64,000 bases of DNA from Bacillota bacterium. Lineage in GTDB: Bacteria; Bacillota; Negativicutes; CTSoil-072. Location: contig JAGFZV010000017.1 in NCBI GenBank assembly GCA_017889545.1, positions 1 to 64,000 on the forward strand. The letters are read 5' to 3'. The number at the start of each line of letters is the position of its first letter. Within the stretch, counting starts at the first letter, position 1. The notes under the pieces were generated by a model, which ran no database searches, was not told where the DNA came from, and saw only the letters and a program-made list of their open reading frames with translations. Positions 1 through 64,000 of this stretch are shown in pieces. The position numbers and the translations under genes were made by a program.

Positions 1-2
1 AG

Positions 3-86
3 TTGGCTTTCAAGGCTAGGGAAACGGAAGAAGTGGAGCAGCGGATTGCAGCTCTTGAAGAAGAAATAGAAAGGTTGTCGGAATAA
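3..86 (+). CDS. 3' end of an unknown gene (coiled-coil tail)
   Basis: An open frame enters from the left edge and gives 27 residues rich in Glu, Arg and Leu, ending in EEEIERLSE. The heptad-like spacing of hydrophobic residues suggests a coiled coil. Its TAA overlaps the ATG of the next gene (TAATG), so the two are probably translationally coupled. The rest of the gene lies outside the window and its function cannot be told. Confidence 0.5.
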   Translation: MAFKARETEEVEQRIAALEEEIERLSE

Positions 87-307
87 TGAGTTTAAAATGC
101 CGGTTAGACCGATTAGAGAAAATCATGGATCGGGAAGGTTCTAGTGTTGGTATCATTGGAGATGCTCATGGTTTGACAAAGTGTACTGAACGGCGTCCCA
201 GTTGTCCTCCTTACCCATGTGATTACGACCCAACGTCTTGTTGGTGGCGCCTGGCGTATCCAAAGGGCGAAGTTATTACCATTGGGGATCCAAGTACGTA
301 CAAATAA
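86..307 (+). CDS. small unknown protein with MSLKxRLDxLE start
   Basis: 73 residues, function not recognised. It opens with MSLKCRLDRLEKIM, a short amphipathic helix. The same motif opens the next gene (MTLKTRLDTLESKI), so the two share a common N-terminal module with different bodies. The middle has several Cys and Pro residues (CTERRPSCPPYPCDY) and a WWRLAYPKGE segment. It overlaps the preceding frame by one base. Small orphan genes of this kind are common in prophage remnants and islands, but no phage structural gene is visible here, so that origin is only a guess. Confidence 0.45.
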   Translation: MSLKCRLDRLEKIMDREGSSVGIIGDAHGLTKCTERRPSCPPYPCDYDPTSCWWRLAYPKGEVITIGDPSTYK

Positions 308-365
308 ATTTTGGTTGCCTTGGACGTCGGTTTGTTATTTTGAAGAAAAATAGTGAGGTGAAGTC

Positions 366-590
366 ATGACGCTAAAAACACGGCTTGATACCTTGGAAAG
401 TAAAATATTTAGGGGAAAATCGGAACCAATATTAGTCGGTTGGCCAGGGACAAATATCTATCCGGCCACAGGTGAAGAAATTGCGGAAGCGCGGAAAACA
501 GGAAATCGAGTCATATTACGTGAAACGCTAAGGGAATATTGTGCCCGTTTAATCAAGGATCGTTCTGAAAAGTGTATTCAGGAACAATAA
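366..590 (+). CDS. small unknown protein, N-terminal paralogue of its neighbour
   Basis: 74 residues, function not recognised. A GAGGTG ribosome site at about 356-361 precedes the ATG. The first 14 residues repeat the M(S/T)LKxRLDxLE pattern of the gene at 86-307. The rest differs: a WPGTNIYPATGEEI segment and a charged helical C terminus. No signal peptide or membrane segment is present. The shared head suggests a common docking or dimerisation helix. Confidence 0.5.
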   Translation: MTLKTRLDTLESKIFRGKSEPILVGWPGTNIYPATGEEIAEARKTGNRVILRETLREYCARLIKDRSEKCIQEQ

Positions 591-995
591 TGACGGGACT
601 GAATTGTGAAGGCCTGTATTTGACTCTGCGATAGTAAAATATCAAAAAGATACAATAATCCATTCTTGAGAATTTTTTATATGTAAATTAAAGGGATACG
701 CAAATTATTCAAGAATACAAAAAACAGGACAAGATATTGCGAACTTTTTAGTATGGTAATAAGTTAATCTTGTTTTTGGTGTATTTTAAAGCAGGCCTTC
801 TGGCTTTTGCAATCATAGTCTATACGTAGTCAACAAAAACCACGCCAGCCATTAGTGCAGGGGTGGTTTAAATATTTTCATAAAAAGAACAACAGTCTAT
901 CCAGAGAGTAGGTTCAATATTGACAGTGTGAAATACTTCGAATAAACGAGATAAACGAAGAAAAACGTTAGTTGATTAAGGGAGGAGATGATTTT
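591..995 (+). other. gene-free stretch with a terminator-like hairpin
   Basis: AT-rich, with no convincing gene. At 837-846 and 860-869 a 10-base inverted repeat (AAACCACGCC / GGGGTGGTTT, with one G-G mismatch) could terminate the small genes upstream; it is followed by TAAATATTTTC rather than a clean T-run. A looser inverted repeat, ATTCTTGA / TCAAGAAT, lies at about 663-711. The ribosome site of the next gene (GGAGGAG) is at 981-987. Confidence 0.35.
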
Positions 996-1235
996 GTGAA
1001 CCGGAAAACACTGTTGCAAATTTACGCCGCTATTATCATCGGATTATGCTTATATGTTCCGTGGGCCATTCAGGGTATACACCCGACGAGAGGAACCTAT
1101 CATATTATTCAAGGCTATTCGTTTGTTTGGTCTGCGCCGAATGAATATTCCACCGTAGACATGACTAGGATCATTCTGCCAGGAATTGCGGCCACAGCGG
1201 CTTTCGTATTAGCATGGAACAAAGTCAAGCAGTAA
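996..1235 (+). CDS. small two-helix membrane protein, unknown
   Basis: 79 residues when read from the GTG at 996, chosen because GGAGGAG ends 8 bases upstream; a TTG at 972 in the same frame has no ribosome site. A hydrophobic segment at about residues 5-25 (LLQIYAAIIIGLCLYVPWAI) and a second at about 62-74 (ILPGIAATAAFVLAW) flank a roughly 35-residue polar loop. It is probably an inner-membrane protein with two helices. No family was recognised. It stands alone upstream of the large acidic protein at 1461. Confidence 0.55.
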   Translation: MNRKTLLQIYAAIIIGLCLYVPWAIQGIHPTRGTYHIIQGYSFVWSAPNEYSTVDMTRIILPGIAATAAFVLAWNKVKQ

Positions 1236-1272
1236 AGGTAGTTGCAGAAAAAGAAAGATTACATAAAGAAAA

Positions 1273-1340
1273 AAAGTTCTGCCTGGTCCCAGTCCATAGG
1301 GCTACAATTGCCCAAGGAGGGGACCACGAAACAGAACTTT
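1273..1340 (+). ncRNA. nested hairpin, candidate structured RNA or attenuator
   Basis: Three nested perfect stems: AAAGTTCTG (1273-1281) with CAGAACTTT (1332-1340), GGTCCC (1285-1290) with GGGACC (1320-1325), and GGGC (1299-1302) with GCCC (1310-1313). The fold is more ordered than expected by chance and lacks a T-run, so it is not a plain terminator. It sits 120 bases upstream of the gene at 1461 and could be its leader or an independent small RNA. It matches no RNA class I know. Confidence 0.4.
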
Positions 1341-1460
1341 CTTGGTTTGAGTATAGCAGATTAAAGGCAAGAAAACAATTTTATGTGATGATTTTCTGCC
1401 GATGACTGAACCAGCTTTTGTCGGATTGTCAATGGGCGGGATTTAGAAAGGAGGATACCC

Positions 1461-3134
1461 ATGCTGAACATCGCAGCAGTGATCTGGAATAGAATAGCAA
1501 TAGAAGAACCGATGCTGACGCCGTGGGGCAAGAGGACATTTTCTCTAGACAATATGGAACTGGCCGAGGAAATGGACCGGAAGGCGAAGGAACTGGAACA
1601 GCGGGTAGAAAACCGGCGGGTAGTCAGCGGCTTTCTACTGGTAGCGCCGCTGGTAGCAGAGGAAAAAGCCATTCGGAAGTACGCAGAGGAACATCCGAGC
1701 ATTCGGATGCTGTTGCCGGAAGTGACGAGTCTAGAGGAAGCGGCGATACTCGCTACGCAGGAATATAGGCTGACGGAAGATCAACAAAAGGACTTGCTGA
1801 CGCTGCTCAAAACGGACAAGGACTTACAACCTGAAAAGAAGAGTGGTGCTTCGGATAATTCTTCATTTGGGGAACGATTGGCTTTGGATTATGATGATTA
1901 TGTAAAAAAGATCGTTGAGGAAATTCGGGAAACACCTGGGCTGCAATCCGGCGATAGCGGTAGATTTAATGATCTATGGGAAGAGTATGCGGTTCAAATG
2001 CAAGTTGAAGAGAGTTACTGCTTCCAATTGTATGAAGATATGGTGAAACTTTATTGTGAAGGATTGGTGGAGGAGTTGCAAGAGGAGCTTTTGCGACATC
2101 TTTGGGATAAGTCAGATGCTTCGTGGGAATGGGATTACGAAGAAGGCGAACCAGGAATCAATATTCTACGTGAAGGGGTTACAAAAGAATTGATACAAAG
2201 GGTCAATAGTACAGCTGCGGATTATGAATTGCCATCATTTCAAGAAAACGATGATACAGACAGCAAGATTATTTACGGCAGACAGAACATTGATTACGAT
2301 GCTTATGTGGAAGAGGTCATAGAACGAATTCGTGAACTGTCTAAGGAGTCAATGCAATCAGGCGAGGACAGTCCATTCGAGGATGTATGGGAAGAATATG
2401 CGGCGCAAGTTCAGGACCAAGAAAGTGTTTTTTTTGAAATGTATGAAGACCTTGTGGAGTCAGCTTGCTATAAGTTAGTAAAGACACTTTCAGTGTCCGA
2501 TCTGCGCGTTTTATGGAAAAAATCGGATGCATATTTGCTTTGGGATGACGAGTTTGTGCCGGAAGAAAACGATATGCAGGAAGGCGTTGGTAAGGAATTA
2601 TTCCGAAAAGTAAAGGAAGCCGCAGCAGATTATGAATTGCCGGAAATTGACGAAGAAGATGAAAACAAGGAAGACGAGTTTGATTTAGAAGAAGAGGATT
2701 TCGGTGCGATCCAGGTAGCACAAGACGTGATCCAATTGCTTTTAAGTAGTCGCTGTTTAACAGCACGGCAAGTAGTAGGGTTAGGGCATGCGTTGTATGC
2801 ATTAGAGAGATTGCCAACGATAACCCTAGGTGTTCACTGCGAATTTAGTATCAGCTATCGCGATGGAACCGAAGATTTTTGGGAAATGCGTTGTGTATCC
2901 TTTACTATTTCTGAAGAAGAATTCGAGATATCAACAGGTGGAGCCGTATATGACAAAAATGTTGGAAACGATAGCATTTCCGGTCCATGCTGGAGGATTG
3001 AGGTTGGGGGGTATGCGGACCGAGATCTTGGAGCTGAAGTCTATAGCCTGGAAGACTCTATTCGGGAATACTTAAACCTCGGTGCGCAAATTGATGTTAA
3101 TGACAAATCAGATATCCTTATTGAGGAAGACTAA
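1461..3134 (+). CDS. large acidic protein with internal duplication, unknown function
   Basis: 557 residues, good AGGAGG ribosome site. Residues about 142-258 and 277-393 are two copies of one module. Each starts with (L/I)DYDxYVxx(I/V), runs through (L/V)WEEYAxQ and LWxKSDA, and ends with AADYELP. The N-terminal 130 residues are helical and charged; about 400-415 is a run of Asp/Glu; the last 130 residues may be a separate domain containing FSISYRDGTEDFWEMRC. No signal peptide or membrane helix. I do not recognise the family. Its position next to a restriction-modification locus suggests an accessory or defence role, but nothing in the sequence proves it. Confidence 0.6.
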   Translation: MLNIAAVIWNRIAIEEPMLTPWGKRTFSLDNMELAEEMDRKAKELEQRVENRRVVSGFLLVAPLVAEEKAIRKYAEEHPSIRMLLPEVTSLEEAAILATQEYRLTEDQQKDLLTLLKTDKDLQPEKKSGASDNSSFGERLALDYDDYVKKIVEEIRETPGLQSGDSGRFNDLWEEYAVQMQVEESYCFQLYEDMVKLYCEGLVEELQEELLRHLWDKSDASWEWDYEEGEPGINILREGVTKELIQRVNSTAADYELPSFQENDDTDSKIIYGRQNIDYDAYVEEVIERIRELSKESMQSGEDSPFEDVWEEYAAQVQDQESVFFEMYEDLVESACYKLVKTLSVSDLRVLWKKSDAYLLWDDEFVPEENDMQEGVGKELFRKVKEAAADYELPEIDEEDENKEDEFDLEEEDFGAIQVAQDVIQLLLSSRCLTARQVVGLGHALYALERLPTITLGVHCEFSISYRDGTEDFWEMRCVSFTISEEEFEISTGGAVYDKNVGNDSISGPCWRIEVGGYADRDLGAEVYSLEDSIREYLNLGAQIDVNDKSDILIEED

Positions 3135-3434
3135 AAATTTAAATAGTAACAATTGATCAAAACTTGCTATAGAGACTAACCTGCAAATTGATGGCACTAT
3201 GTGAAAAAAACATTCTTCTTATTTTGGCTTGTCAAATATTTTTGTTTATTCCATCAAAAAAAGTTTGATAAATAATGATACACGCATTAGAAATTAACTG
3301 ATAGAAAATCTTGAATTTTGATATTGATTAAGTTAAATTAATATTTTAACGCAGGGATTTTTACTTTTGTAGTAAATATAAAAAATATGTTAATTTCCAT
3401 TTTGGACTATATCAATCTGTAACGGAGTGAAGTT
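3135..3434 (+). other. AT-rich gene-free stretch before hsdR
   Basis: About 300 bases with very low GC and no supported gene. Several AT-rich hexamers could be promoter elements, but none stands out. A loose inverted repeat (CTTGTCAAATA and GTTTGATAAATAA, about 3227-3275) might bind a regulator. The hsdR ribosome site (AACGGAGTGAAG) lies at its right end. Confidence 0.3.
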
Positions 3435-6191
3435 ATGAACCAAAATCCTGAACAGATAGCAAGAGACAATATAGACAAACAACTAATAAGCTGTGGATGG
3501 GTTATTCAGAATAAAAAAGAAATCAACCTGTCTGCTGGCTGTGGTGTTGCCGTGCGCGAATATCAAACTGACGCAGGCCCAGCAGATTATATTTTGTTTG
3601 TTGATCGGAACCCAGTAGGGGTCATTGAAGCAAAAAAAGAAGAAGAAGGCCATAAGTTAACAACGGTTGAAGAACAGTCGGCGGAGTATGCCACAAGCAA
3701 GTTAAAATACCTGAATAATGATCCGCTACCCTTTGTTTATGAGAGCACTGGAACGATCACCCATTTCACTGATTATCGTGATCCCAAGCCTAGGGCACGA
3801 GAAATATTTACCTTTCATCGACCGGAAACTTTCCGTGAGATCTTGAAGAAATCTAAAGCGTTACGTAGTCGCTTGCTAGATATACCCGCATTACCAGAGG
3901 CAGGACTTCGCGAGTGCCAGATTCGAGCGATCAACAAAATGGAACAATCATTTAAAGATAACAGGCCGCGTGCCCTCATCCAGATGGCCACTGGTTCCGG
4001 AAAAACCTTTACTGCGATCACTGCCATTTATCGATTGCTTAAATACGCTGACGCGAAACGGGTTCTGTTTCTTGTCGATACGAAAAACTTGGGTGAACAA
4101 GCCGAACAAGAATTCCTGTCCTATGTACCCAATGATGACAATCGGAAATTTACCGAGCTTTACAATGTGCAACGTCTTAAATCAAGTTATGTTGCAACCG
4201 ATAGCCATGTATGCATCAGCACTATTCAACGTCTGTATTCGATATTGAAAGAAGAAGAGCTGAGCGAAGTAGCAGAAGAAACCAATCCGGGAGAGGTTCA
4301 ATGGGGAAAACGGCCACCGGTTCCGGTTGCTTATAATATGAAAGTTCCTATTGAGTTTTTTGATTTTATTGTGATAGATGAATGCCATCGAAGCATCTAT
4401 AACTTGTGGAAGCAGGTGTTGGAGTATTTTGACGGGTTTCTCATCGGTCTTACCGCCACGCCTGACAAGAGAACCTTTGGCTTTTTCAATCAAAATATAG
4501 TGAGTGAATATACCCATGAAGAAGCAGTCGTCGACGGAGTAAACGTCGGTCATAACGTATACCTGATTGAAACTGAGATTAGCAAAAAGGGCGCGGCGAT
4601 TTGGAAAGGCGAGTATGTTGACAAGCGTGAGAAACTAACACGGCGCAAACGTTGGGAGCAACTGGATGAAGATCTGACATACACACCCAAAAAACTGGAT
4701 GACGATGTGGTCAATCCAAGTCAAATTCGGTCAATTATTAGAGCCTTTAAAGAAAATCTGCCAGAGATATTTCCTCACCGCAGCGAAGTACCCAAAACTC
4801 TTGTTTTTGCTAAGACGGATAGCCATGCGGATGATATTATTAATATTATTCGGGAAGAATTCAATGAAGGCAATGCTTTTTGCAAAAAAATCACCTACCA
4901 CTCCGAGGAAGATCCTAAATCGGTATTATCACAGTTCCGGAACGACTATTACCCTAGAATTGCTGTTACTGTTGATATGATTGCGACAGGTACAGATGTG
5001 AAACCGCTTGAGTGCCTGCTATTTATGCGCGATGTAAAAAGTAAAAATTATTTCGAGCAAATGAAAGGACGAGGCACGCGAACGGTTACTTTGGATGACC
5101 TAAAGAAGGTTACTCCTTCCGCACAATATACCAAAGACCATTTTGCTATTGTTGATGCCATTGGTGTGACGAAATCATTGAAAACAGACAGCCGACCGCT
5201 AGAGAGAAAACCAACCGCTTCTCTCAAGGATTTACTAACAGCTGTTGCAGTTGGTGCAAGGGACGAAGATCTATACATCACATTGGCAAACCGATTGCTG
5301 AGGTTAGAAAAACAACTAACTGAACAAGAAAAAGTAGAGTTTGAAAAAAAGTCCCAAGGCATGAGTATCAAACAGGTGGCTAAGGCATTGTTGAATGCCT
5401 ATGACCCTGACTTTATTGAAGGTGCTGCCAGGCAGAAATTCAATGTGATTGAAACCAATAATCCTCTTGTTTCTCAGCTTATTGAGGTACAGGAAGAATT
5501 GACCCAGAATGCGGCGACGGTATTTACCGGCGATTTGAATACCTATGTGGAAAATGTCCGCAAAGCCCATGAACAGATAATTGACACTATCAACATTGAT
5601 ACAGTATCTTTTGCCGGTTGGGATGCCCAGGCAATCGAAAAGGCTACTAATTTGTTAGAGGATTTCAAAGCTTACATCGCTAAACACAAGGACGAGATTA
5701 CTGCACTCCAGATTTTCTACAGCCAGCCATATAGGCGTAGGGAGTTGACCTATGCTATGATTAAGGAACTGTTTGAGAAACTGAAGCTGGATAAACCGGC
5801 TCTTGCTCCGGTTCGTGTTTGGCAAGCCTATGAACAATTGGATCAAGTGAACCCTGGTAACCCGAAAAATGAACTGGTTGCCTTAGTTTCCCTTCTCCGC
5901 AGAGTGCTTGATATTGACATTGTGTTAACTCCTTATGACCGGATAGTGGACAAGAATTTTCAGGATTGGGTGTTTAAGAAACAGGCAGGCTCCGCTCCGA
6001 AATTCAATGCCGAGCAGATGGAATGGCTGCGCATGATGAAAGACCACATCGCCATGTCGTTTCATCTGGATAAGGAAGATTTAGATTACGCCCCCTTTGA
6101 CGCCAACGGCGGACTAGGTAAGATGTGGCAATTATTTGGCGACAAGACGGATGAAATTATTGCAGAAATGAATGAGGGATTGGTGGCTTAA
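3435..6191 (+). CDS. hsdR: type I restriction enzyme R subunit
   Basis: 918 residues, full length for HsdR. The nuclease domain comes first: Asp51 in AGPADYILF and IEAKKE with Glu65 and Lys67 form the PD-(D/E)xK site. Helicase motor domains follow, with Walker A ATGSGKT at about 185-191 and the DECH box at 315-318, then motif III-like LTATP and the second RecA lobe up to about residue 560 (QMKGRGTRT). In this family the subunit translocates DNA using ATP and cuts unmodified DNA at a distance, in complex with HsdM and HsdS. It opens the operon, and hsdS starts 3 bases after its stop. Confidence 0.95.
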   Translation: MNQNPEQIARDNIDKQLISCGWVIQNKKEINLSAGCGVAVREYQTDAGPADYILFVDRNPVGVIEAKKEEEGHKLTTVEEQSAEYATSKLKYLNNDPLPFVYESTGTITHFTDYRDPKPRAREIFTFHRPETFREILKKSKALRSRLLDIPALPEAGLRECQIRAINKMEQSFKDNRPRALIQMATGSGKTFTAITAIYRLLKYADAKRVLFLVDTKNLGEQAEQEFLSYVPNDDNRKFTELYNVQRLKSSYVATDSHVCISTIQRLYSILKEEELSEVAEETNPGEVQWGKRPPVPVAYNMKVPIEFFDFIVIDECHRSIYNLWKQVLEYFDGFLIGLTATPDKRTFGFFNQNIVSEYTHEEAVVDGVNVGHNVYLIETEISKKGAAIWKGEYVDKREKLTRRKRWEQLDEDLTYTPKKLDDDVVNPSQIRSIIRAFKENLPEIFPHRSEVPKTLVFAKTDSHADDIINIIREEFNEGNAFCKKITYHSEEDPKSVLSQFRNDYYPRIAVTVDMIATGTDVKPLECLLFMRDVKSKNYFEQMKGRGTRTVTLDDLKKVTPSAQYTKDHFAIVDAIGVTKSLKTDSRPLERKPTASLKDLLTAVAVGARDEDLYITLANRLLRLEKQLTEQEKVEFEKKSQGMSIKQVAKALLNAYDPDFIEGAARQKFNVIETNNPLVSQLIEVQEELTQNAATVFTGDLNTYVENVRKAHEQIIDTINIDTVSFAGWDAQAIEKATNLLEDFKAYIAKHKDEITALQIFYSQPYRRRELTYAMIKELFEKLKLDKPALAPVRVWQAYEQLDQVNPGNPKNELVALVSLLRRVLDIDIVLTPYDRIVDKNFQDWVFKKQAGSAPKFNAEQMEWLRMMKDHIAMSFHLDKEDLDYAPFDANGGLGKMWQLFGDKTDEIIAEMNEGLVA

Positions 6192-6194
6192 AGA

Positions 6195-7544
6195 GTGGAA
6201 AATTGTAGTGCGTTTGATCTTGCCCCATGGATGGTTCCCAAAGTATGGGTTTGGGCTAAGATAGGGGATATTTGCGATATTATTGGTGGAAGTACACCTG
6301 ATACTAAGGTAGTGGATAATTTTGCAGACGGTGAAATATCTTGGATTACACCTGCTGATTTATCTGGGTATGAAGGGAAATATATATCTAGGGGTGCAAG
6401 AAACATAACCGCAAAGGGGCTACAGGGTTGTTCGGCGAAGGTCATGAAAGCTGGAACTGTACTGTTTAGTTCACGTGCGCCTATCGGGTATGTAGCTATT
6501 GCAGCCAAACCGTTGGCAACAAACCAAGGATTTAAATCTTTTGTACCGCCTAATGGCATCCTCTCTGATTATTTATATTACTATTTGAAACATGCAAAAA
6601 AACTGGCCATTCAATTGTCGAGTGGAACTACTTTTAGGGAAATATCAGCCCAAAAGGCGGCGCTAATTCCGTTCCCTCTTCCTCCCTTTTCTGAACAGCA
6701 CCGCATAGTAGCCAAAATCGAGGAGCTTTTCAGCGAGTTGGACAAAGGCGTGGAGAACCTAAAGGCAGCTCAGCAGCAATTAAAGGTCTACCGTCAGGCT
6801 GTGTTGCAGTGGGCATTTGAAGGAAAGATGACGGAATGTGTACCTTTAAAATCTATAGTGGCCGAACTATTTGATGGCCCCTTTGGTTCAAACTTAAAAA
6901 CATCTGATTATACAGATTTTGGTATAAGGGTCATTAGACTGGAAAATATAAAAAATTTAAAATTTAATGATAATAGCAAGTCTTTTGTTTCTAAAGATAA
7001 GTATGAAACTATTAAACGCAATACTGTTTATAGTGCTGACATTGTAATGTCTACGTTTATTTCAAATGACGTAAAAATTTGCCAAATACCTAAAAACGTT
7101 TCTTATGCCATTAACAAGGCAGATTGCATATGTATACGCCCTGAAAATGTAATGGTACCTCTTTTTTTGATGTACTATTTGTCATCAAGACATGTCTACT
7201 TATTTTTATCACTTAAGATACATGGAGCGACACGCCCAAGAGTTAATACTACTCAAATCAAGCAAATACCCGTTCCAATTTGTTCAATACAAGAACAAAA
7301 AGCCATAGTTCAAGAAATCGAATCACGCCTCTCCGTCTGCGACAAGATGGAAGAAACAATTAATCAAAGCCTCGCGCAAGCCGATGTGCTACGCCAAAGC
7401 ATTTTAAATAAAGCCTTTGCTGGAAAACTTGTCCCCCAGGATCCCAATGATGAATCAGCGGACAAACTTCTGGCGAGAATACGGACAGAGCGGGAAACGC
7501 AACAACCGGAGACAAAACAAGCCAAGGGAAGGACAAAAAAATGA
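6195..7544 (+). CDS. hsdS: type I restriction-modification specificity subunit
   Basis: 449 residues read from a GTG immediately after the hsdR stop. Two target-recognition domains are separated by a conserved helical spacer near residues 155-215 (FSEQHRIVAKIEELFSELD), and the second copy of this motif is near the C terminus (IQEQKAIVQEIESRLS). This is the classic HsdS layout, in which each half reads one part of a split DNA target. The second recognition domain (bases about 6850-7260) is markedly AT-rich, as often seen where these domains are exchanged. Its last bases overlap the hsdM start. Confidence 0.93.
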   Translation: MENCSAFDLAPWMVPKVWVWAKIGDICDIIGGSTPDTKVVDNFADGEISWITPADLSGYEGKYISRGARNITAKGLQGCSAKVMKAGTVLFSSRAPIGYVAIAAKPLATNQGFKSFVPPNGILSDYLYYYLKHAKKLAIQLSSGTTFREISAQKAALIPFPLPPFSEQHRIVAKIEELFSELDKGVENLKAAQQQLKVYRQAVLQWAFEGKMTECVPLKSIVAELFDGPFGSNLKTSDYTDFGIRVIRLENIKNLKFNDNSKSFVSKDKYETIKRNTVYSADIVMSTFISNDVKICQIPKNVSYAINKADCICIRPENVMVPLFLMYYLSSRHVYLFLSLKIHGATRPRVNTTQIKQIPVPICSIQEQKAIVQEIESRLSVCDKMEETINQSLAQADVLRQSILNKAFAGKLVPQDPNDESADKLLARIRTERETQQPETKQAKGRTKK

Positions 7545-9025
7545 GCGAAAATAATTCAACCGGAGTCGTATCCAAAATATGGAGTTTTTGTAATACGTTG
7601 CGAGATGACGGGGTGGGATACGGCGACTATTTAGAGCAGCTTACTTATCTGTTATTCTTAAAAATGGCAGATGAGTATGCTAAACCGCCATACAACCGAG
7701 TCATGATGATACCGACAGAATACAGATGGGAGAGCCTTGTCGAAAAAAAAGGGGCAGAACTGGAGAGCCACTATAGCAACTTGCTGCGTGAGTTGGGCAA
7801 ACAAGCGGGGACTTTAGGCCAGATCTTTACCAAATCCCAAAATAAAATACAAGACCCAGCAAAACTGTATAAGTTGATTGACATGATCGATAAAGAACAG
7901 TGGAGCACCATGGGCGCAGACATCAAGGGACAGATTTATGAAGGCCTGTTGGAAAAAAATGCGGAGGATGTAAAAAGTGGAGCCGGGCAGTATTTTACCC
8001 CGAGAGCGCTGATTAAGGTTATTGTAAAATGTATGCAGCCGGAACCGATGAAAACGATTTCTGATCCGGCCTGCGGTACCGGGGGCTTTTTGCTAGCTGC
8101 CTATGATTCAATTATCCAAAATCACTCGTTGGATAAGGAACAAAAGCACTTCTTGAAATTTAAAACTTTCTTTGGGAATGAAATTGTCGCCAATACTCGT
8201 CGATTGGCGTTGATGAATATGTTCCTCCATAATATCGGCGACATCGATAGTGAAAACTTCATTTCCCCTGCTGATTCATTGGTAGCAGATACCGGGTTAA
8301 GGGTGGATTATGTTCTTACTAACCCGCCGTTTGGTAAAAAAAGCAGTATGACTTTTACCAATGAGGAAGGTGAGCAGGAAAGTGATAGTTTAACATATAA
8401 TCGCCAGGATTTTTGGGCTACGTCAAGCAATAAGCAGTTAAACTTCGTGCAGCACATTCGAACGCTGCTGAAATCTGACGGCAAGGCAGCTGTCGTTGTG
8501 CCTGATAACGTTCTTTTTGAAGGCGGCGCTGGCGAAACAGTCAGGAAAAAGCTTTTAGAAACAACGGATTTCCATACGATACTAAGACTGCCGACAGGGA
8601 TTTTCTATAAGCAGGGCGTCAAGGCAAATGTCATATTTTTTGATAATAAACCAGCCAACAAGGAAGCATGGACTAAGGAAGTATGGATCTATGATTTTAG
8701 GACCAATATCCATTTTACGTTGAAGAAGAATCCCTTAGAGCTTACTGATCTAGATGATTTTGTAGCCTGTTATAACACGGCAAGTAGGCACAAACGGGAA
8801 GAAACATGGCATCCCGAAACTAATCAGGAAGGTCGATGGCGAAAGTTTAGTTATGAAGATATTATTAACCGTGATAAGACCAGCCTCGATATAACATGGA
8901 TCAAGGACAAAAATCTGGCTGATCTCGATAATTTGCCTGATCCTGATGTCCTCGCGATGGATATTGTTGAGAACATAGAAGCAGCATTGGAAAACTTCAG
9001 GGAAATTATGAGCAAAATGCAGTGA
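7541..9025 (+). CDS. hsdM: type I DNA methyltransferase subunit
   Basis: 494 residues, overlapping hsdS by an ATGA junction. The N-terminal helical domain leads into the N6-adenine methyltransferase core, with the S-adenosylmethionine loop DPACGTGG at 175-182 and catalytic NPPF at 261-264. It methylates adenines at the site chosen by HsdS and protects the host DNA from HsdR. The gene order R-S-M is less common than R-M-S. No separate promoter is evident, so restriction and modification genes probably share one transcript. Confidence 0.95.
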   Translation: MSENNSTGVVSKIWSFCNTLRDDGVGYGDYLEQLTYLLFLKMADEYAKPPYNRVMMIPTEYRWESLVEKKGAELESHYSNLLRELGKQAGTLGQIFTKSQNKIQDPAKLYKLIDMIDKEQWSTMGADIKGQIYEGLLEKNAEDVKSGAGQYFTPRALIKVIVKCMQPEPMKTISDPACGTGGFLLAAYDSIIQNHSLDKEQKHFLKFKTFFGNEIVANTRRLALMNMFLHNIGDIDSENFISPADSLVADTGLRVDYVLTNPPFGKKSSMTFTNEEGEQESDSLTYNRQDFWATSSNKQLNFVQHIRTLLKSDGKAAVVVPDNVLFEGGAGETVRKKLLETTDFHTILRLPTGIFYKQGVKANVIFFDNKPANKEAWTKEVWIYDFRTNIHFTLKKNPLELTDLDDFVACYNTASRHKREETWHPETNQEGRWRKFSYEDIINRDKTSLDITWIKDKNLADLDNLPDPDVLAMDIVENIEAALENFREIMSKMQ

Positions 9026-9125
9026 TTGTATTATTGATTATTTGATTGATAACATTGATGATCTAGAAAGTTACTTAGGAGACACTAATTAAATGAACAA
9101 AAAATTATAAAGTGAGTTGACTAAT

Positions 9126-9353
9126 ATGCATGCTAAGAATATGAGTCTGAAAATGACAAAGGGAAAAATGGTTATGGTAAAAGAGCCCGCAGAAGGATGG
9201 ACATTGACAAAACCAAATGGGCAAGTAATTCGAGCGAGGTTATGTTTTCAGACCTCAAATTCAAGGTCGAGATCAAGATCAAGACGTCGAGGTAATTTTC
9301 CAAGATCAATAATTTGTCGTGTTTCGCCTCCAAAACCAAGAGGGGGAAAGTAG
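9126..9353 (+). CDS. small basic protein, uncertain
   Basis: 75 residues from the ATG at 9126; the ribosome site is weak (AAGTGAG, about 10 bases upstream). Rich in Lys and Arg, with an Arg/Ser run (SRSRSRSRRR) encoded by a short tandem stretch of GATCAA-like units at about 9268-9292. Not recognised. The main support for it being real is that its last codons carry the GGGGGAAAG ribosome site of the next gene and that its stop is one base before that gene's GTG. It could equally be chance. Confidence 0.35.
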   Translation: MHAKNMSLKMTKGKMVMVKEPAEGWTLTKPNGQVIRARLCFQTSNSRSRSRSRRRGNFPRSIICRVSPPKPRGGK

Positions 9354-9354
9354 A

Positions 9355-10128
9355 GTGGCAAGAGGCTGTTATGATGTATCGCGTATTGAGAATGATATGG
9401 ATTTCTCTATGTATGAGGACATAGAAGATGAAAACAGTATTCCTGACAATCAACGATTGTTGCGATTAGAGATTGAAAAAACTCTAATCGTCTTAAAAAC
9501 ACTTTTTAAAGATGATAGTCAGTCTTTTGAACACTATTTTGAACAACTTCTTTCTTTAGCAAAAGCTGGTTTGAGTACGGAAATAGTAACCCCAAAAATG
9601 GCTAATGAAGCTCTTCTTTCGTTGAAAAATGAAATTGTTTCTCGTGAAGGAGGAAAGATAAAAAATAATTATCTGAAGCATATGGGGAAAACAGTAGGTA
9701 AATTTGCTACTATTATGATTGTTATCGTAATAATAATAAATTGCTTTATTAATTGGAGCCCAGAATACCTTTATTATACTTCATGCCTGATATGGGAAAA
9801 TTATTTTATTATGTTAATTGGAGCAAGTGCAGGCGCATGGGCATCTTTATGTGTCAGGAAAATTGAAATAAGATTTGAAGATTTAATTATTATGGAAGAA
9901 GATGGACTAGAACCAGAAGTTCAAATAGCATTCGTAGCGATAATGGTAGTTATGGTTGGTTTATTATTTCAGACGGGGGCAATTTTTATTAAAATCGGGA
10001 ACACCTCTCTTGATATGTTCCAAAATGACTCTAGGGTCGCGCTTCTTTTAGGACTCTTGTTGGGATATTGTAGTAAGGCTCTTGCAACGAAAATTTCTGA
10101 ACAGGTAAATGGGATGTTGAAATTTTAA
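9355..10128 (+). CDS. four-helix membrane protein, unknown
   Basis: 257 residues from the GTG at 9355, which has GGGGGAAAG just upstream; an in-frame GTG at 9319 has no such site. The first 110 residues are soluble, acidic and helical. Four hydrophobic segments follow, around FATIMIVIVIIINCF, YFIMLIGASAGAWASL, FVAIMVVMVGLLFQTGAIF and ALLLGLLLGYCSKAL. The codon use is strongly AT-rich compared with the purine genes, consistent with acquired DNA. No family was recognised. Following hsdM and preceding a HEPN gene, it may be part of a defence island as a membrane effector, but that is inference from context only. Confidence 0.6.
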   Translation: MARGCYDVSRIENDMDFSMYEDIEDENSIPDNQRLLRLEIEKTLIVLKTLFKDDSQSFEHYFEQLLSLAKAGLSTEIVTPKMANEALLSLKNEIVSREGGKIKNNYLKHMGKTVGKFATIMIVIVIIINCFINWSPEYLYYTSCLIWENYFIMLIGASAGAWASLCVRKIEIRFEDLIIMEEDGLEPEVQIAFVAIMVVMVGLLFQTGAIFIKIGNTSLDMFQNDSRVALLLGLLLGYCSKALATKISEQVNGMLKF

Positions 10129-10243
10129 AAATAATTTTATAAGTTAGTAATGTAAGGATGCATTGTCAGTGAATGATAATGAAACGGTGACATAATTGTT
10201 GGCAGAGGTTAGCTAGATGTACTTCTTTATAGGGGAGACCTGC

Positions 10244-10900
10244 ATGGACATCAATCTTGTAATTGAAAGTGAACGAAAAATAATAGAAAAGTTTATTGAT
10301 CGAGTATTTTGGATCCATAAGGTGCATTATATTTATGAGCAGTTATATGGAAATGATATTGGTGAAAAAATATTAAAAGGTACTGCACCATTCTTTTTTG
10401 ATGATTTAAGTGAAATATTGATTGATTATTTACTTTTAGAGTTTTCTAAAATAACTGACCCTGCTATAACCAAAGGAGAGTCTAATTTAACAACCAACTA
10501 TATTGTTGAAAAAATTGACTGGGAGAAAGAAGATAGAGAGAAACTATCACAGTACAACGAAGAACTGAAAAGTTTTACCGCCTATTTTAAAGATGCACGA
10601 AATAAACTTTTGGCACATTTTGATTTGAAAGTTTCTATAAATGATAATATTAAATCATTGGGAGGCTTCCCTAAAGGTGCAGATAAGGAATTTTTACATG
10701 TTCTCTGGGGATTTTGCAATTATGCTTCGGTCAAAAAAAATAGTCAATTTCTTGGTGATATTAACCTTGCAAATGGTGATGGTACTTTAGATTTAATTCA
10801 TGCTTTGCGTAAAGGATTGGCATACGATAAGTTATTCGAGGAGGGTTCTTTGGAAGAAAAAATTAAACTTTTTGAGTATAAGCAAAAAGCCTCCGATTAG
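10244..10900 (+). CDS. HEPN-domain protein, AbiU2-like
   Basis: 218 residues from the ATG at 10244 (GGGGAG 7 bases upstream; an earlier ATG at 10217 lacks a site). It is all-helical, and RNKLLAH at residues 119-125 fits the Rx4-6H signature of HEPN ribonucleases. The overall layout (N-terminal helices with DDLSEILIDYLLLEFSKITDP, then a DARNKLLAHFD helix) resembles the AbiU2 HEPN group described from phage abortive infection. HEPN proteins typically cut RNA when activated. No obvious nucleotidyltransferase (MNT) partner lies next to it, so it may act alone. The gene is AT-rich. Confidence 0.65.
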   Translation: MDINLVIESERKIIEKFIDRVFWIHKVHYIYEQLYGNDIGEKILKGTAPFFFDDLSEILIDYLLLEFSKITDPAITKGESNLTTNYIVEKIDWEKEDREKLSQYNEELKSFTAYFKDARNKLLAHFDLKVSINDNIKSLGGFPKGADKEFLHVLWGFCNYASVKKNSQFLGDINLANGDGTLDLIHALRKGLAYDKLFEEGSLEEKIKLFEYKQKASD

Positions 10901-11370
10901 GGAGGAGCTAAACAGGGAGTTGTTTGCGATGTGTAAATTGATTTCGTGCAGCATCGCTTCTAATATTAATAGAGGTACCATAATAGTACCGCACTTAAAG
11001 AAAATAGGTGAAAAAGGTACGCCAAAAACATCTCTTTTCCACCTATACTTCCGCGTATAAATAACTTCTTTCCATTATATGCACGCTAATAAAAATGCAA
11101 ATTGCATGGGCGGCATGATGTAAGCTGACCACGCGATCCCAGAGACATCAGTAATTTGTAATAAGCAAAAAGCGAATTGCTGCCATGTCGATGCCTAGTT
11201 TCGTGTAATCGCAGAGAGGCTGTTCATGAGTAAGAAAACTTGTGGACAGCCTCTCTTTTCGTTTGCAGGACAACCTTTTCTTTTGCCGAAATGTGTATAA
11301 AGTAAGACTTGACTTATTTTGTGCTGCAGGCTGTGCGAAGGACAACATGGTGAGAAAGGGTGAGAAGGGG
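10901..11370 (+). other. gene-free stretch with two hairpins
   Basis: No supported gene. A 13-base imperfect inverted repeat (ATAGGTGAAAAAG at 11004-11016, CTTTTCCACCTAT at 11034-11046) has no T-run. A stronger hairpin at 11213-11259 is listed separately. The remainder shows no recognisable RNA or promoter, apart from a TATAAA near 11297. Confidence 0.3.
11213..11259 (+). terminator. terminator-like hairpin
   Basis: Perfect 11-bp stem AGAGAGGCTGT (11213-11223) / ACAGCCTCTCT (11246-11256), a 22-base loop and a short T-run (TTTT). It could end transcription from the accessory region or act as an attenuator for the gene at 11371. Confidence 0.5.
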
Positions 11371-11793
11371 ATGGCGGATGAATGTTATTCCTTTTTAGGC
11401 AGCTTTGGAAAGCTATTACAGACCAACAAAGATAAAATTTTGCGTGATGAAGAAATAAATAATGCCGAGATCGCGTACACTGAATTTGAAAATGTGATGA
11501 CGGAGAATCTTTTACAGAGCAGATATGTGGTTGTCACTGCGATTAATATTATTATCATCGAATTTAGCAACGATACAATCACGGTAACGAGAATAAAACG
11601 CAAAAACGGATATTTCATTGTCGATAAAGAATATAAATATCAAGAAACCGTGACCAGATTTCCGCTGGGGTATATCGCTACAGTGCTGACAATTTCGTTG
11701 TCCAACGGCGAAGCTGTAAAATTTTATCGGCCGGACGACACGTTAATTGAACATCAGAAAAACTTTGAGAAGTTTGTAAACGTAATTGAGTAA
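11371..11793 (+). CDS. small protein of unknown function, beta-rich C terminus
   Basis: 140 residues from the ATG at 11371, preceded by GAAAGGGTGAGAAGGGG. The frame is open further upstream to 11242, but that part has no ribosome site and overlaps a terminator-like hairpin. A charged helical N terminus (about 1-55) is followed by alternating beta-type segments (VVVTAINIIIIEF, TITVTRIKRK, GYFIVDKEYKY, YIATVLTISLSNGE), which could form a PH-like barrel. That fold is a guess. No signal peptide or membrane helix. Confidence 0.5.
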   Translation: MADECYSFLGSFGKLLQTNKDKILRDEEINNAEIAYTEFENVMTENLLQSRYVVVTAINIIIIEFSNDTITVTRIKRKNGYFIVDKEYKYQETVTRFPLGYIATVLTISLSNGEAVKFYRPDDTLIEHQKNFEKFVNVIE

Positions 11794-11908
11794 AAAACCG
11801 AAGGGATTTTATTTGCAATGGCGAATACTGGATTATCATGATCGACAAAATTCCTCAATTGGAACAGGGTATAGACAGGAGTACACATTGATTTAGGAGG
11901 CAGCAATA

Positions 11909-12550
11909 GTGAAGTATGAAAAAACGTGTCGTCTTCCGGCATGCATTCTAAATGAGTCGTTTATACAGCAATTGTGGGAGGTATTTTATCCGGAAGCAAA
12001 CTTTTCCTGGCAGGCGGCCATTGACAGCAACGGTGATTTGCTGCCCAAGAATGCGAATGATCCGGGACAGTTTGCACAAACGATTGACGATCAAAATGAA
12101 TTATTGCGCACACTTAAATCGACAAAACGGATTGATCAGTTTGCGTTAACTGTTGGAGTACCGGAAAAAGGCTATGTTGCCATTGTGTTTAAAAATGTAA
12201 ATCGGGCTTCCGGACTTTTGCTGGTGTCTGGAGATGATGAAAAATGGGTGGAAGAAACTTGCATGCGCATTAAAGAGTTGTTTATGAAGTTTGCGGATGT
12301 TTTTGTTACTAGATTGTTTGGATCAATCGGTTATGGTTTTATTCATTCTGTCATACCCCTTGTACTGGCTTCTGTAGCCGTAATTGCCCTGTTCGGTCTG
12401 GTAATCCCCGGTGAATATCGCCACAGCGAACTGATATGGTGGATTTCTACGATCAGTATTTTGGTTACGTTGCGGCTGGCATATTCGATTTCAAATTATT
12501 TATTGATTTACACGTTGCAAAAATACCCTTATATTCGTTGGAAAAAATAA
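11909..12550 (+). CDS. membrane protein with two C-terminal helices, unknown
   Basis: 213 residues from a GTG with AGGAGG 9 bases upstream. The first 145 residues are soluble. Two hydrophobic helices follow, about 146-168 (SVIPLVLASVAVIALFGLVI) and 174-200 (LIWWISTISILVTLRLAYSI), then a short basic tail (YIRWKK). It is likely tail-anchored in the inner membrane. It follows the gene at 11371 by 115 bases and precedes a terminator, so the two may form one transcript. No family was recognised. Confidence 0.6.
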   Translation: MKYEKTCRLPACILNESFIQQLWEVFYPEANFSWQAAIDSNGDLLPKNANDPGQFAQTIDDQNELLRTLKSTKRIDQFALTVGVPEKGYVAIVFKNVNRASGLLLVSGDDEKWVEETCMRIKELFMKFADVFVTRLFGSIGYGFIHSVIPLVLASVAVIALFGLVIPGEYRHSELIWWISTISILVTLRLAYSISNYLLIYTLQKYPYIRWKK

Positions 12551-12568
12551 CGGCATTTGCCGTTTTTT
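12549..12568 (+). terminator. rho-independent terminator
   Basis: AACGGCA / TGCCGTT stem with a 2-base loop, followed by a run of T, right at the stop codon of the membrane protein gene. It separates the accessory region from guaA. Confidence 0.8.
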
Positions 12569-12753
12569 ACATCCTTCGATTGACAATGTGTCTGGTGTAA
12601 ATTCTCAGAACGTTGACGTCAGGGTTGCAAACCGCTAAAATACTAATTAACGTTTTAAAGATCCACTCGTGCTGCTGATGATAATCAAACAGGCATAAGA
12701 ATGGAATTTTACGGGTTGTTAGTGGGGAAAATGAGGAGGATGATCATATCGTC

Positions 12754-14292
12754 ATGGGAAAAAAGAATGAATTAGTGGTTGTTATGGATTTTGGCGGACA
12801 ATATAGTCAGCTAATTGCAAGGCGTATCCGGGAATGCGGCGTGTACTGTGAAATCGTTCCGTTTAACACAGCCGTGGACAAGTTGGTAGCTATGGCGCCG
12901 AAGGGAATTGTTTTTTCCGGAGGACCCTCCAGTGTATACAGTCCAAAGGCGCCGATATGCGATCCAAAGATCTTTGAATTAGGCATGCCAATTCTGGGTA
13001 TTTGTTATGGCATGCAACTGACGGCCCAGACACTGGGCGGAAAAGTCGCCCATGCTGAAAACAGGGAGTACGGCAATACCCGCCTTTTCGTGGATTATGA
13101 CAGTACGATTATGGAAACGGTTGCCCGCGAAACTCAAGTGTGGATGAGCCATGGTGACCGCATCGACAGTCCTCCCCCCGGATTTATTGTTACAGCCCAT
13201 ACAGATAGTACCCCGGTCGCTGCTATGGCGGATGAAGAACGGCAAATTTTCGGAGTTCAGTTTCATCCGGAAGTAGTGCATACTCCGGAAGGAATGAAAA
13301 TATTACGCAACTTTTTATTTGCGATCTGTAAGTGTCACGGCGATTGGAATATGGGCTCTTTTGTCGATTCTGCAATACAAAAAATTAAAGAACAAGTAGG
13401 CGATAAGCGGGTTTTATGCGGACTTAGCGGCGGAATTGATTCTTCCGTTGCAGCGGTTTTGGTCCACAAGGCGGTTGGTGATCAACTGACCTGCGTGTTC
13501 GTAAATCATGGCTTCTTACGTAAAGGCGAGCCGGAGCAGGTTGTCAAAACGTTTCGCGACGGGTTCCACATGCATTTGGTGTATGCGAATGTTGAAGAGC
13601 GATTTTTGGGTAAAATCGCCGGTATTACCGATCCGGAAGAAAAACGCAAAATGATTGGCGCCGAATTTATCCGTGTATTTGAGGATGAAGCGGCAAAATT
13701 AGGCGAAATTCCTTACTTGGTGCAGGGAACGTTATATCCGGATGTGATCGAAAGCGGCACAGCGACTGCCGCAGTGATTAAAAGTCATCACAATGTTGGC
13801 GGATTACCGGAAGATATGCAGTTCAGCCTGGTAGAACCGCTCCGCGACTTGTTCAAGGATGAAGTCAGGGCGTTGGCGCGGGAGCTGGAATTGCCGGATG
13901 ACATTGTTTGGCGTCAGCCGTTCCCCGGTCCCGGCCTTGCCATTCGAATCATTGGTGAAATCACGCAGGAACGCCTGGATATTCTTCGTGAAGCGGATTC
14001 CATTGTGTACCAGGAGATAAAAAAAGCTGGTCTTTATCGTGAAATTTGGCAGTCTTTTGCCATTCTACCCGCTATGAAAAGCGTTGGCGTAATGGGCGAT
14101 GAACGAACATACGCCTATACTGTCGGTTTGCGGATCGTGTCCAGTGAGGACGGTATGACGGCAGATTGGGTAAGGCTCCCTTACGAGGTTTTGGAAGCGA
14201 TCTCACGGCGAATTGTCAATGAAGTCAAAGGTGTCAACCGGGTTGTTTATGACATTACTTCGAAACCGCCGTCTACGATTGAGTGGGAGTGA
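12754..14292 (+). CDS. guaA: GMP synthase (glutamine-hydrolysing)
   Basis: 512 residues, normal length. It converts XMP to GMP with glutamine and ATP. The N-terminal glutamine amidotransferase has Cys84 in GICYGMQ and the His171/Glu173 pair in QFHPEV; the PP-loop ATP pyrophosphatase domain has SGGIDSS at 225-231; the C-terminal dimerisation domain ends KPPSTIEWE. The AGGAGG nearest the ATG is 14 bases away, an unusually long spacing, yet no better in-frame start exists. No purine riboswitch is visible upstream, and the pur genes downstream have their own promoter. Confidence 0.97.
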
Positions 14293-14339
14293 AAACCGAA
14301 CATTCCGGAAAGAATCACTGAGAAAGTTCAGTGTTTAGG

Positions 14340-14369
14340 TTGACAGTGGCGAATAACGGCTGGTACAAT
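14340..14369 (+). promoter_or_regulatory. promoter of the pur operon
   Basis: TTGACA (14340-14345), an 18-base spacer and TACAAT (14364-14369), a near-consensus sigma-A promoter. It lies 22 bases upstream of the guanine aptamer, so transcription would begin just before the riboswitch. Confidence 0.8.
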
Positions 14370-14390
14370 GGATCTGTAAATTGAATATTG

Positions 14391-14457
14391 CTCGTATAAT
14401 GTTGAGAATATGGCTCAATAGTTTCTACATGGTAACCGTAAATTACCTGACTACGAG
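14391..14457 (+). promoter_or_regulatory. guanine riboswitch aptamer
   Basis: Contains the conserved purine-aptamer blocks CTCGTATAAT, ATATGG, AGTTTCTAC, ACCGTAAAT and TGACTACGAG; the outer stem CTCG/CGAG closes it. The specificity base is C (GACTA rather than GATTA), which in this class selects guanine or hypoxanthine over adenine. It is the first of two aptamers upstream of purE and has no terminator of its own before the second. Confidence 0.93.
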
Positions 14458-14462
14458 TAAAA

Positions 14463-14590
14463 GTGTGCCTAGGGTTCCGCGCAACTTGGTATTGGACTTT
14501 CCATGCATCAGGTTGGATGGCAGCGACCAAGTGGTACAGGTATTACACTGCCGTAATGCTACACCGATGGGATAAAAACCCGGACGGGGA
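14463..14590 (+). promoter_or_regulatory. ykkC-class riboswitch, probably PRPP-sensing
   Basis: Carries the ykkC signature: CCTAGGGTTCCG (14468-14479), GCAGCGACCAAG, then CCGATGGGATAAAAACCCGG near 14564-14583. Among ykkC subtypes, the 2b (PRPP) group is known from purine operons and is known to occur directly downstream of guanine aptamers, exactly this layout. The subtype is therefore inferred mainly from context; ppGpp-type 2a is the alternative. In the known tandem, guanine promotes termination and PRPP overrides it, so the pur genes are off only when guanine is high and PRPP is low. Confidence 0.85.
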
Positions 14591-14640
14591 AGTTTTGCTC
14601 ACTAGCGAGATAGAATTTTCCTGCCCCGGGTTTCTTGTTG
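14576..14640 (+). terminator. riboswitch expression platform terminator
   Basis: AAACCCGG...GGGG (14576-14589) can pair with CCCCGGGTTT (14624-14633), followed by TTTCTTGTTG. The 5' arm overlaps the conserved 3' end of the ykkC aptamer, so ligand binding there would sequester it and block termination. Confidence 0.75.
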
Positions 14641-14682
14641 TTTCTAATGGCGGTCCCATCAGGACAAAAGGAGGTTGTTTTT

Positions 14683-15165
14683 ATGAAAGTTGCGATTATC
14701 ATGGGAAGCGATTCGGATTATCCGATATTGGAACCTGCGATTCAGACGCTGGCGGACTTCGGAATTAGTACAGAAGTAGTCGTTGCGTCCGCACACCGTA
14801 CCCCCGATATCGTTCATGAATTTGCTGCCGGCGCTGCAAAAAGAGGCGTTCGGGTCATTATTGCCGCAGCCGGCGCCGCAGCTCATTTACCGGGAGTAAT
14901 TGCGAGCTACACTACGCTGCCCGTCATTGGCGTGCCGGTAAACAGTACCCCGCTGGCGGGAATGGACGCGTTGCTGAGTATTGTTCAAATGCCGTCCGGT
15001 ATCCCGGTAGCAACGATGGCGATCAATGGCGCAAAGAATGCCGCAATTTTTGCAGCCCAGATTTTGGCGGTTTCCAATGACGAAATCGCTGAAAAATTGC
15101 TGAATCACCGGCAAATGATGGCGCAAGAAGTTGCACAGAAAGCAGCTCGCATTGCGTCGAAATAA
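14683..15165 (+). CDS. purE: N5-CAIR mutase
   Basis: 160 residues from the ATG at 14683 (AGGAGG 8 bases upstream). Class I PurE interconverts N5-carboxyaminoimidazole ribonucleotide and CAIR. The phosphate-binding GSDSDYP is at residues 8-14 and the catalytic His38 lies in SAHRTPD. It is the first gene behind the tandem riboswitch. No purK is present in this cluster. Confidence 0.96.
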   Translation: MKVAIIMGSDSDYPILEPAIQTLADFGISTEVVVASAHRTPDIVHEFAAGAAKRGVRVIIAAAGAAAHLPGVIASYTTLPVIGVPVNSTPLAGMDALLSIVQMPSGIPVATMAINGAKNAAIFAAQILAVSNDEIAEKLLNHRQMMAQEVAQKAARIASK

Positions 15166-15191
15166 ATTTAAGATAATTAGGAGGATTTTTA

Positions 15192-15905
15192 ATGGATAAG
15201 AAACCGATGTATGAGGGTAAAGCCAAGAAAATGTATACAACTGAAAACCCAGATGAAATGCTGGTGTACTTTAAGGATGACGCTACTGCTTTTAATGGCG
15301 GTAAAAAAGGGACCATTTTGAACAAGGGCATTCTGAATAACAAGATATCGACATTTTTCTTTCAATTGCTTGGGCAGCATGGAATTCCTCATCATTTCAT
15401 CCGCACGGTAAGTGATCGTGAGATGCTGGTCAAAGCGTTGAAGATATTGCAAGTAGAGGTTGTTGTGCGCAATATTGCCGCAGGCAGCCTGGCAAAGCGG
15501 ATTGGCTGGGAGGAAGGAACAAAATTACCGACGACTGTTGTCGAAATGTATTACAAGAATGATGAATTGGGAGATCCGCTGATCAACGCTTCGCATATTA
15601 AGGCGATGGGATTAGCGTCAGAAGAACAAGTCAAGCGGATGGAAGAATATGCAGTTAAAATCAATTCAATATTGACGGATTACCTAAAAGATAAAAAAAT
15701 CGAACTAATTGACTTTAAATTGGAGTTTGGCCTCTATCATGGCGAAGTGATCTTAGGGGATGAAATTTCACCTGATACCTGCCGCTTCTGGGATAGTGAA
15801 ACGAAACAAAAATTGGATAAAGACCGCTTCCGCCGCGACTTGGGTGATGTGGAAGGCGCGTACCAGGAAATATTGTATCGATTAACCGGCGAAAAATTTT
15901 CCTGA
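15192..15905 (+). CDS. purC: SAICAR synthetase
   Basis: 237 residues, the usual bacterial length. It condenses CAIR with aspartate using ATP. Family marks include YEGKAKKMY at the start, [13 protein letters not shown], the DFKLEFG segment and the ADP-binding [13 protein letters not shown] strong AGGAGG lies 8 bases before the ATG. Second gene of the pur operon, 26 bases after purE. Confidence 0.97.
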
Positions 15906-15920
15906 AAAGGGGATTAAAGG

Positions 15921-17372
15921 GTGTTTGTGAAGATGGATCATGATAAGTGGCATGAAGAATGTGGCGTTTTTGGAATTTATTCACACAATGAAAATGTGGT
16001 ATTGAGTACGTATTGGGCGTTATATGCTTTGCAGCATCGCGGTCAGGAAAGTGCTGGCATTGCAGTTACTGACGGCTCGTTCATGGATTTGCAGCGCGGC
16101 ATGGGTCTGGTAAGCGAAGCTTTTCGTCAAGGGTTGCCAAGCATGACCGGGCATATTGCGATCGGTCATGTGCGGTATTCTACGACTGGTTCAAATTTAC
16201 TGACCAATACCCAGCCATTAATGGTATCTTATGCAGGCGGCCATATCAGTTTGGCCCATAATGGTAATTTGACAAATGCCAAGAAGGTCCGGAATGATCT
16301 TGAGCAAAAGGGCGGCGTGTTTCAAACGTCTGTCGACAGTGAAGTCATCGTGCATCTGATTGCCCGTTCCGCAAAACCGACGGTAGAAGATAAAATCATC
16401 GAGAGCCTGGAACAAATTCAAGGAGCCTATTGCCTGGTTATTATGACCGGCGACAAACTGATTGGCGTGCGGGATCCGAATGGGTTCCGGCCTCTGTGCG
16501 TCGGTAAGCTGAACGACGGTTGGGTGATTGCTTCAGAAACGTGCGCATTGGATACCGTGGGCGCTGAATTTGTCAGAGATGTAGAGCCCGGCGAAATGGT
16601 GATCATTGATGAACGGGGACTCACGTCACTGCCCTTTAAAACCGGTCAAACCCGGTCTCTCTGTGTCTTTGAATATATTTATTTTGCCCGGTCGGACAGC
16701 ACTATTGATCAGCAAAGCGTTTATGAAGCCCGCTTGGCGATGGGGCGTCAGCTTGCGCGCGAGAGCGGCCTGAAAGCGGATATCGTTATTTCCGTGCCCG
16801 ATTCCGGAACTACGGCGGCCCTTGGATTTAGTAGAGAATCCGGGATCCCGTTTGCGGAAGGCCTGATGAAAAACCGTTACATCGGCCGTACCTTCATTCA
16901 ACCGGAACAAAAGAAACGTGACTTAAGCGTGCGGATTAAATTAAATCCAATCCAAACCGTGGTGAAGGGTAAGTCCATTGTCATGGTCGATGATTCGATT
17001 GTTCGCGGGACTACCAGCGGTAAAATTGTCAAAATGCTGAAAGAGGCCGGCGCTACCGCCGTTCATATGTGCGTGAGTTCGCCGCCCATTTGTTTCCCTT
17101 GCTATTATGGCATTGACACCTCAATACGCAAAGAATTGATTGCCGCCACAAAACAGGTTGAGGAAATCCGTCAGGAGATTGGCGCCGATTCACTATATTA
17201 TCTTTCGCTGGAAGGATTGCATCGTTCACTGACTCATGTCAAGCCGACAGATATGTGCTACGCATGTTTTAATGGCCGGTATCCGGCACAGATTCCGGAG
17301 GAAGAGGATTGCGAAGACAGTAAACATGTTTTTGAGTTGGCCGGACGATATTGCAAAAATGGGCAGTCATAG
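15921..17372 (+). CDS. purF: amidophosphoribosyltransferase
   Basis: 483 residues; first committed step of purine synthesis (PRPP plus glutamine to phosphoribosylamine). The N-terminal Ntn hydrolase nucleophile is Cys14 in EECGVFGIYS; in this family a short propeptide is removed to expose it. The PRPP loop is SIVMVDDSIVRGTT. Cysteines in CVFEYIYF, CFPCYYG and CYACFNG are consistent with the 4Fe-4S cluster of the Bacillus-type enzyme, which makes it oxygen-sensitive. GTG at 15921, GTG at 15927 and ATG at 15933 are all possible starts. Confidence 0.97.
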   Translation: MFVKMDHDKWHEECGVFGIYSHNENVVLSTYWALYALQHRGQESAGIAVTDGSFMDLQRGMGLVSEAFRQGLPSMTGHIAIGHVRYSTTGSNLLTNTQPLMVSYAGGHISLAHNGNLTNAKKVRNDLEQKGGVFQTSVDSEVIVHLIARSAKPTVEDKIIESLEQIQGAYCLVIMTGDKLIGVRDPNGFRPLCVGKLNDGWVIASETCALDTVGAEFVRDVEPGEMVIIDERGLTSLPFKTGQTRSLCVFEYIYFARSDSTIDQQSVYEARLAMGRQLARESGLKADIVISVPDSGTTAALGFSRESGIPFAEGLMKNRYIGRTFIQPEQKKRDLSVRIKLNPIQTVVKGKSIVMVDDSIVRGTTSGKIVKMLKEAGATAVHMCVSSPPICFPCYYGIDTSIRKELIAATKQVEEIRQEIGADSLYYLSLEGLHRSLTHVKPTDMCYACFNGRYPAQIPEEEDCEDSKHVFELAGRYCKNGQS

Positions 17373-17383
17373 GAGGGGTACTC

Positions 17384-18439
17384 ATGGAAAGCAAGAGCTT
17401 AACATATAAAGATGCCGGCGTCGATATCGACGCCGGCAACCGTTCAGTGGAGTTGATGAAGCAACACGTTCGTGCGACGTACCGGCCGGAGGTGCTGGGC
17501 GATATTGGCGGGTTTGGCGGTCTGTTCGCTTTAAATTCCGGGAAATACCGTCAGCCGGTTTTGGTATCGGGAACGGATGGCGTTGGCACGAAACTGCGGT
17601 TGGCATTCATGATGGATCGACATGATACGATTGGCCAGGATGCTGTGGCAATGTGTGTCAATGATATTCTGGTTCAAGGCGCAGAACCGCTTTTTTTTCT
17701 TGATTATTTAGCAGTTGGATCCTTGGAACCGGAAAAAGTTGCCACGATTGTCAGCGGTGTCGCTCGCGCCTGCAAGGAATCCGGGTGTTCCTTAATTGGC
17801 GGTGAAACTGCTGAAATGGCCGGTTTCTATCCGGACGGAGAATATGATATTGCCGGCTTTGCCGTTGGCGTCGTTGAAAAGGATCGCATTATTACCGGCG
17901 AAAAGGTTGCAGCCGGCGATGTTTTGATCGGGTTGCCTTCGACCGGCATTCATTCCAATGGCTATTCGCTGGTGCGTAAAATTTGTTTTGATGTGAACTC
18001 TTTTCAAACCGGTGAATACATTGATGAACTGGGTTGTTCTTTAGGCGAAGAATTATTGAAGCCAACCCGCCTGTATCCGAAAGTGTGCTTGCCGCTTTTG
18101 GACCGGTTTACGATCCATGGCATGGTGCACATTACGGGCGGAGGATTTTATGATAACATTCCCCGGATTTTGCCCGAAAGCTGTTCTGTGACTGTCAATA
18201 CGGAAGCTTGGCCCCGGCCGGCAATTTTCGATTGTCTGCAGCGTTGGGGCAATGTTGCGTGGCCGGAAATGTACCGGACCTTCAATATGGGTATTGGAAT
18301 GATATTGGCTGTTCCGGCTGATCAGGCGCAAGGCTTGCAAGAGGAATTGAAAGCAAGAGGGGAAGCTTCCTATTTGATTGGACAGGTCACTGCAGGAGCA
18401 AGGAAAGTTTTACTTACTGGAGGTGTCTTTGGTGCGTAA
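17384..18439 (+). CDS. purM: AIR synthetase
   Basis: 351 residues from the ATG at 17384, which follows AGGAGGGG. It closes the imidazole ring of FGAM to give AIR, using ATP. Typical marks: LTYKDAGVDIDAGN at the start, SGTDGVGTKL, GGETAEMAGFY and MGIGM near the end. Its 3' end overlaps the purN start by 8 bases. Confidence 0.97.
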   Translation: MESKSLTYKDAGVDIDAGNRSVELMKQHVRATYRPEVLGDIGGFGGLFALNSGKYRQPVLVSGTDGVGTKLRLAFMMDRHDTIGQDAVAMCVNDILVQGAEPLFFLDYLAVGSLEPEKVATIVSGVARACKESGCSLIGGETAEMAGFYPDGEYDIAGFAVGVVEKDRIITGEKVAAGDVLIGLPSTGIHSNGYSLVRKICFDVNSFQTGEYIDELGCSLGEELLKPTRLYPKVCLPLLDRFTIHGMVHITGGGFYDNIPRILPESCSVTVNTEAWPRPAIFDCLQRWGNVAWPEMYRTFNMGIGMILAVPADQAQGLQEELKARGEASYLIGQVTAGARKVLLTGGVFGA

Positions 18440-19073
18440 AACGGTGTTGGGAGTACTGGTTTCCGGCCGGGGCAGCAATCTGCAGGCGATTATCGACGCA
18501 ATCAGCGCCGATCGTCTGGATGCCAAGATTGGCTTGGTTATTAGTGACAATCCGGATGCGCACGCATTGCAGCGGGTAGCAGGGTGGAACATACCCACAG
18601 TTGTTGTTGAGCGAAAAAAATATTCTTCCCGCCAAGATTTTGAAGAGCGATTAGCAGCTGAATTTGCTCTGCATCATGTGGATTTAATTTTGCTGGCCGG
18701 TTTTATGAGAATACTGAGTTCGCACTTTATCAGCCGGTTTCCGGGAAAAATTATGAATATCCACCCGGCGCTTTTGCCGGCTTTTCCAGGGCTCAATGCG
18801 CAAAAACAGGCGCTGGACTACGGGGCAAAAGTGGCCGGCTGTACCGTGCATTTTGTGGATGAAGGGATGGACAGCGGGCCGATCATTCTGCAGGAAGCGG
18901 TGCCGGTACTGGACAATGATACCGTAGAAACGTTATCGGAACGAATTTTGCACGTGGAGCACATTTTGTATCCGCGGGCTGTGAATCTATATTGTCAGCA
19001 GCGGTTGGCAGTCGAAGGACGACGAGTAAGAATTTTACCGAAAATGCCTAAGGAGGGAGCAAAAACACAATGA
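18432..19073 (+). CDS. purN: GAR transformylase (10-formyl-THF dependent)
   Basis: 213 residues from a GTG inside the 3' end of purM; GGAGG is 7 bases upstream. It transfers a formyl group from 10-formyltetrahydrofolate to GAR. Signature regions: [12 protein letters not shown], the catalytic [12 protein letters not shown] loop with His, and [13 protein letters not shown] with the catalytic Asp. The stop overlaps the purH start (ATGA). Confidence 0.96.
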
Positions 19074-20602
19074 AACGAGCGTTAATCAGCGTATCTGACA
19101 AAACCGGAATTATTGATTTTGCCAGGCGACTTAGCAATTTGGGAGTAGAAATCGTATCTACCGGCGGGACCATGAAGGCTTTGCGTGAAGCCGGTATTCC
19201 AGTCACCTATGTCAGCGATATCACCGGCTTTCCGGAAATTATGGATGGCCGGGTCAAAACATTAAATCCGCTTATTCACGGCGGAATATTGGCGATTCGG
19301 GATAATTCCGAACATGTTGCCCAAATGAAAGAACATGGGATCCAAGGGATTGATATGGTGGTCGTCAATTTGTATCCGTTTAAAGAAACGATTGATAAAC
19401 CCGGCGTAACCATGGAAGATGCAATTGAAAATATCGATATTGGCGGTCCGACAATGATCCGTTCGGCAGCCAAAAACTTTAAATATGTTGCCGTTGTGGT
19501 AAACCCCCAACGGTATGCGGACGTTTTGCAGGAACTGGAAGAAAATAAAGAAATTTCTGCGACTACTCTTTTAAGCCTTGCCAGGGAAGCGTTCAACCAT
19601 ACCGCCACCTATGATTCTTTGATTGATGCTTATTTGGCCGGACAATTGGGGGAAGGGAAATTCCCTAATTCCATGCATATTGTGTTGGAAAAGGTGCAGG
19701 ATTTGCGCTATGGGGAAAATCCGCATCAAAGCGCCGCATTTTATCGGGAAAAATATTTTGCCGGAGCTGGGATTGCCAACGCCAAACAATTGCATGGCAA
19801 AGAATTGTCCTTTAACAATATTGTCGATTTGGAAGCGGCCTTTAAAATTGCGGCTGAATTCGATCAACCGGCGGCGACAATTATTAAGCATACTAATCCG
19901 TGTGGAACGGGTATTGGCAGCACATTGGCCGCTGCATATAAAAAAGCGTATATGGCGGATCCGGTTTCTGCATTCGGAGGGATTGTGGCTGTAAACCGTG
20001 TAGTGGATGCGGCGACAGCCACTCAGATCGGCGAAATCTTTATTGAAGCCGTGATTGCTCCAGGCTTTGAGCCGGAGGCGCTGGAGATTTTGATCCAGAA
20101 GAAAAATATTCGTCTGCTGTCGGCTCAGATGGAACAGGATAGCAGCAAGCTTGGTTTTGACATGAAGCGGGTTACCGGAGGAATATTGGTGCAGGATTAT
20201 GATCTTCCGGAAAAAACGGACTTGCAGGTTGTGACGAAGAGAACTCCGACGGATGAAGAAATGGAGCAGTTGAAGTTTGCCTGGAAGGTGGTAAAGCATG
20301 TAAAATCCAACGCCATCGTTGTTGCGGGCAAAGATCAGACGCTGGGGATCGGCGCCGGACAGATGAACCGGGTTGGTTCCGCCGGAATTGCGCTCAATCA
20401 GGCTGGTGAACAGGCGAAAGGCGCAGTGCTGGCTTCGGATGCGTTTTTTCCGTTTCGGGACACAGTGGATGCAGCGGCAAAGGCCGGCATTACTGCGATT
20501 ATTCAACCGGGCGGATCGATGCGTGATGAAGAATCGATCCAGGCGGCCGATGAACATGGAATTGCCATGGTGTTTACCGGCGTGCGGCACTTTAAACATT
20601 AA
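19070..20602 (+). CDS. purH: bifunctional AICAR transformylase / IMP cyclohydrolase
   Basis: 510 residues, normal length. The N-terminal MGS-like cyclohydrolase domain ([31 protein letters not shown]) is followed by the AICAR formyltransferase domain with KHTNPCG and SNAIVVA. It completes IMP from AICAR. Translationally coupled to purN through an ATGA overlap. Confidence 0.98.
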
Positions 20603-20635
20603 TTTACCTGCACGAGATTGAGAAGAGGTGAAATT

Positions 20636-21907
20636 TTGCGGATATTAGTCATCGGCGGCGGCGGACGGGAACATGCATTAGTATGGAAACTGAAAATGAG
20701 CAGCCGCGTGGATCAAATTTACTGTATTCCCGGCAATCCCGGTATCGCGGAATTGGCGGAATGTGTGTCGCTTGACATGAGTGATAATGAGAAATTAGCG
20801 CAGTTTGCGTTAGCTCAGCAGATCGACCTGACGGTGGTTGGACCGGAAATGCCGCTTACGAATGGGGTTGTGGATTGTTTTAAGAAATATAACCTGAAAA
20901 TTTTCGGACCGTCACAAGCCGCGGCTCAGCTTGAGGGCTCTAAGGAATTTGCCAAAAAACTGATGCGCAAATATCGGGTTCCTACCGGTGATTTCGTTGT
21001 TTTCACTGAATATGAAGCAGCACGTCAATATGTTCTTTCCCATGAAGCTCCCCTGGTGATTAAAGCGGACGGGCTAGCGGCCGGAAAAGGCGTAGTTGTG
21101 GCGATGAGCCGGGAAGAAGCACTGACGGCGTTGGAAGATATGATGTGCAGTCAGGTGTTTGGCAGCGCAGGCAATAAAGTCGTGATTGAGGAGTTTCTCA
21201 GCGGTGAGGAGGCATCACTGCTCGTCTTTACCGATGGCTATACGGCGGTACCGATGGTTGCGGCCCAAGACCACAAGCGGGCTTTGGATGGCGATATGGG
21301 ACCGAATACCGGCGGAATGGGCACGTATGCGCCGGCGCCGGTGATCACGCCTGCCATCAAAGATCAGGTAATGAAGGAAATCGTTCAGCCGGTTGTTGAC
21401 GGGATGCGGACGGAAGGCTGCACCTATTGCGGCTGTTTATACGCCGGTCTGATGATTACGGCAGATGGACCGAAAGTCATTGAATTCAATGCCCGCTTCG
21501 GCGATCCGGAAACACAGGTGGTATTGCCGCTGCTGAAAAGCGATTTAGCCGTTGTCATGGAGGCTTGTGTTGATCAGAAGCTGGATACGGTGGCTGTGGA
21601 ATGGGAAGACCAGGCGGCTGTTTGCGTTGTATTGGCGGCCGGCGGTTACCCGGGCAGTTATGACAAAGGAGCCGTTATCGAGGGCTTAGCGGAGGCAAAA
21701 GACGCCGGAGCAACTGTTTTTCATGCTGGAACTGCTTTCAATGCCGAAGGCAGCATCGTAACCAACGGCGGTCGGGTTTTGGGCGTTACAGTGGCTGCTA
21801 TCGACCTTTCCGCTGCAATTGAAAAAGTCTATGACGCTGTAAAGTGCATTCATTTTACAGGGATGCAGTACCGAAAAGATATTGCGCATCGCGCGTTGAA
21901 CAGATAA
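20636..21907 (+). CDS. purD: GAR synthetase
   Basis: 423 residues from a TTG at 20636, chosen because AGAGGTG lies 5 bases upstream and the product then starts MRILVIGGGGREHA, as expected; a TTG at 20618 would add six unusual residues. ATP-grasp enzyme joining glycine to phosphoribosylamine. The ATP-binding region includes KADGLAAGKGV and the metal site EFNARFGDPETQ. Last gene of the operon, followed by a strong bidirectional terminator. Confidence 0.96.
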   Translation: MRILVIGGGGREHALVWKLKMSSRVDQIYCIPGNPGIAELAECVSLDMSDNEKLAQFALAQQIDLTVVGPEMPLTNGVVDCFKKYNLKIFGPSQAAAQLEGSKEFAKKLMRKYRVPTGDFVVFTEYEAARQYVLSHEAPLVIKADGLAAGKGVVVAMSREEALTALEDMMCSQVFGSAGNKVVIEEFLSGEEASLLVFTDGYTAVPMVAAQDHKRALDGDMGPNTGGMGTYAPAPVITPAIKDQVMKEIVQPVVDGMRTEGCTYCGCLYAGLMITADGPKVIEFNARFGDPETQVVLPLLKSDLAVVMEACVDQKLDTVAVEWEDQAAVCVVLAAGGYPGSYDKGAVIEGLAEAKDAGATVFHAGTAFNAEGSIVTNGGRVLGVTVAAIDLSAAIEKVYDAVKCIHFTGMQYRKDIAHRALNR

Positions 21908-21935
21908 GAATCACCGGCAGTTGCAAAGTGAGTTG

Positions 21936-21989
21936 CAGAAACAAAAAGTGAGTGGCAGTCTTTTGACCGTCACTCACTTTTTGTTTCTG
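21936..21989. terminator. bidirectional terminator between purD and the symporter
   Basis: Perfect 19-bp inverted repeat CAGAAACAAAAAGTGAGTG / CACTCACTTTTTGTTTCTG with a 16-base loop. A-rich on one arm and T-rich on the other, so it can end both purD (plus) and the symporter gene (minus). Confidence 0.8.
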
Positions 21990-22013
21990 TTCAGGTGTGT
22001 GGCTCAACAAAGA

Positions 22014-23465
22014 TTATCCTTTGTTTGACTCAGGTTTGTAGGTCATCGCACTAATGGCGACAAAAACGACCATGTTAATCACCAGTGCAACAAAACCGGC
22101 ATTCAGGTGTTGGCCAAGGAAAGGCACAGGATCCATTTTGCCTAAGATAAGGCCGAAGACAAGGATTTCGCCGATCAATACGCCGCAGAATGCACCGAGC
22201 TTAGTCGCTTTCTTCCAGAACACTCCCAATACCAACATGGGGAAAAATTGAGTAACGCCGGAGTAACCGGTGAGAAGCAGATTGACCAGCATGTTGGGCA
22301 AATAAATTGCAAGAAGAAGAGCAATGGTAGTTAAAACGAGTACCATGACTCGGGCTATTTTACCCATGGATTCCGAACTTGTATTTTTGCCTATTGTTTT
22401 TCCATAAACGTTCCGGGAGAAGAGCATGGATGTGGAGAGGAGTAAATCCGCTGCCGGGATCATACAGGCCAATGCGCCGGCACCGCCAACCAGTCCAAGA
22501 GCCCAGCCTGGGAAGGTTTGCTGCACAATAGCCATAAAGGCCATATCCGGCGTTTTTAAGGCGGGAACGAGAACCAATAAGGCGGTGAAGCCGATCAACA
22601 TGGGGAATACTAAGCAGATTTGATAGAGCGGAAGATATACCGCATTGTGACGAAGAACGTCCGCGCTTTTGGCGCTGAAACTGTTTGCGGCAAAATGGGG
22701 CCACATATAAAAACCTAAACTAGTCAGAACCAATGTTGACATGACCCAGCCCACATCCAACGCTTTGGTTCCGCCTGGCAAGGCCAGAAAGCCGGGTTTC
22801 GCCGCTTCAACAGCTTCGAACATGCCGCCTACGCTGCCAAAGTAATGAATGGGCAGATAAAGACCGAAAAATACCACTGCGACAATCATGACAACGTCTT
22901 TAATCACTGCCGTTGTTGCAACGCCTTTTAATCCACTCGTATAAACAAAAACCGCCACCATGGAGAAGGCCATCAGCATTGCTTGAACACGGCTGATTTG
23001 CCCATAGGAACAAGTTTCAATAATCAGTCCCAAACCGGTTAATTGCAGTTGCAGATAAGGCAATAAAAAGGCAACGCCGATCACTGCGGTTAGAATACCT
23101 AAGGTTCTACTTTTATAAATATGCTCTACTAAGTCCGGTTGAGTCATCAGACCGTATTTACGGCCCAGTGGGGCGAACGCCGGTAATACATAATACCCGA
23201 CAAGATAGGCTAAGGCTCCATAACCGAGAATGTAGAAGGTTGGACCTCCGCGGGCATAAGCCCATCCGCTGGCGCCCAAAAAAGCAAACGCGGTATAAAT
23301 TTCACCTGCTAGAATAAACCAGTTTAACCATCTGCCGAAATTACGGCCACCAACCGCCCATTCTTCCAAACTCATTTTTTTATTCATGCCGGGCACCATG
23401 CCGACAATCGTAATGCCGATAACAAAAACAAAAATAATTGCCAAAGCCATTGATTCACTGCTCAT
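22014..23465 (-). CDS. sodium:solute symporter family protein
   Basis: 483 residues, mostly hydrophobic, with about 13 predicted membrane helices typical of the SSS family. The early region (EEWAVGGRNFGRWLNWFILAGEIYTAFAF) and the segment GYYVLPAFAPLGRKYGLMTQPDLVEHIY are characteristic, and the order suggests the pantothenate/monocarboxylate branch. The substrate cannot be told. It is transcribed with a DUF3311 protein that starts the operon, and both diverge from the TetR gene at 23922. Confidence 0.9.
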   Translation of the reverse strand: MSSESMALAIIFVFVIGITIVGMVPGMNKKMSLEEWAVGGRNFGRWLNWFILAGEIYTAFAFLGASGWAYARGGPTFYILGYGALAYLVGYYVLPAFAPLGRKYGLMTQPDLVEHIYKSRTLGILTAVIGVAFLLPYLQLQLTGLGLIIETCSYGQISRVQAMLMAFSMVAVFVYTSGLKGVATTAVIKDVVMIVAVVFFGLYLPIHYFGSVGGMFEAVEAAKPGFLALPGGTKALDVGWVMSTLVLTSLGFYMWPHFAANSFSAKSADVLRHNAVYLPLYQICLVFPMLIGFTALLVLVPALKTPDMAFMAIVQQTFPGWALGLVGGAGALACMIPAADLLLSTSMLFSRNVYGKTIGKNTSSESMGKIARVMVLVLTTIALLLAIYLPNMLVNLLLTGYSGVTQFFPMLVLGVFWKKATKLGAFCGVLIGEILVFGLILGKMDPVPFLGQHLNAGFVALVINMVVFVAISAMTYKPESNKG

Positions 23466-23500
23466 GTTCCATCACCCTTTCTTTTTCAGACATTTCACGA

Positions 23501-23698
23501 TTAAGAATCCTGGTTGTTTTTAGAATCGATGTGGTATAGACATTTGATACATATGAAAGCGACGAAGATGCCGGCGATGAGCCAAAAAGCTAAGAACGGC
23601 AGTCCAAAAACAATCGGTTTTACCCGATTAACAAAAGGGATCATCCCGATTGTCCAAATAAATGGGATTAACGTTAAGATCACTTTGACCGGATTCAT
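23501..23698 (-). CDS. DUF3311 small membrane protein
   Basis: 65 residues, two membrane helices, clear AGGAGG site. Small proteins of this family (DUF3311) are regularly encoded just upstream of SSS symporters and are thought to be accessory subunits, as here: it precedes the symporter gene by 35 bases. The short polar C terminus is HIDSKNNQDS. Confidence 0.8.
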   Translation of the reverse strand: MNPVKVILTLIPFIWTIGMIPFVNRVKPIVFGLPFLAFWLIAGIFVAFICIKCLYHIDSKNNQDS

Positions 23699-23921
23699 TT
23701 TTTGTACCTCCTTTTTTTTCAGTATATCCTTTATAATAGTAGTTTTTCCTCTTACTTACAAGGGTATATAGGGAATTTCTTGCAAAAAAATGGACGTTAT
23801 CATTCATATTGTTGTAAGTTTGTAACGTTTTGAGTCGTCATATGATGCAAATGTGCGTGCATTTGACAGAGGGAGAGGGAGTTTTTATAATAAAAAAGGA
23901 ATGCAATATCGGAGGATTAAG

Positions 23922-24572
23922 ATGAAGATGACACAAGCAGACACTTTACATGACGCTTCACGCACCAAACGTCAGCAGATACTGGATGCAGCCTATACGG
24001 TTTTTTCCCGCAAAGGCTTTCACCGGGCGACCGTCGATGAAATTATTGCGTTGGCTGACACAGGAAAAGGAACTGTATATAATTATTTTACGAATAAAGA
24101 GCAGCTGTTTTATACACTGGTAACTGAAAAAAGCGTTCCGTTTGAACATGCATTAGGAGAAGTGGCCCGTTCTCCCCAACCTGTCTTAATGAAGATAGAA
24201 AATATGATCCGTCTTTTTTTACGCTTTTATTTGGATAATGGCGGATTGTGGCGCGTTCTGATGCATGAAATGCGTGGATTTGGCAGTGAACGATACTCGG
24301 CATTGAGTTTGGAGCAAAGAGAAAAACATCAAAATTCTTTTCGTGAAACGATTGGCATGCTGCAAATGGTCTTAGATGAAGGAATCCAAAACGGAGTTTT
24401 CAAGGAATGCGATACAAAAAAAGCGGCTTATGCCCTGTTTAGCGTGATTATAACCATGGTGTTTCAAAATTTTATTGACGATGATATTGAGGATACAGCG
24501 CATATGATTGCGGATGTATTCTTCTATGGAGTCGCAAAAGTTGAAAAAGCGCAATCTGCAACAAACGGATAA
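23922..24572 (+). CDS. TetR-family transcriptional regulator
   Basis: 216 residues from the ATG at 23922 (GGAGG 6 bases upstream). The N-terminal helix-turn-helix spans about residues 13-60 (RQQILDAAYTVFSRKGFHRATV, split by convention, then GKGTVYNYFTNKEQLF); the rest is a ligand-binding helical domain. Divergent from the DUF3311-symporter pair, so it may control them. The stop codon lies inside the left arm of a dispersed palindromic repeat, so the C-terminal residues ATNG are encoded by the repeat. Confidence 0.9.
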   Translation: MKMTQADTLHDASRTKRQQILDAAYTVFSRKGFHRATVDEIIALADTGKGTVYNYFTNKEQLFYTLVTEKSVPFEHALGEVARSPQPVLMKIENMIRLFLRFYLDNGGLWRVLMHEMRGFGSERYSALSLEQREKHQNSFRETIGMLQMVLDEGIQNGVFKECDTKKAAYALFSVIITMVFQNFIDDDIEDTAHMIADVFFYGVAKVEKAQSATNG

Positions 24573-24632
24573 TATCCAACGCTTCGACTCTATCGCTTGA
24601 CCTCCGCTTTTGGATAATTATCCGTTTGTTGC
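24558..24632. repeat. palindromic repeat family 2, copy 1
   Basis: Inverted repeat GCAACAAACGGATAATATCC ... GGATAATTATCCGTTTGTTGC around a central CGCTTCGACTCTATCGCTTG-type core. The reverse complement of 38240-38335 contains nearly the same unit (GGATAATATCCAAAGCTTCG, then CGCTTGACCTC and GGATATTATCC). It overlaps the tetR stop codon and could also act as a terminator. Confidence 0.75.
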
Positions 24633-24639
24633 TTCAGGT

Positions 24640-24732
24640 TTTTGGCCGCCTCACGGGCCTCGCCGTTCCTGGTATCTCAACCTTTTTGAATAGCCTGTTG
24701 GATTATAACGTAGTTGAAAAAGCCAATCTGCA
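24640..24732. repeat. palindromic repeat family 1, degenerate copy
   Basis: Matches the right half of the copies at 29230 and 38064: GTTCCTGGTATCTCAACC, TTTTTGAATAGCCTGTTG, then the shared tail TTGAAAAAGCCAATCTG. The left arm and central hairpin are largely lost. It lies directly after repeat family 2. Confidence 0.65.
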
Positions 24733-24783
24733 GTGAAACAAATGGAAAGAGCGGGGTGCACCCGCTCTTTCCATTTGTTTCAC
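24733..24783. terminator. perfect 23-bp palindrome at the metQ stop
   Basis: GTGAAACAAATGGAAAGAGC continuing to GGG (24733-24755) is perfectly complementary to 24761-24783 around a 5-base loop. The metQ stop codon (minus strand) lies within it. No T-run follows, so it may be a transcript-end stabiliser rather than a classic terminator. Confidence 0.6.
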
Positions 24784-25592
24784 CAGGCTGTCAGTATGGC
24801 GCCTTTAAAATGATCATTGATGAACTGCTTCACTTCCTCTGAATGATAGGCCAGGATGAATTTTTGCACCTCAGGGCGATCCTGATCTCTTGTCCGAACG
24901 GCAATGACGTTAGTGTACGGAGAATCTACAGCTTCCAGGATCAAAGCGTCTTTTGTCGGGATAAGGCCGGCGATGACGGCATAATTGCTATTGATAACGG
25001 CCAAATCAACCCCATCAAGTAAACGGGAAATATGTCCCGCATCGCCTTCTTTAATGACCAATTCTTTTGGATTGTTTATGATATCTGCGGTAGTGGCGTT
25101 ATAGCCGCTCAAAGGTTTTAACGTTACTAATCCAGCCCTAGCCAATAATTGCAGGGACCTTCCACTATTTGCCGGATCATTGGGGATAAGGATGGTAGAC
25201 TTTGCCGCAATATCTTCCAAGCGATTTATTTTTTTCGAATAGATACCTATTGGGAAAAGCATTGTTTTGGCTATCGGTGTAATTTCATATTTTCGGTCCT
25301 TTACCAGACTGTCCAGATACAATTGATGTTGAAAACTGTTCAGATCAATATCGCCTTGATTGAGCGCCGCATTAGGCTGTAGGTAATCATTAAATTCGAC
25401 AATTACAATTTTCAAGCCGTTTTTTTCAGCGACATTCTTCACAGTTTCCATGATTTCTGCATGGGGTCCGGCAGTGACGCCGACCTTTAACACGTCCGTG
25501 CCTGCTGTAGGCAATGTAGTCAAATGGATGCCGGTGAATAGTGCAAAAAGCAGGCAGACAAGGGAAACCAGCGCAGTAAGGAACTTTTTCAT
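24780..25592 (-). CDS. metQ: MetQ-like substrate-binding protein
   Basis: 270 residues from the ATG at 25592, which gives a normal signal sequence (MKKFLTALVSLVCLLFALFT); the frame is open further but that part overlaps the upstream gene. The NlpA/MetQ fold follows (VGVTAGPHAEIMETVKNVAE, DLNSFQHQLYLD, IPNDPANSGRSLQLL). The usual lipobox (L-A/S-G-C) is not evident; the only nearby Cys is in SLVCLLF. It is in a SAM-riboswitch operon, which supports methionine uptake. No metN or metI is adjacent, so it would need a permease encoded elsewhere. Confidence 0.8.
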   Translation of the reverse strand: MKKFLTALVSLVCLLFALFTGIHLTTLPTAGTDVLKVGVTAGPHAEIMETVKNVAEKNGLKIVIVEFNDYLQPNAALNQGDIDLNSFQHQLYLDSLVKDRKYEITPIAKTMLFPIGIYSKKINRLEDIAAKSTILIPNDPANSGRSLQLLARAGLVTLKPLSGYNATTADIINNPKELVIKEGDAGHISRLLDGVDLAVINSNYAVIAGLIPTKDALILEAVDSPYTNVIAVRTRDQDRPEVQKFILAYHSEEVKQFINDHFKGAILTAW

Positions 25593-25603
25593 AAAATCAA
25601 GAC

Positions 25604-26776
25604 TTATTGCCGGGTCTGAAGTTTTTTCAGGCGTTCCACTGCGGCTTCCAAGGTGGCAAACTGTTTGCAGAAACAAAAACGGATATAGTTGCGGCCGTCT
25701 GGTATTTCATCACGATAAAAGCTTGAGCAGGGGACAACTGCCACTCCGATTTCTGCGGTCAAATATTTGGCGAAGGTTACGTCGTCATCCAGACTGAATT
25801 TGTCGAACCGCGCCATAATATAATACGCTCCGTTCGGGCGAACGCAGTCAAAACCAATCTCTTGCAGATTTTTCAAAAGGTAATCACGGCGCTGGACGTA
25901 AAAATCACTAAGATGCTCATAATAATCCGGACTAAAACGCAAAGCTTCCGCGGCTGCGACCTGAAGCGGCGCTGCCGCGCCCACGGTTAAAAAGTCGTGG
26001 ACTTTACGGACCGACTGTGTAATTTCCGGAGACGCGATGACATAACCAATGCGCCAGCCTGTGGCACTGTAAGTTTTCGATATTCCGTTGATGGTAAGCG
26101 TCCGGCCGGCCATTCCCGGCAACGTTGCCAGCGGTATATGACGGGTTCCGTCGTACACGAGATGTTCGTAAATTTCGTCTGTGATGGCCAATACGTTGTG
26201 TTTTATGCATAACTCAGCGATGAATTCCAGTTCTTCACGAGAAAAAGCAGTACCGGTCGGGTTATTTGGCGTGTTGATCACAATTGCGCGGGTTTTATCG
26301 GACATTGCCGCTTCAAGTTCTTTGGGGTCAAAACGGAATTCCGGCGGATGCAGACGCACGTATTTGGGTATGGCGCCGCACAGGATGACATCTGGTCCAT
26401 AGTTTTCATAGAAAGGTTCGAAAATGATCACTTCATCGCCAGGGTTTACGGTAGCCAACAGAGAGGCGACCATGCATTCAGTCGCCCCGCAGCAAACGGT
26501 GATTTGGCTTTCCGGATCAATGTCCATATTATATTCCTGTTTGTTTTTCCAGGCGATTGCATCTCTCAAAGCCTTTGTACCCCAAGTAATAGCATATTGG
26601 TTATGATCGGCATTGATAGCCCGGACTGCTGCTTGCTTGAGAGCTTCCGGCGCCGGGAAATCGGGAAAACCCTGTGCGAGATTAATTGCCTGATGTTGGG
26701 CAGCAATCCGTGACATTTCACGGATAACCGATTCTGTAAAACGTGCTGCTTTTTCGGATGCAAAGGATTGATTCAT
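25604..26776 (-). CDS. PLP aminotransferase, probably methionine-related
   Basis: 390 residues from the ATG at 26776 (GGGAG 9 bases upstream). Class I/II fold-type I aminotransferase with LAQGFPDFPAPEAL, NNPTGTAFSREEL, the PLP lysine in GISKTYSATGWRIGY and RFCFCK at the end. It is close in pattern to the MtnE/YbdL-type enzymes that use methionine or its keto acid. The SAM riboswitch upstream and the metQ gene downstream make a role in methionine salvage or uptake likely. Exact substrate unproven. Confidence 0.85.
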   Translation of the reverse strand: MNQSFASEKAARFTESVIREMSRIAAQHQAINLAQGFPDFPAPEALKQAAVRAINADHNQYAITWGTKALRDAIAWKNKQEYNMDIDPESQITVCCGATECMVASLLATVNPGDEVIIFEPFYENYGPDVILCGAIPKYVRLHPPEFRFDPKELEAAMSDKTRAIVINTPNNPTGTAFSREELEFIAELCIKHNVLAITDEIYEHLVYDGTRHIPLATLPGMAGRTLTINGISKTYSATGWRIGYVIASPEITQSVRKVHDFLTVGAAAPLQVAAAEALRFSPDYYEHLSDFYVQRRDYLLKNLQEIGFDCVRPNGAYYIMARFDKFSLDDDVTFAKYLTAEIGVAVVPCSSFYRDEIPDGRNYIRFCFCKQFATLEAAVERLKKLQTRQ

Positions 26777-26833
26777 GTACAAACACTCCCTGTTTCAATA
26801 TTTCTTGGTTGATTTCTTGCTGAAAAAAGGCAA

Positions 26834-26864
26834 TAAAAAAGCCTCTTCGCAAGATGAAGAGGCT
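26834..26864 (-). terminator. terminator of the SAM riboswitch
   Basis: On the minus strand AGCCTCTTC / GAAGAGGCT with a 7-base loop, followed by TTTTTTATTG. The sequence CTTCATC inside it can pair with GATGAAG at the 3' side of the aptamer's basal stem, giving the antiterminator alternative. Confidence 0.85.
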
Positions 26865-26875
26865 GGTATTTAACC

Positions 26876-26990
26876 ATTCTTCATCTTTCAGGAAATAATT
26901 CCTGAAGGAATTGGCACCGTTTCGCAAAAAAGCGATGGTTGCCGCAGCGTCATTGGGCCCGTCCCTCAGCCGGCTCTTGATGAAAAAGCG
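26876..26990 (-). promoter_or_regulatory. SAM-I (S-box) riboswitch
   Basis: Read on the minus strand: TCATCAAGAGCCGG, CTGAGGGACGGGCCCAATGA, GCGGCAACC, GGTGCCAATTCC and AAAGATGAAGAA, the conserved S-box blocks in order. In this class SAM binding causes termination. It would shut off the aminotransferase and metQ when SAM is plentiful. Confidence 0.95.
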
Positions 26991-27161
26991 CTTAGTATCA
27001 AATTAATTGAAATAATATCATTTTACAAAATATCTGTCAATAGAGGATAAAAAATATTTATATTTTCAGCATTTAAAGAATGAAAGGAGTGCAGAAGGAA
27101 AATACCGTTAAGAGGCGAATAAAAAGCCATAATGAATAATGTGCTATGAGGAGCGATGATA

Positions 27162-27473
27162 ATGTCTGTTAACCCGAAACTGCAAGATGCACTGACTGAT
27201 CAGTTGTTTCAAGCGATTTTGCTTCTTCAAAACAAAGAGGACTGCTATCAGTTTTTTGAAGATATTTGCACCATTGGCGAATTGAAATCGTTGGTTCAGC
27301 GTCTGGAGGTAGCCAGAATGCTTAGTGAGGGGTACATTTACGATGCAATTGTTGAACGAACCGGAGCCAGCACAGCCACAATCAGCCGTGTGAAACGCTG
27401 TTTGAATTATGGCGCGGACGGCTATAAAATAATTTTAGAGCGTTTAAAAAATGCAGAAAAAAATAAAGAATAA
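27162..27473 (+). CDS. YerC/TrpR-like regulator
   Basis: 103 residues from the ATG at 27162 (GAGGAG 8 bases upstream; an ATG at 27156 is too close). TrpR-superfamily helix-turn-helix of the YerC/YecD type: IGELKSLVQRLEVARML, then the recognition unit RTGASTATISRVKRCLNYG. It is the first gene before hisZ, a linkage common in Clostridia and Negativicutes, so it may govern histidine genes. Ligand unknown. Confidence 0.85.
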   Translation: MSVNPKLQDALTDQLFQAILLLQNKEDCYQFFEDICTIGELKSLVQRLEVARMLSEGYIYDAIVERTGASTATISRVKRCLNYGADGYKIILERLKNAEKNKE

Positions 27474-27505
27474 AGTTACAGACTAAGATTGGAGTATAAC
27501 AGCAA

Positions 27506-28699
27506 ATGAAGAAAAATGTTTTTGTCCCACAGATCCCGTATGGAACCCGTGATTTTTTACCCTATGAAGCAAACCAGAAAAGAGTAATTGAAAGTTCTTT
27601 GGCGCAGTTGTTTGCCCGCTGGGGGTATGATGAAATTGTCACTCCCACATTTGAGTATTTGGAAACATTGGCTGTTGGGGTTGACAATGATGTGCTGCCC
27701 AATATGTTTAAATTTTTTGATAAAAACAACCGAACCTTGGCTTTGCGCTCCGACATGACGACTCCGTTGGCCCGGGTTGCTGCGACCCGATTGCGGGAAA
27801 CAGAGACGCCGCTGCGATTGTTTTATCTCACGAATGTCTTTCGTTACGAGCAGGCTCAGGCAGGACGGCAATGCGAGTTTTATCAGGCCGGCGTGGAACT
27901 GATGGGTGTGCCGGGGCCGAGTGCCGACGCTGAAATGGTGGCGTTGGCGGTTGAAGCTATGCTGGACACCGGTCTGCAGGATTTTCAGATCAGCCTTGGG
28001 CAAGTTGAGTTTATTCATGGCATTATGGACGAGCATGACTTGACGCCGCAGCAAGGGTGGGATATTAAGCAATGCATGCTTCGGCGCGATTTGGTCGGAC
28101 TGGAAGAAATGCTGGCTAAAAGCGGATTAACGAAAGCAGGGCAAAACATATTGAAGCAAATACCGTTGCTGCATGGCCGGGAAGATATGCTTGAAAAAAC
28201 CTATCACTTGGTGAATAATCCGGTCAGTAAAGCGGCATTGGATAATCTGGCGGAAATTTACAGCTTGTTAAAAAGTTACGGCGTCGATAAATATGTTAAT
28301 TTTGATCTTGGGATTATGCGGGATCTTGATTATTATACCGGCATGGTCTTTGAAGGCTATACTCCCGGACTCGGGTTTCCGTTATGCGGCGGCGGCCGTT
28401 ATGACAACCTGGTGGCTTCCTTCGGCGTTCAATGTCCGGCAACTGGTTTTGCATTAGGGATTGAACGGGTATTGCTGGCAATGGAGCGGCAGGGAATTGC
28501 CGTTGCCTGCGCTGCGAAAAACATCTATATTGGCTGGGACGGCGAAAGCTTGCCTGAAGCGATTAAACAGGCGGCTGAATTGAGGAATGCCGGAAAATCG
28601 GTAGAACTGTCACTGCTGCCGCAAAGTAAGGAAGAAGCATTGGCCAGCCAGCAGCGCAAAGGGTATGATGAGTTATTGTATATCGCGGGATGCAAATAA
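27506..28699 (+). CDS. hisZ: ATP phosphoribosyltransferase regulatory subunit
   Basis: 397 residues. HisRS-like fold without tRNA ligase function: IPYGTRDFLPYEA, motif 2 TNVFRYEQAQAGRQCEFYQAG, and a histidine-site region (LDYYTGMVFEGYTPGLGFPLCGGGRYDNL). It pairs with the short catalytic HisG encoded at 30502, which lacks its own regulatory domain. The product ends YIAGCK. The next gene starts 1 base after its stop. Confidence 0.93.
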   Translation: MKKNVFVPQIPYGTRDFLPYEANQKRVIESSLAQLFARWGYDEIVTPTFEYLETLAVGVDNDVLPNMFKFFDKNNRTLALRSDMTTPLARVAATRLRETETPLRLFYLTNVFRYEQAQAGRQCEFYQAGVELMGVPGPSADAEMVALAVEAMLDTGLQDFQISLGQVEFIHGIMDEHDLTPQQGWDIKQCMLRRDLVGLEEMLAKSGLTKAGQNILKQIPLLHGREDMLEKTYHLVNNPVSKAALDNLAEIYSLLKSYGVDKYVNFDLGIMRDLDYYTGMVFEGYTPGLGFPLCGGGRYDNLVASFGVQCPATGFALGIERVLLAMERQGIAVACAAKNIYIGWDGESLPEAIKQAAELRNAGKSVELSLLPQSKEEALASQQRKGYDELLYIAGCK

Positions 28700-28700
28700 G

Positions 28701-29228
28701 ATGATCAATCGTGTTAAACAACTGTTCTCGGCGCTTACGGCCAGCATCTCGACTGCCGACAAAGAGTTTGTAGCCCGGCACTTGACTGCGGAAGAACAGA
28801 GCTTGTTTTGGCAGATGAATTTGCCGGATCAGCGGCATGCTTTAAATGTCGCTTATTCCGCCCAAGCCATGGCAAAAGAGTTATTTGAAATTGATCAGAC
28901 GGTTTTACTGAAGTGCGCTTTGCTGCATGATATCGGAAAAGTGCGTGGAGATGTCAGCACGATCGACAAAGTGATTACGGTCTTAGCGCATTCTTGCTGC
29001 AAATCTTGGGCGGAGCGCTGGGGCCGGTTGGGTCGCGGCAACCGGCTGCAGAATTTGCGGCATGCTTTTTTTATTTACTTTCGCCACGGAGAAAGAAGCG
29101 CTGAGTTTTTGACCAATATTCATGCCGATCAGCGGATTGTCGAGATCGTTCGCCAACATCATAAAGCTCCGGCGGACAATGATCCGCCGGAGCTTACTGT
29201 ACTGCGAAAAGCCGATAACCTCCATTAG
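28701..29228 (+). CDS. HD-domain phosphohydrolase
   Basis: 175 residues from the ATG one base after the hisZ stop, probably translationally coupled. HD domain: DQRHALNVAYSAQAMA, then CALLHDIGKVRGD with the metal-binding His-Asp, and IVRQHHKAP late in the domain. The family hydrolyses phosphate esters of nucleotides or similar compounds; the substrate is unknown. A dispersed repeat starts immediately after its stop codon. Its link to histidine synthesis is by position only. Confidence 0.8.
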   Translation: MINRVKQLFSALTASISTADKEFVARHLTAEEQSLFWQMNLPDQRHALNVAYSAQAMAKELFEIDQTVLLKCALLHDIGKVRGDVSTIDKVITVLAHSCCKSWAERWGRLGRGNRLQNLRHAFFIYFRHGERSAEFLTNIHADQRIVEIVRQHHKAPADNDPPELTVLRKADNLH

Positions 29229-29229
29229 G

Positions 29230-29384
29230 CAGGCTGTTGAAAAAGACTAATCTGCGGCGTCACATCTGCATTTGCTTGCTTGCGTACCGCATCGTACGCG
29301 TCACATCGCAAGCCTTGCTGTTCCTGGCATCTCAGCCTTTTTGAACAGCCTGCTGTGCTTTAATATTGTTGAAAAGGGCCAATC
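29230..29384. repeat. palindromic repeat family 1, copy
   Basis: Ends are inverted: CAGGCTGTTGAAAAAG at the left and CTTTTTGAACAGCCTG (to about 29352) at the right. Between them lie CTGCGGCGTCAC and a central hairpin GCGTAC-CGCATC-GTACGC flanked by GCTTGC / GCAAGC. After the right end a shared tail (TTTAATATTGTTGAAAAGGG, CCAATC) follows. It begins within two bases of the HD gene's stop. Confidence 0.85.
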
Positions 29385-29388
29385 CATA

Positions 29389-30345
29389 TTAATATCCTTT
29401 TGTTTTATCGACTACATTTAAAAGCTCGCGGTTTTGGACAAATCTTGTTAGATTATCGGCGAACATTTTGACGGCCCTATCAAGATAAAGCGGGGAAAAA
29501 GCGGCGATATGAGGCGTAATAATTACATTGGGCATTTCCCATAAAGGACTATTTTCCGGCAGGGGCTCTTCTTCAAATACGTCCAGTCCGGCTCCTTTTA
29601 TGATTCCTTCGCGCAAGGCGGTGATGAGATCCGCCTCTTTTACCAAAGAACCTCTGGCAATATTAAAAAAGTAGGCCGATTTTTTCATTGCGTTAAACAG
29701 GTCCAGTTGGAACATTTCTTTGGTTTCGTCAAGCAATGGCAATGCTACAACCACGAAGTCGGCAATTGCCAACATTTCCGGCAACTGATCAGCGGGGTAA
29801 AGCTTATCCACAAAAATTTCAGTTGTCAATGTTCGTTTGGTAGCAACGACATGGAGGCCGAACCCCTTTGCTTTTTTGGCTATTTCCCGGCCGATGCTGC
29901 CGAGTCCGACGATGGCGATCGTTTTTTCATGAACTTCTTCTGTAGGAGTTCGACGGGCCCAGTTTTTGCGGTCTTGTTGCCGCAAAAACACATTCAAACC
30001 GCGCGTAAAACTGAGTATCATGGCAAAAACATGTTCTGATACAGGGATCCCATGGATCCCTTTGGAATTGGTCAGCACAATTTCACTTGACCGAATCTCC
30101 GGGAATAATAGGCCTTCGACACCGGCGCTTAAGGCATGGATCCATTGAAGGTTTGGCGCTTGAAGATACAATGGGCGGGCATCAAAAGTCCCCCAGGTTA
30201 CGAGAATATTTGTATCCGGCATATGTTCAACAGCGTGTTCTTCATCGCTAATGACAATTTCAGCTTCAGGTATGACATTTTTAATTGCCGTAACATGGCG
30301 GTCGGCTAACCGGTTTAAGACAACTATTTTGAGTGCGTCTGCCAT
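29389..30345 (-). CDS. D-2-hydroxyacid dehydrogenase family protein
   Basis: 318 residues. Two-domain fold: the catalytic domain, then a Rossmann NAD(P) domain with IVGLGSIGREIAKKAKGFG, the catalytic Arg in NIARGSLV, Glu in GLDVFEEEPLP and His in ITPHIAAFS. It reduces a 2-keto acid or oxidises a 2-hydroxy acid; the substrate is not evident. The protein lacks signal or membrane segments. It is transcribed against the histidine genes and splits the two his blocks. Confidence 0.88.
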   Translation of the reverse strand: MADALKIVVLNRLADRHVTAIKNVIPEAEIVISDEEHAVEHMPDTNILVTWGTFDARPLYLQAPNLQWIHALSAGVEGLLFPEIRSSEIVLTNSKGIHGIPVSEHVFAMILSFTRGLNVFLRQQDRKNWARRTPTEEVHEKTIAIVGLGSIGREIAKKAKGFGLHVVATKRTLTTEIFVDKLYPADQLPEMLAIADFVVVALPLLDETKEMFQLDLFNAMKKSAYFFNIARGSLVKEADLITALREGIIKGAGLDVFEEEPLPENSPLWEMPNVIITPHIAAFSPLYLDRAVKMFADNLTRFVQNRELLNVVDKTKGY

Positions 30346-30426
30346 GATAATCCCCCTTTGTAGTGGAAAATGGTATATTCCATTACTATTAATTCTACAG
30401 TTGCAATAAAATCCCTACATTTGGTG

Positions 30427-30455
30427 TTGACCTTTTTTCCATTGGGTGATATGAT
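30427..30455 (+). promoter_or_regulatory. promoter of hisG operon
   Basis: TTGACC (30427-30432), a 17-base spacer and TATGAT (30450-30455). It is placed 46 bases before the hisG ATG, with a GGAGG ribosome site between. No T-box or leader peptide was seen. Confidence 0.75.
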
Positions 30456-30501
30456 TGCTAATATGTTAATACTTTAAACAAGTAAAGGAACGGAGGATAT
30501 T

Positions 30502-31167
30502 ATGACATCAGCGGATATGGATTATCTTACCATAGCATTGCCAAAAGGGAAATTATTTGCGCCGTCAGTGGACTTATTGAGTAAAATCGGCGTTTCGGCC
30601 AATGACGTACATGAGAAATCCCGTAAACTTGTTATTAGCAATGAGGAGAAAAAAGTACGATTTATTATTACCAAGACAGGCGATTTACCTACTTACGTGG
30701 AATATGGAGCCGCTGATATTGGTATTATCGGGAAAGATGTTTTGCTGGAAGAAAGCAAGGATGTTTATGAATTGCTGGACTTGAAATTTGGCCTTTGCCG
30801 ACTGATGGTCGCTGTCCCGCAGGCGTTAAAAAAAGATAAAATCAGCGATTATGCGCATATGCGCGTAGCGACAAAATACCCCAATGTTGCCGAGCGATTT
30901 TTCCGGGAGATGGGGATCCAGATGGAGATCATTAAATTGAATGGATCGATAGAATTGGCGCCCATGGTGGGATTAGCCGAAATTATCGTGGATATTGTGG
31001 AAACCGGTCGAACATTAAAAGAGAACCAATTGCTGGAGATCGCCCAAATTCACAAGGCTACAGCGCGATTTATTGCGAACCGGGTCAGCATGAAAATGAA
31101 ATTTGACCGGATCCATGGGATTGTCGAGGATTTAAAATGTTTATTGGAAAGCGAGGATAAGCAATGA
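30502..31167 (+). CDS. hisG: ATP phosphoribosyltransferase, short form
   Basis: 221 residues with no C-terminal ACT-like regulatory domain, the form that works with HisZ. First step of histidine synthesis (PRPP plus ATP). Key regions: TIALPKGKLF, GAADIGIIGKDVL, and the PRPP-binding IIVDIVETGRTLKEN. Clear GGAGG before the ATG. Overlaps hisD by ATGA. Confidence 0.96.
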   Translation: MTSADMDYLTIALPKGKLFAPSVDLLSKIGVSANDVHEKSRKLVISNEEKKVRFIITKTGDLPTYVEYGAADIGIIGKDVLLEESKDVYELLDLKFGLCRLMVAVPQALKKDKISDYAHMRVATKYPNVAERFFREMGIQMEIIKLNGSIELAPMVGLAEIIVDIVETGRTLKENQLLEIAQIHKATARFIANRVSMKMKFDRIHGIVEDLKCLLESEDKQ

Positions 31168-32522
31168 AAACCATCAGTACGAAGACAATGCAAAAAAATG
31201 AACTGCTGGCATTGCTTAGAAAACCGGCTTTTGATGAAATTACTCTGGGGCCCGGCGCTGCAGCGAAAATAAAAACGGTCTTTGGCAAGGAACTTACGGC
31301 AGCGGAAGCGGTAGACACAATCGTTGCTGATGTACGGAATAAGGGCAATGCTGCTGTCTTTTATTATACCAAGGCGATTGATGGCGTTGAGTTGAATGAT
31401 CAAAGTTTGGAAGTCAGCGCGGCTGAAGTTACTGCGGCTTATCAGCGCTCAGACGCGGCGATTGTAGCGGACATCAGGCTGGCAGTGGAAAATGTGAGAC
31501 GGTTTCATGCCGAGCAAATGCCGAAATCCTGGCTGACATACCGCTCGCATGGTTCGATGCTGGGGCAAAACTGCATCCCGCTTGAACGGGTTGGCACTTA
31601 TGTTCCGGGCGGAACTGCCGCTTACCCTTCTTCCGTGATTATGAATGCCGTCCCGGCGGCTGTGGCGGGTGTAAAGGAGATCATCATGGCGGTCCCGCCG
31701 TCGAAGGACGGATCTGTAAATCCCTATGTTTTGATCGCAGCGCAAGAAGCGGGTGTGACCCGGATCTTTAAAATGGGGGGAGCGCAGGCGATCGCCGCAT
31801 TGGCTTTCGGGACTGAAACGATCCCCAAGGTAGATAAAATAACCGGTCCCGGCAATATTTTTGTGACCTTGGCGAAAAAGGCAGTTTACGGCTACTGCGA
31901 TATTGATATGCTGGCAGGGCCAAGTGAGATCCTTATTGTTGCCGATTCGTGCGCAGATCCGCGTTATGTAGCGGCCGACATGCTGAGCCAAGCCGAACAT
32001 GATGTATTGGCTTCAAGCATTGTGATTACCGACAGCCCGGAACTGGCGGCGGCAGTAGAGAGTGAAGTCAACCGGCAATTGGAAAAACTGACCCGCAAAG
32101 AGATTGCAACAGCTGCATTGGGAAAAAACGGGTTGCTTATTATTGCCGGCGATCTTGAGGAAGCGATCGAACTGGCCAATGTTTCAGCGCCGGAACATTT
32201 GGAAATTCTTACGGCAGACCCTTTTCGCTGGGTGCCGTTTATAAAAAACGCCGGCGCTATTTTCTTAGGACCTTTTTCACCAGAACCGCTGGGCGACTAT
32301 TTCGCCGGTCCCAACCATGTATTGCCTACCGGCGGTACCGCCAGGTTCTATTCTGTATTGAACGTCGAAACATTTATGAAACGAACCAGTCTGATTGCTT
32401 ATACGGCTGAAGCATTACAAGCAGTGAGCGGCAGCGTCATACGCCTTGCGGAAGCAGAGGGCTTGCAGGCGCATGCGGAGGCGATCAGAATAAGAGGGGA
32501 AAATACCGATGTTGAAAATTAG
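31164..32522 (+). CDS. hisD: histidinol dehydrogenase
   Basis: 452 residues; about 20 extra N-terminal residues relative to many homologues. Oxidises histidinol to histidine through the aldehyde with NAD and zinc. Signature MGGAQAIAALAFGTETIPKVDKITGPGN, plus DMLAGPSE, QAEHD and the zinc/catalytic SAPEHLEI, and GPNHVLPTGGTARFYS. Overlaps hisC by 14 bases. Confidence 0.96.
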   Translation: MKTISTKTMQKNELLALLRKPAFDEITLGPGAAAKIKTVFGKELTAAEAVDTIVADVRNKGNAAVFYYTKAIDGVELNDQSLEVSAAEVTAAYQRSDAAIVADIRLAVENVRRFHAEQMPKSWLTYRSHGSMLGQNCIPLERVGTYVPGGTAAYPSSVIMNAVPAAVAGVKEIIMAVPPSKDGSVNPYVLIAAQEAGVTRIFKMGGAQAIAALAFGTETIPKVDKITGPGNIFVTLAKKAVYGYCDIDMLAGPSEILIVADSCADPRYVAADMLSQAEHDVLASSIVITDSPELAAAVESEVNRQLEKLTRKEIATAALGKNGLLIIAGDLEEAIELANVSAPEHLEILTADPFRWVPFIKNAGAIFLGPFSPEPLGDYFAGPNHVLPTGGTARFYSVLNVETFMKRTSLIAYTAEALQAVSGSVIRLAEAEGLQAHAEAIRIRGENTDVEN

Positions 32523-33576
32523 ACCTTCTTTAATTGAATTGCAGCCCTATAGGGCCGAAGGCGAAGAAAAGCAAATCCGTCTGGACGCCAATGAGTGCGC
32601 CGGGGGACTGCCTGCCGAAGTAAAAAGAGAAATAGCCGATGCGCTGGGGCGGATTGACCTTCATCGGTATCCGGATATTCTGATGAGCGGATTGCGCAAG
32701 GAAATTGCTGCTGAATTTTCACTTGCGGCCGAGCACATTATGATTGGCAGCGGCTCCAGTGAACTTTTGCAGGCGATCTGTCACGTATTTGGCGGTGCTG
32801 ACCGCACAATTGTTTTTCCCACGCCTTCCTTTTCTATGTATGGGATTTATGTTCGTCTTTCAGATAGTACGGGAGAAGCGGTTGCATTGGAAACGGATTA
32901 TTCTCTGTCAGCTGCGAAGGTAATTGAAGCTGCAAATCGAACACAAGCCTCGCTCGTTCTTCTTTGCAACCCGAATAATCCGACCGGTACAGTCATGCCG
33001 CAAGCCGATATTGAGGCGATCCTGCAAGGTGTTGAGTGTCCTGTCCTTGTTGACGAAGCATATTACGAATATTACGGTCAATCTTCTGTGAATTTACTGG
33101 CCAGCTATCCCAGGCTGATCATAACGCGGACTTTTTCTAAGGCGTATGGCCTGGCTGGAGCGAGAGTCGGTTACATGATCGCGCAGCCGGAGATGATCGA
33201 TGCCGTGCACAAAGTATTGATGCCTTATCATGTCAATGCATTGTCATTGGCCGCTGCCGGCATTGTGCATGCCAACCGGCAGGCCTTTGCGGCCGGTATC
33301 CAGGTAACGAAAACGGAACGGGCGCGGCTTATAGCGGCGTTGCTAAAAATACCAGGCGTAACAGTGTACCCATCGGAAGCCAATTTTGTTTTATTGCGCG
33401 CCGATCATTCCGGCGAATTGAACCGGCTGCTGGAGTCCCGCAGTATCAGTATTCGCAATTTCGGCCAAGCACCGGGATTGCATGGTTGTTTACGGGTTAC
33501 AATTGGGACAACGGCAGAAAACGATGCTTTTTTGCAGACTGTGCAGGATTATTATTCTCACAAGGCGGTGGTATGA
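32509..33576 (+). CDS. hisC: histidinol-phosphate aminotransferase
   Basis: 355 residues. Fold-type I PLP enzyme: IRLDANECAGGLP, IMIGSGSSELLQAI, NPNNPTGT, the PLP lysine in TFSKAYGLAGARVGY and LRVTIGT at the end. Converts imidazole-acetol phosphate to histidinol phosphate. Its stop overlaps the hisB start codons (ATGATG). Confidence 0.95.
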   Translation: MLKIRPSLIELQPYRAEGEEKQIRLDANECAGGLPAEVKREIADALGRIDLHRYPDILMSGLRKEIAAEFSLAAEHIMIGSGSSELLQAICHVFGGADRTIVFPTPSFSMYGIYVRLSDSTGEAVALETDYSLSAAKVIEAANRTQASLVLLCNPNNPTGTVMPQADIEAILQGVECPVLVDEAYYEYYGQSSVNLLASYPRLIITRTFSKAYGLAGARVGYMIAQPEMIDAVHKVLMPYHVNALSLAAAGIVHANRQAFAAGIQVTKTERARLIAALLKIPGVTVYPSEANFVLLRADHSGELNRLLESRSISIRNFGQAPGLHGCLRVTIGTTAENDAFLQTVQDYYSHKAVV

Positions 33577-34160
33577 TGAGAACAGCAGTGATAGAGCGGG
33601 AAACTTTGGAAACCAAGATTTTTGCCGAGTTAAATCTGGATGGGGAAGGAAAGTCTCAGATCAGCACCGGAATCGGTTTTTTTGACCACATGCTGACTCT
33701 TTGGAGCAAGCATGGTCTTTTCGATTTAATACTCAAGGCAGACGGCGATTTGGTGGTCGATGGGCATCACACAGTGGAAGATGCCGGTATTGTTTTAGGA
33801 CAGGCTGTAGCCAAAGCGTTAGGCGATAAAAAAGGAATTCGCCGCTACGGCACCGCGTTTGTGCCGATGGACGAAGCGCTTGCCATGGTATCCTTGGATA
33901 TCAGCGGACGTCCTTATTTGGCTTATTCCGCGGATCTTTCCGTTCAGGAAATCGGCGGTTTCGCCACCGAACTTACGGAGGAATTTCTTCGTGCCCTTGC
34001 GGTACATTCCGGAACGACGATCCATGTTCGCCTGTTGGCCGGCAAGAATGCGCATCATTGCGTAGAAGCGATTTTTAAGGCATTGGCCAGAGCTTTCGGT
34101 GAAGCGGTAAGGAAAGATGAGCGCATCCAAGGCGTGATGTCCACCAAAGGAGCATTATAG
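33573..34160 (+). CDS. hisB: imidazoleglycerol-phosphate dehydratase
   Basis: 195 residues from ATG 33573 (or 33576), overlapping the hisC stop. Monofunctional dehydratase, with no phosphatase domain attached. Manganese-binding His motifs are visible: FFDHMLTLWSKHG, VDGHHTVEDAGI, and HVRLLAGKNAHHCVEAIFKA. Histidinol phosphatase is not encoded in this cluster and must lie elsewhere. Confidence 0.96.
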   Translation: MMRTAVIERETLETKIFAELNLDGEGKSQISTGIGFFDHMLTLWSKHGLFDLILKADGDLVVDGHHTVEDAGIVLGQAVAKALGDKKGIRRYGTAFVPMDEALAMVSLDISGRPYLAYSADLSVQEIGGFATELTEEFLRALAVHSGTTIHVRLLAGKNAHHCVEAIFKALARAFGEAVRKDERIQGVMSTKGAL

Positions 34161-34198
34161 AACGGTCTTGTTTGGGCGATGATGGGAGGAACAGTAGT

Positions 34199-34807
34199 AT
34201 GATTGCAATTATCGACTATGGAATGGGTAATTTATACAGCGTTGAAAAAGCGTTGATCAAGCTGGGTGCAGACGCGTCGATCACCAGCGATCCTCAAATT
34301 ATCGCAGCGGCCGATCATGTGGTATTGCCGGGCGTAGGCGCTTTTGGCGACTGTATGCGTAATCTCGAACAGTCCGGCCTCGTTCCGGTTATCCATAAAG
34401 TGATTTCAGAAGGAATTCCTTTTCTCGGGATCTGTTTAGGGCTGCAGCTATTGTTTGATGGAAGTGAAGAAGATCCGGGAGTTGCCGGCCTGGGTATTTT
34501 TCCAGGGATGGTGCGCAAAATTATTGCGCCTGGTTTGAAAATTCCTCATATGGGGTGGAATAGTTTGCGGATCGAACGTCAGAGCCCGTTATTTGAACAG
34601 TTGCAGGCAAATCCATACGTTTACTTTGTTCATAGTTATCATGCTGTGCCGAATGATCCGGAGCTGGTCACAGCGGTGACGGACTACGGCGGCCCGGTGA
34701 CTGCCGCTGTCGGGCGCGGCAATGTACAGGCAGTTCAATTTCATCCGGAAAAATCCAGCAGTGTAGGAATGCAGATTTTAAAAGGATTTAAGGGGATGAA
34801 AGCATGA
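34199..34807 (+). CDS. hisH: IGP synthase glutaminase subunit
   Basis: 202 residues from the ATG at 34199 (GGGAGGA 8 bases upstream). Class I glutamine amidotransferase: nucleophile Cys in FLGICLGLQLLFDGSEE and the His/Glu pair in VQFHPEKSS. Delivers ammonia to HisF. Overlaps hisA by 4 bases. Confidence 0.96.
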   Translation: MIAIIDYGMGNLYSVEKALIKLGADASITSDPQIIAAADHVVLPGVGAFGDCMRNLEQSGLVPVIHKVISEGIPFLGICLGLQLLFDGSEEDPGVAGLGIFPGMVRKIIAPGLKIPHMGWNSLRIERQSPLFEQLQANPYVYFVHSYHAVPNDPELVTAVTDYGGPVTAAVGRGNVQAVQFHPEKSSSVGMQILKGFKGMKA

Positions 34808-35538
34808 TTATTTTTCCAGCAATAGATCTTCGCGGCGGAAAGTGTGTACGATTGACGGAAGGCCGGTTTGACCAGGAAACCATATTTTCCGAATATCCGG
34901 CCGATATGGCCCGCCGTTGGCAAAATGAGGGCGCAGAGTACCTTCATGTGGTTGATCTCGACGGCGCCTTGGCCGGCGGATCCCGTAATCTTAGCGTTGT
35001 CCGGGATATTGTGGCAGCAGTTGCAATTCCGGTGCAGTTAGGCGGCGGAATTCGCACGTTGGAGAACATCGAGCAGGTGTTATCGGCTGGCGTTGCTCGC
35101 GTAATATTAGGTTCCGTGGCCGTTCGGAACCCGCAATTGGTGACGGAAGCCTGCCGGTTGTACGGCGATCGCATTGTGGTGGGGATCGATGCCCGCGACG
35201 GACAGGTTGCTGTAGATGGCTGGGGCATTTCCGGCGGAGTCAACGCCGGTGAACTTGCTGTTCGAATGGCAGCAGCAGGCGTGAAGCGAATTATTTATAC
35301 GGATATTTCGCGCGATGGAACGCTGAGCGGCGTGAATGTTGCGGCAACAGTAGAATTGGCGGAAAAAGCCGGAATACCGGTTATTGCTTCGGGTGGTGTC
35401 AGCAGTATTAAAGACATCGTTGACTTGGTTGCTGTAAGCGATAAGGGAATTGAAGGCGTCATTGTCGGCAAAGCGATTTATACTGGAGCGTTATCGCTGT
35501 CCGAAGCAATTCGTACCGCCCGGAAGGATGTGGTATAA
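34804..35538 (+). CDS. hisA: ProFAR isomerase
   Basis: 244 residues. TIM barrel with internal half-barrel symmetry; catalytic Asp in [12 protein letters not shown] and Asp in [14 protein letters not shown]; phosphate sites LGGGIR and IASGGV. Overlaps hisF by one base (TAATG). Confidence 0.97.
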
Positions 35539-36296
35539 TGTTTACAAAACGAATTATTCCATGTCTGGATGTAAAAGACGGCCGGGTTGTTAAGGGAACG
35601 AACTTTGTCGGCTTGCGCGACGCCGGTGATCCGGTGGATTTGGCGGCCTGTTATGACCGGGAAATGGCTGATGAACTGGTATTTCTCGATATTACCGCTT
35701 CTTCTGATGAACGCAATACGATGGTGGACGTTGTTCATCGAACGGCAGCGGAGGTTTTTATTCCGTTTACTGTAGGCGGCGGCATCCGTTCGGCCCAAGA
35801 CATTCGTAAAATGCTGCAAGCCGGCGCGGACAAAGTATCGTTAAACACGGCGGCGGTCAAGAATCCTCAGTTGCTTGCCGAAGGCGCCGGCCGTTTTGGG
35901 CGGCAATGTATCGTGCTGGCTGTTGACGCCCGACAGGTAGGATTTGAAAAATGGGAAGTCTACATTAATGGCGGGCGGACTCCGACCGGGATCGACGTAT
36001 TGGAGTGGGTCCGGCAGGCGGTTGATCTTGGGGCGGGAGAAATTCTTCTGACCAGCATGGATAAGGATGGAACCAAGGATGGATATGACATTCCCCTTAC
36101 CCGCTTGGTTTCAGAGACGGTAGAAGTGCCGGTTATTGCTTCCGGCGGCGCCGGGGAACTGAACCATTTTTATGAGGTGCTGACTGCGGGCAAGGCGGAT
36201 GCAGTATTGGCCGCATCGGTGTTTCATTACGGTCAGTTTACGGTTCGGCAAGTGAAGGAATATTTACGGCAACGGCATCTGGAGGTGCGTTTATGA
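35538..36296 (+). CDS. hisF: IGP synthase cyclase subunit
   Basis: 252 residues. TIM barrel paralogue of His[46 protein letters not shown] and [10 protein letters not shown]. Forms imidazole glycerol phosphate and AICAR, which returns to purine synthesis. Overlaps hisIE by 4 bases. Confidence 0.97.
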
Positions 36297-36949
36297 ACAA
36301 TTTTAATGGATTGAAATTTGGCGCTCACGGCTTAATCCCCGCCATCGTTCAGGATATTGCAACAGGCGAAGTCGTGATGATGGCATACATGAATGAAGAA
36401 TCATTGCAGAAAACGGTGGAAACCGGCGTAACCTGGTTTTATAGCCGCAGCCGTTTGAGCCTCTGGCAAAAAGGTGAGACTTCAGGGCATATCCAAAAAG
36501 TGCATGATATTTTATACGATTGCGATGCAGATACCTTACTGATTAAAGTTACCCAAGTCGGAGCCGCCTGTCATGAAGGAACTTTTTCCTGCTTCAGCCG
36601 GAGCTTGATGAAGAGTGAAAAACAGGTTGAAAAAATAGCCGATCCGGAGCAAGTATACGGACAGTCCGTAGCCACTATTCTGCATGATTTGTATGGAGTG
36701 ATCAGCGACCGGAAAGCGAACCCCAAAGAGGGTTCCTATACAACCTACCTGTTTGAAAAAGGACAGGATAAAATTTTGAAAAAAGTGGGCGAGGAAGCGA
36801 CAGAAACGGTAATCGCCTCCAAAAATCTCAGTAAAGAGGAATTGCTCTATGAGATGGCGGATCTTTGGTATCACTGTCTTGTATTGCTCTCGTTCCATAA
36901 TGTTGCGCCTAGTGAATTATTGGCTGAGTTGCAAAAACGCCGCAAATAA
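36293..36949 (+). CDS. hisIE: bifunctional PR-AMP cyclohydrolase / PR-ATP pyrophosphatase
   Basis: 218 residues. HisI part: [44 protein letters not shown] and the zinc Cys in [12 protein letters not shown]. HisE part from about residue 125: [19 protein letters not shown] and [12 protein letters not shown]. Last gene of the his operon; a dispersed palindromic repeat begins 2 bases after the stop. Confidence 0.96.
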
Positions 36950-36950
36950 A

Positions 36951-37081
36951 CAATGAGACTGTTGCAAAAATCCATCTGCGGCGTCACGACTACGTTTGCT
37001 TGCTTGCGTACTATTGTGTACGCGGCGCGGCGCAAGCCTCGCTGTTCCTTGCACCTGGAGCTTTTTCAACTAGTCTCATTG
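36951..37081. repeat. palindromic repeat family 1, divergent copy
   Basis: Terminal inverted repeat CAATGAGACTGTTGCAAAAA / TTTTTCAACTAGTCTCATTG (nearly perfect). The interior repeats the family core: CATCTGCGGCGTCAC, GTTTGCTTGCTTGCGTAC, GCAAGCC, GCTGTTCCTTGCA. Its ends differ from the other copies (GAGACT instead of AGGCT) and both ends changed together, so the pairing is kept. Confidence 0.85.
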
Positions 37082-37147
37082 TTTATTTAAGAGTAAATTG
37101 TTTTTTATAGACTTTTAAGTAAACTGCAAAAAAACTGAGTGAGGGTT

Positions 37148-37828
37148 ATGATGATGCGTGCTGTTGTGCGAGTTTTCCTGATCTTGACAGTTTTTATCGG
37201 AATGACCCATGGCGAGCCTGCATGGGCCTCTGGGTTTTATTATTCGGAAGGCGATAAAGGGGCGGAGGTAGCTGTCATCAACAGCAAACTTCGTCAGGCC
37301 GGCTTCCGCACGGTCACGGAAGAACCGCTGTTTACGGCCAAAACGGCAGCAGCGGTTAAAGCGTTTCAAAAAAAGAACAAACTAACGGCAAATGGCGTGG
37401 TAGAGCAAAAAACGTATCAGGCATTGCTGGGGAAATCAATGCCTGAAGATAAAACGGCTGCCCCGCTGGCGCAGGCGGTAATCAATACTGCATTTGAGTA
37501 TATCGGGGTACCCTACCGTTATGGCGGTACAACGCCAAAAGGGTTTGATTGCTCTGGGTTTGTACAATATGTTTATGCCCGAAACGGAATCAAACTGCCC
37601 CGGACAGCTGATATTCAGTACAAGTCCGGAGCAGCAGTGGCCCGAGGTAAACTTCGGGCCGGCGATATGGTGTTTTTTTCCACCACGGAACGTGGCGCGT
37701 CACACAGTGGAATTTACTTGGGCGACAACAAATTTATCAACGCATCCTCAAGCCGCGGTATTGTGATCTGCAGTATGAGCGATCCTTACTGGCAAAAGCG
37801 TTATTGGGGCGCCAGACGAATCATCTGA
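37148..37828 (+). CDS. NlpC/P60 peptidoglycan hydrolase with binding domain
   Basis: 226 residues from the ATG at 37148 (GAGGG site; a GTG at 37139 is also possible). A signal peptide ends near PAWASG. A PG_binding_1 domain (about 35-95, VAVINSKLRQAGF and AVKAFQKKNKLTANGVV) is followed by the NlpC/P60 cysteine peptidase domain, with Cys in GFDCSGFVQYVY and His in ASHSGIYLG. It should cut stem peptides in the cell wall outside the membrane. No histidine-related role. Confidence 0.9.
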   Translation: MMMRAVVRVFLILTVFIGMTHGEPAWASGFYYSEGDKGAEVAVINSKLRQAGFRTVTEEPLFTAKTAAAVKAFQKKNKLTANGVVEQKTYQALLGKSMPEDKTAAPLAQAVINTAFEYIGVPYRYGGTTPKGFDCSGFVQYVYARNGIKLPRTADIQYKSGAAVARGKLRAGDMVFFSTTERGASHSGIYLGDNKFINASSSRGIVICSMSDPYWQKRYWGARRII

Positions 37829-37849
37829 ATACACTGAAAGGATTTTGCG

Positions 37850-38074
37850 ATGGAGGAATATGTAAAAATCGCCGTGCTGCAAAATGAAATTGAGGCACGC
37901 TTATTGGACTCAATTTTGCAGGAACGCCAAATCCCGCACGTGCTGCGATCATATCATGATGTTGCCTATGACGGAATGTTCCAACTGCAGCAAGGTTGGG
38001 GCTGCGTGTATGCGCCCAGGGAGTTTGAAGAGGAGATACGGGAGATCCTTGCGGATCTTTTGGCAGGCTGTTGA
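37850..38074 (+). CDS. DUF2007-like small protein
   Basis: 74 residues starting MEEYVKIAVLQNEIEARLLDSIL in sense (positions 1-23), followed by LQERQIPHVLRSY; the layout of an exposed ferredoxin-like fold fits the DUF2007 (putative signal-transducing) family. Cytoplasmic, no motif known to be catalytic. The stop TGA falls inside the left arm of a dispersed repeat (GGCTGTTGAAAAAG), so the end of the gene (AGC) was set by the repeat. Confidence 0.65.
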   Translation: MEEYVKIAVLQNEIEARLLDSILQERQIPHVLRSYHDVAYDGMFQLQQGWGCVYAPREFEEEIREILADLLAGC

Positions 38075-38216
38075 AAAAGGCTGATCTGCGGCGTCACAGC
38101 TGCGTTTGCTTGCTCACGTACCAAGTCGTACGCGTCGCGTCGCAAGCCTAGCTGTTCCTGGCATCTCACCCTTTTTGAACAGCCTGTTCTGTTATAATAG
38201 TGTTGAAAGCCAATCT
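38064..38216. repeat. palindromic repeat family 1, copy overlapping a stop codon
   Basis: CAGGCTGTTGAAAAAGGCTG at the left, TTTTTGAACAGCCTG at 38172-38186, with CTGCGGCGTCAC and central GCAAGCC between. The shared tail GTTATAATAGTGTTGAAAGC then CAATCTG follows to about 38216. It supplies the stop codon of the upstream gene. Confidence 0.85.
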
Positions 38217-38239
38217 GTGATGTTATGACTCACATTATG

Positions 38240-38335
38240 TCTGCAATTAGTTCGAAAAAGGGATAATATCCAAAAGCTGAGGTCAAGCGTCAGTGTCGAA
38301 GCTTTGGATATTATCCCTTTTTAGTTGCAGATTAT
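38240..38335. repeat. palindromic repeat family 2, copy 2
   Basis: AAAAAGGGATAATATCCAAA and TTTGGATATTATCCCTTTTT are inverted around AGCTGAGGTCAAGCG and TGTCGAAGC. Its reverse complement aligns with 24558-24632 through stem and loop, so they are copies of one element rather than chance hairpins. On the minus strand it would also terminate the aminotransferase gene at 38342. Confidence 0.75.
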
Positions 38336-38341
38336 TGGTTG

Positions 38342-39526
38342 TTACTTTTTGAGGCGCGGCAGACCGGTTTTCAGGAAGCGGTTGATCCGTTCCAGCGCCT
38401 CAGAGAGTTTGGGAAGGGAAGAGGCGTAAGAACAGCGCACAAAGCCTTCGCCGCTTGCTCCAAAAGCGTCGCCCGGTACAAGGGCGACTTTTTCTGCTTT
38501 TAGGAGTTCTTCCGCAAACTGCAGTGAGGTCAAGCCGGTCTCTTTGATGCTGGGGAAGATATAAAAAGCGCCCTGGGGTTCAAAACAGGTCAGACCCATT
38601 TCTCTCAGTCCTTTTAACATCAGGCGGCGACGGGTATTATATTCAGCGACCATTTTTTGCACGCTGCTGCCCCCGCTCTGCAGGGCCTCAAGCGCTGCAA
38701 GCTGGGCAGTGATCGGCGCGCACAGCATAGTAAATTGGTGGATCTTGGTCATGGCGGCAATGAAATCAGGATTTCCAAGCGCATACCCGATACGCCAGCC
38801 AGTCATTGCAAATGACTTAGAAAACCCATTCATCAGGATTGTCCGGTCTTTTATATCCGGCAAACTGGCGAAGCAGGTATGCGTTCCTTCATAGGTCAGA
38901 CTGGAATAGATTTCATCGGAGATGACAATCAGATCGTGACGTTTGGCAAACTCAGCAATGGCGAGGAGTTCCTGCCGGGGCATGATGGCGCCGGTGGGAT
39001 TGTTAGGATAGCCGAGCAGCAATACTTTCGTACGGTTTGTCAATTTTTCTTCCAGCTGCTGCACTGTTACCCGGAAGTTGTTTTCCATCGTTGTGACTAC
39101 CGGAACAGGAACACCGCCCGCCAGGATCGTGCAGGCTTGGTAAGAGACGTAGCAGGGCTCAGGAATGAGCACCTCATCACCCGGAGTAAGCACAGTTCGC
39201 ATTGCCAAATCAAGAGCTTCGCTGACGCCGACGGTGACGAGAACTTCGTTGCGGGGATTATAGGTTAAGCCATCACAGTCTCTTTGGATTGTTCGGACGA
39301 TTTCCTCCCGCAATTCCAATAAGCCGGCATTGGAGGTGTAGGATGTATAGCCGAGATTCAAGCCATGAATGCAGCTTTCACGAATATGCCAGGGAGTGAC
39401 AAAATCAGGTTCGCCGACGCCAAGGGAAATGACATCTTCCATTTCGGCGGCGATGTCAAAAAAACGGCGAATTCCAGAGGGCGGAATTGCTCTGACCGCC
39501 GGTGAAATGCGATCAGCCCAAGTCAT
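38342..39526 (-). CDS. PLP aminotransferase (aspartate-type)
   Basis: 394 residues. Fold-type I enzyme: VISLGVGEPDFVTP, YTSNAGLLELREEI, YPNNPTGAIM, the PLP lysine in NGFSKSFAMTGWRIGY and FVRCSYASS. Overlaps the upstream lrp gene by ATGA, so they are one operon behind a T-box. The T-box's likely specifier is an aspartate codon, which would suit an aspartate aminotransferase, but aromatic or other substrates are possible. Confidence 0.88.
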   Translation of the reverse strand: MTWADRISPAVRAIPPSGIRRFFDIAAEMEDVISLGVGEPDFVTPWHIRESCIHGLNLGYTSYTSNAGLLELREEIVRTIQRDCDGLTYNPRNEVLVTVGVSEALDLAMRTVLTPGDEVLIPEPCYVSYQACTILAGGVPVPVVTTMENNFRVTVQQLEEKLTNRTKVLLLGYPNNPTGAIMPRQELLAIAEFAKRHDLIVISDEIYSSLTYEGTHTCFASLPDIKDRTILMNGFSKSFAMTGWRIGYALGNPDFIAAMTKIHQFTMLCAPITAQLAALEALQSGGSSVQKMVAEYNTRRRLMLKGLREMGLTCFEPQGAFYIFPSIKETGLTSLQFAEELLKAEKVALVPGDAFGASGEGFVRCSYASSLPKLSEALERINRFLKTGLPRLKK

Positions 39527-40002
39527 GGTGTCACCACCAGTCGGCGGTCTTTTTCACGGTCTTCGATGATTACGCCTTCTTCTTTATATTTTTTGAGAAC
39601 GAAATGGCTGGTCGTACTGATGACACCCTCAATTGTTGCCAGCTTGGTGGAAACGAAGTTCGCGACTTCTTTCATGGTTTGCCCTTCCACCATAACCAGC
39701 AAATCAAACGATCCTGACATCAGATAGAGGTTTCTGACTTCCGGAAACCGGTAAATGCGCTCTGCAATGGCGTCAAAGCCAACCTCGCGCTGCGGAGTGA
39801 TCCGCACGGTGATAATTGCGGAAACAATATCCACACCGGCTTTTTCCCAGTTGATAATCGTGTGATATTTCACGATGATTTTTTCGGTTTCCAATTGGCG
39901 AATTTGCTTAGCGATTTCTTCTTTGGGGCGGTTCAGAAGATCTGCAAGGGTTTCCGGCGACTGCGTATAATCCTTCTCTAATAATTCGAGTAATTCTTTC
40001 AT
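39523..40002 (-). CDS. Lrp/AsnC-family regulator
   Basis: 159 residues from the ATG at 40002 (GAGGAG 9 bases upstream). N-terminal winged helix (LADLLNRPKEEIAKQIRQLETEKII) and a C-terminal RAM/ACT-like effector domain (VSAIITVRITPQREVGFD, GSFDLLVMVEG). Such proteins sense amino acids. First gene of the T-box operon, and it probably feeds into control of the same amino acid pathway as the aminotransferase. Confidence 0.9.
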   Translation of the reverse strand: MKELLELLEKDYTQSPETLADLLNRPKEEIAKQIRQLETEKIIVKYHTIINWEKAGVDIVSAIITVRITPQREVGFDAIAERIYRFPEVRNLYLMSGSFDLLVMVEGQTMKEVANFVSTKLATIEGVISTTSHFVLKKYKEEGVIIEDREKDRRLVVTP

Positions 40003-40146
40003 CAACAGCAACTCCTCATTATCATAATTTTTGGGAAAATCAATTGGAATTTAGAAAACCCGGCTTACGCTGAGCTTTAAAAGCGACGGCGTAAACCGCT
40101 GGTTGCACTTATGTCCATCAGACAAAATTTATACTTTCTGATGGAC

Positions 40147-40385
40147 AAAAAAAGTCCCGTCCTGAAAAGGACGGGACTACTGTTCCCGTGGTACCACCTG
40201 AATTAGCCATGAAGGCTCACTTTGTCTTGTTAACGCCAAGGTACGGTATCGCTTACTGTCAATCGTTCAGCTAACAGCTCCAGGGAGGCTTTCACTGCCA
40301 AGTTTCTGTTGGATTTCACCAGTCCCAACTCTCTGCAAAAAACTGTATCAGTTACTATTCCTGTCATCGCCATTTCGGATATGAT
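40147..40385 (-). promoter_or_regulatory. T-box leader with terminator
   Basis: On the minus strand: AATAGTAACTG, GCAGAGAGTTGGGACTGGTG, CCTGGAG in Stem I, the T-box GGTGGTACCACGG (about 40188-40200) and a terminator AGTCCCGTCC / GGACGGGACT followed by 7 T (to 40147). A GAAC just 3' of Stem I is followed by GAT at 40264-40262, the likely specifier (Asp). Uncharged tRNA would pair and prevent termination. A plausible promoter (TTTACA, TATTCT) is at about 40427-40402. The T-box identity is firm, the specifier less so. Confidence 0.9.
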
Positions 40386-40433
40386 GTTTTGTATAATTAG
40401 AATATCATAAACCGGAACCGTTTGTAAATATGT

Positions 40434-41222
40434 CTATTCTTTCTTGTGCCAGAAAGCGGTGTGCTTGACTTTTAGTTCGGCTCTCGTTGGGACCGGCGGC
40501 CATAGTTCAGCAGCTTCTTTGGAGCGCATTGCGGAAGCCAAATGAGTGTAAACGCCGGGGGTTTTCTGTTCCATTACCGCCAGCATCTCTTTGATTTCCT
40601 GGCGTTTCGTTTTTCCGTTGAATGGGCATGGACTTTCAAGAGGCGTATAGCCATGTAAGTTTGGTGTCCGGGCCAATTGGTCTTCCCGAAAATATAACAG
40701 GGGTCGTATAATTGTAAGTTCGGTGCGGTCCATATACGTTTTTGGCAGAAATGTTTTCAGCTGCCCGGCGCACAAAAGTTCCATAAAGAAGGTTTCCACT
40801 GCATCATCGTGGTGATGTGCATAAGCGATTTTGTTAAACCCGTTTTCTTTCGCAAACCGGTTAATGGCGCCACGGCGGAAAAAAGCACACGTAAAACAAG
40901 GCGATTTATTTCCGGATTTTTCGATGGCGGAAGCAATATCAACTTGATGGCTGAAAAAAGGAAGATCCAGTTCGGCACAGAATTTTTCCAGCATAGTCAG
41001 ATCGAGGTCAGCAGTGAATGACGGATCAATCGTGATTGCAGCCAAATCATACCGGATGGGGGCATATTGACGAAGGAGCGACAAAGCATAGGTTAAAAAT
41101 AAACTGTCCTTGCCGCCGGATAAACCGATCAAAATTCTGTCATTATCGCTGATCAGATCAAATTCCAACAGTGCGCGCCAAATGGGAGAGGCGTATTCAT
41201 GGGGTAAAAACTTTGGCATCAT
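40434..41222 (-). CDS. TtcA-like PP-loop ATPase (tRNA thiolation)
   Basis: 262 residues from the ATG at 41222; the longer frame would start upstream of the likely promoter TATAAT. The PP-loop GLSGGKDS activates a base with ATP, and the pair of Cys in SPCFTCAFFRRG fits the TtcA/TtuA group that binds an iron-sulfur cluster to thiolate tRNA. YAHHHDDAVETF is the typical downstream motif. Which tRNA base it modifies is not evident. Confidence 0.85.
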   Translation of the reverse strand: MMPKFLPHEYASPIWRALLEFDLISDNDRILIGLSGGKDSLFLTYALSLLRQYAPIRYDLAAITIDPSFTADLDLTMLEKFCAELDLPFFSHQVDIASAIEKSGNKSPCFTCAFFRRGAINRFAKENGFNKIAYAHHHDDAVETFFMELLCAGQLKTFLPKTYMDRTELTIIRPLLYFREDQLARTPNLHGYTPLESPCPFNGKTKRQEIKEMLAVMEQKTPGVYTHLASAMRSKEAAELWPPVPTRAELKVKHTAFWHKKE

Positions 41223-41380
41223 TGTCTTGTTACCTCGCATAAGATTGATGACACTTATTATACAGGATAAAAATATTTTCACCTAGCAGGGAACCGCGTA
41301 AATTGTGTAGAATTATGCTAAATAGAATAAAATATCGTTGGCTATGTGTGCAAAACGATTATACAGTTTGGATGATGGTT

Positions 41381-41536
41381 AGGGGAGAGACCGCAGGAAT
41401 ATGCGGCGCCGAAGGAGCAATTACGCCATAATCTCTCAGGCAAAAGGACCTTGACCGGACATTCTCTGGAGAGTGCCGTAAAGCGGCCACCGAAGGGGTA
41501 GCTAATGAATGCAATCTCTCAGGTACAAGGACAGAG
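41381..41536 (+). promoter_or_regulatory. tandem glycine riboswitch
   Basis: Two copies of the glycine aptamer: GGGAGAGACCGC, GCGCCGAAGGAGCAA and AATCTCTCAGGCAAAAGGAC, then GGAGAGTGCC, CACCGAAGGGG and CAATCTCTCAGGTACAAGGAC. They are separated by only a few bases. In known examples glycine turns on the gcv genes. Here it precedes gcvT directly. Confidence 0.95.
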
Positions 41537-41568
41537 TAAGCGACAACGCTTATTTTCTGTCCTTTTTG
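41527..41568 (+). terminator. glycine riboswitch terminator
   Basis: AAGGACAGAGTAAGCG pairs with CGCTTATTTTCTGTCCTT around ACAA, followed by TTTTTG. The left arm overlaps the last conserved bases of the second aptamer (AAGGACAG), so folding of the aptamer and terminator are mutually exclusive. Confidence 0.8.
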
Positions 41569-41611
41569 CATTCTTTGGGAAGTTTTCGCAGATTAGAGGA
41601 GGGAAGAGAGC

Positions 41612-42712
41612 ATGCAGGGACATAAAACGCCGCTGTACGATATCCACCGTATGAGCGGGGCAAAAATCATTGAATTTGGCGGGTGGCTGATGCCGGTGCA
41701 ATATACGGCCATTCTGGAGGAACACCGTGCTGTTCGTGAGCGGGCGGGTCTGTTTGACGTTTCTCATATGGGGGAAATCAAAATAACCGGCCGGCAGGCG
41801 GAACAACTGATTAATCACTTGATAACGAATGATGTTGCCAAAATTGCCATCAATCAGGTGCTATATTCGCCAATGTGCTATCCAGCCGGCGGAACAGTGG
41901 ATGATTTGCTGGTGTACCGTCTGGCCCTTGACGAGTATGTTCTGGTAGTGAACGCCGGCAACATCGACAAGGATTTTGCCTGGATTACAGAACAGGCGGC
42001 AGGGTACGCGGCGCAGGTGAAAAATATTTCCGATAAAGTGGCGCAATTGGCGATCCAGGGACCAAAAGCCGAACGTATTTTGCAGAAATTAACACTGACC
42101 AACCTTGCTGCAGTACGCTACTACTGGCTGCAGCGCGATGTCTCGATCAACGGGACAAGCTGTCTGATTTCGCGGACCGGCTATACCGGTGAGGACGGAT
42201 TTGAAATCTATTGCAATGCGAACGAAGCATCCAGCTTATGGAACGCTGTAATGGAAGCAGGAGAACCGGAAGGACTGGTTCCGGCCGGGTTAGGAGCACG
42301 GGATACGCTGCGTTTTGAAGCTGGTTTACCGTTATACGGACATGAACTTTCAGAAGATATTTCCCCATTGGAAGCGGGCCTGGGAATGTTCGTAAAATTG
42401 GATAAAGAGTCGTTTATTGGTCAGGAAGCCTTGCGCAAAAGCAAGGATTACGGACTTGCCAGGAAAATTGCCGGAGTAGAGATGATCGGTAAAGGAATTG
42501 CCCGTGCAGGATATGCCTGCAAGCAGGACGACCGGCAAGTTGGTACGGTGACAAGCGGATCCTATGCTCCGACACTGGATAAAAACTTAGCCTTGGCGCT
42601 GATAGAAGCGGATCTGGCCGTGCCGGAAACCAAATTGGCTGTTGATATTCGCGGCAAACTTGTTGAAGCGATTATTATAAAAAAACCATTTTACAAGAGG
42701 AGGATGGAATAA
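41612..42712 (+). CDS. gcvT: aminomethyltransferase (glycine cleavage T protein)
   Basis: 366 residues. Passes the methylene group from the H protein to tetrahydrofolate and releases ammonia. Family marks: MPVQYTAILEEHRAVRERAG, the FDVSHMGEI motif, IQGPKAERIL, SRTGYTGEDGFEIY and the folate-region GARDTLRFEAGLPLYGHEL. Good ribosome site. The operon continues with gcvH 1 base later. Confidence 0.97.
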   Translation: MQGHKTPLYDIHRMSGAKIIEFGGWLMPVQYTAILEEHRAVRERAGLFDVSHMGEIKITGRQAEQLINHLITNDVAKIAINQVLYSPMCYPAGGTVDDLLVYRLALDEYVLVVNAGNIDKDFAWITEQAAGYAAQVKNISDKVAQLAIQGPKAERILQKLTLTNLAAVRYYWLQRDVSINGTSCLISRTGYTGEDGFEIYCNANEASSLWNAVMEAGEPEGLVPAGLGARDTLRFEAGLPLYGHELSEDISPLEAGLGMFVKLDKESFIGQEALRKSKDYGLARKIAGVEMIGKGIARAGYACKQDDRQVGTVTSGSYAPTLDKNLALALIEADLAVPETKLAVDIRGKLVEAIIIKKPFYKRRME

Positions 42713-42713
42713 G

Positions 42714-43100
42714 ATGAATATTCCGGAAAATTTACGATTTACCAAAGATCATGAGTGGGTTCGGGTTGAGGGAACACGGGCGATTGTCGGTATTACCGAT
42801 TTTGCGCAAAGCGAACTGGGCGACGTTGTCTTTGTCGAACTCCCTGTCATAGGAAAAATACTTTCGGCTCACGAGAACCTGGCTGTGATTGAATCCGTCA
42901 AGGCTGTATCCGATATCTTTGCTCCTGTTGCCGGTACCGTCATAAAAGCGAATGAAGCGTTGAGTGATGCTCCGGAAACAATAAACCAGGACCCGTATGA
43001 TAAAGGGTGGATTGCGGAAATTGAAATGACAGATCCGGCAGCTGCAGGCAGTCTTTTAAGTGCAAGCGAATACAAGGCGATGATCAAGGAGGGGGACTGA
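42714..43100 (+). CDS. gcvH: glycine cleavage H protein
   Basis: 128 residues. Lipoyl carrier: Lys63 in VIESVKAVSD takes the lipoyl group. Flanking EWVRVEG, GDVVFVELPVIGK and the YDKGWIAEIE tail are typical. The shuttle between GcvP, GcvT and dihydrolipoyl dehydrogenase; no lpd is in the cluster. Confidence 0.97.
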   Translation: MNIPENLRFTKDHEWVRVEGTRAIVGITDFAQSELGDVVFVELPVIGKILSAHENLAVIESVKAVSDIFAPVAGTVIKANEALSDAPETINQDPYDKGWIAEIEMTDPAAAGSLLSASEYKAMIKEGD

Positions 43101-44461
43101 TGGGGGGACAGCATTACCTGCCGGCGACAGAAGAAGACAGGAGGGCCATGCTGGACAGTATTGGTATTCAGGATGCAGAAGAATTGTTTGCCGACGTTCC
43201 ACCGGCTATCCGTCTGAAGGGAGATCTCACCTTGCCGGCTGCGATGAGTGAATTGGCGTTAACGGCCCATTTGCGAAAAATGGCTGCAAGAAACAGTGAT
43301 GTTGATTCGATGCCGTGTTTTTTGGGCGCAGGAGCCTACGATCATTTTATCCCAGCTGTCGTTGGTGATCTGGCAGGCCGGTCTGAATTTTATACCGCTT
43401 ATACGCAATATCAGGCGGAAATCAGTCAAGGCGGATTGCAGGCATTGTGGGAATATCAGAGCATGATCTGTGAACTGACCGGACTGGATGTTGCCAACTC
43501 TTCTTTGTACGACGGCGCTACGGCGTTGGCGGAAGCAATGAATATGGCCTGTGGCATCACAGGCCGGCGGCGGATTGTGATCAGCGCCGGGATCCATCCT
43601 TTTTACCGGCGCGTATTGGCAACGTATGCATACGACCTTGGAATTTGGCTAGAAGTGGTTCCGTTGGCGAACGGGGTCACAGACAAACAGGCGCTGTTAG
43701 CGGCGATTAATCCGGAAACGGCAGCGGTTTTATTGCAAACTCCTAATTTTTTTGGCTGTATTGAGAATTTGGAAGGAGTAGCGAACCAGATCCATCAGCA
43801 GGGCGGGTTGCTTGTCGCTGCCGTCAATCCAATTTCACTGGGTATTTTAAAACCGCCGGCAGAGTATGGCGTGGATATTGCCGTCGGTGAAGGGCAAATG
43901 CTGGGTCTTGGCTTGAATTTCGGCGGACCATACCTTGGGTTTATGGCCGTTCGGGAAAAATTGATGCGCCGGATGCCGGGCCGAATTGTCGGCCGGACCG
44001 TAGACAGGGAAGGACGCAGTGGCTTTGTACTGACTCTGCAGGCCAGAGAACAGCATATTCGTCGGGACAAAGCGTATTCCAATATCTGTTCTAATGAGGG
44101 GCTGTGCGCATTGACGGCAGCAATTTATTTAACGGCAGTCGGCAAACAAGGTTTGGTGAAGGTCGCTGCTCTTTGCGCCGAAAAAGCCCACTACGCGGCG
44201 GAGAAAATCGCCGCACTGCCAGGGTATCGTCTTGAATTTACCAGTCCTTTTTTTCATGAATTTGTTGTGCGAACTCCGGTTCCGGCACGACAAATACAGG
44301 CACGGCTGACTTCCAACCGGATCATCGGCGGGTTGGATTTAGCAGGGACAGACAGTGTTTTTGCCGATGATCACGGCGGCCGGATGTTGTTCTGTGTCAC
44401 GGAAAAAAGGAGCAAAGAAGAAATTGATCAACTTGTGTCCGTATTGGGGGGAGAAGAATGA
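43100..44461 (+). CDS. gcvPA: glycine dehydrogenase (decarboxylating) subunit 1
   Basis: 453 residues, the N-terminal half of the P protein as a separate subunit, the split form usual in Firmicutes. Begins at the last base of the gcvH stop. Family marks: [47 protein letters not shown] and [17 protein letters not shown]. Works with GcvPB. Confidence 0.96.
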
Positions 44462-45924
44462 CCAGTTCGAATAATGATCAACCGCTGATTTTTGAACGAA
44501 GCCGCAGTGGCCGCGTTGGCGCCAGCTTGCCGGTTGCCGACGTGCCGGCAAGAAGCCTCGACCAAATCATCCCGCAAGAGTTATTGCGGACGGCTGCCGC
44601 CGATCTGCCGGAAGTCAGCGAAGGGGAAACCGTCCGCCACTACACGGCTCTCTCCCAGCGCAATTATAGTGTGGATACAGGTTTTTATCCCCTCGGATCC
44701 TGCACCATGAAATACAATCCAAAGGTAAATGAAAAAATAGCTCAACTGCCTGGTTTTGCCAAGATTCATCCCTTGCAGCCGGACGAAAGCGTTCAGGGCG
44801 CGCTGGCCATCATGCACGAAATGCAAACGTATTTGGCGGAAATTGCCGGGATGGATGCCTGCACGCTGCAGCCTGTTGCCGGGGCGCATGGCGAATTAAC
44901 CGGTATCAAGCTGATCCGGGCTTTTCATGAAAGCCGCGGCGAAAAACGGACGCAAGTGATCATTCCTGATTCGGCGCACGGGACCAATCCGGCTACCGTG
45001 TCAATGAACGGAATGGAAGTCGTTGAGATCCCTTCTGCCGCCGACGGCGGTGTGGATTTGGAAGCTTTGCGCAAGGCAGCCGGGCCAAAAACTGCAGCCT
45101 TTATGCTTACGAATCCAAACACCTTGGGGTTATTTGATCCGCAAATTCAAGAAATTGCGGCGATCGTACATGCTGCGGGAGGCTTGTTGTATTATGACGG
45201 CGCCAACGCCAATGCCATTTTAGGGATTACCCGTCCCGGCGATATGGGGTTTGATGTCGTCCATTTTAATCTGCACAAAACGTTTTCTACTCCGCATGGC
45301 GGCGGAGGCCCCGGATCAGGTCCGGTAGGAGTGAAGAAACCATTGATTCCGTTTTTGCCGGTACCCATTGTGCAGTGTAAAGATGATGTGTATTCTTTAT
45401 CCTATGATCACCCGCTATCGATTGGCAAGGTGCATAGCTTTTACGGAAATTTCGCCATTTATTTGCGGGCCTACGCCTATATTCGGACGATGGGTCCGGA
45501 TGGCTTGAAGCAAGTCAGCAAAGACGCTGTTTTGGCCGCAAATTATGTATTGAAAGAATTGGCGGCCGACTATAAGGTTCCTTTTAACCGGTATTGCATG
45601 CATGAATGTGTCTTTGACGGATTACGGGAAGCTGCGCCAGGGATCAGGACGCTCGATGTGGCGAAACGGATCTTGGATTACGGCTGTCACCCGCCGACAA
45701 TTTATTTTCCCTTGATTATTCATGAGGCGCTGATGGTCGAACCGACAGAAACGGAAAGCAAGGAAACGATCGATCGTTTTATTGCGATGATGCGGAAGAT
45801 TGCCAAGGAAGCAGTAGAGCAGCCGGAGTTGCTGACGAGTGCGCCGCATAATACGGTCGTGAAACGATTGGATGAGGTTTTGGCGGCCCGCAAACCGGAT
45901 TTGCGGTGGAAGAAGAACGTTTGA
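44458..45924 (+). CDS. gcvPB: glycine dehydrogenase (decarboxylating) subunit 2
   Basis: 488 residues, overlapping gcvPA by 4 bases. PLP-bearing half of the P protein: [41 protein letters not shown] and the PLP lysine in [19 protein letters not shown]. Decarboxylates glycine and loads aminomethyl on GcvH. Last gene of the operon; terminator follows 6 bases after the stop. Confidence 0.97.
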
Positions 45925-45930
45925 TTGAAT

Positions 45931-45974
45931 AGAAAAAGAACCATCTGTCATTTGCGACAGATGGTTCTTTTTCT
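45931..45974. terminator. bidirectional terminator after gcvPB
   Basis: Perfect 19-bp stem AGAAAAAGAACCATCTGTC / GACAGATGGTTCTTTTTCT with a 6-base loop; T-rich on both strands' 3' sides. It ends both gcvPB and the convergent small gene. Confidence 0.9.
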
Positions 45975-46203
45975 AATATGCTTTTAAGCCCATCCGGGGA
46001 TGACGAACGGCTTTTAAACTTAATTTTGCGATGAGGAGGACTGCCTCTTGAATTGGAATATCCTGTCGTCCTCGTGCCGTTTCAAACACGCATACCGGTT
46101 CATCCATTCCCACCTCGCCGCCTGGCAGGTAAATATATTCACCGGTTGCGTGGTCGCCAAAAATGATCCCGGCCAGCAGGTGTCCTTTCGAAATTTGAGC
46201 CAT
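45973..46203 (-). CDS. small conserved-looking protein, unknown
   Basis: 76 residues from the ATG at 46203, chosen because GGAGAGG lies 6 bases upstream; the earlier ATG at 46218 is part of that ribosome site. No signal or membrane segment. Contains GHLLAGIIFGDHATGEYIYL and a C-terminal basic tail (AVRHPRMGLKAY). Not recognised. Convergent with gcvPB across a shared terminator. Confidence 0.6.
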   Translation of the reverse strand: MAQISKGHLLAGIIFGDHATGEYIYLPGGEVGMDEPVCVFETARGRQDIPIQEAVLLIAKLSLKAVRHPRMGLKAY

Positions 46204-46335
46204 CAGTATCCTCTCCATTGTTTTCTGCTTATTTCACCGAATTCATTATAGCATGTTCGAAAATCGCACGCACTCAACAATAAAAATTTTTTCAAACAAA
46301 GTTTCTGATATTTGCAGATAAAAATAATATTGTGC

Positions 46336-46359
46336 TATAATCTAACTAACGATAGGTAG
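46336..46359 (+). promoter_or_regulatory. promoter -10 and candidate TetR operator
   Basis: TATAAT at 46336-46341 is followed directly by CTAACTAACGATAGGTAG (46342-46359), an 18-base sequence with dyad pattern CTANCTA-N-CG-N-TAGNTAG. Such a site over the start point suits autoregulation by the TetR protein encoded just downstream. A weak TTTGCA is the possible -35. Confidence 0.6.
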
Positions 46360-46371
46360 GAAAGAAGTGAG

Positions 46372-47013
46372 ATGATGACAGCCAATCGAATTAAACTAGT
46401 TGCTCTTGCGCTATTCTCCCAAAAAGGCTATGAAGGGACGGCTCTGTCGGAAATCGCCGAAAAGGTTGGAATAAAAAAACCTTCAATTTATGCGCATTAT
46501 AAGAACAAAGAAGCACTATTTTTATCCGTTGTTGCCGATATGACGGCTTCCTACGCTGCACGCTGGGATGAAGTCATTAAACAGACCCAGATGTTAGGCA
46601 TTGAAAAACGGCTGTATACATTGATGGAAGAAACAATTCGCCACTTTGCACGGGAACCGCTTCACGTTGCACTGTGGATAAGAATTTGGATGTTCCCGCC
46701 TGCCGGATTGAAAGACGAGCTATTGCAGCGCATGAAAGATCTGCACAAACGGCTGGAGCAGGACGTAACCGATATGATCCAAGCAGGAATTGCAAAAGGG
46801 GATGTGCGGTGCGGGCAGGCAAATCACATGGCGTTTGCCTATCTTTCCTTGATCGATGGGTATTTGATGCGGGTGATCTGTTATGGCCCCGGCAATTATA
46901 CAGCGCAAACGATTGATATATGGAAATGTTTTTGGGAGGGTATCCGAAGTCAGGAACACAGGAAAGAAAATTTGTCTGAACGTAAACCGTCGGGAGGGAC
47001 GAAAAAATGCTGA
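46372..47013 (+). CDS. TetR-family regulator of the efflux genes
   Basis: 213 residues (ATGATG start). Helix-turn-helix near residues 5-50 (LFSQKGYEGTALSEIAEKVG, then IKKPSIYAHYKNKEALF), C-terminal ligand domain with WIRIWMFPPAGL. It overlaps the membrane-fusion gene by 7 bases, so regulator and transport genes form one unit. The ligand is unknown; the context suggests a toxic compound or antibiotic. Confidence 0.92.
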   Translation: MMTANRIKLVALALFSQKGYEGTALSEIAEKVGIKKPSIYAHYKNKEALFLSVVADMTASYAARWDEVIKQTQMLGIEKRLYTLMEETIRHFAREPLHVALWIRIWMFPPAGLKDELLQRMKDLHKRLEQDVTDMIQAGIAKGDVRCGQANHMAFAYLSLIDGYLMRVICYGPGNYTAQTIDIWKCFWEGIRSQEHRKENLSERKPSGGTKKC

Positions 47014-48032
47014 GGCAATGGCGAAATACAAGCTTGGGAAAAATAACAGTCTTGTTGGGTTTGAGTCTTCAACTGGCGATTTTATTCAGCGGCTGCGGGC
47101 GGCAGCCGGCCAATATTCCGGAAACCTGGGGCAGAGCGGAAGCCAAAGAGATTGACGTCAATACCAAAATCGCCGGACGGGTTGCCGCTTTGTTTGTCAA
47201 AGAAGGCGATGTCGTGCAGCAGGGGCAGTTGATAGCGCGGATTGATAACCGTGATATTCTTGCCAAGGCGGACCAGGCCCGGGCCAGCATTCAGGCGCTT
47301 CAGGCTCAGGTATCACAGGCCGGTACAGTGACGAATCTGCAAGACCGGACATCACAAGCCTCATTGACGACAGCGAAGGCGCAAGTTGAAAAAGCGCGGT
47401 CGGATTTGGCAGTTGCGGAAACGGACTACGCCCGGTATCAAGGTCTATTGCAGTCAGGGGCAGTTTCCCAACAGGCGTTTGATAATATGCGTTTGAAGTA
47501 TCAAGTGGCGCAATCGACTTATTCACAGGCTCTGGCGCTGCAGGAAACGGCGGAAGCCGGCTTGCTTCAAACCAAGGTCAATATGGATAGTGAAGCGGCG
47601 GTGCAGAGTAAGCTAGTTCAGGCGCAGGCGGTTTTGGCGGAAGTGGAAGTCTATATCGACGAAACAGAGATCCGCGCGCCGATGAACGGAATTGTCACTG
47701 CGAAATATGTGGAACAAGGAGAGATGGTTTCGACCGGAACACCATTGGCGGCACTTCAGGATCCGGTGGACAATTGGGTGAACCTGAAAGTACGGGAAAC
47801 GGAATTGAAAAGGTATCATTTGCAAGATGAGGTGATTTTGGAAGGTCGTGAGCCAGGATTGCGTTTAGCGGGAAAAATCGTTGACATCAGTAAAAAGCCG
47901 GAATTTGCTACCTATCGTTCCACTAACGAACGGGGCGAAAATGATGTGATTACCTTCAACGTAAAAATCCGGGTGAATTCCGATCAGGTGCGCCCAGGGA
48001 TGCGGTTCCGGATTGTGCCGGGAGAGCGTTGA
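47007..48032 (+). CDS. membrane-fusion (HlyD/AcrA-type) lipoprotein
   Basis: 341 residues. Lipoprotein-type signal ending FSGC (Cys about residue 30). Biotinyl-lipoyl-like half-motifs flank a long coiled-coil hairpin (KVEGD-type start at AALFVKEGDVVQQGQLIARI; return at IRAPMNGIVTAKYVEQGEMV), followed by a beta-barrel. Links inner-membrane permeases to the outside. Together with the two ABC-2 permeases downstream it looks like a YbhG/YhiI-type exporter. Confidence 0.9.
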   Translation: MLRQWRNTSLGKITVLLGLSLQLAILFSGCGRQPANIPETWGRAEAKEIDVNTKIAGRVAALFVKEGDVVQQGQLIARIDNRDILAKADQARASIQALQAQVSQAGTVTNLQDRTSQASLTTAKAQVEKARSDLAVAETDYARYQGLLQSGAVSQQAFDNMRLKYQVAQSTYSQALALQETAEAGLLQTKVNMDSEAAVQSKLVQAQAVLAEVEVYIDETEIRAPMNGIVTAKYVEQGEMVSTGTPLAALQDPVDNWVNLKVRETELKRYHLQDEVILEGREPGLRLAGKIVDISKKPEFATYRSTNERGENDVITFNVKIRVNSDQVRPGMRFRIVPGER

Positions 48033-48033
48033 A

Positions 48034-49206
48034 ATGGATATTTTAACCATCATCAGACGTGAATTGCGGATGATGTTTGTTGACGAACCGAAAATCGCCG
48101 CTATCCTGTTTGGCGTACCGGTGCTGTATGTCATTTTGTTTGGAATGGTGTATTCGGCAAATATCGTCAAAACAATTCCTACGGTTGTCTATGATCAAAA
48201 TCAGACGGAAGTAAGCCGTACGTTCATTCAAGCGTTTGAAGACTCGGAACGGTTTCGTATTGTTGCGTACACTTCTTCTCAGGAAGAGATGGATTTCATT
48301 TTGCAGCAAGAAGCGGCCCAAGTAGCGGTCGTCATTCCACCGGATTTTTCCCGGGATATCAAAAAAGGATCAGCAACTCAGGCTTTACTGGTTGTGAACG
48401 GCAATAACCTGCTGTTTGCCAATCCCGCGATTGGATCGGCGCAGGAAATTGTGCAAACCTTTTCGGCCGGTGCAGGCCGGCAACTGATGGAGAAAACAGG
48501 ACAGCTTCCCACTGCGGCGCTGGGCAATGCGGCGCCGGTGCGTTTTGGGCTGCGTGTCCTGAACAATCCGACCTACGGATATGCCAATTTTATCATTGGC
48601 GGACTGGGGGCCAATGGACTGCAGCTGGGAATTGTCTTGGCGATTTGCACTACGCTGACAGCCGTGTATCGGCGTGAAAAGGATTGGCGGGGGATTTCTT
48701 CAGTCAGAATCGTGATCGGTAAGCTGCTGCCTTACTGGCTGTGGGGCATGGTATCTTTCGCAGCCTATCTTGTGATTGCGGATCAGTTTCTGCTTCTGCC
48801 GGTGAAAGGGAACCCCGGCGAACTGTTCCTGATCGGTTCCGCATTTGTTTTTGCAGTCAGCGCAATCGGGTTATTCTTTTCCGCCATTGCTCCCAATGAA
48901 GTACAAGCTGTCCAGCTGCCGATTGCTTATATCATGCCGGCATTTCTGTTTTCCGGCTACATATGGCCGGACTTTGCGATGAATACGTTCAGTCAATTGG
49001 TTTCAACTATTTTGCCGTTAACGTATGCTGCAGTCAATATACGCGACTTGATGCTGGCGGGCTATGCGCCGGACTTGTACCGGGGTGTGCTGGTTTTATC
49101 CGCAATGGGAGGACTTCTGCTCAGCCTTTCTGTAAGCATTGTTGCTTTTCGCCGCCGCCGTTTGCGCTTGAAGGAGCATCAGCCCGGGATGGAGGGAACA
49201 GAATAA
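48034..49206 (+). CDS. ABC-2 type permease, first copy
   Basis: 390 residues from ATG 48034 (GGAGAG site). ABC-2 membrane fold: one N-terminal helix (IAAILFGVPVLYVILFGMVY), a large extracytoplasmic domain of about 150 residues (VVYDQNQTEVSRTFIQAFED), then five or six C-terminal helices. Closely related to the next gene across its whole length. No ATP-binding motif. Its stop overlaps the next start (TAATG). Confidence 0.9.
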   Translation: MDILTIIRRELRMMFVDEPKIAAILFGVPVLYVILFGMVYSANIVKTIPTVVYDQNQTEVSRTFIQAFEDSERFRIVAYTSSQEEMDFILQQEAAQVAVVIPPDFSRDIKKGSATQALLVVNGNNLLFANPAIGSAQEIVQTFSAGAGRQLMEKTGQLPTAALGNAAPVRFGLRVLNNPTYGYANFIIGGLGANGLQLGIVLAICTTLTAVYRREKDWRGISSVRIVIGKLLPYWLWGMVSFAAYLVIADQFLLLPVKGNPGELFLIGSAFVFAVSAIGLFFSAIAPNEVQAVQLPIAYIMPAFLFSGYIWPDFAMNTFSQLVSTILPLTYAAVNIRDLMLAGYAPDLYRGVLVLSAMGGLLLSLSVSIVAFRRRRLRLKEHQPGMEGTE

Positions 49207-50372
49207 TGTTATGGCAGATTTGCAAGCAGGAGTTTTATTGGATGTTCCGCAAAGATCCGCGGCGCGCTTTTTATCTTTTTGGCTCTTCCGTTTTTTATGT
49301 CATTTTATTTGGCCTTCTGTACAGTCCGAATGTGGTGAATTATATCCCAATGGTTGTGTATGATCAGGATCAGACGGTGTTAAGCCGGTCCCTTGTACAA
49401 TCATTTGCTGATTCGCAAAGGTATCATATTGTCGATTACGTAACCTCTGAAGAGGAGGTAGATGCTGCGATCCAGAATAAAGCAGCACATGCTGCAATTT
49501 CCATACCGCCGAATTTTGCCCGCGATATCAAAAAAGGACTGAGCTCGCAAGTATTGGTATCAGCAAATGGATCCAATATTGCCATCGGCAATGCGATCAT
49601 CAGCTCGGCCCAGGAGATTATTGCCGCATTTTCAGCCAGAGTGAGTCAGGGGTTAGCCGAAAACGCCGTTGGATTGCTGCCGACGCCTGCTGCTCACTAT
49701 TCTGCTCCGGTTAATTTTCAACTGCGGGTTCTCAATAATCCCAATCTAGGGTATTTGAATTTCTTTGTCCTTGGAGTAGTTATGGCCGCTTTGCAGGAAG
49801 GGATTTTGCTGGCTTTGGGCAGCAGCCTGCTGAATGACAAGCACGATATGGATCATTTCAGTAAAGGGAGACCGCTGATTTTATTGATTGGCAAGCTTTT
49901 GCCGTACTGGCTGGGAGGAATGATCGCCTTCGTGTGTTCAACATGGCTTTCGGTGCTGCTGTTCGACATTCCCTGCAAGGGGAATATGGTTCAACTTTTA
50001 CTGCTGGGGGCGGCGTTCACGTTTGCAGTGACGGCGTTGGGCGGATTGGCGGCGCTGGCCTTTTCTGACGAGGTGAATTTTAACCGCCTGGTGCTGATTT
50101 ATGCCGTACCGGCTTTTATCTATTCCGGCTACACCTGGCCGCAGCAGTCTATGGATATGTTTAGTTTTCTGTTATCGTGCACGTTTCCCATGACGTATGT
50201 GACTTCCAACTTGCGCAGCTTGATGGTTTCCGGCTATGCTCCGAATTTAGCAAGCGGGATTGGCATCCTATTTTTGATGGGCGCAATGGCTTTTTGTCTG
50301 GCGGGATTTGTTTACCATGGGCAGAGAATGCGTTTTCTGCAGAAGCAAACAAACACTGCCGGTGCGGAATAA
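49206..50372 (+). CDS. ABC-2 type permease, second copy
   Basis: 388 residues from the ATG at 49206 overlapping the previous stop; the frame is open upstream but that is a shadow of the previous gene. Same layout (VVYDQDQTVLSRSLVQSFAD). It is a tandem duplicate: LRVLNNP, PPxFxRDIKKG and GKLLPYWL occur in both proteins. The pair probably forms a heterodimer. No ATPase gene follows; the next gene is a sigma-54 activator. Confidence 0.9.
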   Translation: MLWQICKQEFYWMFRKDPRRAFYLFGSSVFYVILFGLLYSPNVVNYIPMVVYDQDQTVLSRSLVQSFADSQRYHIVDYVTSEEEVDAAIQNKAAHAAISIPPNFARDIKKGLSSQVLVSANGSNIAIGNAIISSAQEIIAAFSARVSQGLAENAVGLLPTPAAHYSAPVNFQLRVLNNPNLGYLNFFVLGVVMAALQEGILLALGSSLLNDKHDMDHFSKGRPLILLIGKLLPYWLGGMIAFVCSTWLSVLLFDIPCKGNMVQLLLLGAAFTFAVTALGGLAALAFSDEVNFNRLVLIYAVPAFIYSGYTWPQQSMDMFSFLLSCTFPMTYVTSNLRSLMVSGYAPNLASGIGILFLMGAMAFCLAGFVYHGQRMRFLQKQTNTAGAE

Positions 50373-50391
50373 TGAATATGGCGGTGAGATA

Positions 50392-52419
50392 ATGACAGAC
50401 AGTATCCTTGGGCAAACAAGCCAGAAGACAATTCGTGACCCGCATGCCATTAAAACGCAATGGGAAAATTTTATTTCCGGCAAACCGGTTGATGCATCCG
50501 TTCTATCCGATTCAATTTGGCGATCCTGGCAGCGAAGCAGAAGTTACGGGGTTGATCCGTTTACCGAGACGGAAGCTGATTTGACGGAAGCTGGGCAGCG
50601 ATTAGAGCTTGCACAAGAACTTTTAACAGCAACTTGGCCTTATCTTGAAATGATTGGTCAGATCATTGGTGATAGCGGGCTGAGATTTGATTTATTTGAC
50701 CGGGAAGGATATTCTTTGAAAATATTGGGCGATGATAAAGTCATCGCCACTGCGAAGGCTTCGGGCTTCACGGTTGGAAGCAACCGGTCGGAACAAGTGG
50801 CAGGCACAGGCGCAGTCGCGCTGGCCTTGATTGAAGATAAGCCTTTTCAGATATTGGGGCCTGAACATTACAATATTTTACACCATGCAATGAATTGCTC
50901 GGCAACGCCGATCCATGATCCGGATGGCCGTATTATTGGCGTTTTGAATATTTCCAGCTACTCCGCGCAGCAGACTCGTGAAACGTTAGGACTTGTTACC
51001 AGTATAGCCAAAGCGGCGGAAACCCGTTTCGCATTGAATAAGACCATTGACCACCTGAAAGTATCCAATGATACACTGAGTAAAATCATGGAATATTTGC
51101 CGCACGGCATCGCTTATATTGGTGAAACCGGCAATTTGGAACGGTACAATCAAAGAATTCTGGAACTCTTTGAATTGGAGCGGGAAAAGTTTTCCCGGGA
51201 AACGAGAGATAAGTTGGAAACGTATTTGCGTGCGACTGAGTGCTGGCAGCAGGACGGAGAACTTCGCCACAGAGAAACAGTGATGAAACTTCCAAACCGC
51301 AAAAAATCTTTTTTGATTTCCAGCCGGAAAATTCAAAATCACAAAGGAACACTGGTCATCATTGAAGATACAGACAGTATTTTGCGGCTCAATACTTCCT
51401 TGCGCGGCAATCGGGCAATATATCAGTTTGAAGATATCGTTGGTGAAGATCCCGTGTTGAAGCAAGCGAAAACGTTAGCACGAAAGGTAGCAGGTTCTTC
51501 GTCTGCAGTATTGCTGCAAGGAGAAAGCGGCACTGGCAAAGAACTGTTTGCCCAATCGATTCATAATGCCAGTCCCCGCCGTGAAAAGCCTTTTGTCGCC
51601 ATCAACTGCGGAGCCATTCCATCGGAATTGATTGAAAGCGAACTGTTCGGCTATGAACCGGGCGCTTTTACCGGCGCCGGCAAAGGGGGAAAACCCGGTA
51701 AATTTGAAATAGCCTCCGGGGGAACGTTGTTTCTGGACGAAGTGGAGAGTATGCCGCTCAATGTTCAGATTAAACTTTTGCGGGCGTTATCGACGGACAA
51801 AATTGTCCGAATTGGAGGTATTGCGGAAATCACGACCAACATACGCTTGATTTCCGCTACAAAAAAAGATCTGCTAAAAGAAGCTGATGAAGGAAATTTC
51901 CGGGAAGATCTTTACTACCGTATTAATATCATTACCATTCAACTGCCGCCGCTGCGAGACAGAGGCGCTGATATTCGTCTGTTGGCACAATATTATTTGC
52001 AGGATTTCGCGCAAAAGTTTTGCTTGTCCAAAATAAGAGCGAAGGAGGAGTTCTTCGAAGCTTTGCTTCACTGTGCATGGCGCGGCAACATCCGGGAATT
52101 AAAAAATGTAATTGAGCGGACACTGCTATTGGTTGAAGATACGGAGACTCTGGGACTAAATAATTTGCCGGATAAGATTGTCAGCGCCTATAAATTTAAA
52201 CAGATGAAAAATCAAGTAAGCAATGAATTGAGCGAAGTGGGAAATAAACCGGATAACTTGCTCAAAGTAGCGGAAGAAATTGCTATACGCATTGCACTGA
52301 CCCAGGAAAACGGCAATCTTTTCCGTACCGCACTCAGATTGGGAATTGCCCGCAGTACATTGTACGAAAAAATCCGGGCCAACTCGAAATTACAGGAAAC
52401 AATGGCAGCATTAAAGTAA
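50392..52419 (+). CDS. sigma-54-dependent activator, AcoR-like
   Basis: 675 residues from the ATG at 50392 (GGTGAG site). N-terminal SIWRSWQRSRSYGV region and a GAF domain (about 75-215), a PAS-like region (about 228-340), the AAA+ domain with Walker A GESGTGKE at about 377 and the sigma-54 contact loop GAFTGA at about 423, then a Fis-type helix-turn-helix at the C terminus. The layout is that of AcoR, activators of alcohol, acetoin or aldehyde metabolism genes. Likely target is the aldehyde ferredoxin oxidoreductase downstream. Confidence 0.93.
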   Translation: MTDSILGQTSQKTIRDPHAIKTQWENFISGKPVDASVLSDSIWRSWQRSRSYGVDPFTETEADLTEAGQRLELAQELLTATWPYLEMIGQIIGDSGLRFDLFDREGYSLKILGDDKVIATAKASGFTVGSNRSEQVAGTGAVALALIEDKPFQILGPEHYNILHHAMNCSATPIHDPDGRIIGVLNISSYSAQQTRETLGLVTSIAKAAETRFALNKTIDHLKVSNDTLSKIMEYLPHGIAYIGETGNLERYNQRILELFELEREKFSRETRDKLETYLRATECWQQDGELRHRETVMKLPNRKKSFLISSRKIQNHKGTLVIIEDTDSILRLNTSLRGNRAIYQFEDIVGEDPVLKQAKTLARKVAGSSSAVLLQGESGTGKELFAQSIHNASPRREKPFVAINCGAIPSELIESELFGYEPGAFTGAGKGGKPGKFEIASGGTLFLDEVESMPLNVQIKLLRALSTDKIVRIGGIAEITTNIRLISATKKDLLKEADEGNFREDLYYRINIITIQLPPLRDRGADIRLLAQYYLQDFAQKFCLSKIRAKEEFFEALLHCAWRGNIRELKNVIERTLLLVEDTETLGLNNLPDKIVSAYKFKQMKNQVSNELSEVGNKPDNLLKVAEEIAIRIALTQENGNLFRTALRLGIARSTLYEKIRANSKLQETMAALK

Positions 52420-52432
52420 AAAATAGTCCTTA

Positions 52433-52487
52433 AATAGTGTAGTGTTTTCGAACAAAGAAAAATAGTGTTCGAAAATACTACACTATT
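52433..52487 (+). terminator. long AT-rich hairpin after the sigma-54 activator
   Basis: AATAGTGTAGTGTTTTCGAA, continuing to CA (52433-52454), pairs with 52466-52487 (TGTTCGAAAATACTACACTA then TT) with one mismatch over 22 positions. T-run at 52486-52490. Likely terminator. A second hairpin, AACAACGA / TCGTTGTT, lies at 52500-52522. Confidence 0.65.
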
Positions 52488-52522
52488 TTTCTTCAGTAAA
52501 ACAACGATATACAGTCGTTGTT

Positions 52523-52736
52523 ATTTTCTTAAATAGCAAATTTCTTTTAATGTACGAAAATCATACAGTAATCAAATTTCCCCCTGGGGTTCGATCATCA
52601 GCAGAATGCGAAGAACTACGGGTCAAAATGCCCTGTGCAGATCCCTTGTGCTTTTTGCAACTCGAAAAAATAAATTGGAATCAATTATGCATAAGATAAT
52701 ACTTAGTTCATTGAATATAGCAAAGGGGGAAATGGG
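52523..52736 (+). other. leader region of the aldehyde oxidoreductase gene
   Basis: No gene is supported here. It should hold the promoter and the activator binding sites. I did not find a -24/-12 element with correct GG-N10-GC spacing. GGGTC / GATCCC near 52620-52645 can pair. An AGGGGGAA ribosome site ends at about 52731. Confidence 0.3.
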
Positions 52737-54599
52737 ATGTACGGTTATTGGGGAAAACTGCTGCGAATCAATCTTACAGACCAAAGGTATACAGTGGATG
52801 ATATCGCACAGGAAACATTCCGAAAATTCATCGGCGGCGCTGCCTTGGGAGCAAAAATATTGTTGGAGGAAACTGCTCCGCAAGTAGATCCACTCTCTCC
52901 GGACAATAAATTGATTTTTGCCGTTGGACCATTGCAGGGAATCAGTTTTCCCGGCAACGGCAAGTGGAGCGTGATCACAAAAAGCCCGATTACCAAGACT
53001 TTTTTAGATTCAGCCGGAACCGGGCACTGGGCGCCCTATTTTAAAAAAGCCGGTTATGATCTGATGGTGATCGAAGGGAAGGCGAAAACGCCGGTATATC
53101 TGTTTGTTCATGATGATGGCGTGGAATTTAAAGACGCGGCCCAATTATGGGGAAAAGATACGGTGGCAACTTCGGAATTGATTAAGGCTGAACTGGGAGA
53201 CAAGAGAATTAATGCATTGAATATTGGTCCGGCCGGTGAAATCATGAACCCGGTCGCCTGCATTACCTGTGACGGACACTCCTTTGCCGGACGCGGCGGC
53301 GCAGGCGCAGTAATGGGGTCGAAAAATCTGAAAGCGATTGCAGCCTGGGGAACAAAAGAAGTGCCGGTAAAAGATCCTGCCAAGGCGGCAGAACTGACAA
53401 AAGAATTATTTAAGCTAATCCATGAAGCCGCGAAAGATTTTACCGCCCACGGGACGCCGGTTGTCATGCAGCCATTTGAAGAAATTGGCGATTCACCGAT
53501 TAAATACTGGCGAGGTGATGTATGGAAAAAAGGGGCTGCATTGATCGGAGCGCCGCGGTATAGTGAATTTTTGAAGGTAAAACCGCTGCCCTGTATCAAT
53601 TGCCCGATCGGCTGTCATCGCCATATCAACTATGAATTTTCCTCCGGAGAAAAGTTGGTTGGCAACGGACCGGAATATGAAACGCTGGGAATGATGGGGT
53701 CGAATTTAATGGTTGATGACCTGCCGGCAATTTGCAAGGCCAATGATCTTTGCAACCGGGCCGGAGTCGATACCGTTTCCGTCGGTTCCTTTATCGGCTT
53801 CTTAATGGAGTGCTATGAATCCGGCTGGCTGAGTGACGTACAGACAGAAGGACGGCCATTGCGATGGGGTGACGGCGAAGCATTGATCGAGCTGACAAAA
53901 GACATCATTAAACTGGAAGGTTTGGGCAAATTGTTCCAGACCGGCATTCGAGGCGCAGCCGCAGAGATTGGACATGAAGCGGAAAAAATTATTGTAGAAT
54001 GCAAGGGTTTGGATTTCCCGGCGCATGATCCGCGTGCTGTTTTTGGCCTGGGCGTAAATTACGCGACATCAACGATTGGCGCTTGTCATGAACGCGGCAA
54101 TCCACAGGCCAGCGCGTTGGGTTTGTTTTATCCGGAATTAGACATGGAAGCGCCTCCAGACCGGTTTTCGGTCAAGGATGCCGGCTATAGCGCCTATGTG
54201 TATCAGACGACAAGCGCGTTGTACAATAACTTGACGTTGTGCAAATTCATGGTCAATGCCGGCGGACTGACTCTGACGGAGATCAGTGCCGGACTTGAGG
54301 CCATTACCGGTTGGAATATCGAGCCAAAAGAAATGTTCAAAACTGCGGAACGAGGTTATACTTTGCAGCGGTTAATTAATGTTCGTGACGGCTTCCGCCG
54401 AAAAGACGACCAATTGCCGGCCAAAATGGGCGTTGCTGCATTGGTCGGCGGGCGGGCCGGAAAAACACCAATGCCGCATCATGAAGAAATCCTGAATGAC
54501 TACTATGCGTACCGGGGTTGGGATAATGACGGAGTGCCGAAGGCGGAAAAATTAAGAGAATTAGGATTGGATGAATATCTGAAATATTTACCGGAGTAG
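52737..54599 (+). CDS. aor: aldehyde ferredoxin oxidoreductase (tungsten-type)
   Basis: 620 residues, normal length. Oxidises aldehydes to acids with ferredoxin, or the reverse, using a bis-pterin tungsten (or molybdenum) cofactor and a 4Fe-4S cluster. Seen: MYGYWGKLLRINL start, GPAGE, GGRGGAG-like RGGAGAVMGSKNLKA, and the cluster cysteines Cys286, Cys289 and Cys293 in CINCPIGCH. Cytoplasmic. It follows a sigma-54 activator and precedes FIST and MoaD-like genes, suggesting one functional unit. Confidence 0.95.
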   Translation: MYGYWGKLLRINLTDQRYTVDDIAQETFRKFIGGAALGAKILLEETAPQVDPLSPDNKLIFAVGPLQGISFPGNGKWSVITKSPITKTFLDSAGTGHWAPYFKKAGYDLMVIEGKAKTPVYLFVHDDGVEFKDAAQLWGKDTVATSELIKAELGDKRINALNIGPAGEIMNPVACITCDGHSFAGRGGAGAVMGSKNLKAIAAWGTKEVPVKDPAKAAELTKELFKLIHEAAKDFTAHGTPVVMQPFEEIGDSPIKYWRGDVWKKGAALIGAPRYSEFLKVKPLPCINCPIGCHRHINYEFSSGEKLVGNGPEYETLGMMGSNLMVDDLPAICKANDLCNRAGVDTVSVGSFIGFLMECYESGWLSDVQTEGRPLRWGDGEALIELTKDIIKLEGLGKLFQTGIRGAAAEIGHEAEKIIVECKGLDFPAHDPRAVFGLGVNYATSTIGACHERGNPQASALGLFYPELDMEAPPDRFSVKDAGYSAYVYQTTSALYNNLTLCKFMVNAGGLTLTEISAGLEAITGWNIEPKEMFKTAERGYTLQRLINVRDGFRRKDDQLPAKMGVAALVGGRAGKTPMPHHEEILNDYYAYRGWDNDGVPKAEKLRELGLDEYLKYLPE

Positions 54600-54646
54600 G
54601 AAAAAGAGCCTTGCAGGATAAACGACAAAAAAGGGGGAAGTTTGTT

Positions 54647-55813
54647 GTGCTAAAAGCAAATGTAGGCTGGAGTAAGGGGACGGACGGCTATACGGCAGGA
54701 AAATTGGCTGCCGAAAAAGCAATGAAAGGTTTGCAGTGTGCTTCGTTCGCGGTCCTTTACGGAAGCGTCGATTACAACCAAGCTGACTTGGTAAGAGGCG
54801 TGGCGGAAGTGCTGGGCGATGTCCCAATGATTGGCTGCAGTTCTTTTACAGCGGTTCTTACTCCGGATGGAGTGATCGGCGGAAAAGATGGTTTTTGTTC
54901 GGTAATGGTATTGGATGACCACGCTATGAGTGTTGCCGCAGCCGGTGTGGAAAAGGGAGAATGCGCCCGCATGGCCGGCAGGCAGGCAGCGGAGCAGGCC
55001 ATGGAGAAACTTGGCAAACGGGAAGCTCCGGCGTATTTTTATATGATCGCGCCGCCCGGAGAAGAAGAAACCTATTTGAATGGAATTCAAGATGTTATTG
55101 GCAGAGTTCCCTTTTTTGGCGGAAGTTCCGCTGAGAACACGATGGAAGGGTTGATGAAGCAGTACGCGAATGGCAAAGTGATCGAAAATGGCGTGGCCGT
55201 TGCTTTTTTCTACACGGATAAAAAGTTTGGCAATAAATATACCGGCGATTACCGGTATGGCGGGAAAACGGGCGTCATTACAAAAGTGGAGAATAAGCGA
55301 ACGCTGAAAGAAATTGACGGCAAGCCGGCACTCGAAGTATACGCAGGCTGGCGCGGCATGAAAACCGATGATCTAAAGGGATTGAACCTGTTAGGCGCAA
55401 CCATTCATGCTCCGCTGGGCATGATTGATCCGGAAGGAGAAATCACTCTGATCCGTCATCCGGTATCCGGCGGAAATGATTTAAGTATGGCAGTTGGGAA
55501 TGATTTAGTGGAGAATACAGCTGTTTGCATGATGGATGCGACTACCGATGAATTAATTGCCTCTGTTGGAAAAGCGGTTGCTGAAGCCAAAAATAATCTG
55601 GGGGCGGAACCGGGGGCGCTGTTCTTGATCCATTGCGGCGGTCGGGCGGCAGGAATTGGCGATCGAATGGAGGAAGTGGTCAAGGAAGTAAAAAAAGCGG
55701 TTGGCGATTTACCGTTTGTCGGCGTGCTGACCTTTGGCGAATATGGGTATGACAAATGGACGAAGAATGCCTGCGGCGGATTGATGCTGTCGGCGTTCAT
55801 GCTGGAAAAATAA
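54647..55813 (+). CDS. FIST-domain sensor-type protein
   Basis: 388 residues from a GTG at 54647, chosen because GGGGGAAG lies 6 bases upstream; a TTG at 54611 has none. N-terminal FIST_N (KANVGWSKGTDGYTAGKLAAE, IGCSSFTAV), C-terminal FIST_C (GALFLIHCGGRAAG, PFVGVLTFGEYGYDK). FIST domains are small-ligand sensors often attached to signalling domains; here the protein stands alone between an oxidoreductase and a MoaD-like protein. It ends 1 base before the next gene. Role unproven. Confidence 0.85.
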   Translation: MLKANVGWSKGTDGYTAGKLAAEKAMKGLQCASFAVLYGSVDYNQADLVRGVAEVLGDVPMIGCSSFTAVLTPDGVIGGKDGFCSVMVLDDHAMSVAAAGVEKGECARMAGRQAAEQAMEKLGKREAPAYFYMIAPPGEEETYLNGIQDVIGRVPFFGGSSAENTMEGLMKQYANGKVIENGVAVAFFYTDKKFGNKYTGDYRYGGKTGVITKVENKRTLKEIDGKPALEVYAGWRGMKTDDLKGLNLLGATIHAPLGMIDPEGEITLIRHPVSGGNDLSMAVGNDLVENTAVCMMDATTDELIASVGKAVAEAKNNLGAEPGALFLIHCGGRAAGIGDRMEEVVKEVKKAVGDLPFVGVLTFGEYGYDKWTKNACGGLMLSAFMLEK

Positions 55814-55814
55814 G

Positions 55815-56054
55815 ATGAGTGTACAGATACGCTTTTTAGGGATCTTCAAAAAATTTCAGCCGTCGGATAATGGCTCCGGATTCTGGGAAGTTGACGGTGA
55901 AGGCGAGACGATAGAGGGGATACTCCAGCCGACTGGGTTGCTGCAAAGCAATATCGGCTACACACCGATCGTCAATGGCATCCGCAAGCCCAAGAGCTAC
56001 GTCCTCTGTGCCGGGGACAAGGTAAATATTATGCCGCTGGTTGCCGGCGGATAG
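55815..56054 (+). CDS. MoaD/ThiS-like sulfur carrier
   Basis: 79 residues with beta-grasp character and the di-glycine end (NIMPLVAGG) that is thiocarboxylated in MoaD and ThiS. A MoaD-type protein supplies sulfur for the dithiolene of the tungsten or molybdenum pterin. Directly following aldehyde ferredoxin oxidoreductase and FIST genes, it is probably dedicated to that enzyme. No MoaE or E1-like partner is adjacent. Confidence 0.85.
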   Translation: MSVQIRFLGIFKKFQPSDNGSGFWEVDGEGETIEGILQPTGLLQSNIGYTPIVNGIRKPKSYVLCAGDKVNIMPLVAGG

Positions 56055-56092
56055 AGGATCCTGTACGGTGATAAATGAACAATTGTGATAGG

Positions 56093-56116
56093 GGCATGGC
56101 TGTTGCCATGCCTTTT
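56093..56116 (+). terminator. terminator after the MoaD-like gene
   Basis: GGCATGGC / GCCATGCC stem with TGTT loop, followed by TTTT. It closes the aor unit and separates it from pcrA. Confidence 0.85.
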
Positions 56117-56274
56117 CGCTGCGTACGGACAGGAAATGAAAAAACACGCTTTATTCAACAGGAAATGAGCGATCTATGAAGAATTCTGATATACTTATGG
56201 ATGGTTAAGTTTCTTAAGGGAAAAGAACTTGCAGATGGATTTTTGCAACGGTTTCTTAGAGTTTGGAGGAGATT

Positions 56275-60544
<4,270 letters not shown>

Positions 60545-60584
60545 CTGTGAATTGTCGGAACTGCGCAGGAAAGAATGCAACTTT

Positions 60585-60614
60585 TTGGCAAAACCAGTAC
60601 TGACATGATATAAT
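60585..60614 (+). promoter_or_regulatory. promoter of gatCAB
   Basis: TTGGCA (60585-60590), 18-base spacer, TATAAT (60609-60614). About 50 bases upstream of gatC. Confidence 0.75.
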
Positions 60615-60665
60615 ATAGCTTATTTGGATTTTCTGATGAAATTCTAATGTATGGATGGTGAAATT

Positions 60666-60956
60666 ATGAAAATTACCCGAAAGAACGTAGAGGACGTTGC
60701 GCTATTGTCAAGACTGGAGATCCCGGAAGAACAGATTGAAACAATGACCGGGCAGTTAAATGCGATCCTTGAATATGTCGACGTTCTGAACCAGTTGGAT
60801 ACGACCGGCGTAGAACCGACAGCGCATGTGCTGCCGCTGAAGAATGTGATGCGGGCGGATGTTGTTGTGCCGTCTTTGCCTCGTGATGCCGCGTTGGCCA
60901 ATGCGCCGGAGCAGGAAAACGGTTATTTTAAAGTCCCAAAAGTTACGGAAGGATAG
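60666..60956 (+). CDS. gatC: Asp/Glu-tRNA amidotransferase subunit C
   Basis: 96 residues from the ATG at 60666, preceded by GGTGAAATT; an ATG 15 bases earlier has no site. Typical: [43 protein letters not shown] and the tail FKVPKVTEG. Stabilises GatA-GatB. Confidence 0.95.
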
Positions 60957-60967
60957 GGGGAACAGGC

Positions 60968-62431
60968 ATGGAACTTTTCAAGCTTACAGCCCATGAATTA
61001 CATCAGAAGCTGGTAAATAAAGAAGTATCTTCGGTGGAAATTACCCAATCCGTGCTAGGGCGGATCGATGCTGTGGAAGACAAGGTACAGTCCTATGTCA
61101 ATCAGACGCGGGAACTGGCGCTTGCCAAGGCCCGGCAGGTCGATGAAAAAATAAAGAAGGGCGAGCCGATTTCGCCTTTGGCCGGCATCCCCGGCGCCAT
61201 CAAAGATAATATGTGCACGAAGGGGATCAAGACGACTTGTTCTTCGAAAATACTGGAAAACTTTGTTGCGCCCTACGATGCGACAGTCATTGAAAAACTG
61301 ACGGAACAAGATATGGTCCTGATGGGGAAAACGAACCTGGATGAATTTGCCATGGGAGGCTCCACCGAGAATTCCGGCTTTTTTACCAGCCATAATCCTT
61401 GGGATTTGGACCGGGTACCCGGAGGGTCCAGCGGCGGTTCGGCGGCGGCGGTTGCGGCCGGGGAGGCGATTTGGTCGTTGGGATCGGATACCGGCGGCTC
61501 CATTCGCCAGCCGGCAGCCTACTGCGGCACGGTAGGCATGAAACCAACGTATGGACGGGTTTCCCGCTATGGCTTGGTTGCTTTTGCTTCTTCTCTGGAT
61601 CAGATCGGTCCGATCGTGCGGGATGTCACTGACTGCGCGTTAGTGATGAATGCAATCTGCGGCTACGATAAAAAAGATTCTACCTCGATCAATTCGCCGG
61701 TTCCGGATTATACAAAGGCTTTGCAGGTCGATGTAAAAGGATTGAAAATCGGCCTTCCCAAAGAATATTTTGTGCGCGGCATGAACCCGGAAGTAGAAAA
61801 AGCCGTTCAAAAGGCGGTGGATCAACTGGTTGCTTTGGGCGCGGAATATCAGGAAGTTTCGATGCCGCATACGGAGTATGGACTATCCGCCTATTATCTG
61901 ATCGCTCCGGCGGAAGCCAGCTCCAACCTGGCCCGCTATGACGGTGTTGGCTATGGGATGCGGGAAGAGGGCGATGATATTATCGCCATGTACAAAAAAA
62001 CGCGCAGCAAAGGTTTCGGCGCGGAAGTGAAGCGCAGGATCATGCTGGGCACCTATGCCTTGAGTTCCGGTTATTATGACGCGTATTACATGAAGGCGCT
62101 GAAAGTCCGGACGTTGGTGAAACGCGACTTTGACCGCGCTTTTGAAAAAGTGGATGTTTTGATTACGCCGACAGCTCCTTCGCCGGCGTTCAAAATCGGT
62201 GCAATGGCCAATGATCCTTTGGCTATGTACATGCAGGATGTTTGTACTATTCCGGTCAACCTGGCCGGCGTGCCGGGAATTTCCCTGCCGTGCGGGTTTG
62301 TTGACGGGATGCCGATCGGACTGCAGATTATTGGCAAACCGCTTGGCGAGGATACTTTGCTGCGCGCCGCGTATACGTATGAACAGCAGAATGACTACCA
62401 CAAGCGCTTTGCGCCGCTGGGGGAGGTTTAA
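60968..62431 (+). CDS. gatA: Asp/Glu-tRNA amidotransferase subunit A
   Basis: 487 residues. Amidase with Ser-cisSer-Lys triad: Lys79 (GAIKDN), Ser154 in [11 protein letters not shown] and Ser178 in [11 protein letters not shown] (roles assigned from the family). Releases ammonia from glutamine for transamidation of mischarged tRNA in the cytoplasm. Overall length and sequence are normal. gatB follows 3 bases later. Confidence 0.96.
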
Positions 62432-62434
62432 ATC

Positions 62435-63877
62435 ATGGATTATGAAGTCGTTATCGGATTGGAAGTTCACTCCGAGTTAAAAACCCATTCGAAGATTTTT
62501 TGCGGCTGCAGCACGCAGTTTGGTTCCGAACAGAACACGAATGTCTGTCCTGTTTGCCTGGGAATGCCCGGCGTACTGCCGGTTGTAAATGAAAAAGTGG
62601 TTGAATTTGCCGTGCGGGCCGGATTGGCGCTGAACTGCGAAATTCTTCCGTTTTCGAAATTTGACAGGAAAAACTACTATTACCCGGATTTGCCGAAGAA
62701 TTATCAGACGTCGCAGTACGATCTGCCGATTGCGCTGAACGGCTATCTGGATATTGAAGTCGGGGGTGAAACCAAGCGGATTGGCATCACCCGTATCCAT
62801 ATGGAGGAAGATGCCGGGAAACTGGTGCATGCCGGAACCATCTCCAATGCCGACTACACCCTCGTCGATTATAACCGCACCGGCGTTCCGCTGATTGAGA
62901 TTGTTTCTGAGCCGGATCTTCGTTCGCCGGAGGAAGCCAAAGCGTATTTGGAAAAAATAAAATCGATTCTTGAATATCTGGATGTTTCCGACTGTAAGAT
63001 GGAGGAAGGCAGTCTTCGCTGCGATGCCAATATTTCTTTGCGCCCGCGGGGCACGGAGCCGTTCGGGACAAAAAGCGAGATCAAGAACCTAAATTCCTTC
63101 CGCGCCGTGCAAAAAGGACTGGAATATGAAGTGGAGCGTCAGACCGATCTCTTGGAAGAAGGTGGGAAAGTCGTTCAGGAAACTCGTTCCTGGGACGATG
63201 CGGCTGGTGTGACGGTTTCCTTGCGCAGCAAGGAACAGGCCCATGACTACCGCTATTTGCCGGAGCCGGATCTGGTACCGATTGTTGTTGATCCCAGTTG
63301 GGTTGAAGAAATTCGCAGCAACCTTCCGGAATTGCCGGATGAGCGGAAAAAACGCATGATGGAAACGCATGGATTGTCTTCTTATGATGCGTCCGTGTTG
63401 ACCGCGAGCCGGGCACAGGCGGAATATTTCGATGCGTTGACCGCTCAGGGGGTTGACGCAAAAGCGGCGGCCAACTGGGTGATGGGCGAAGTCGCAAAAC
63501 ATTTGAACAGCAATGGATTAACGATTGCACAATGTCCGGTATCCGCCGAAAACCTGGCCGGCATGCTGACCTTGGTGGACAAAGGGACGATCTCGCACAA
63601 AATTGCCAAAACCGTATTTGAAGAAATGTGGACGAGCGGCAAAGCTGCGGAGCAAATTGTCCGTGAAAAAGGTCTGGTTCAGATCAGCGATTCCAGTGCG
63701 ATCATTGGCATTGTAGATGCTGTATTGGCAGCCAATCCGCAATCTGTCGCTGATTTTCAAGCCGGCAAAGAACGGGCGCTTGGCTTTTTGGTCGGCCAGA
63801 TTATGAAGCAGACCAAAGGCCGGGCTAATCCGGAAATGGTCAACACGCTGCTCAAAGAACGCATCGGACAAATGTAA
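62435..63877 (+). CDS. gatB: Asp/Glu-tRNA amidotransferase subunit B
   Basis: 480 residues. N-terminal kinase-like domain ([52 protein letters not shown]), a helical middle domain and C-terminal YqeY-like tail domain. Activates and amidates the mischarged tRNA. Completes the gatCAB operon; the terminator follows immediately. Confidence 0.97.
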
Positions 63878-63882
63878 TTCTC

Positions 63883-63923
63883 AAGACGAGGTCAGTACTA
63901 AGCTGCGCCTCGTCTTTCCTTTT
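63883..63923 (+). terminator. terminator after gatB
   Basis: AAGACGAGG / CCTCGTCTT stem with a 16-base loop, followed by TTTCCTTTT. The last 77 bases of the window hold no further gene. Confidence 0.85.
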
Positions 63924-64000
63924 GGCAGACTAATGAATGGAAATGCAATAAATGGTATACTTATTTTAAGAAGAGAAGGTAAAATGATGTAATTAGTCGA

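Follow-up and report, generated by a model that had tools for sequence, protein, structure and literature searches.

The window, by which we mean the whole 64,000-nt stretch of DNA analyzed, carries guaA followed by a promoter, a tandem of two aptamers and the purine biosynthesis operon purECFMNHD (Table 1). The leader (14340-14682) runs from this promoter, which lies between the guaA stop codon and the guanine aptamer, through both aptamers and one terminator to the ribosome-binding site before purE. The seven pur open reading frames are separated by gaps of at most 26 nt, and a search within the operon for an excess of terminators found none. The preliminary description had placed all seven pur genes under this leader, which stands for purECFMNHD but does not extend to two other genes of the same genome: purB (G000:C38:174636-175964) and a long frame resembling a single-chain purL (1259 aa; G000:C41:75427-77364) lie away from the operon without such a leader, and the search revealed neither a purine nor a ykkC RNA in the vicinity of either. 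A search of the whole genome returned a single purine riboswitch, that of the window, and five ykkC RNAs, among which only the window's adjoins pur genes. We have little doubt that the tandem is a guanine–PRPP riboswitch working as a single transcription-attenuation device before purECFMNHD.

Table 1. Features of the purE leader and the downstream operon (window coordinates; aptamer positions 75-77, 95 and 96 in T. mathranii numbering)
Feature	Positions	Strand	Basis
Sigma-70-type promoter, TTGACA-N18-TACAAT, TG before -10	14340-14369	+	11/12 consensus matches
Guanine aptamer (purine riboswitch)	14388-14460	+	RF00167 85.5 bits, E 4.7e-16; P1 covariation, 44 distinct loci
Guanine P1, 5' and 3' strands	14388-14396, 14452-14460	+	
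Guanine specificity base C74	C14451	+	Sequence
PRPP aptamer (ykkC subtype 2b)	14455-14600	+	PRPP model 90.6 vs ppGpp model 45.5 bits; RF00442 43.9 bits
PRPP P0 (8 bp), 5' and 3' strands	14455-14462, 14593-14600	+	Kept in relatives
PRPP pocket C75-A76-C77	14562-14564	+	
G95, G96	14582-14583	+	Numbering from primers printed in PMC6031431 and alignment
GAGUAA, common to guanine P1 and PRPP P0 (mutually exclusive helices)	14455-14460	+	Sequence; P0/P1 counts, same 44-locus alignment
Intrinsic terminator hairpin	about 14576-14633	+	Fold
Terminator U-rich tail (UUUCUUGUUGUUUC)	14631-14644	+	Sequence
purE, first controlled gene	14683-15165	+	TIGR01162 201.8 bits, cut-off 149.6
purC	15192-15905	+	TIGR00081
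purF (first step, consumes PRPP)	15921-17372	+	TIGR01134
purM	17351-18439	+	TIGR00878
purN	18378-19073	+	TIGR00639
purH	19070-20602	+	TIGR00355
purD	20618-21907	+	TIGR00877

The upstream element is a guanine aptamer with C at the specificity position, as had been claimed: its RF00167 match (14372-14473, + strand) lies well above the gathering score of 37. The leader as a whole folds more stably than expected (z = -3.9), with none of 200 shuffles equally stable. One hairpin with a U-rich tail follows the ykkC-type aptamer, in agreement with the single terminator of the preliminary description, and a second terminator, sought in the leader behind the guanine aptamer, was not found. In the predicted fold, the P3 3' strand and the entire P0 3' strand fall within the 5' arm of the hairpin. 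A further candidate helix, between GAUGGGA in the aptamer (14566-14572) and UCCCAUC just 5' of the purE ribosome-binding site (14650-14657), was rejected: the partner strand is absent from the relatives' sequences inspected, and the complementarity is probably due to chance.

Classification of the second aptamer required a comparison among closely related RNA types. Subtypes 2a and 2b are much alike; in the T. mathranii structure G96 fixes PRPP over ppGpp, and changing this one base (G96A) turns one subtype into the other (PMC6031431). A PRPP-type covariance model was derived from 19 aptamers located downstream of guanine aptamers and a second model from 18 ppGpp-type aptamers, the latter mostly chosen by a T-box or an ilv/gltB/nifV-like gene in the locus and in a few cases by sequence only; the window aptamer was left out of both training sets. 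It scored far higher with the PRPP-type model (Table 1), and the PRPP call of the preliminary description, which had named the ppGpp (2a) model as its refutation test, thus held up. Held-out controls behaved consistently, with 20 of 20 type-2 loci assigned to the expected class by the higher score: ten tandem loci gave 98-111 bits with the PRPP model versus 54-76 with the ppGpp model, while ten ppGpp-type loci gave 63-78 and 84-108 bits, respectively. Six guanidine-I-type loci, all over the RF00442 cut-off, reached at most 50 bits with both models (37-50 with the PRPP model). Furthermore, the PRPP-diagnostic G96 is present as G14583, and C75-A76-C77 is conserved. The subtype is now tested instead of guessed.

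A guanine–ppGpp pair, in which the second aptamer would be of subtype 2a, is very improbable on these data. The ease with which G96A interconverts the subtypes and the presence of four 2a-like RNAs in the same genome lend it some plausibility, and the ppGpp riboswitch shares with the window aptamer both the scaffold and the 5' core CUAGGGUUCCG. However, ppGpp riboswitches are without G96, are mostly G at position 97, where the window has A, and precede ilv, gltB or nifV-like genes or pair with T-boxes, whereas the window aptamer stands upstream of pur genes; the genome's four other ykkC RNAs also score higher with the ppGpp model than with the PRPP model, opposite to the window. A guanidine-I aptamer is ruled out by score and by pocket sequence. 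The RF00442 match (14458-14588; E 1.4e-6) falls below the guanidine-I gathering score of 63 bits, as expected since the second aptamer is a non-guanidine subtype, and the guanidine-I riboswitch shares the scaffold but has no P0 and a different pocket.

That same sub-threshold Rfam score could instead be read as decay of the second aptamer, leaving the guanine switch to work alone, and with the PRPP model the window also scores lower than any other tandem locus tested (90.6 versus 97.9-111.2 bits). We regard this reading as highly unlikely: the strongly conserved core elements are all there, the lower score accompanies a long variable P1 arm, and a change in P0 is compensated (see below).

Several other structured RNAs were observed in the genome. 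Behind each of two ppGpp-type ykkC RNAs (L001 and L002; G000:C41:21477-21583 and 24087-24193) comes a T-box-like motif and then ilv genes, which is the known ppGpp/T-box arrangement occurring twice within 2.6 kb. Another ppGpp-type RNA (L003; G000:C38:93706-93807) precedes a glutamate-synthase-like gene and a further one (L005; G000:C12:7192-7291) a homocitrate-synthase/nifV-like gene, both genes being named from their sequence. Within the window, a glycine riboswitch lies before gcvT (41372-41550, + strand), and a second, weaker glycine-like core appears to follow directly (41470-41540), probably forming the usual tandem pair. On the minus strand, a T-box leader (40164-40376; 114 bits) is located upstream of an open reading frame (39523-40011) and an aminotransferase gene (38342-39526), and a SAM riboswitch (26878-26986; 90.8 bits) precedes another aminotransferase gene (25604-26782).

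The window tandem is a new, ordinary member of an RNA logic gate that is already known and well described. The guanine–PRPP class was reported by Sherlock et al. in 2018 (PMC5912903) and had 192 counted members by 2022; the two-input arrangement recognized in the preliminary description fits this class, including its IMP-pathway gene context, here purECFMNHD. The tandem before codA in B. megaterium (PMC5912903) shares with the window the order of aptamers, a core spacing of 5-7 nt, a single shared terminator and a purine gene context, but the window's host belongs to another lineage and its operon begins without a permease or codA gene. The T. mathranii PRPP aptamer (PDB 6CK5; Knappenberger et al. 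2018, PMC6031431) shares G96, C75-A76-C77, the closing helix P0 and the mutual exclusion of P0 and P1, while the window differs in its long P1 arm and in the bases after G96 (ACGGGG versus GAGGAU in T. mathranii), with a second-position C that matches relatives.

Gene content downstream also sets the window apart from its relatives. Of 75 relatives, 62 have a purine-type permease gene (PF00860) beginning no more than 600 nt from the tandem, and in most relatives it is the first gene downstream (compared in L019, L021, L044 and others), whereas no permease gene lies between tandem and purE in the window (14640-14683). A close homologue of the relatives' permease was searched for in the window's genome and not found; two other PF00860 proteins are encoded elsewhere in it. 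An initial identification of the extra gene in relatives as purB was wrong, the gene being this permease.

The strand between the two aptamers has a conserved dual pairing. The preliminary description had put about 5 bases between guanine and ykkC-type aptamers, which is right as a core-to-core distance; P0, however, overlaps the 3' strand of guanine P1, and the two aptamers are therefore intertwined, not merely adjacent. Mutual exclusion of P0 and P1 was proposed by Knappenberger et al. for one sequence, that of T. mathranii (PMC6031431), and a 2022 review still called the structural changes of the coupling unestablished (PMC9481103); our literature search found no later paper resolving the question.

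For a family-wide comparison, 84,980 genomes and 301 genomes of the window's class were scanned with a pattern allowing 5-30 nt between the guanine and PRPP cores, the class being used because searches of the window's family and order returned its own genome alone. A distance of 18 nt from ACTA to CCTAGGG was by far the commonest among loci with purine-like upstream sequence (78 loci). The scan gave 76 tandem loci with standard spacing, the window counted, although the two collections overlap and some loci come from the same or near-identical genomes; 44 distinct three-strand composites were taken from them and aligned. Over these 44 distinct loci, guanine P1 was paired in 88.1% of cells on the shared columns, with a covariation score above all 500 shuffles. 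P0 was paired in 90.9% of cells, compared with 27-52% for slid partners, and three of its pairs carried changes on both sides. The shuffle control for P0 was modest, with 40 of 500 shuffles reaching the observed percentage paired, because the strand hardly varies.

In the window taken alone, an 8-nt complement of this kind is not rare by chance (308 of 5000 shuffles reached it); the support for P0 comes from the family. The window makes a contribution of its own at one pair: A14459-U14596 replaces the G-C found in 42 of the 44 distinct loci, with both sides changed, and is the sole compensatory change at that pair among the 44 distinct sequences. The intermediate G-U occurs in one relative (L089). 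A14459 can also pair with U14389 in guanine P1, and U14596 is part of the terminator arm. Furthermore, the predicted energy difference between P0 and P1 had a median of -0.8 kcal/mol over 59 distinct loci, with +2.4 for the window. As judged from these alignments, the mutual exclusion of P0 and P1 is a family-wide pattern and not a one-sequence model. Our data suggest that the coupling is probably a three-strand exchange, in which one strand of 6-8 nt serves both guanine P1 and PRPP P0, in a register conserved in the tandems examined and near energetic balance.

By analogy with the T. mathranii structure (PMC6031431) and with experiments on the B. megaterium codA tandem (PMC5912903), the window RNA would bind both ligands and switch as follows. 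The strand at 14455-14460 can pair upstream, with P1 closing the guanine aptamer, or downstream, with P0 closing the PRPP aptamer. Bound guanine would stabilize P1 and free the P0 3' strand, allowing the terminator to form (OFF), whereas bound PRPP would stabilize P0 and P3, holding the terminator arm and opening P1 (ON). Since P1 and P0 share a strand and the P0 3' strand lies in the terminator arm, the three helices form an exclusive chain, P1–P0–terminator. The truth table carried over from codA, off only at high guanine and low PRPP, may apply here as well.

Alternatively, the two aptamers may read guanine and PRPP separately, without strand competition, as a NOT A AND B device. The terminator does overlap the second aptamer only, and nearest-neighbor energies favor it at no ligand: in the full-length window transcript they place the terminator about 15 kcal/mol below the antiterminated (P0) fold, so that without ligand the device could be OFF, against the IMPLY table, unless kinetics and tertiary structure decide. 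Independence nevertheless seems unlikely given that no second terminator stands behind the guanine aptamer, that P0 and P1 have a strand in common, at constant spacing, in the 76 loci analyzed, and that in B. megaterium the PRPP aptamer becomes looser at its 5' end with guanine (PMC5912903). With a terminator so much more stable than the P0 fold, a device coupled by strand exchange would have to work kinetically.

The tandem adds one well-supported member to a natural RNA gate with two interacting aptamers; the genome it comes from is the sole representative of its order in the set searched. The remaining interest lies in the family-wide evidence for strand exchange: the comparative data turn a one-sequence model into a testable family-wide rule, for which A14459-U14596 offers a natural mutational handle. 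If true, the three-strand exchange would answer, for the class as a whole, the coupling question that the 2022 review had called unresolved (PMC9481103).
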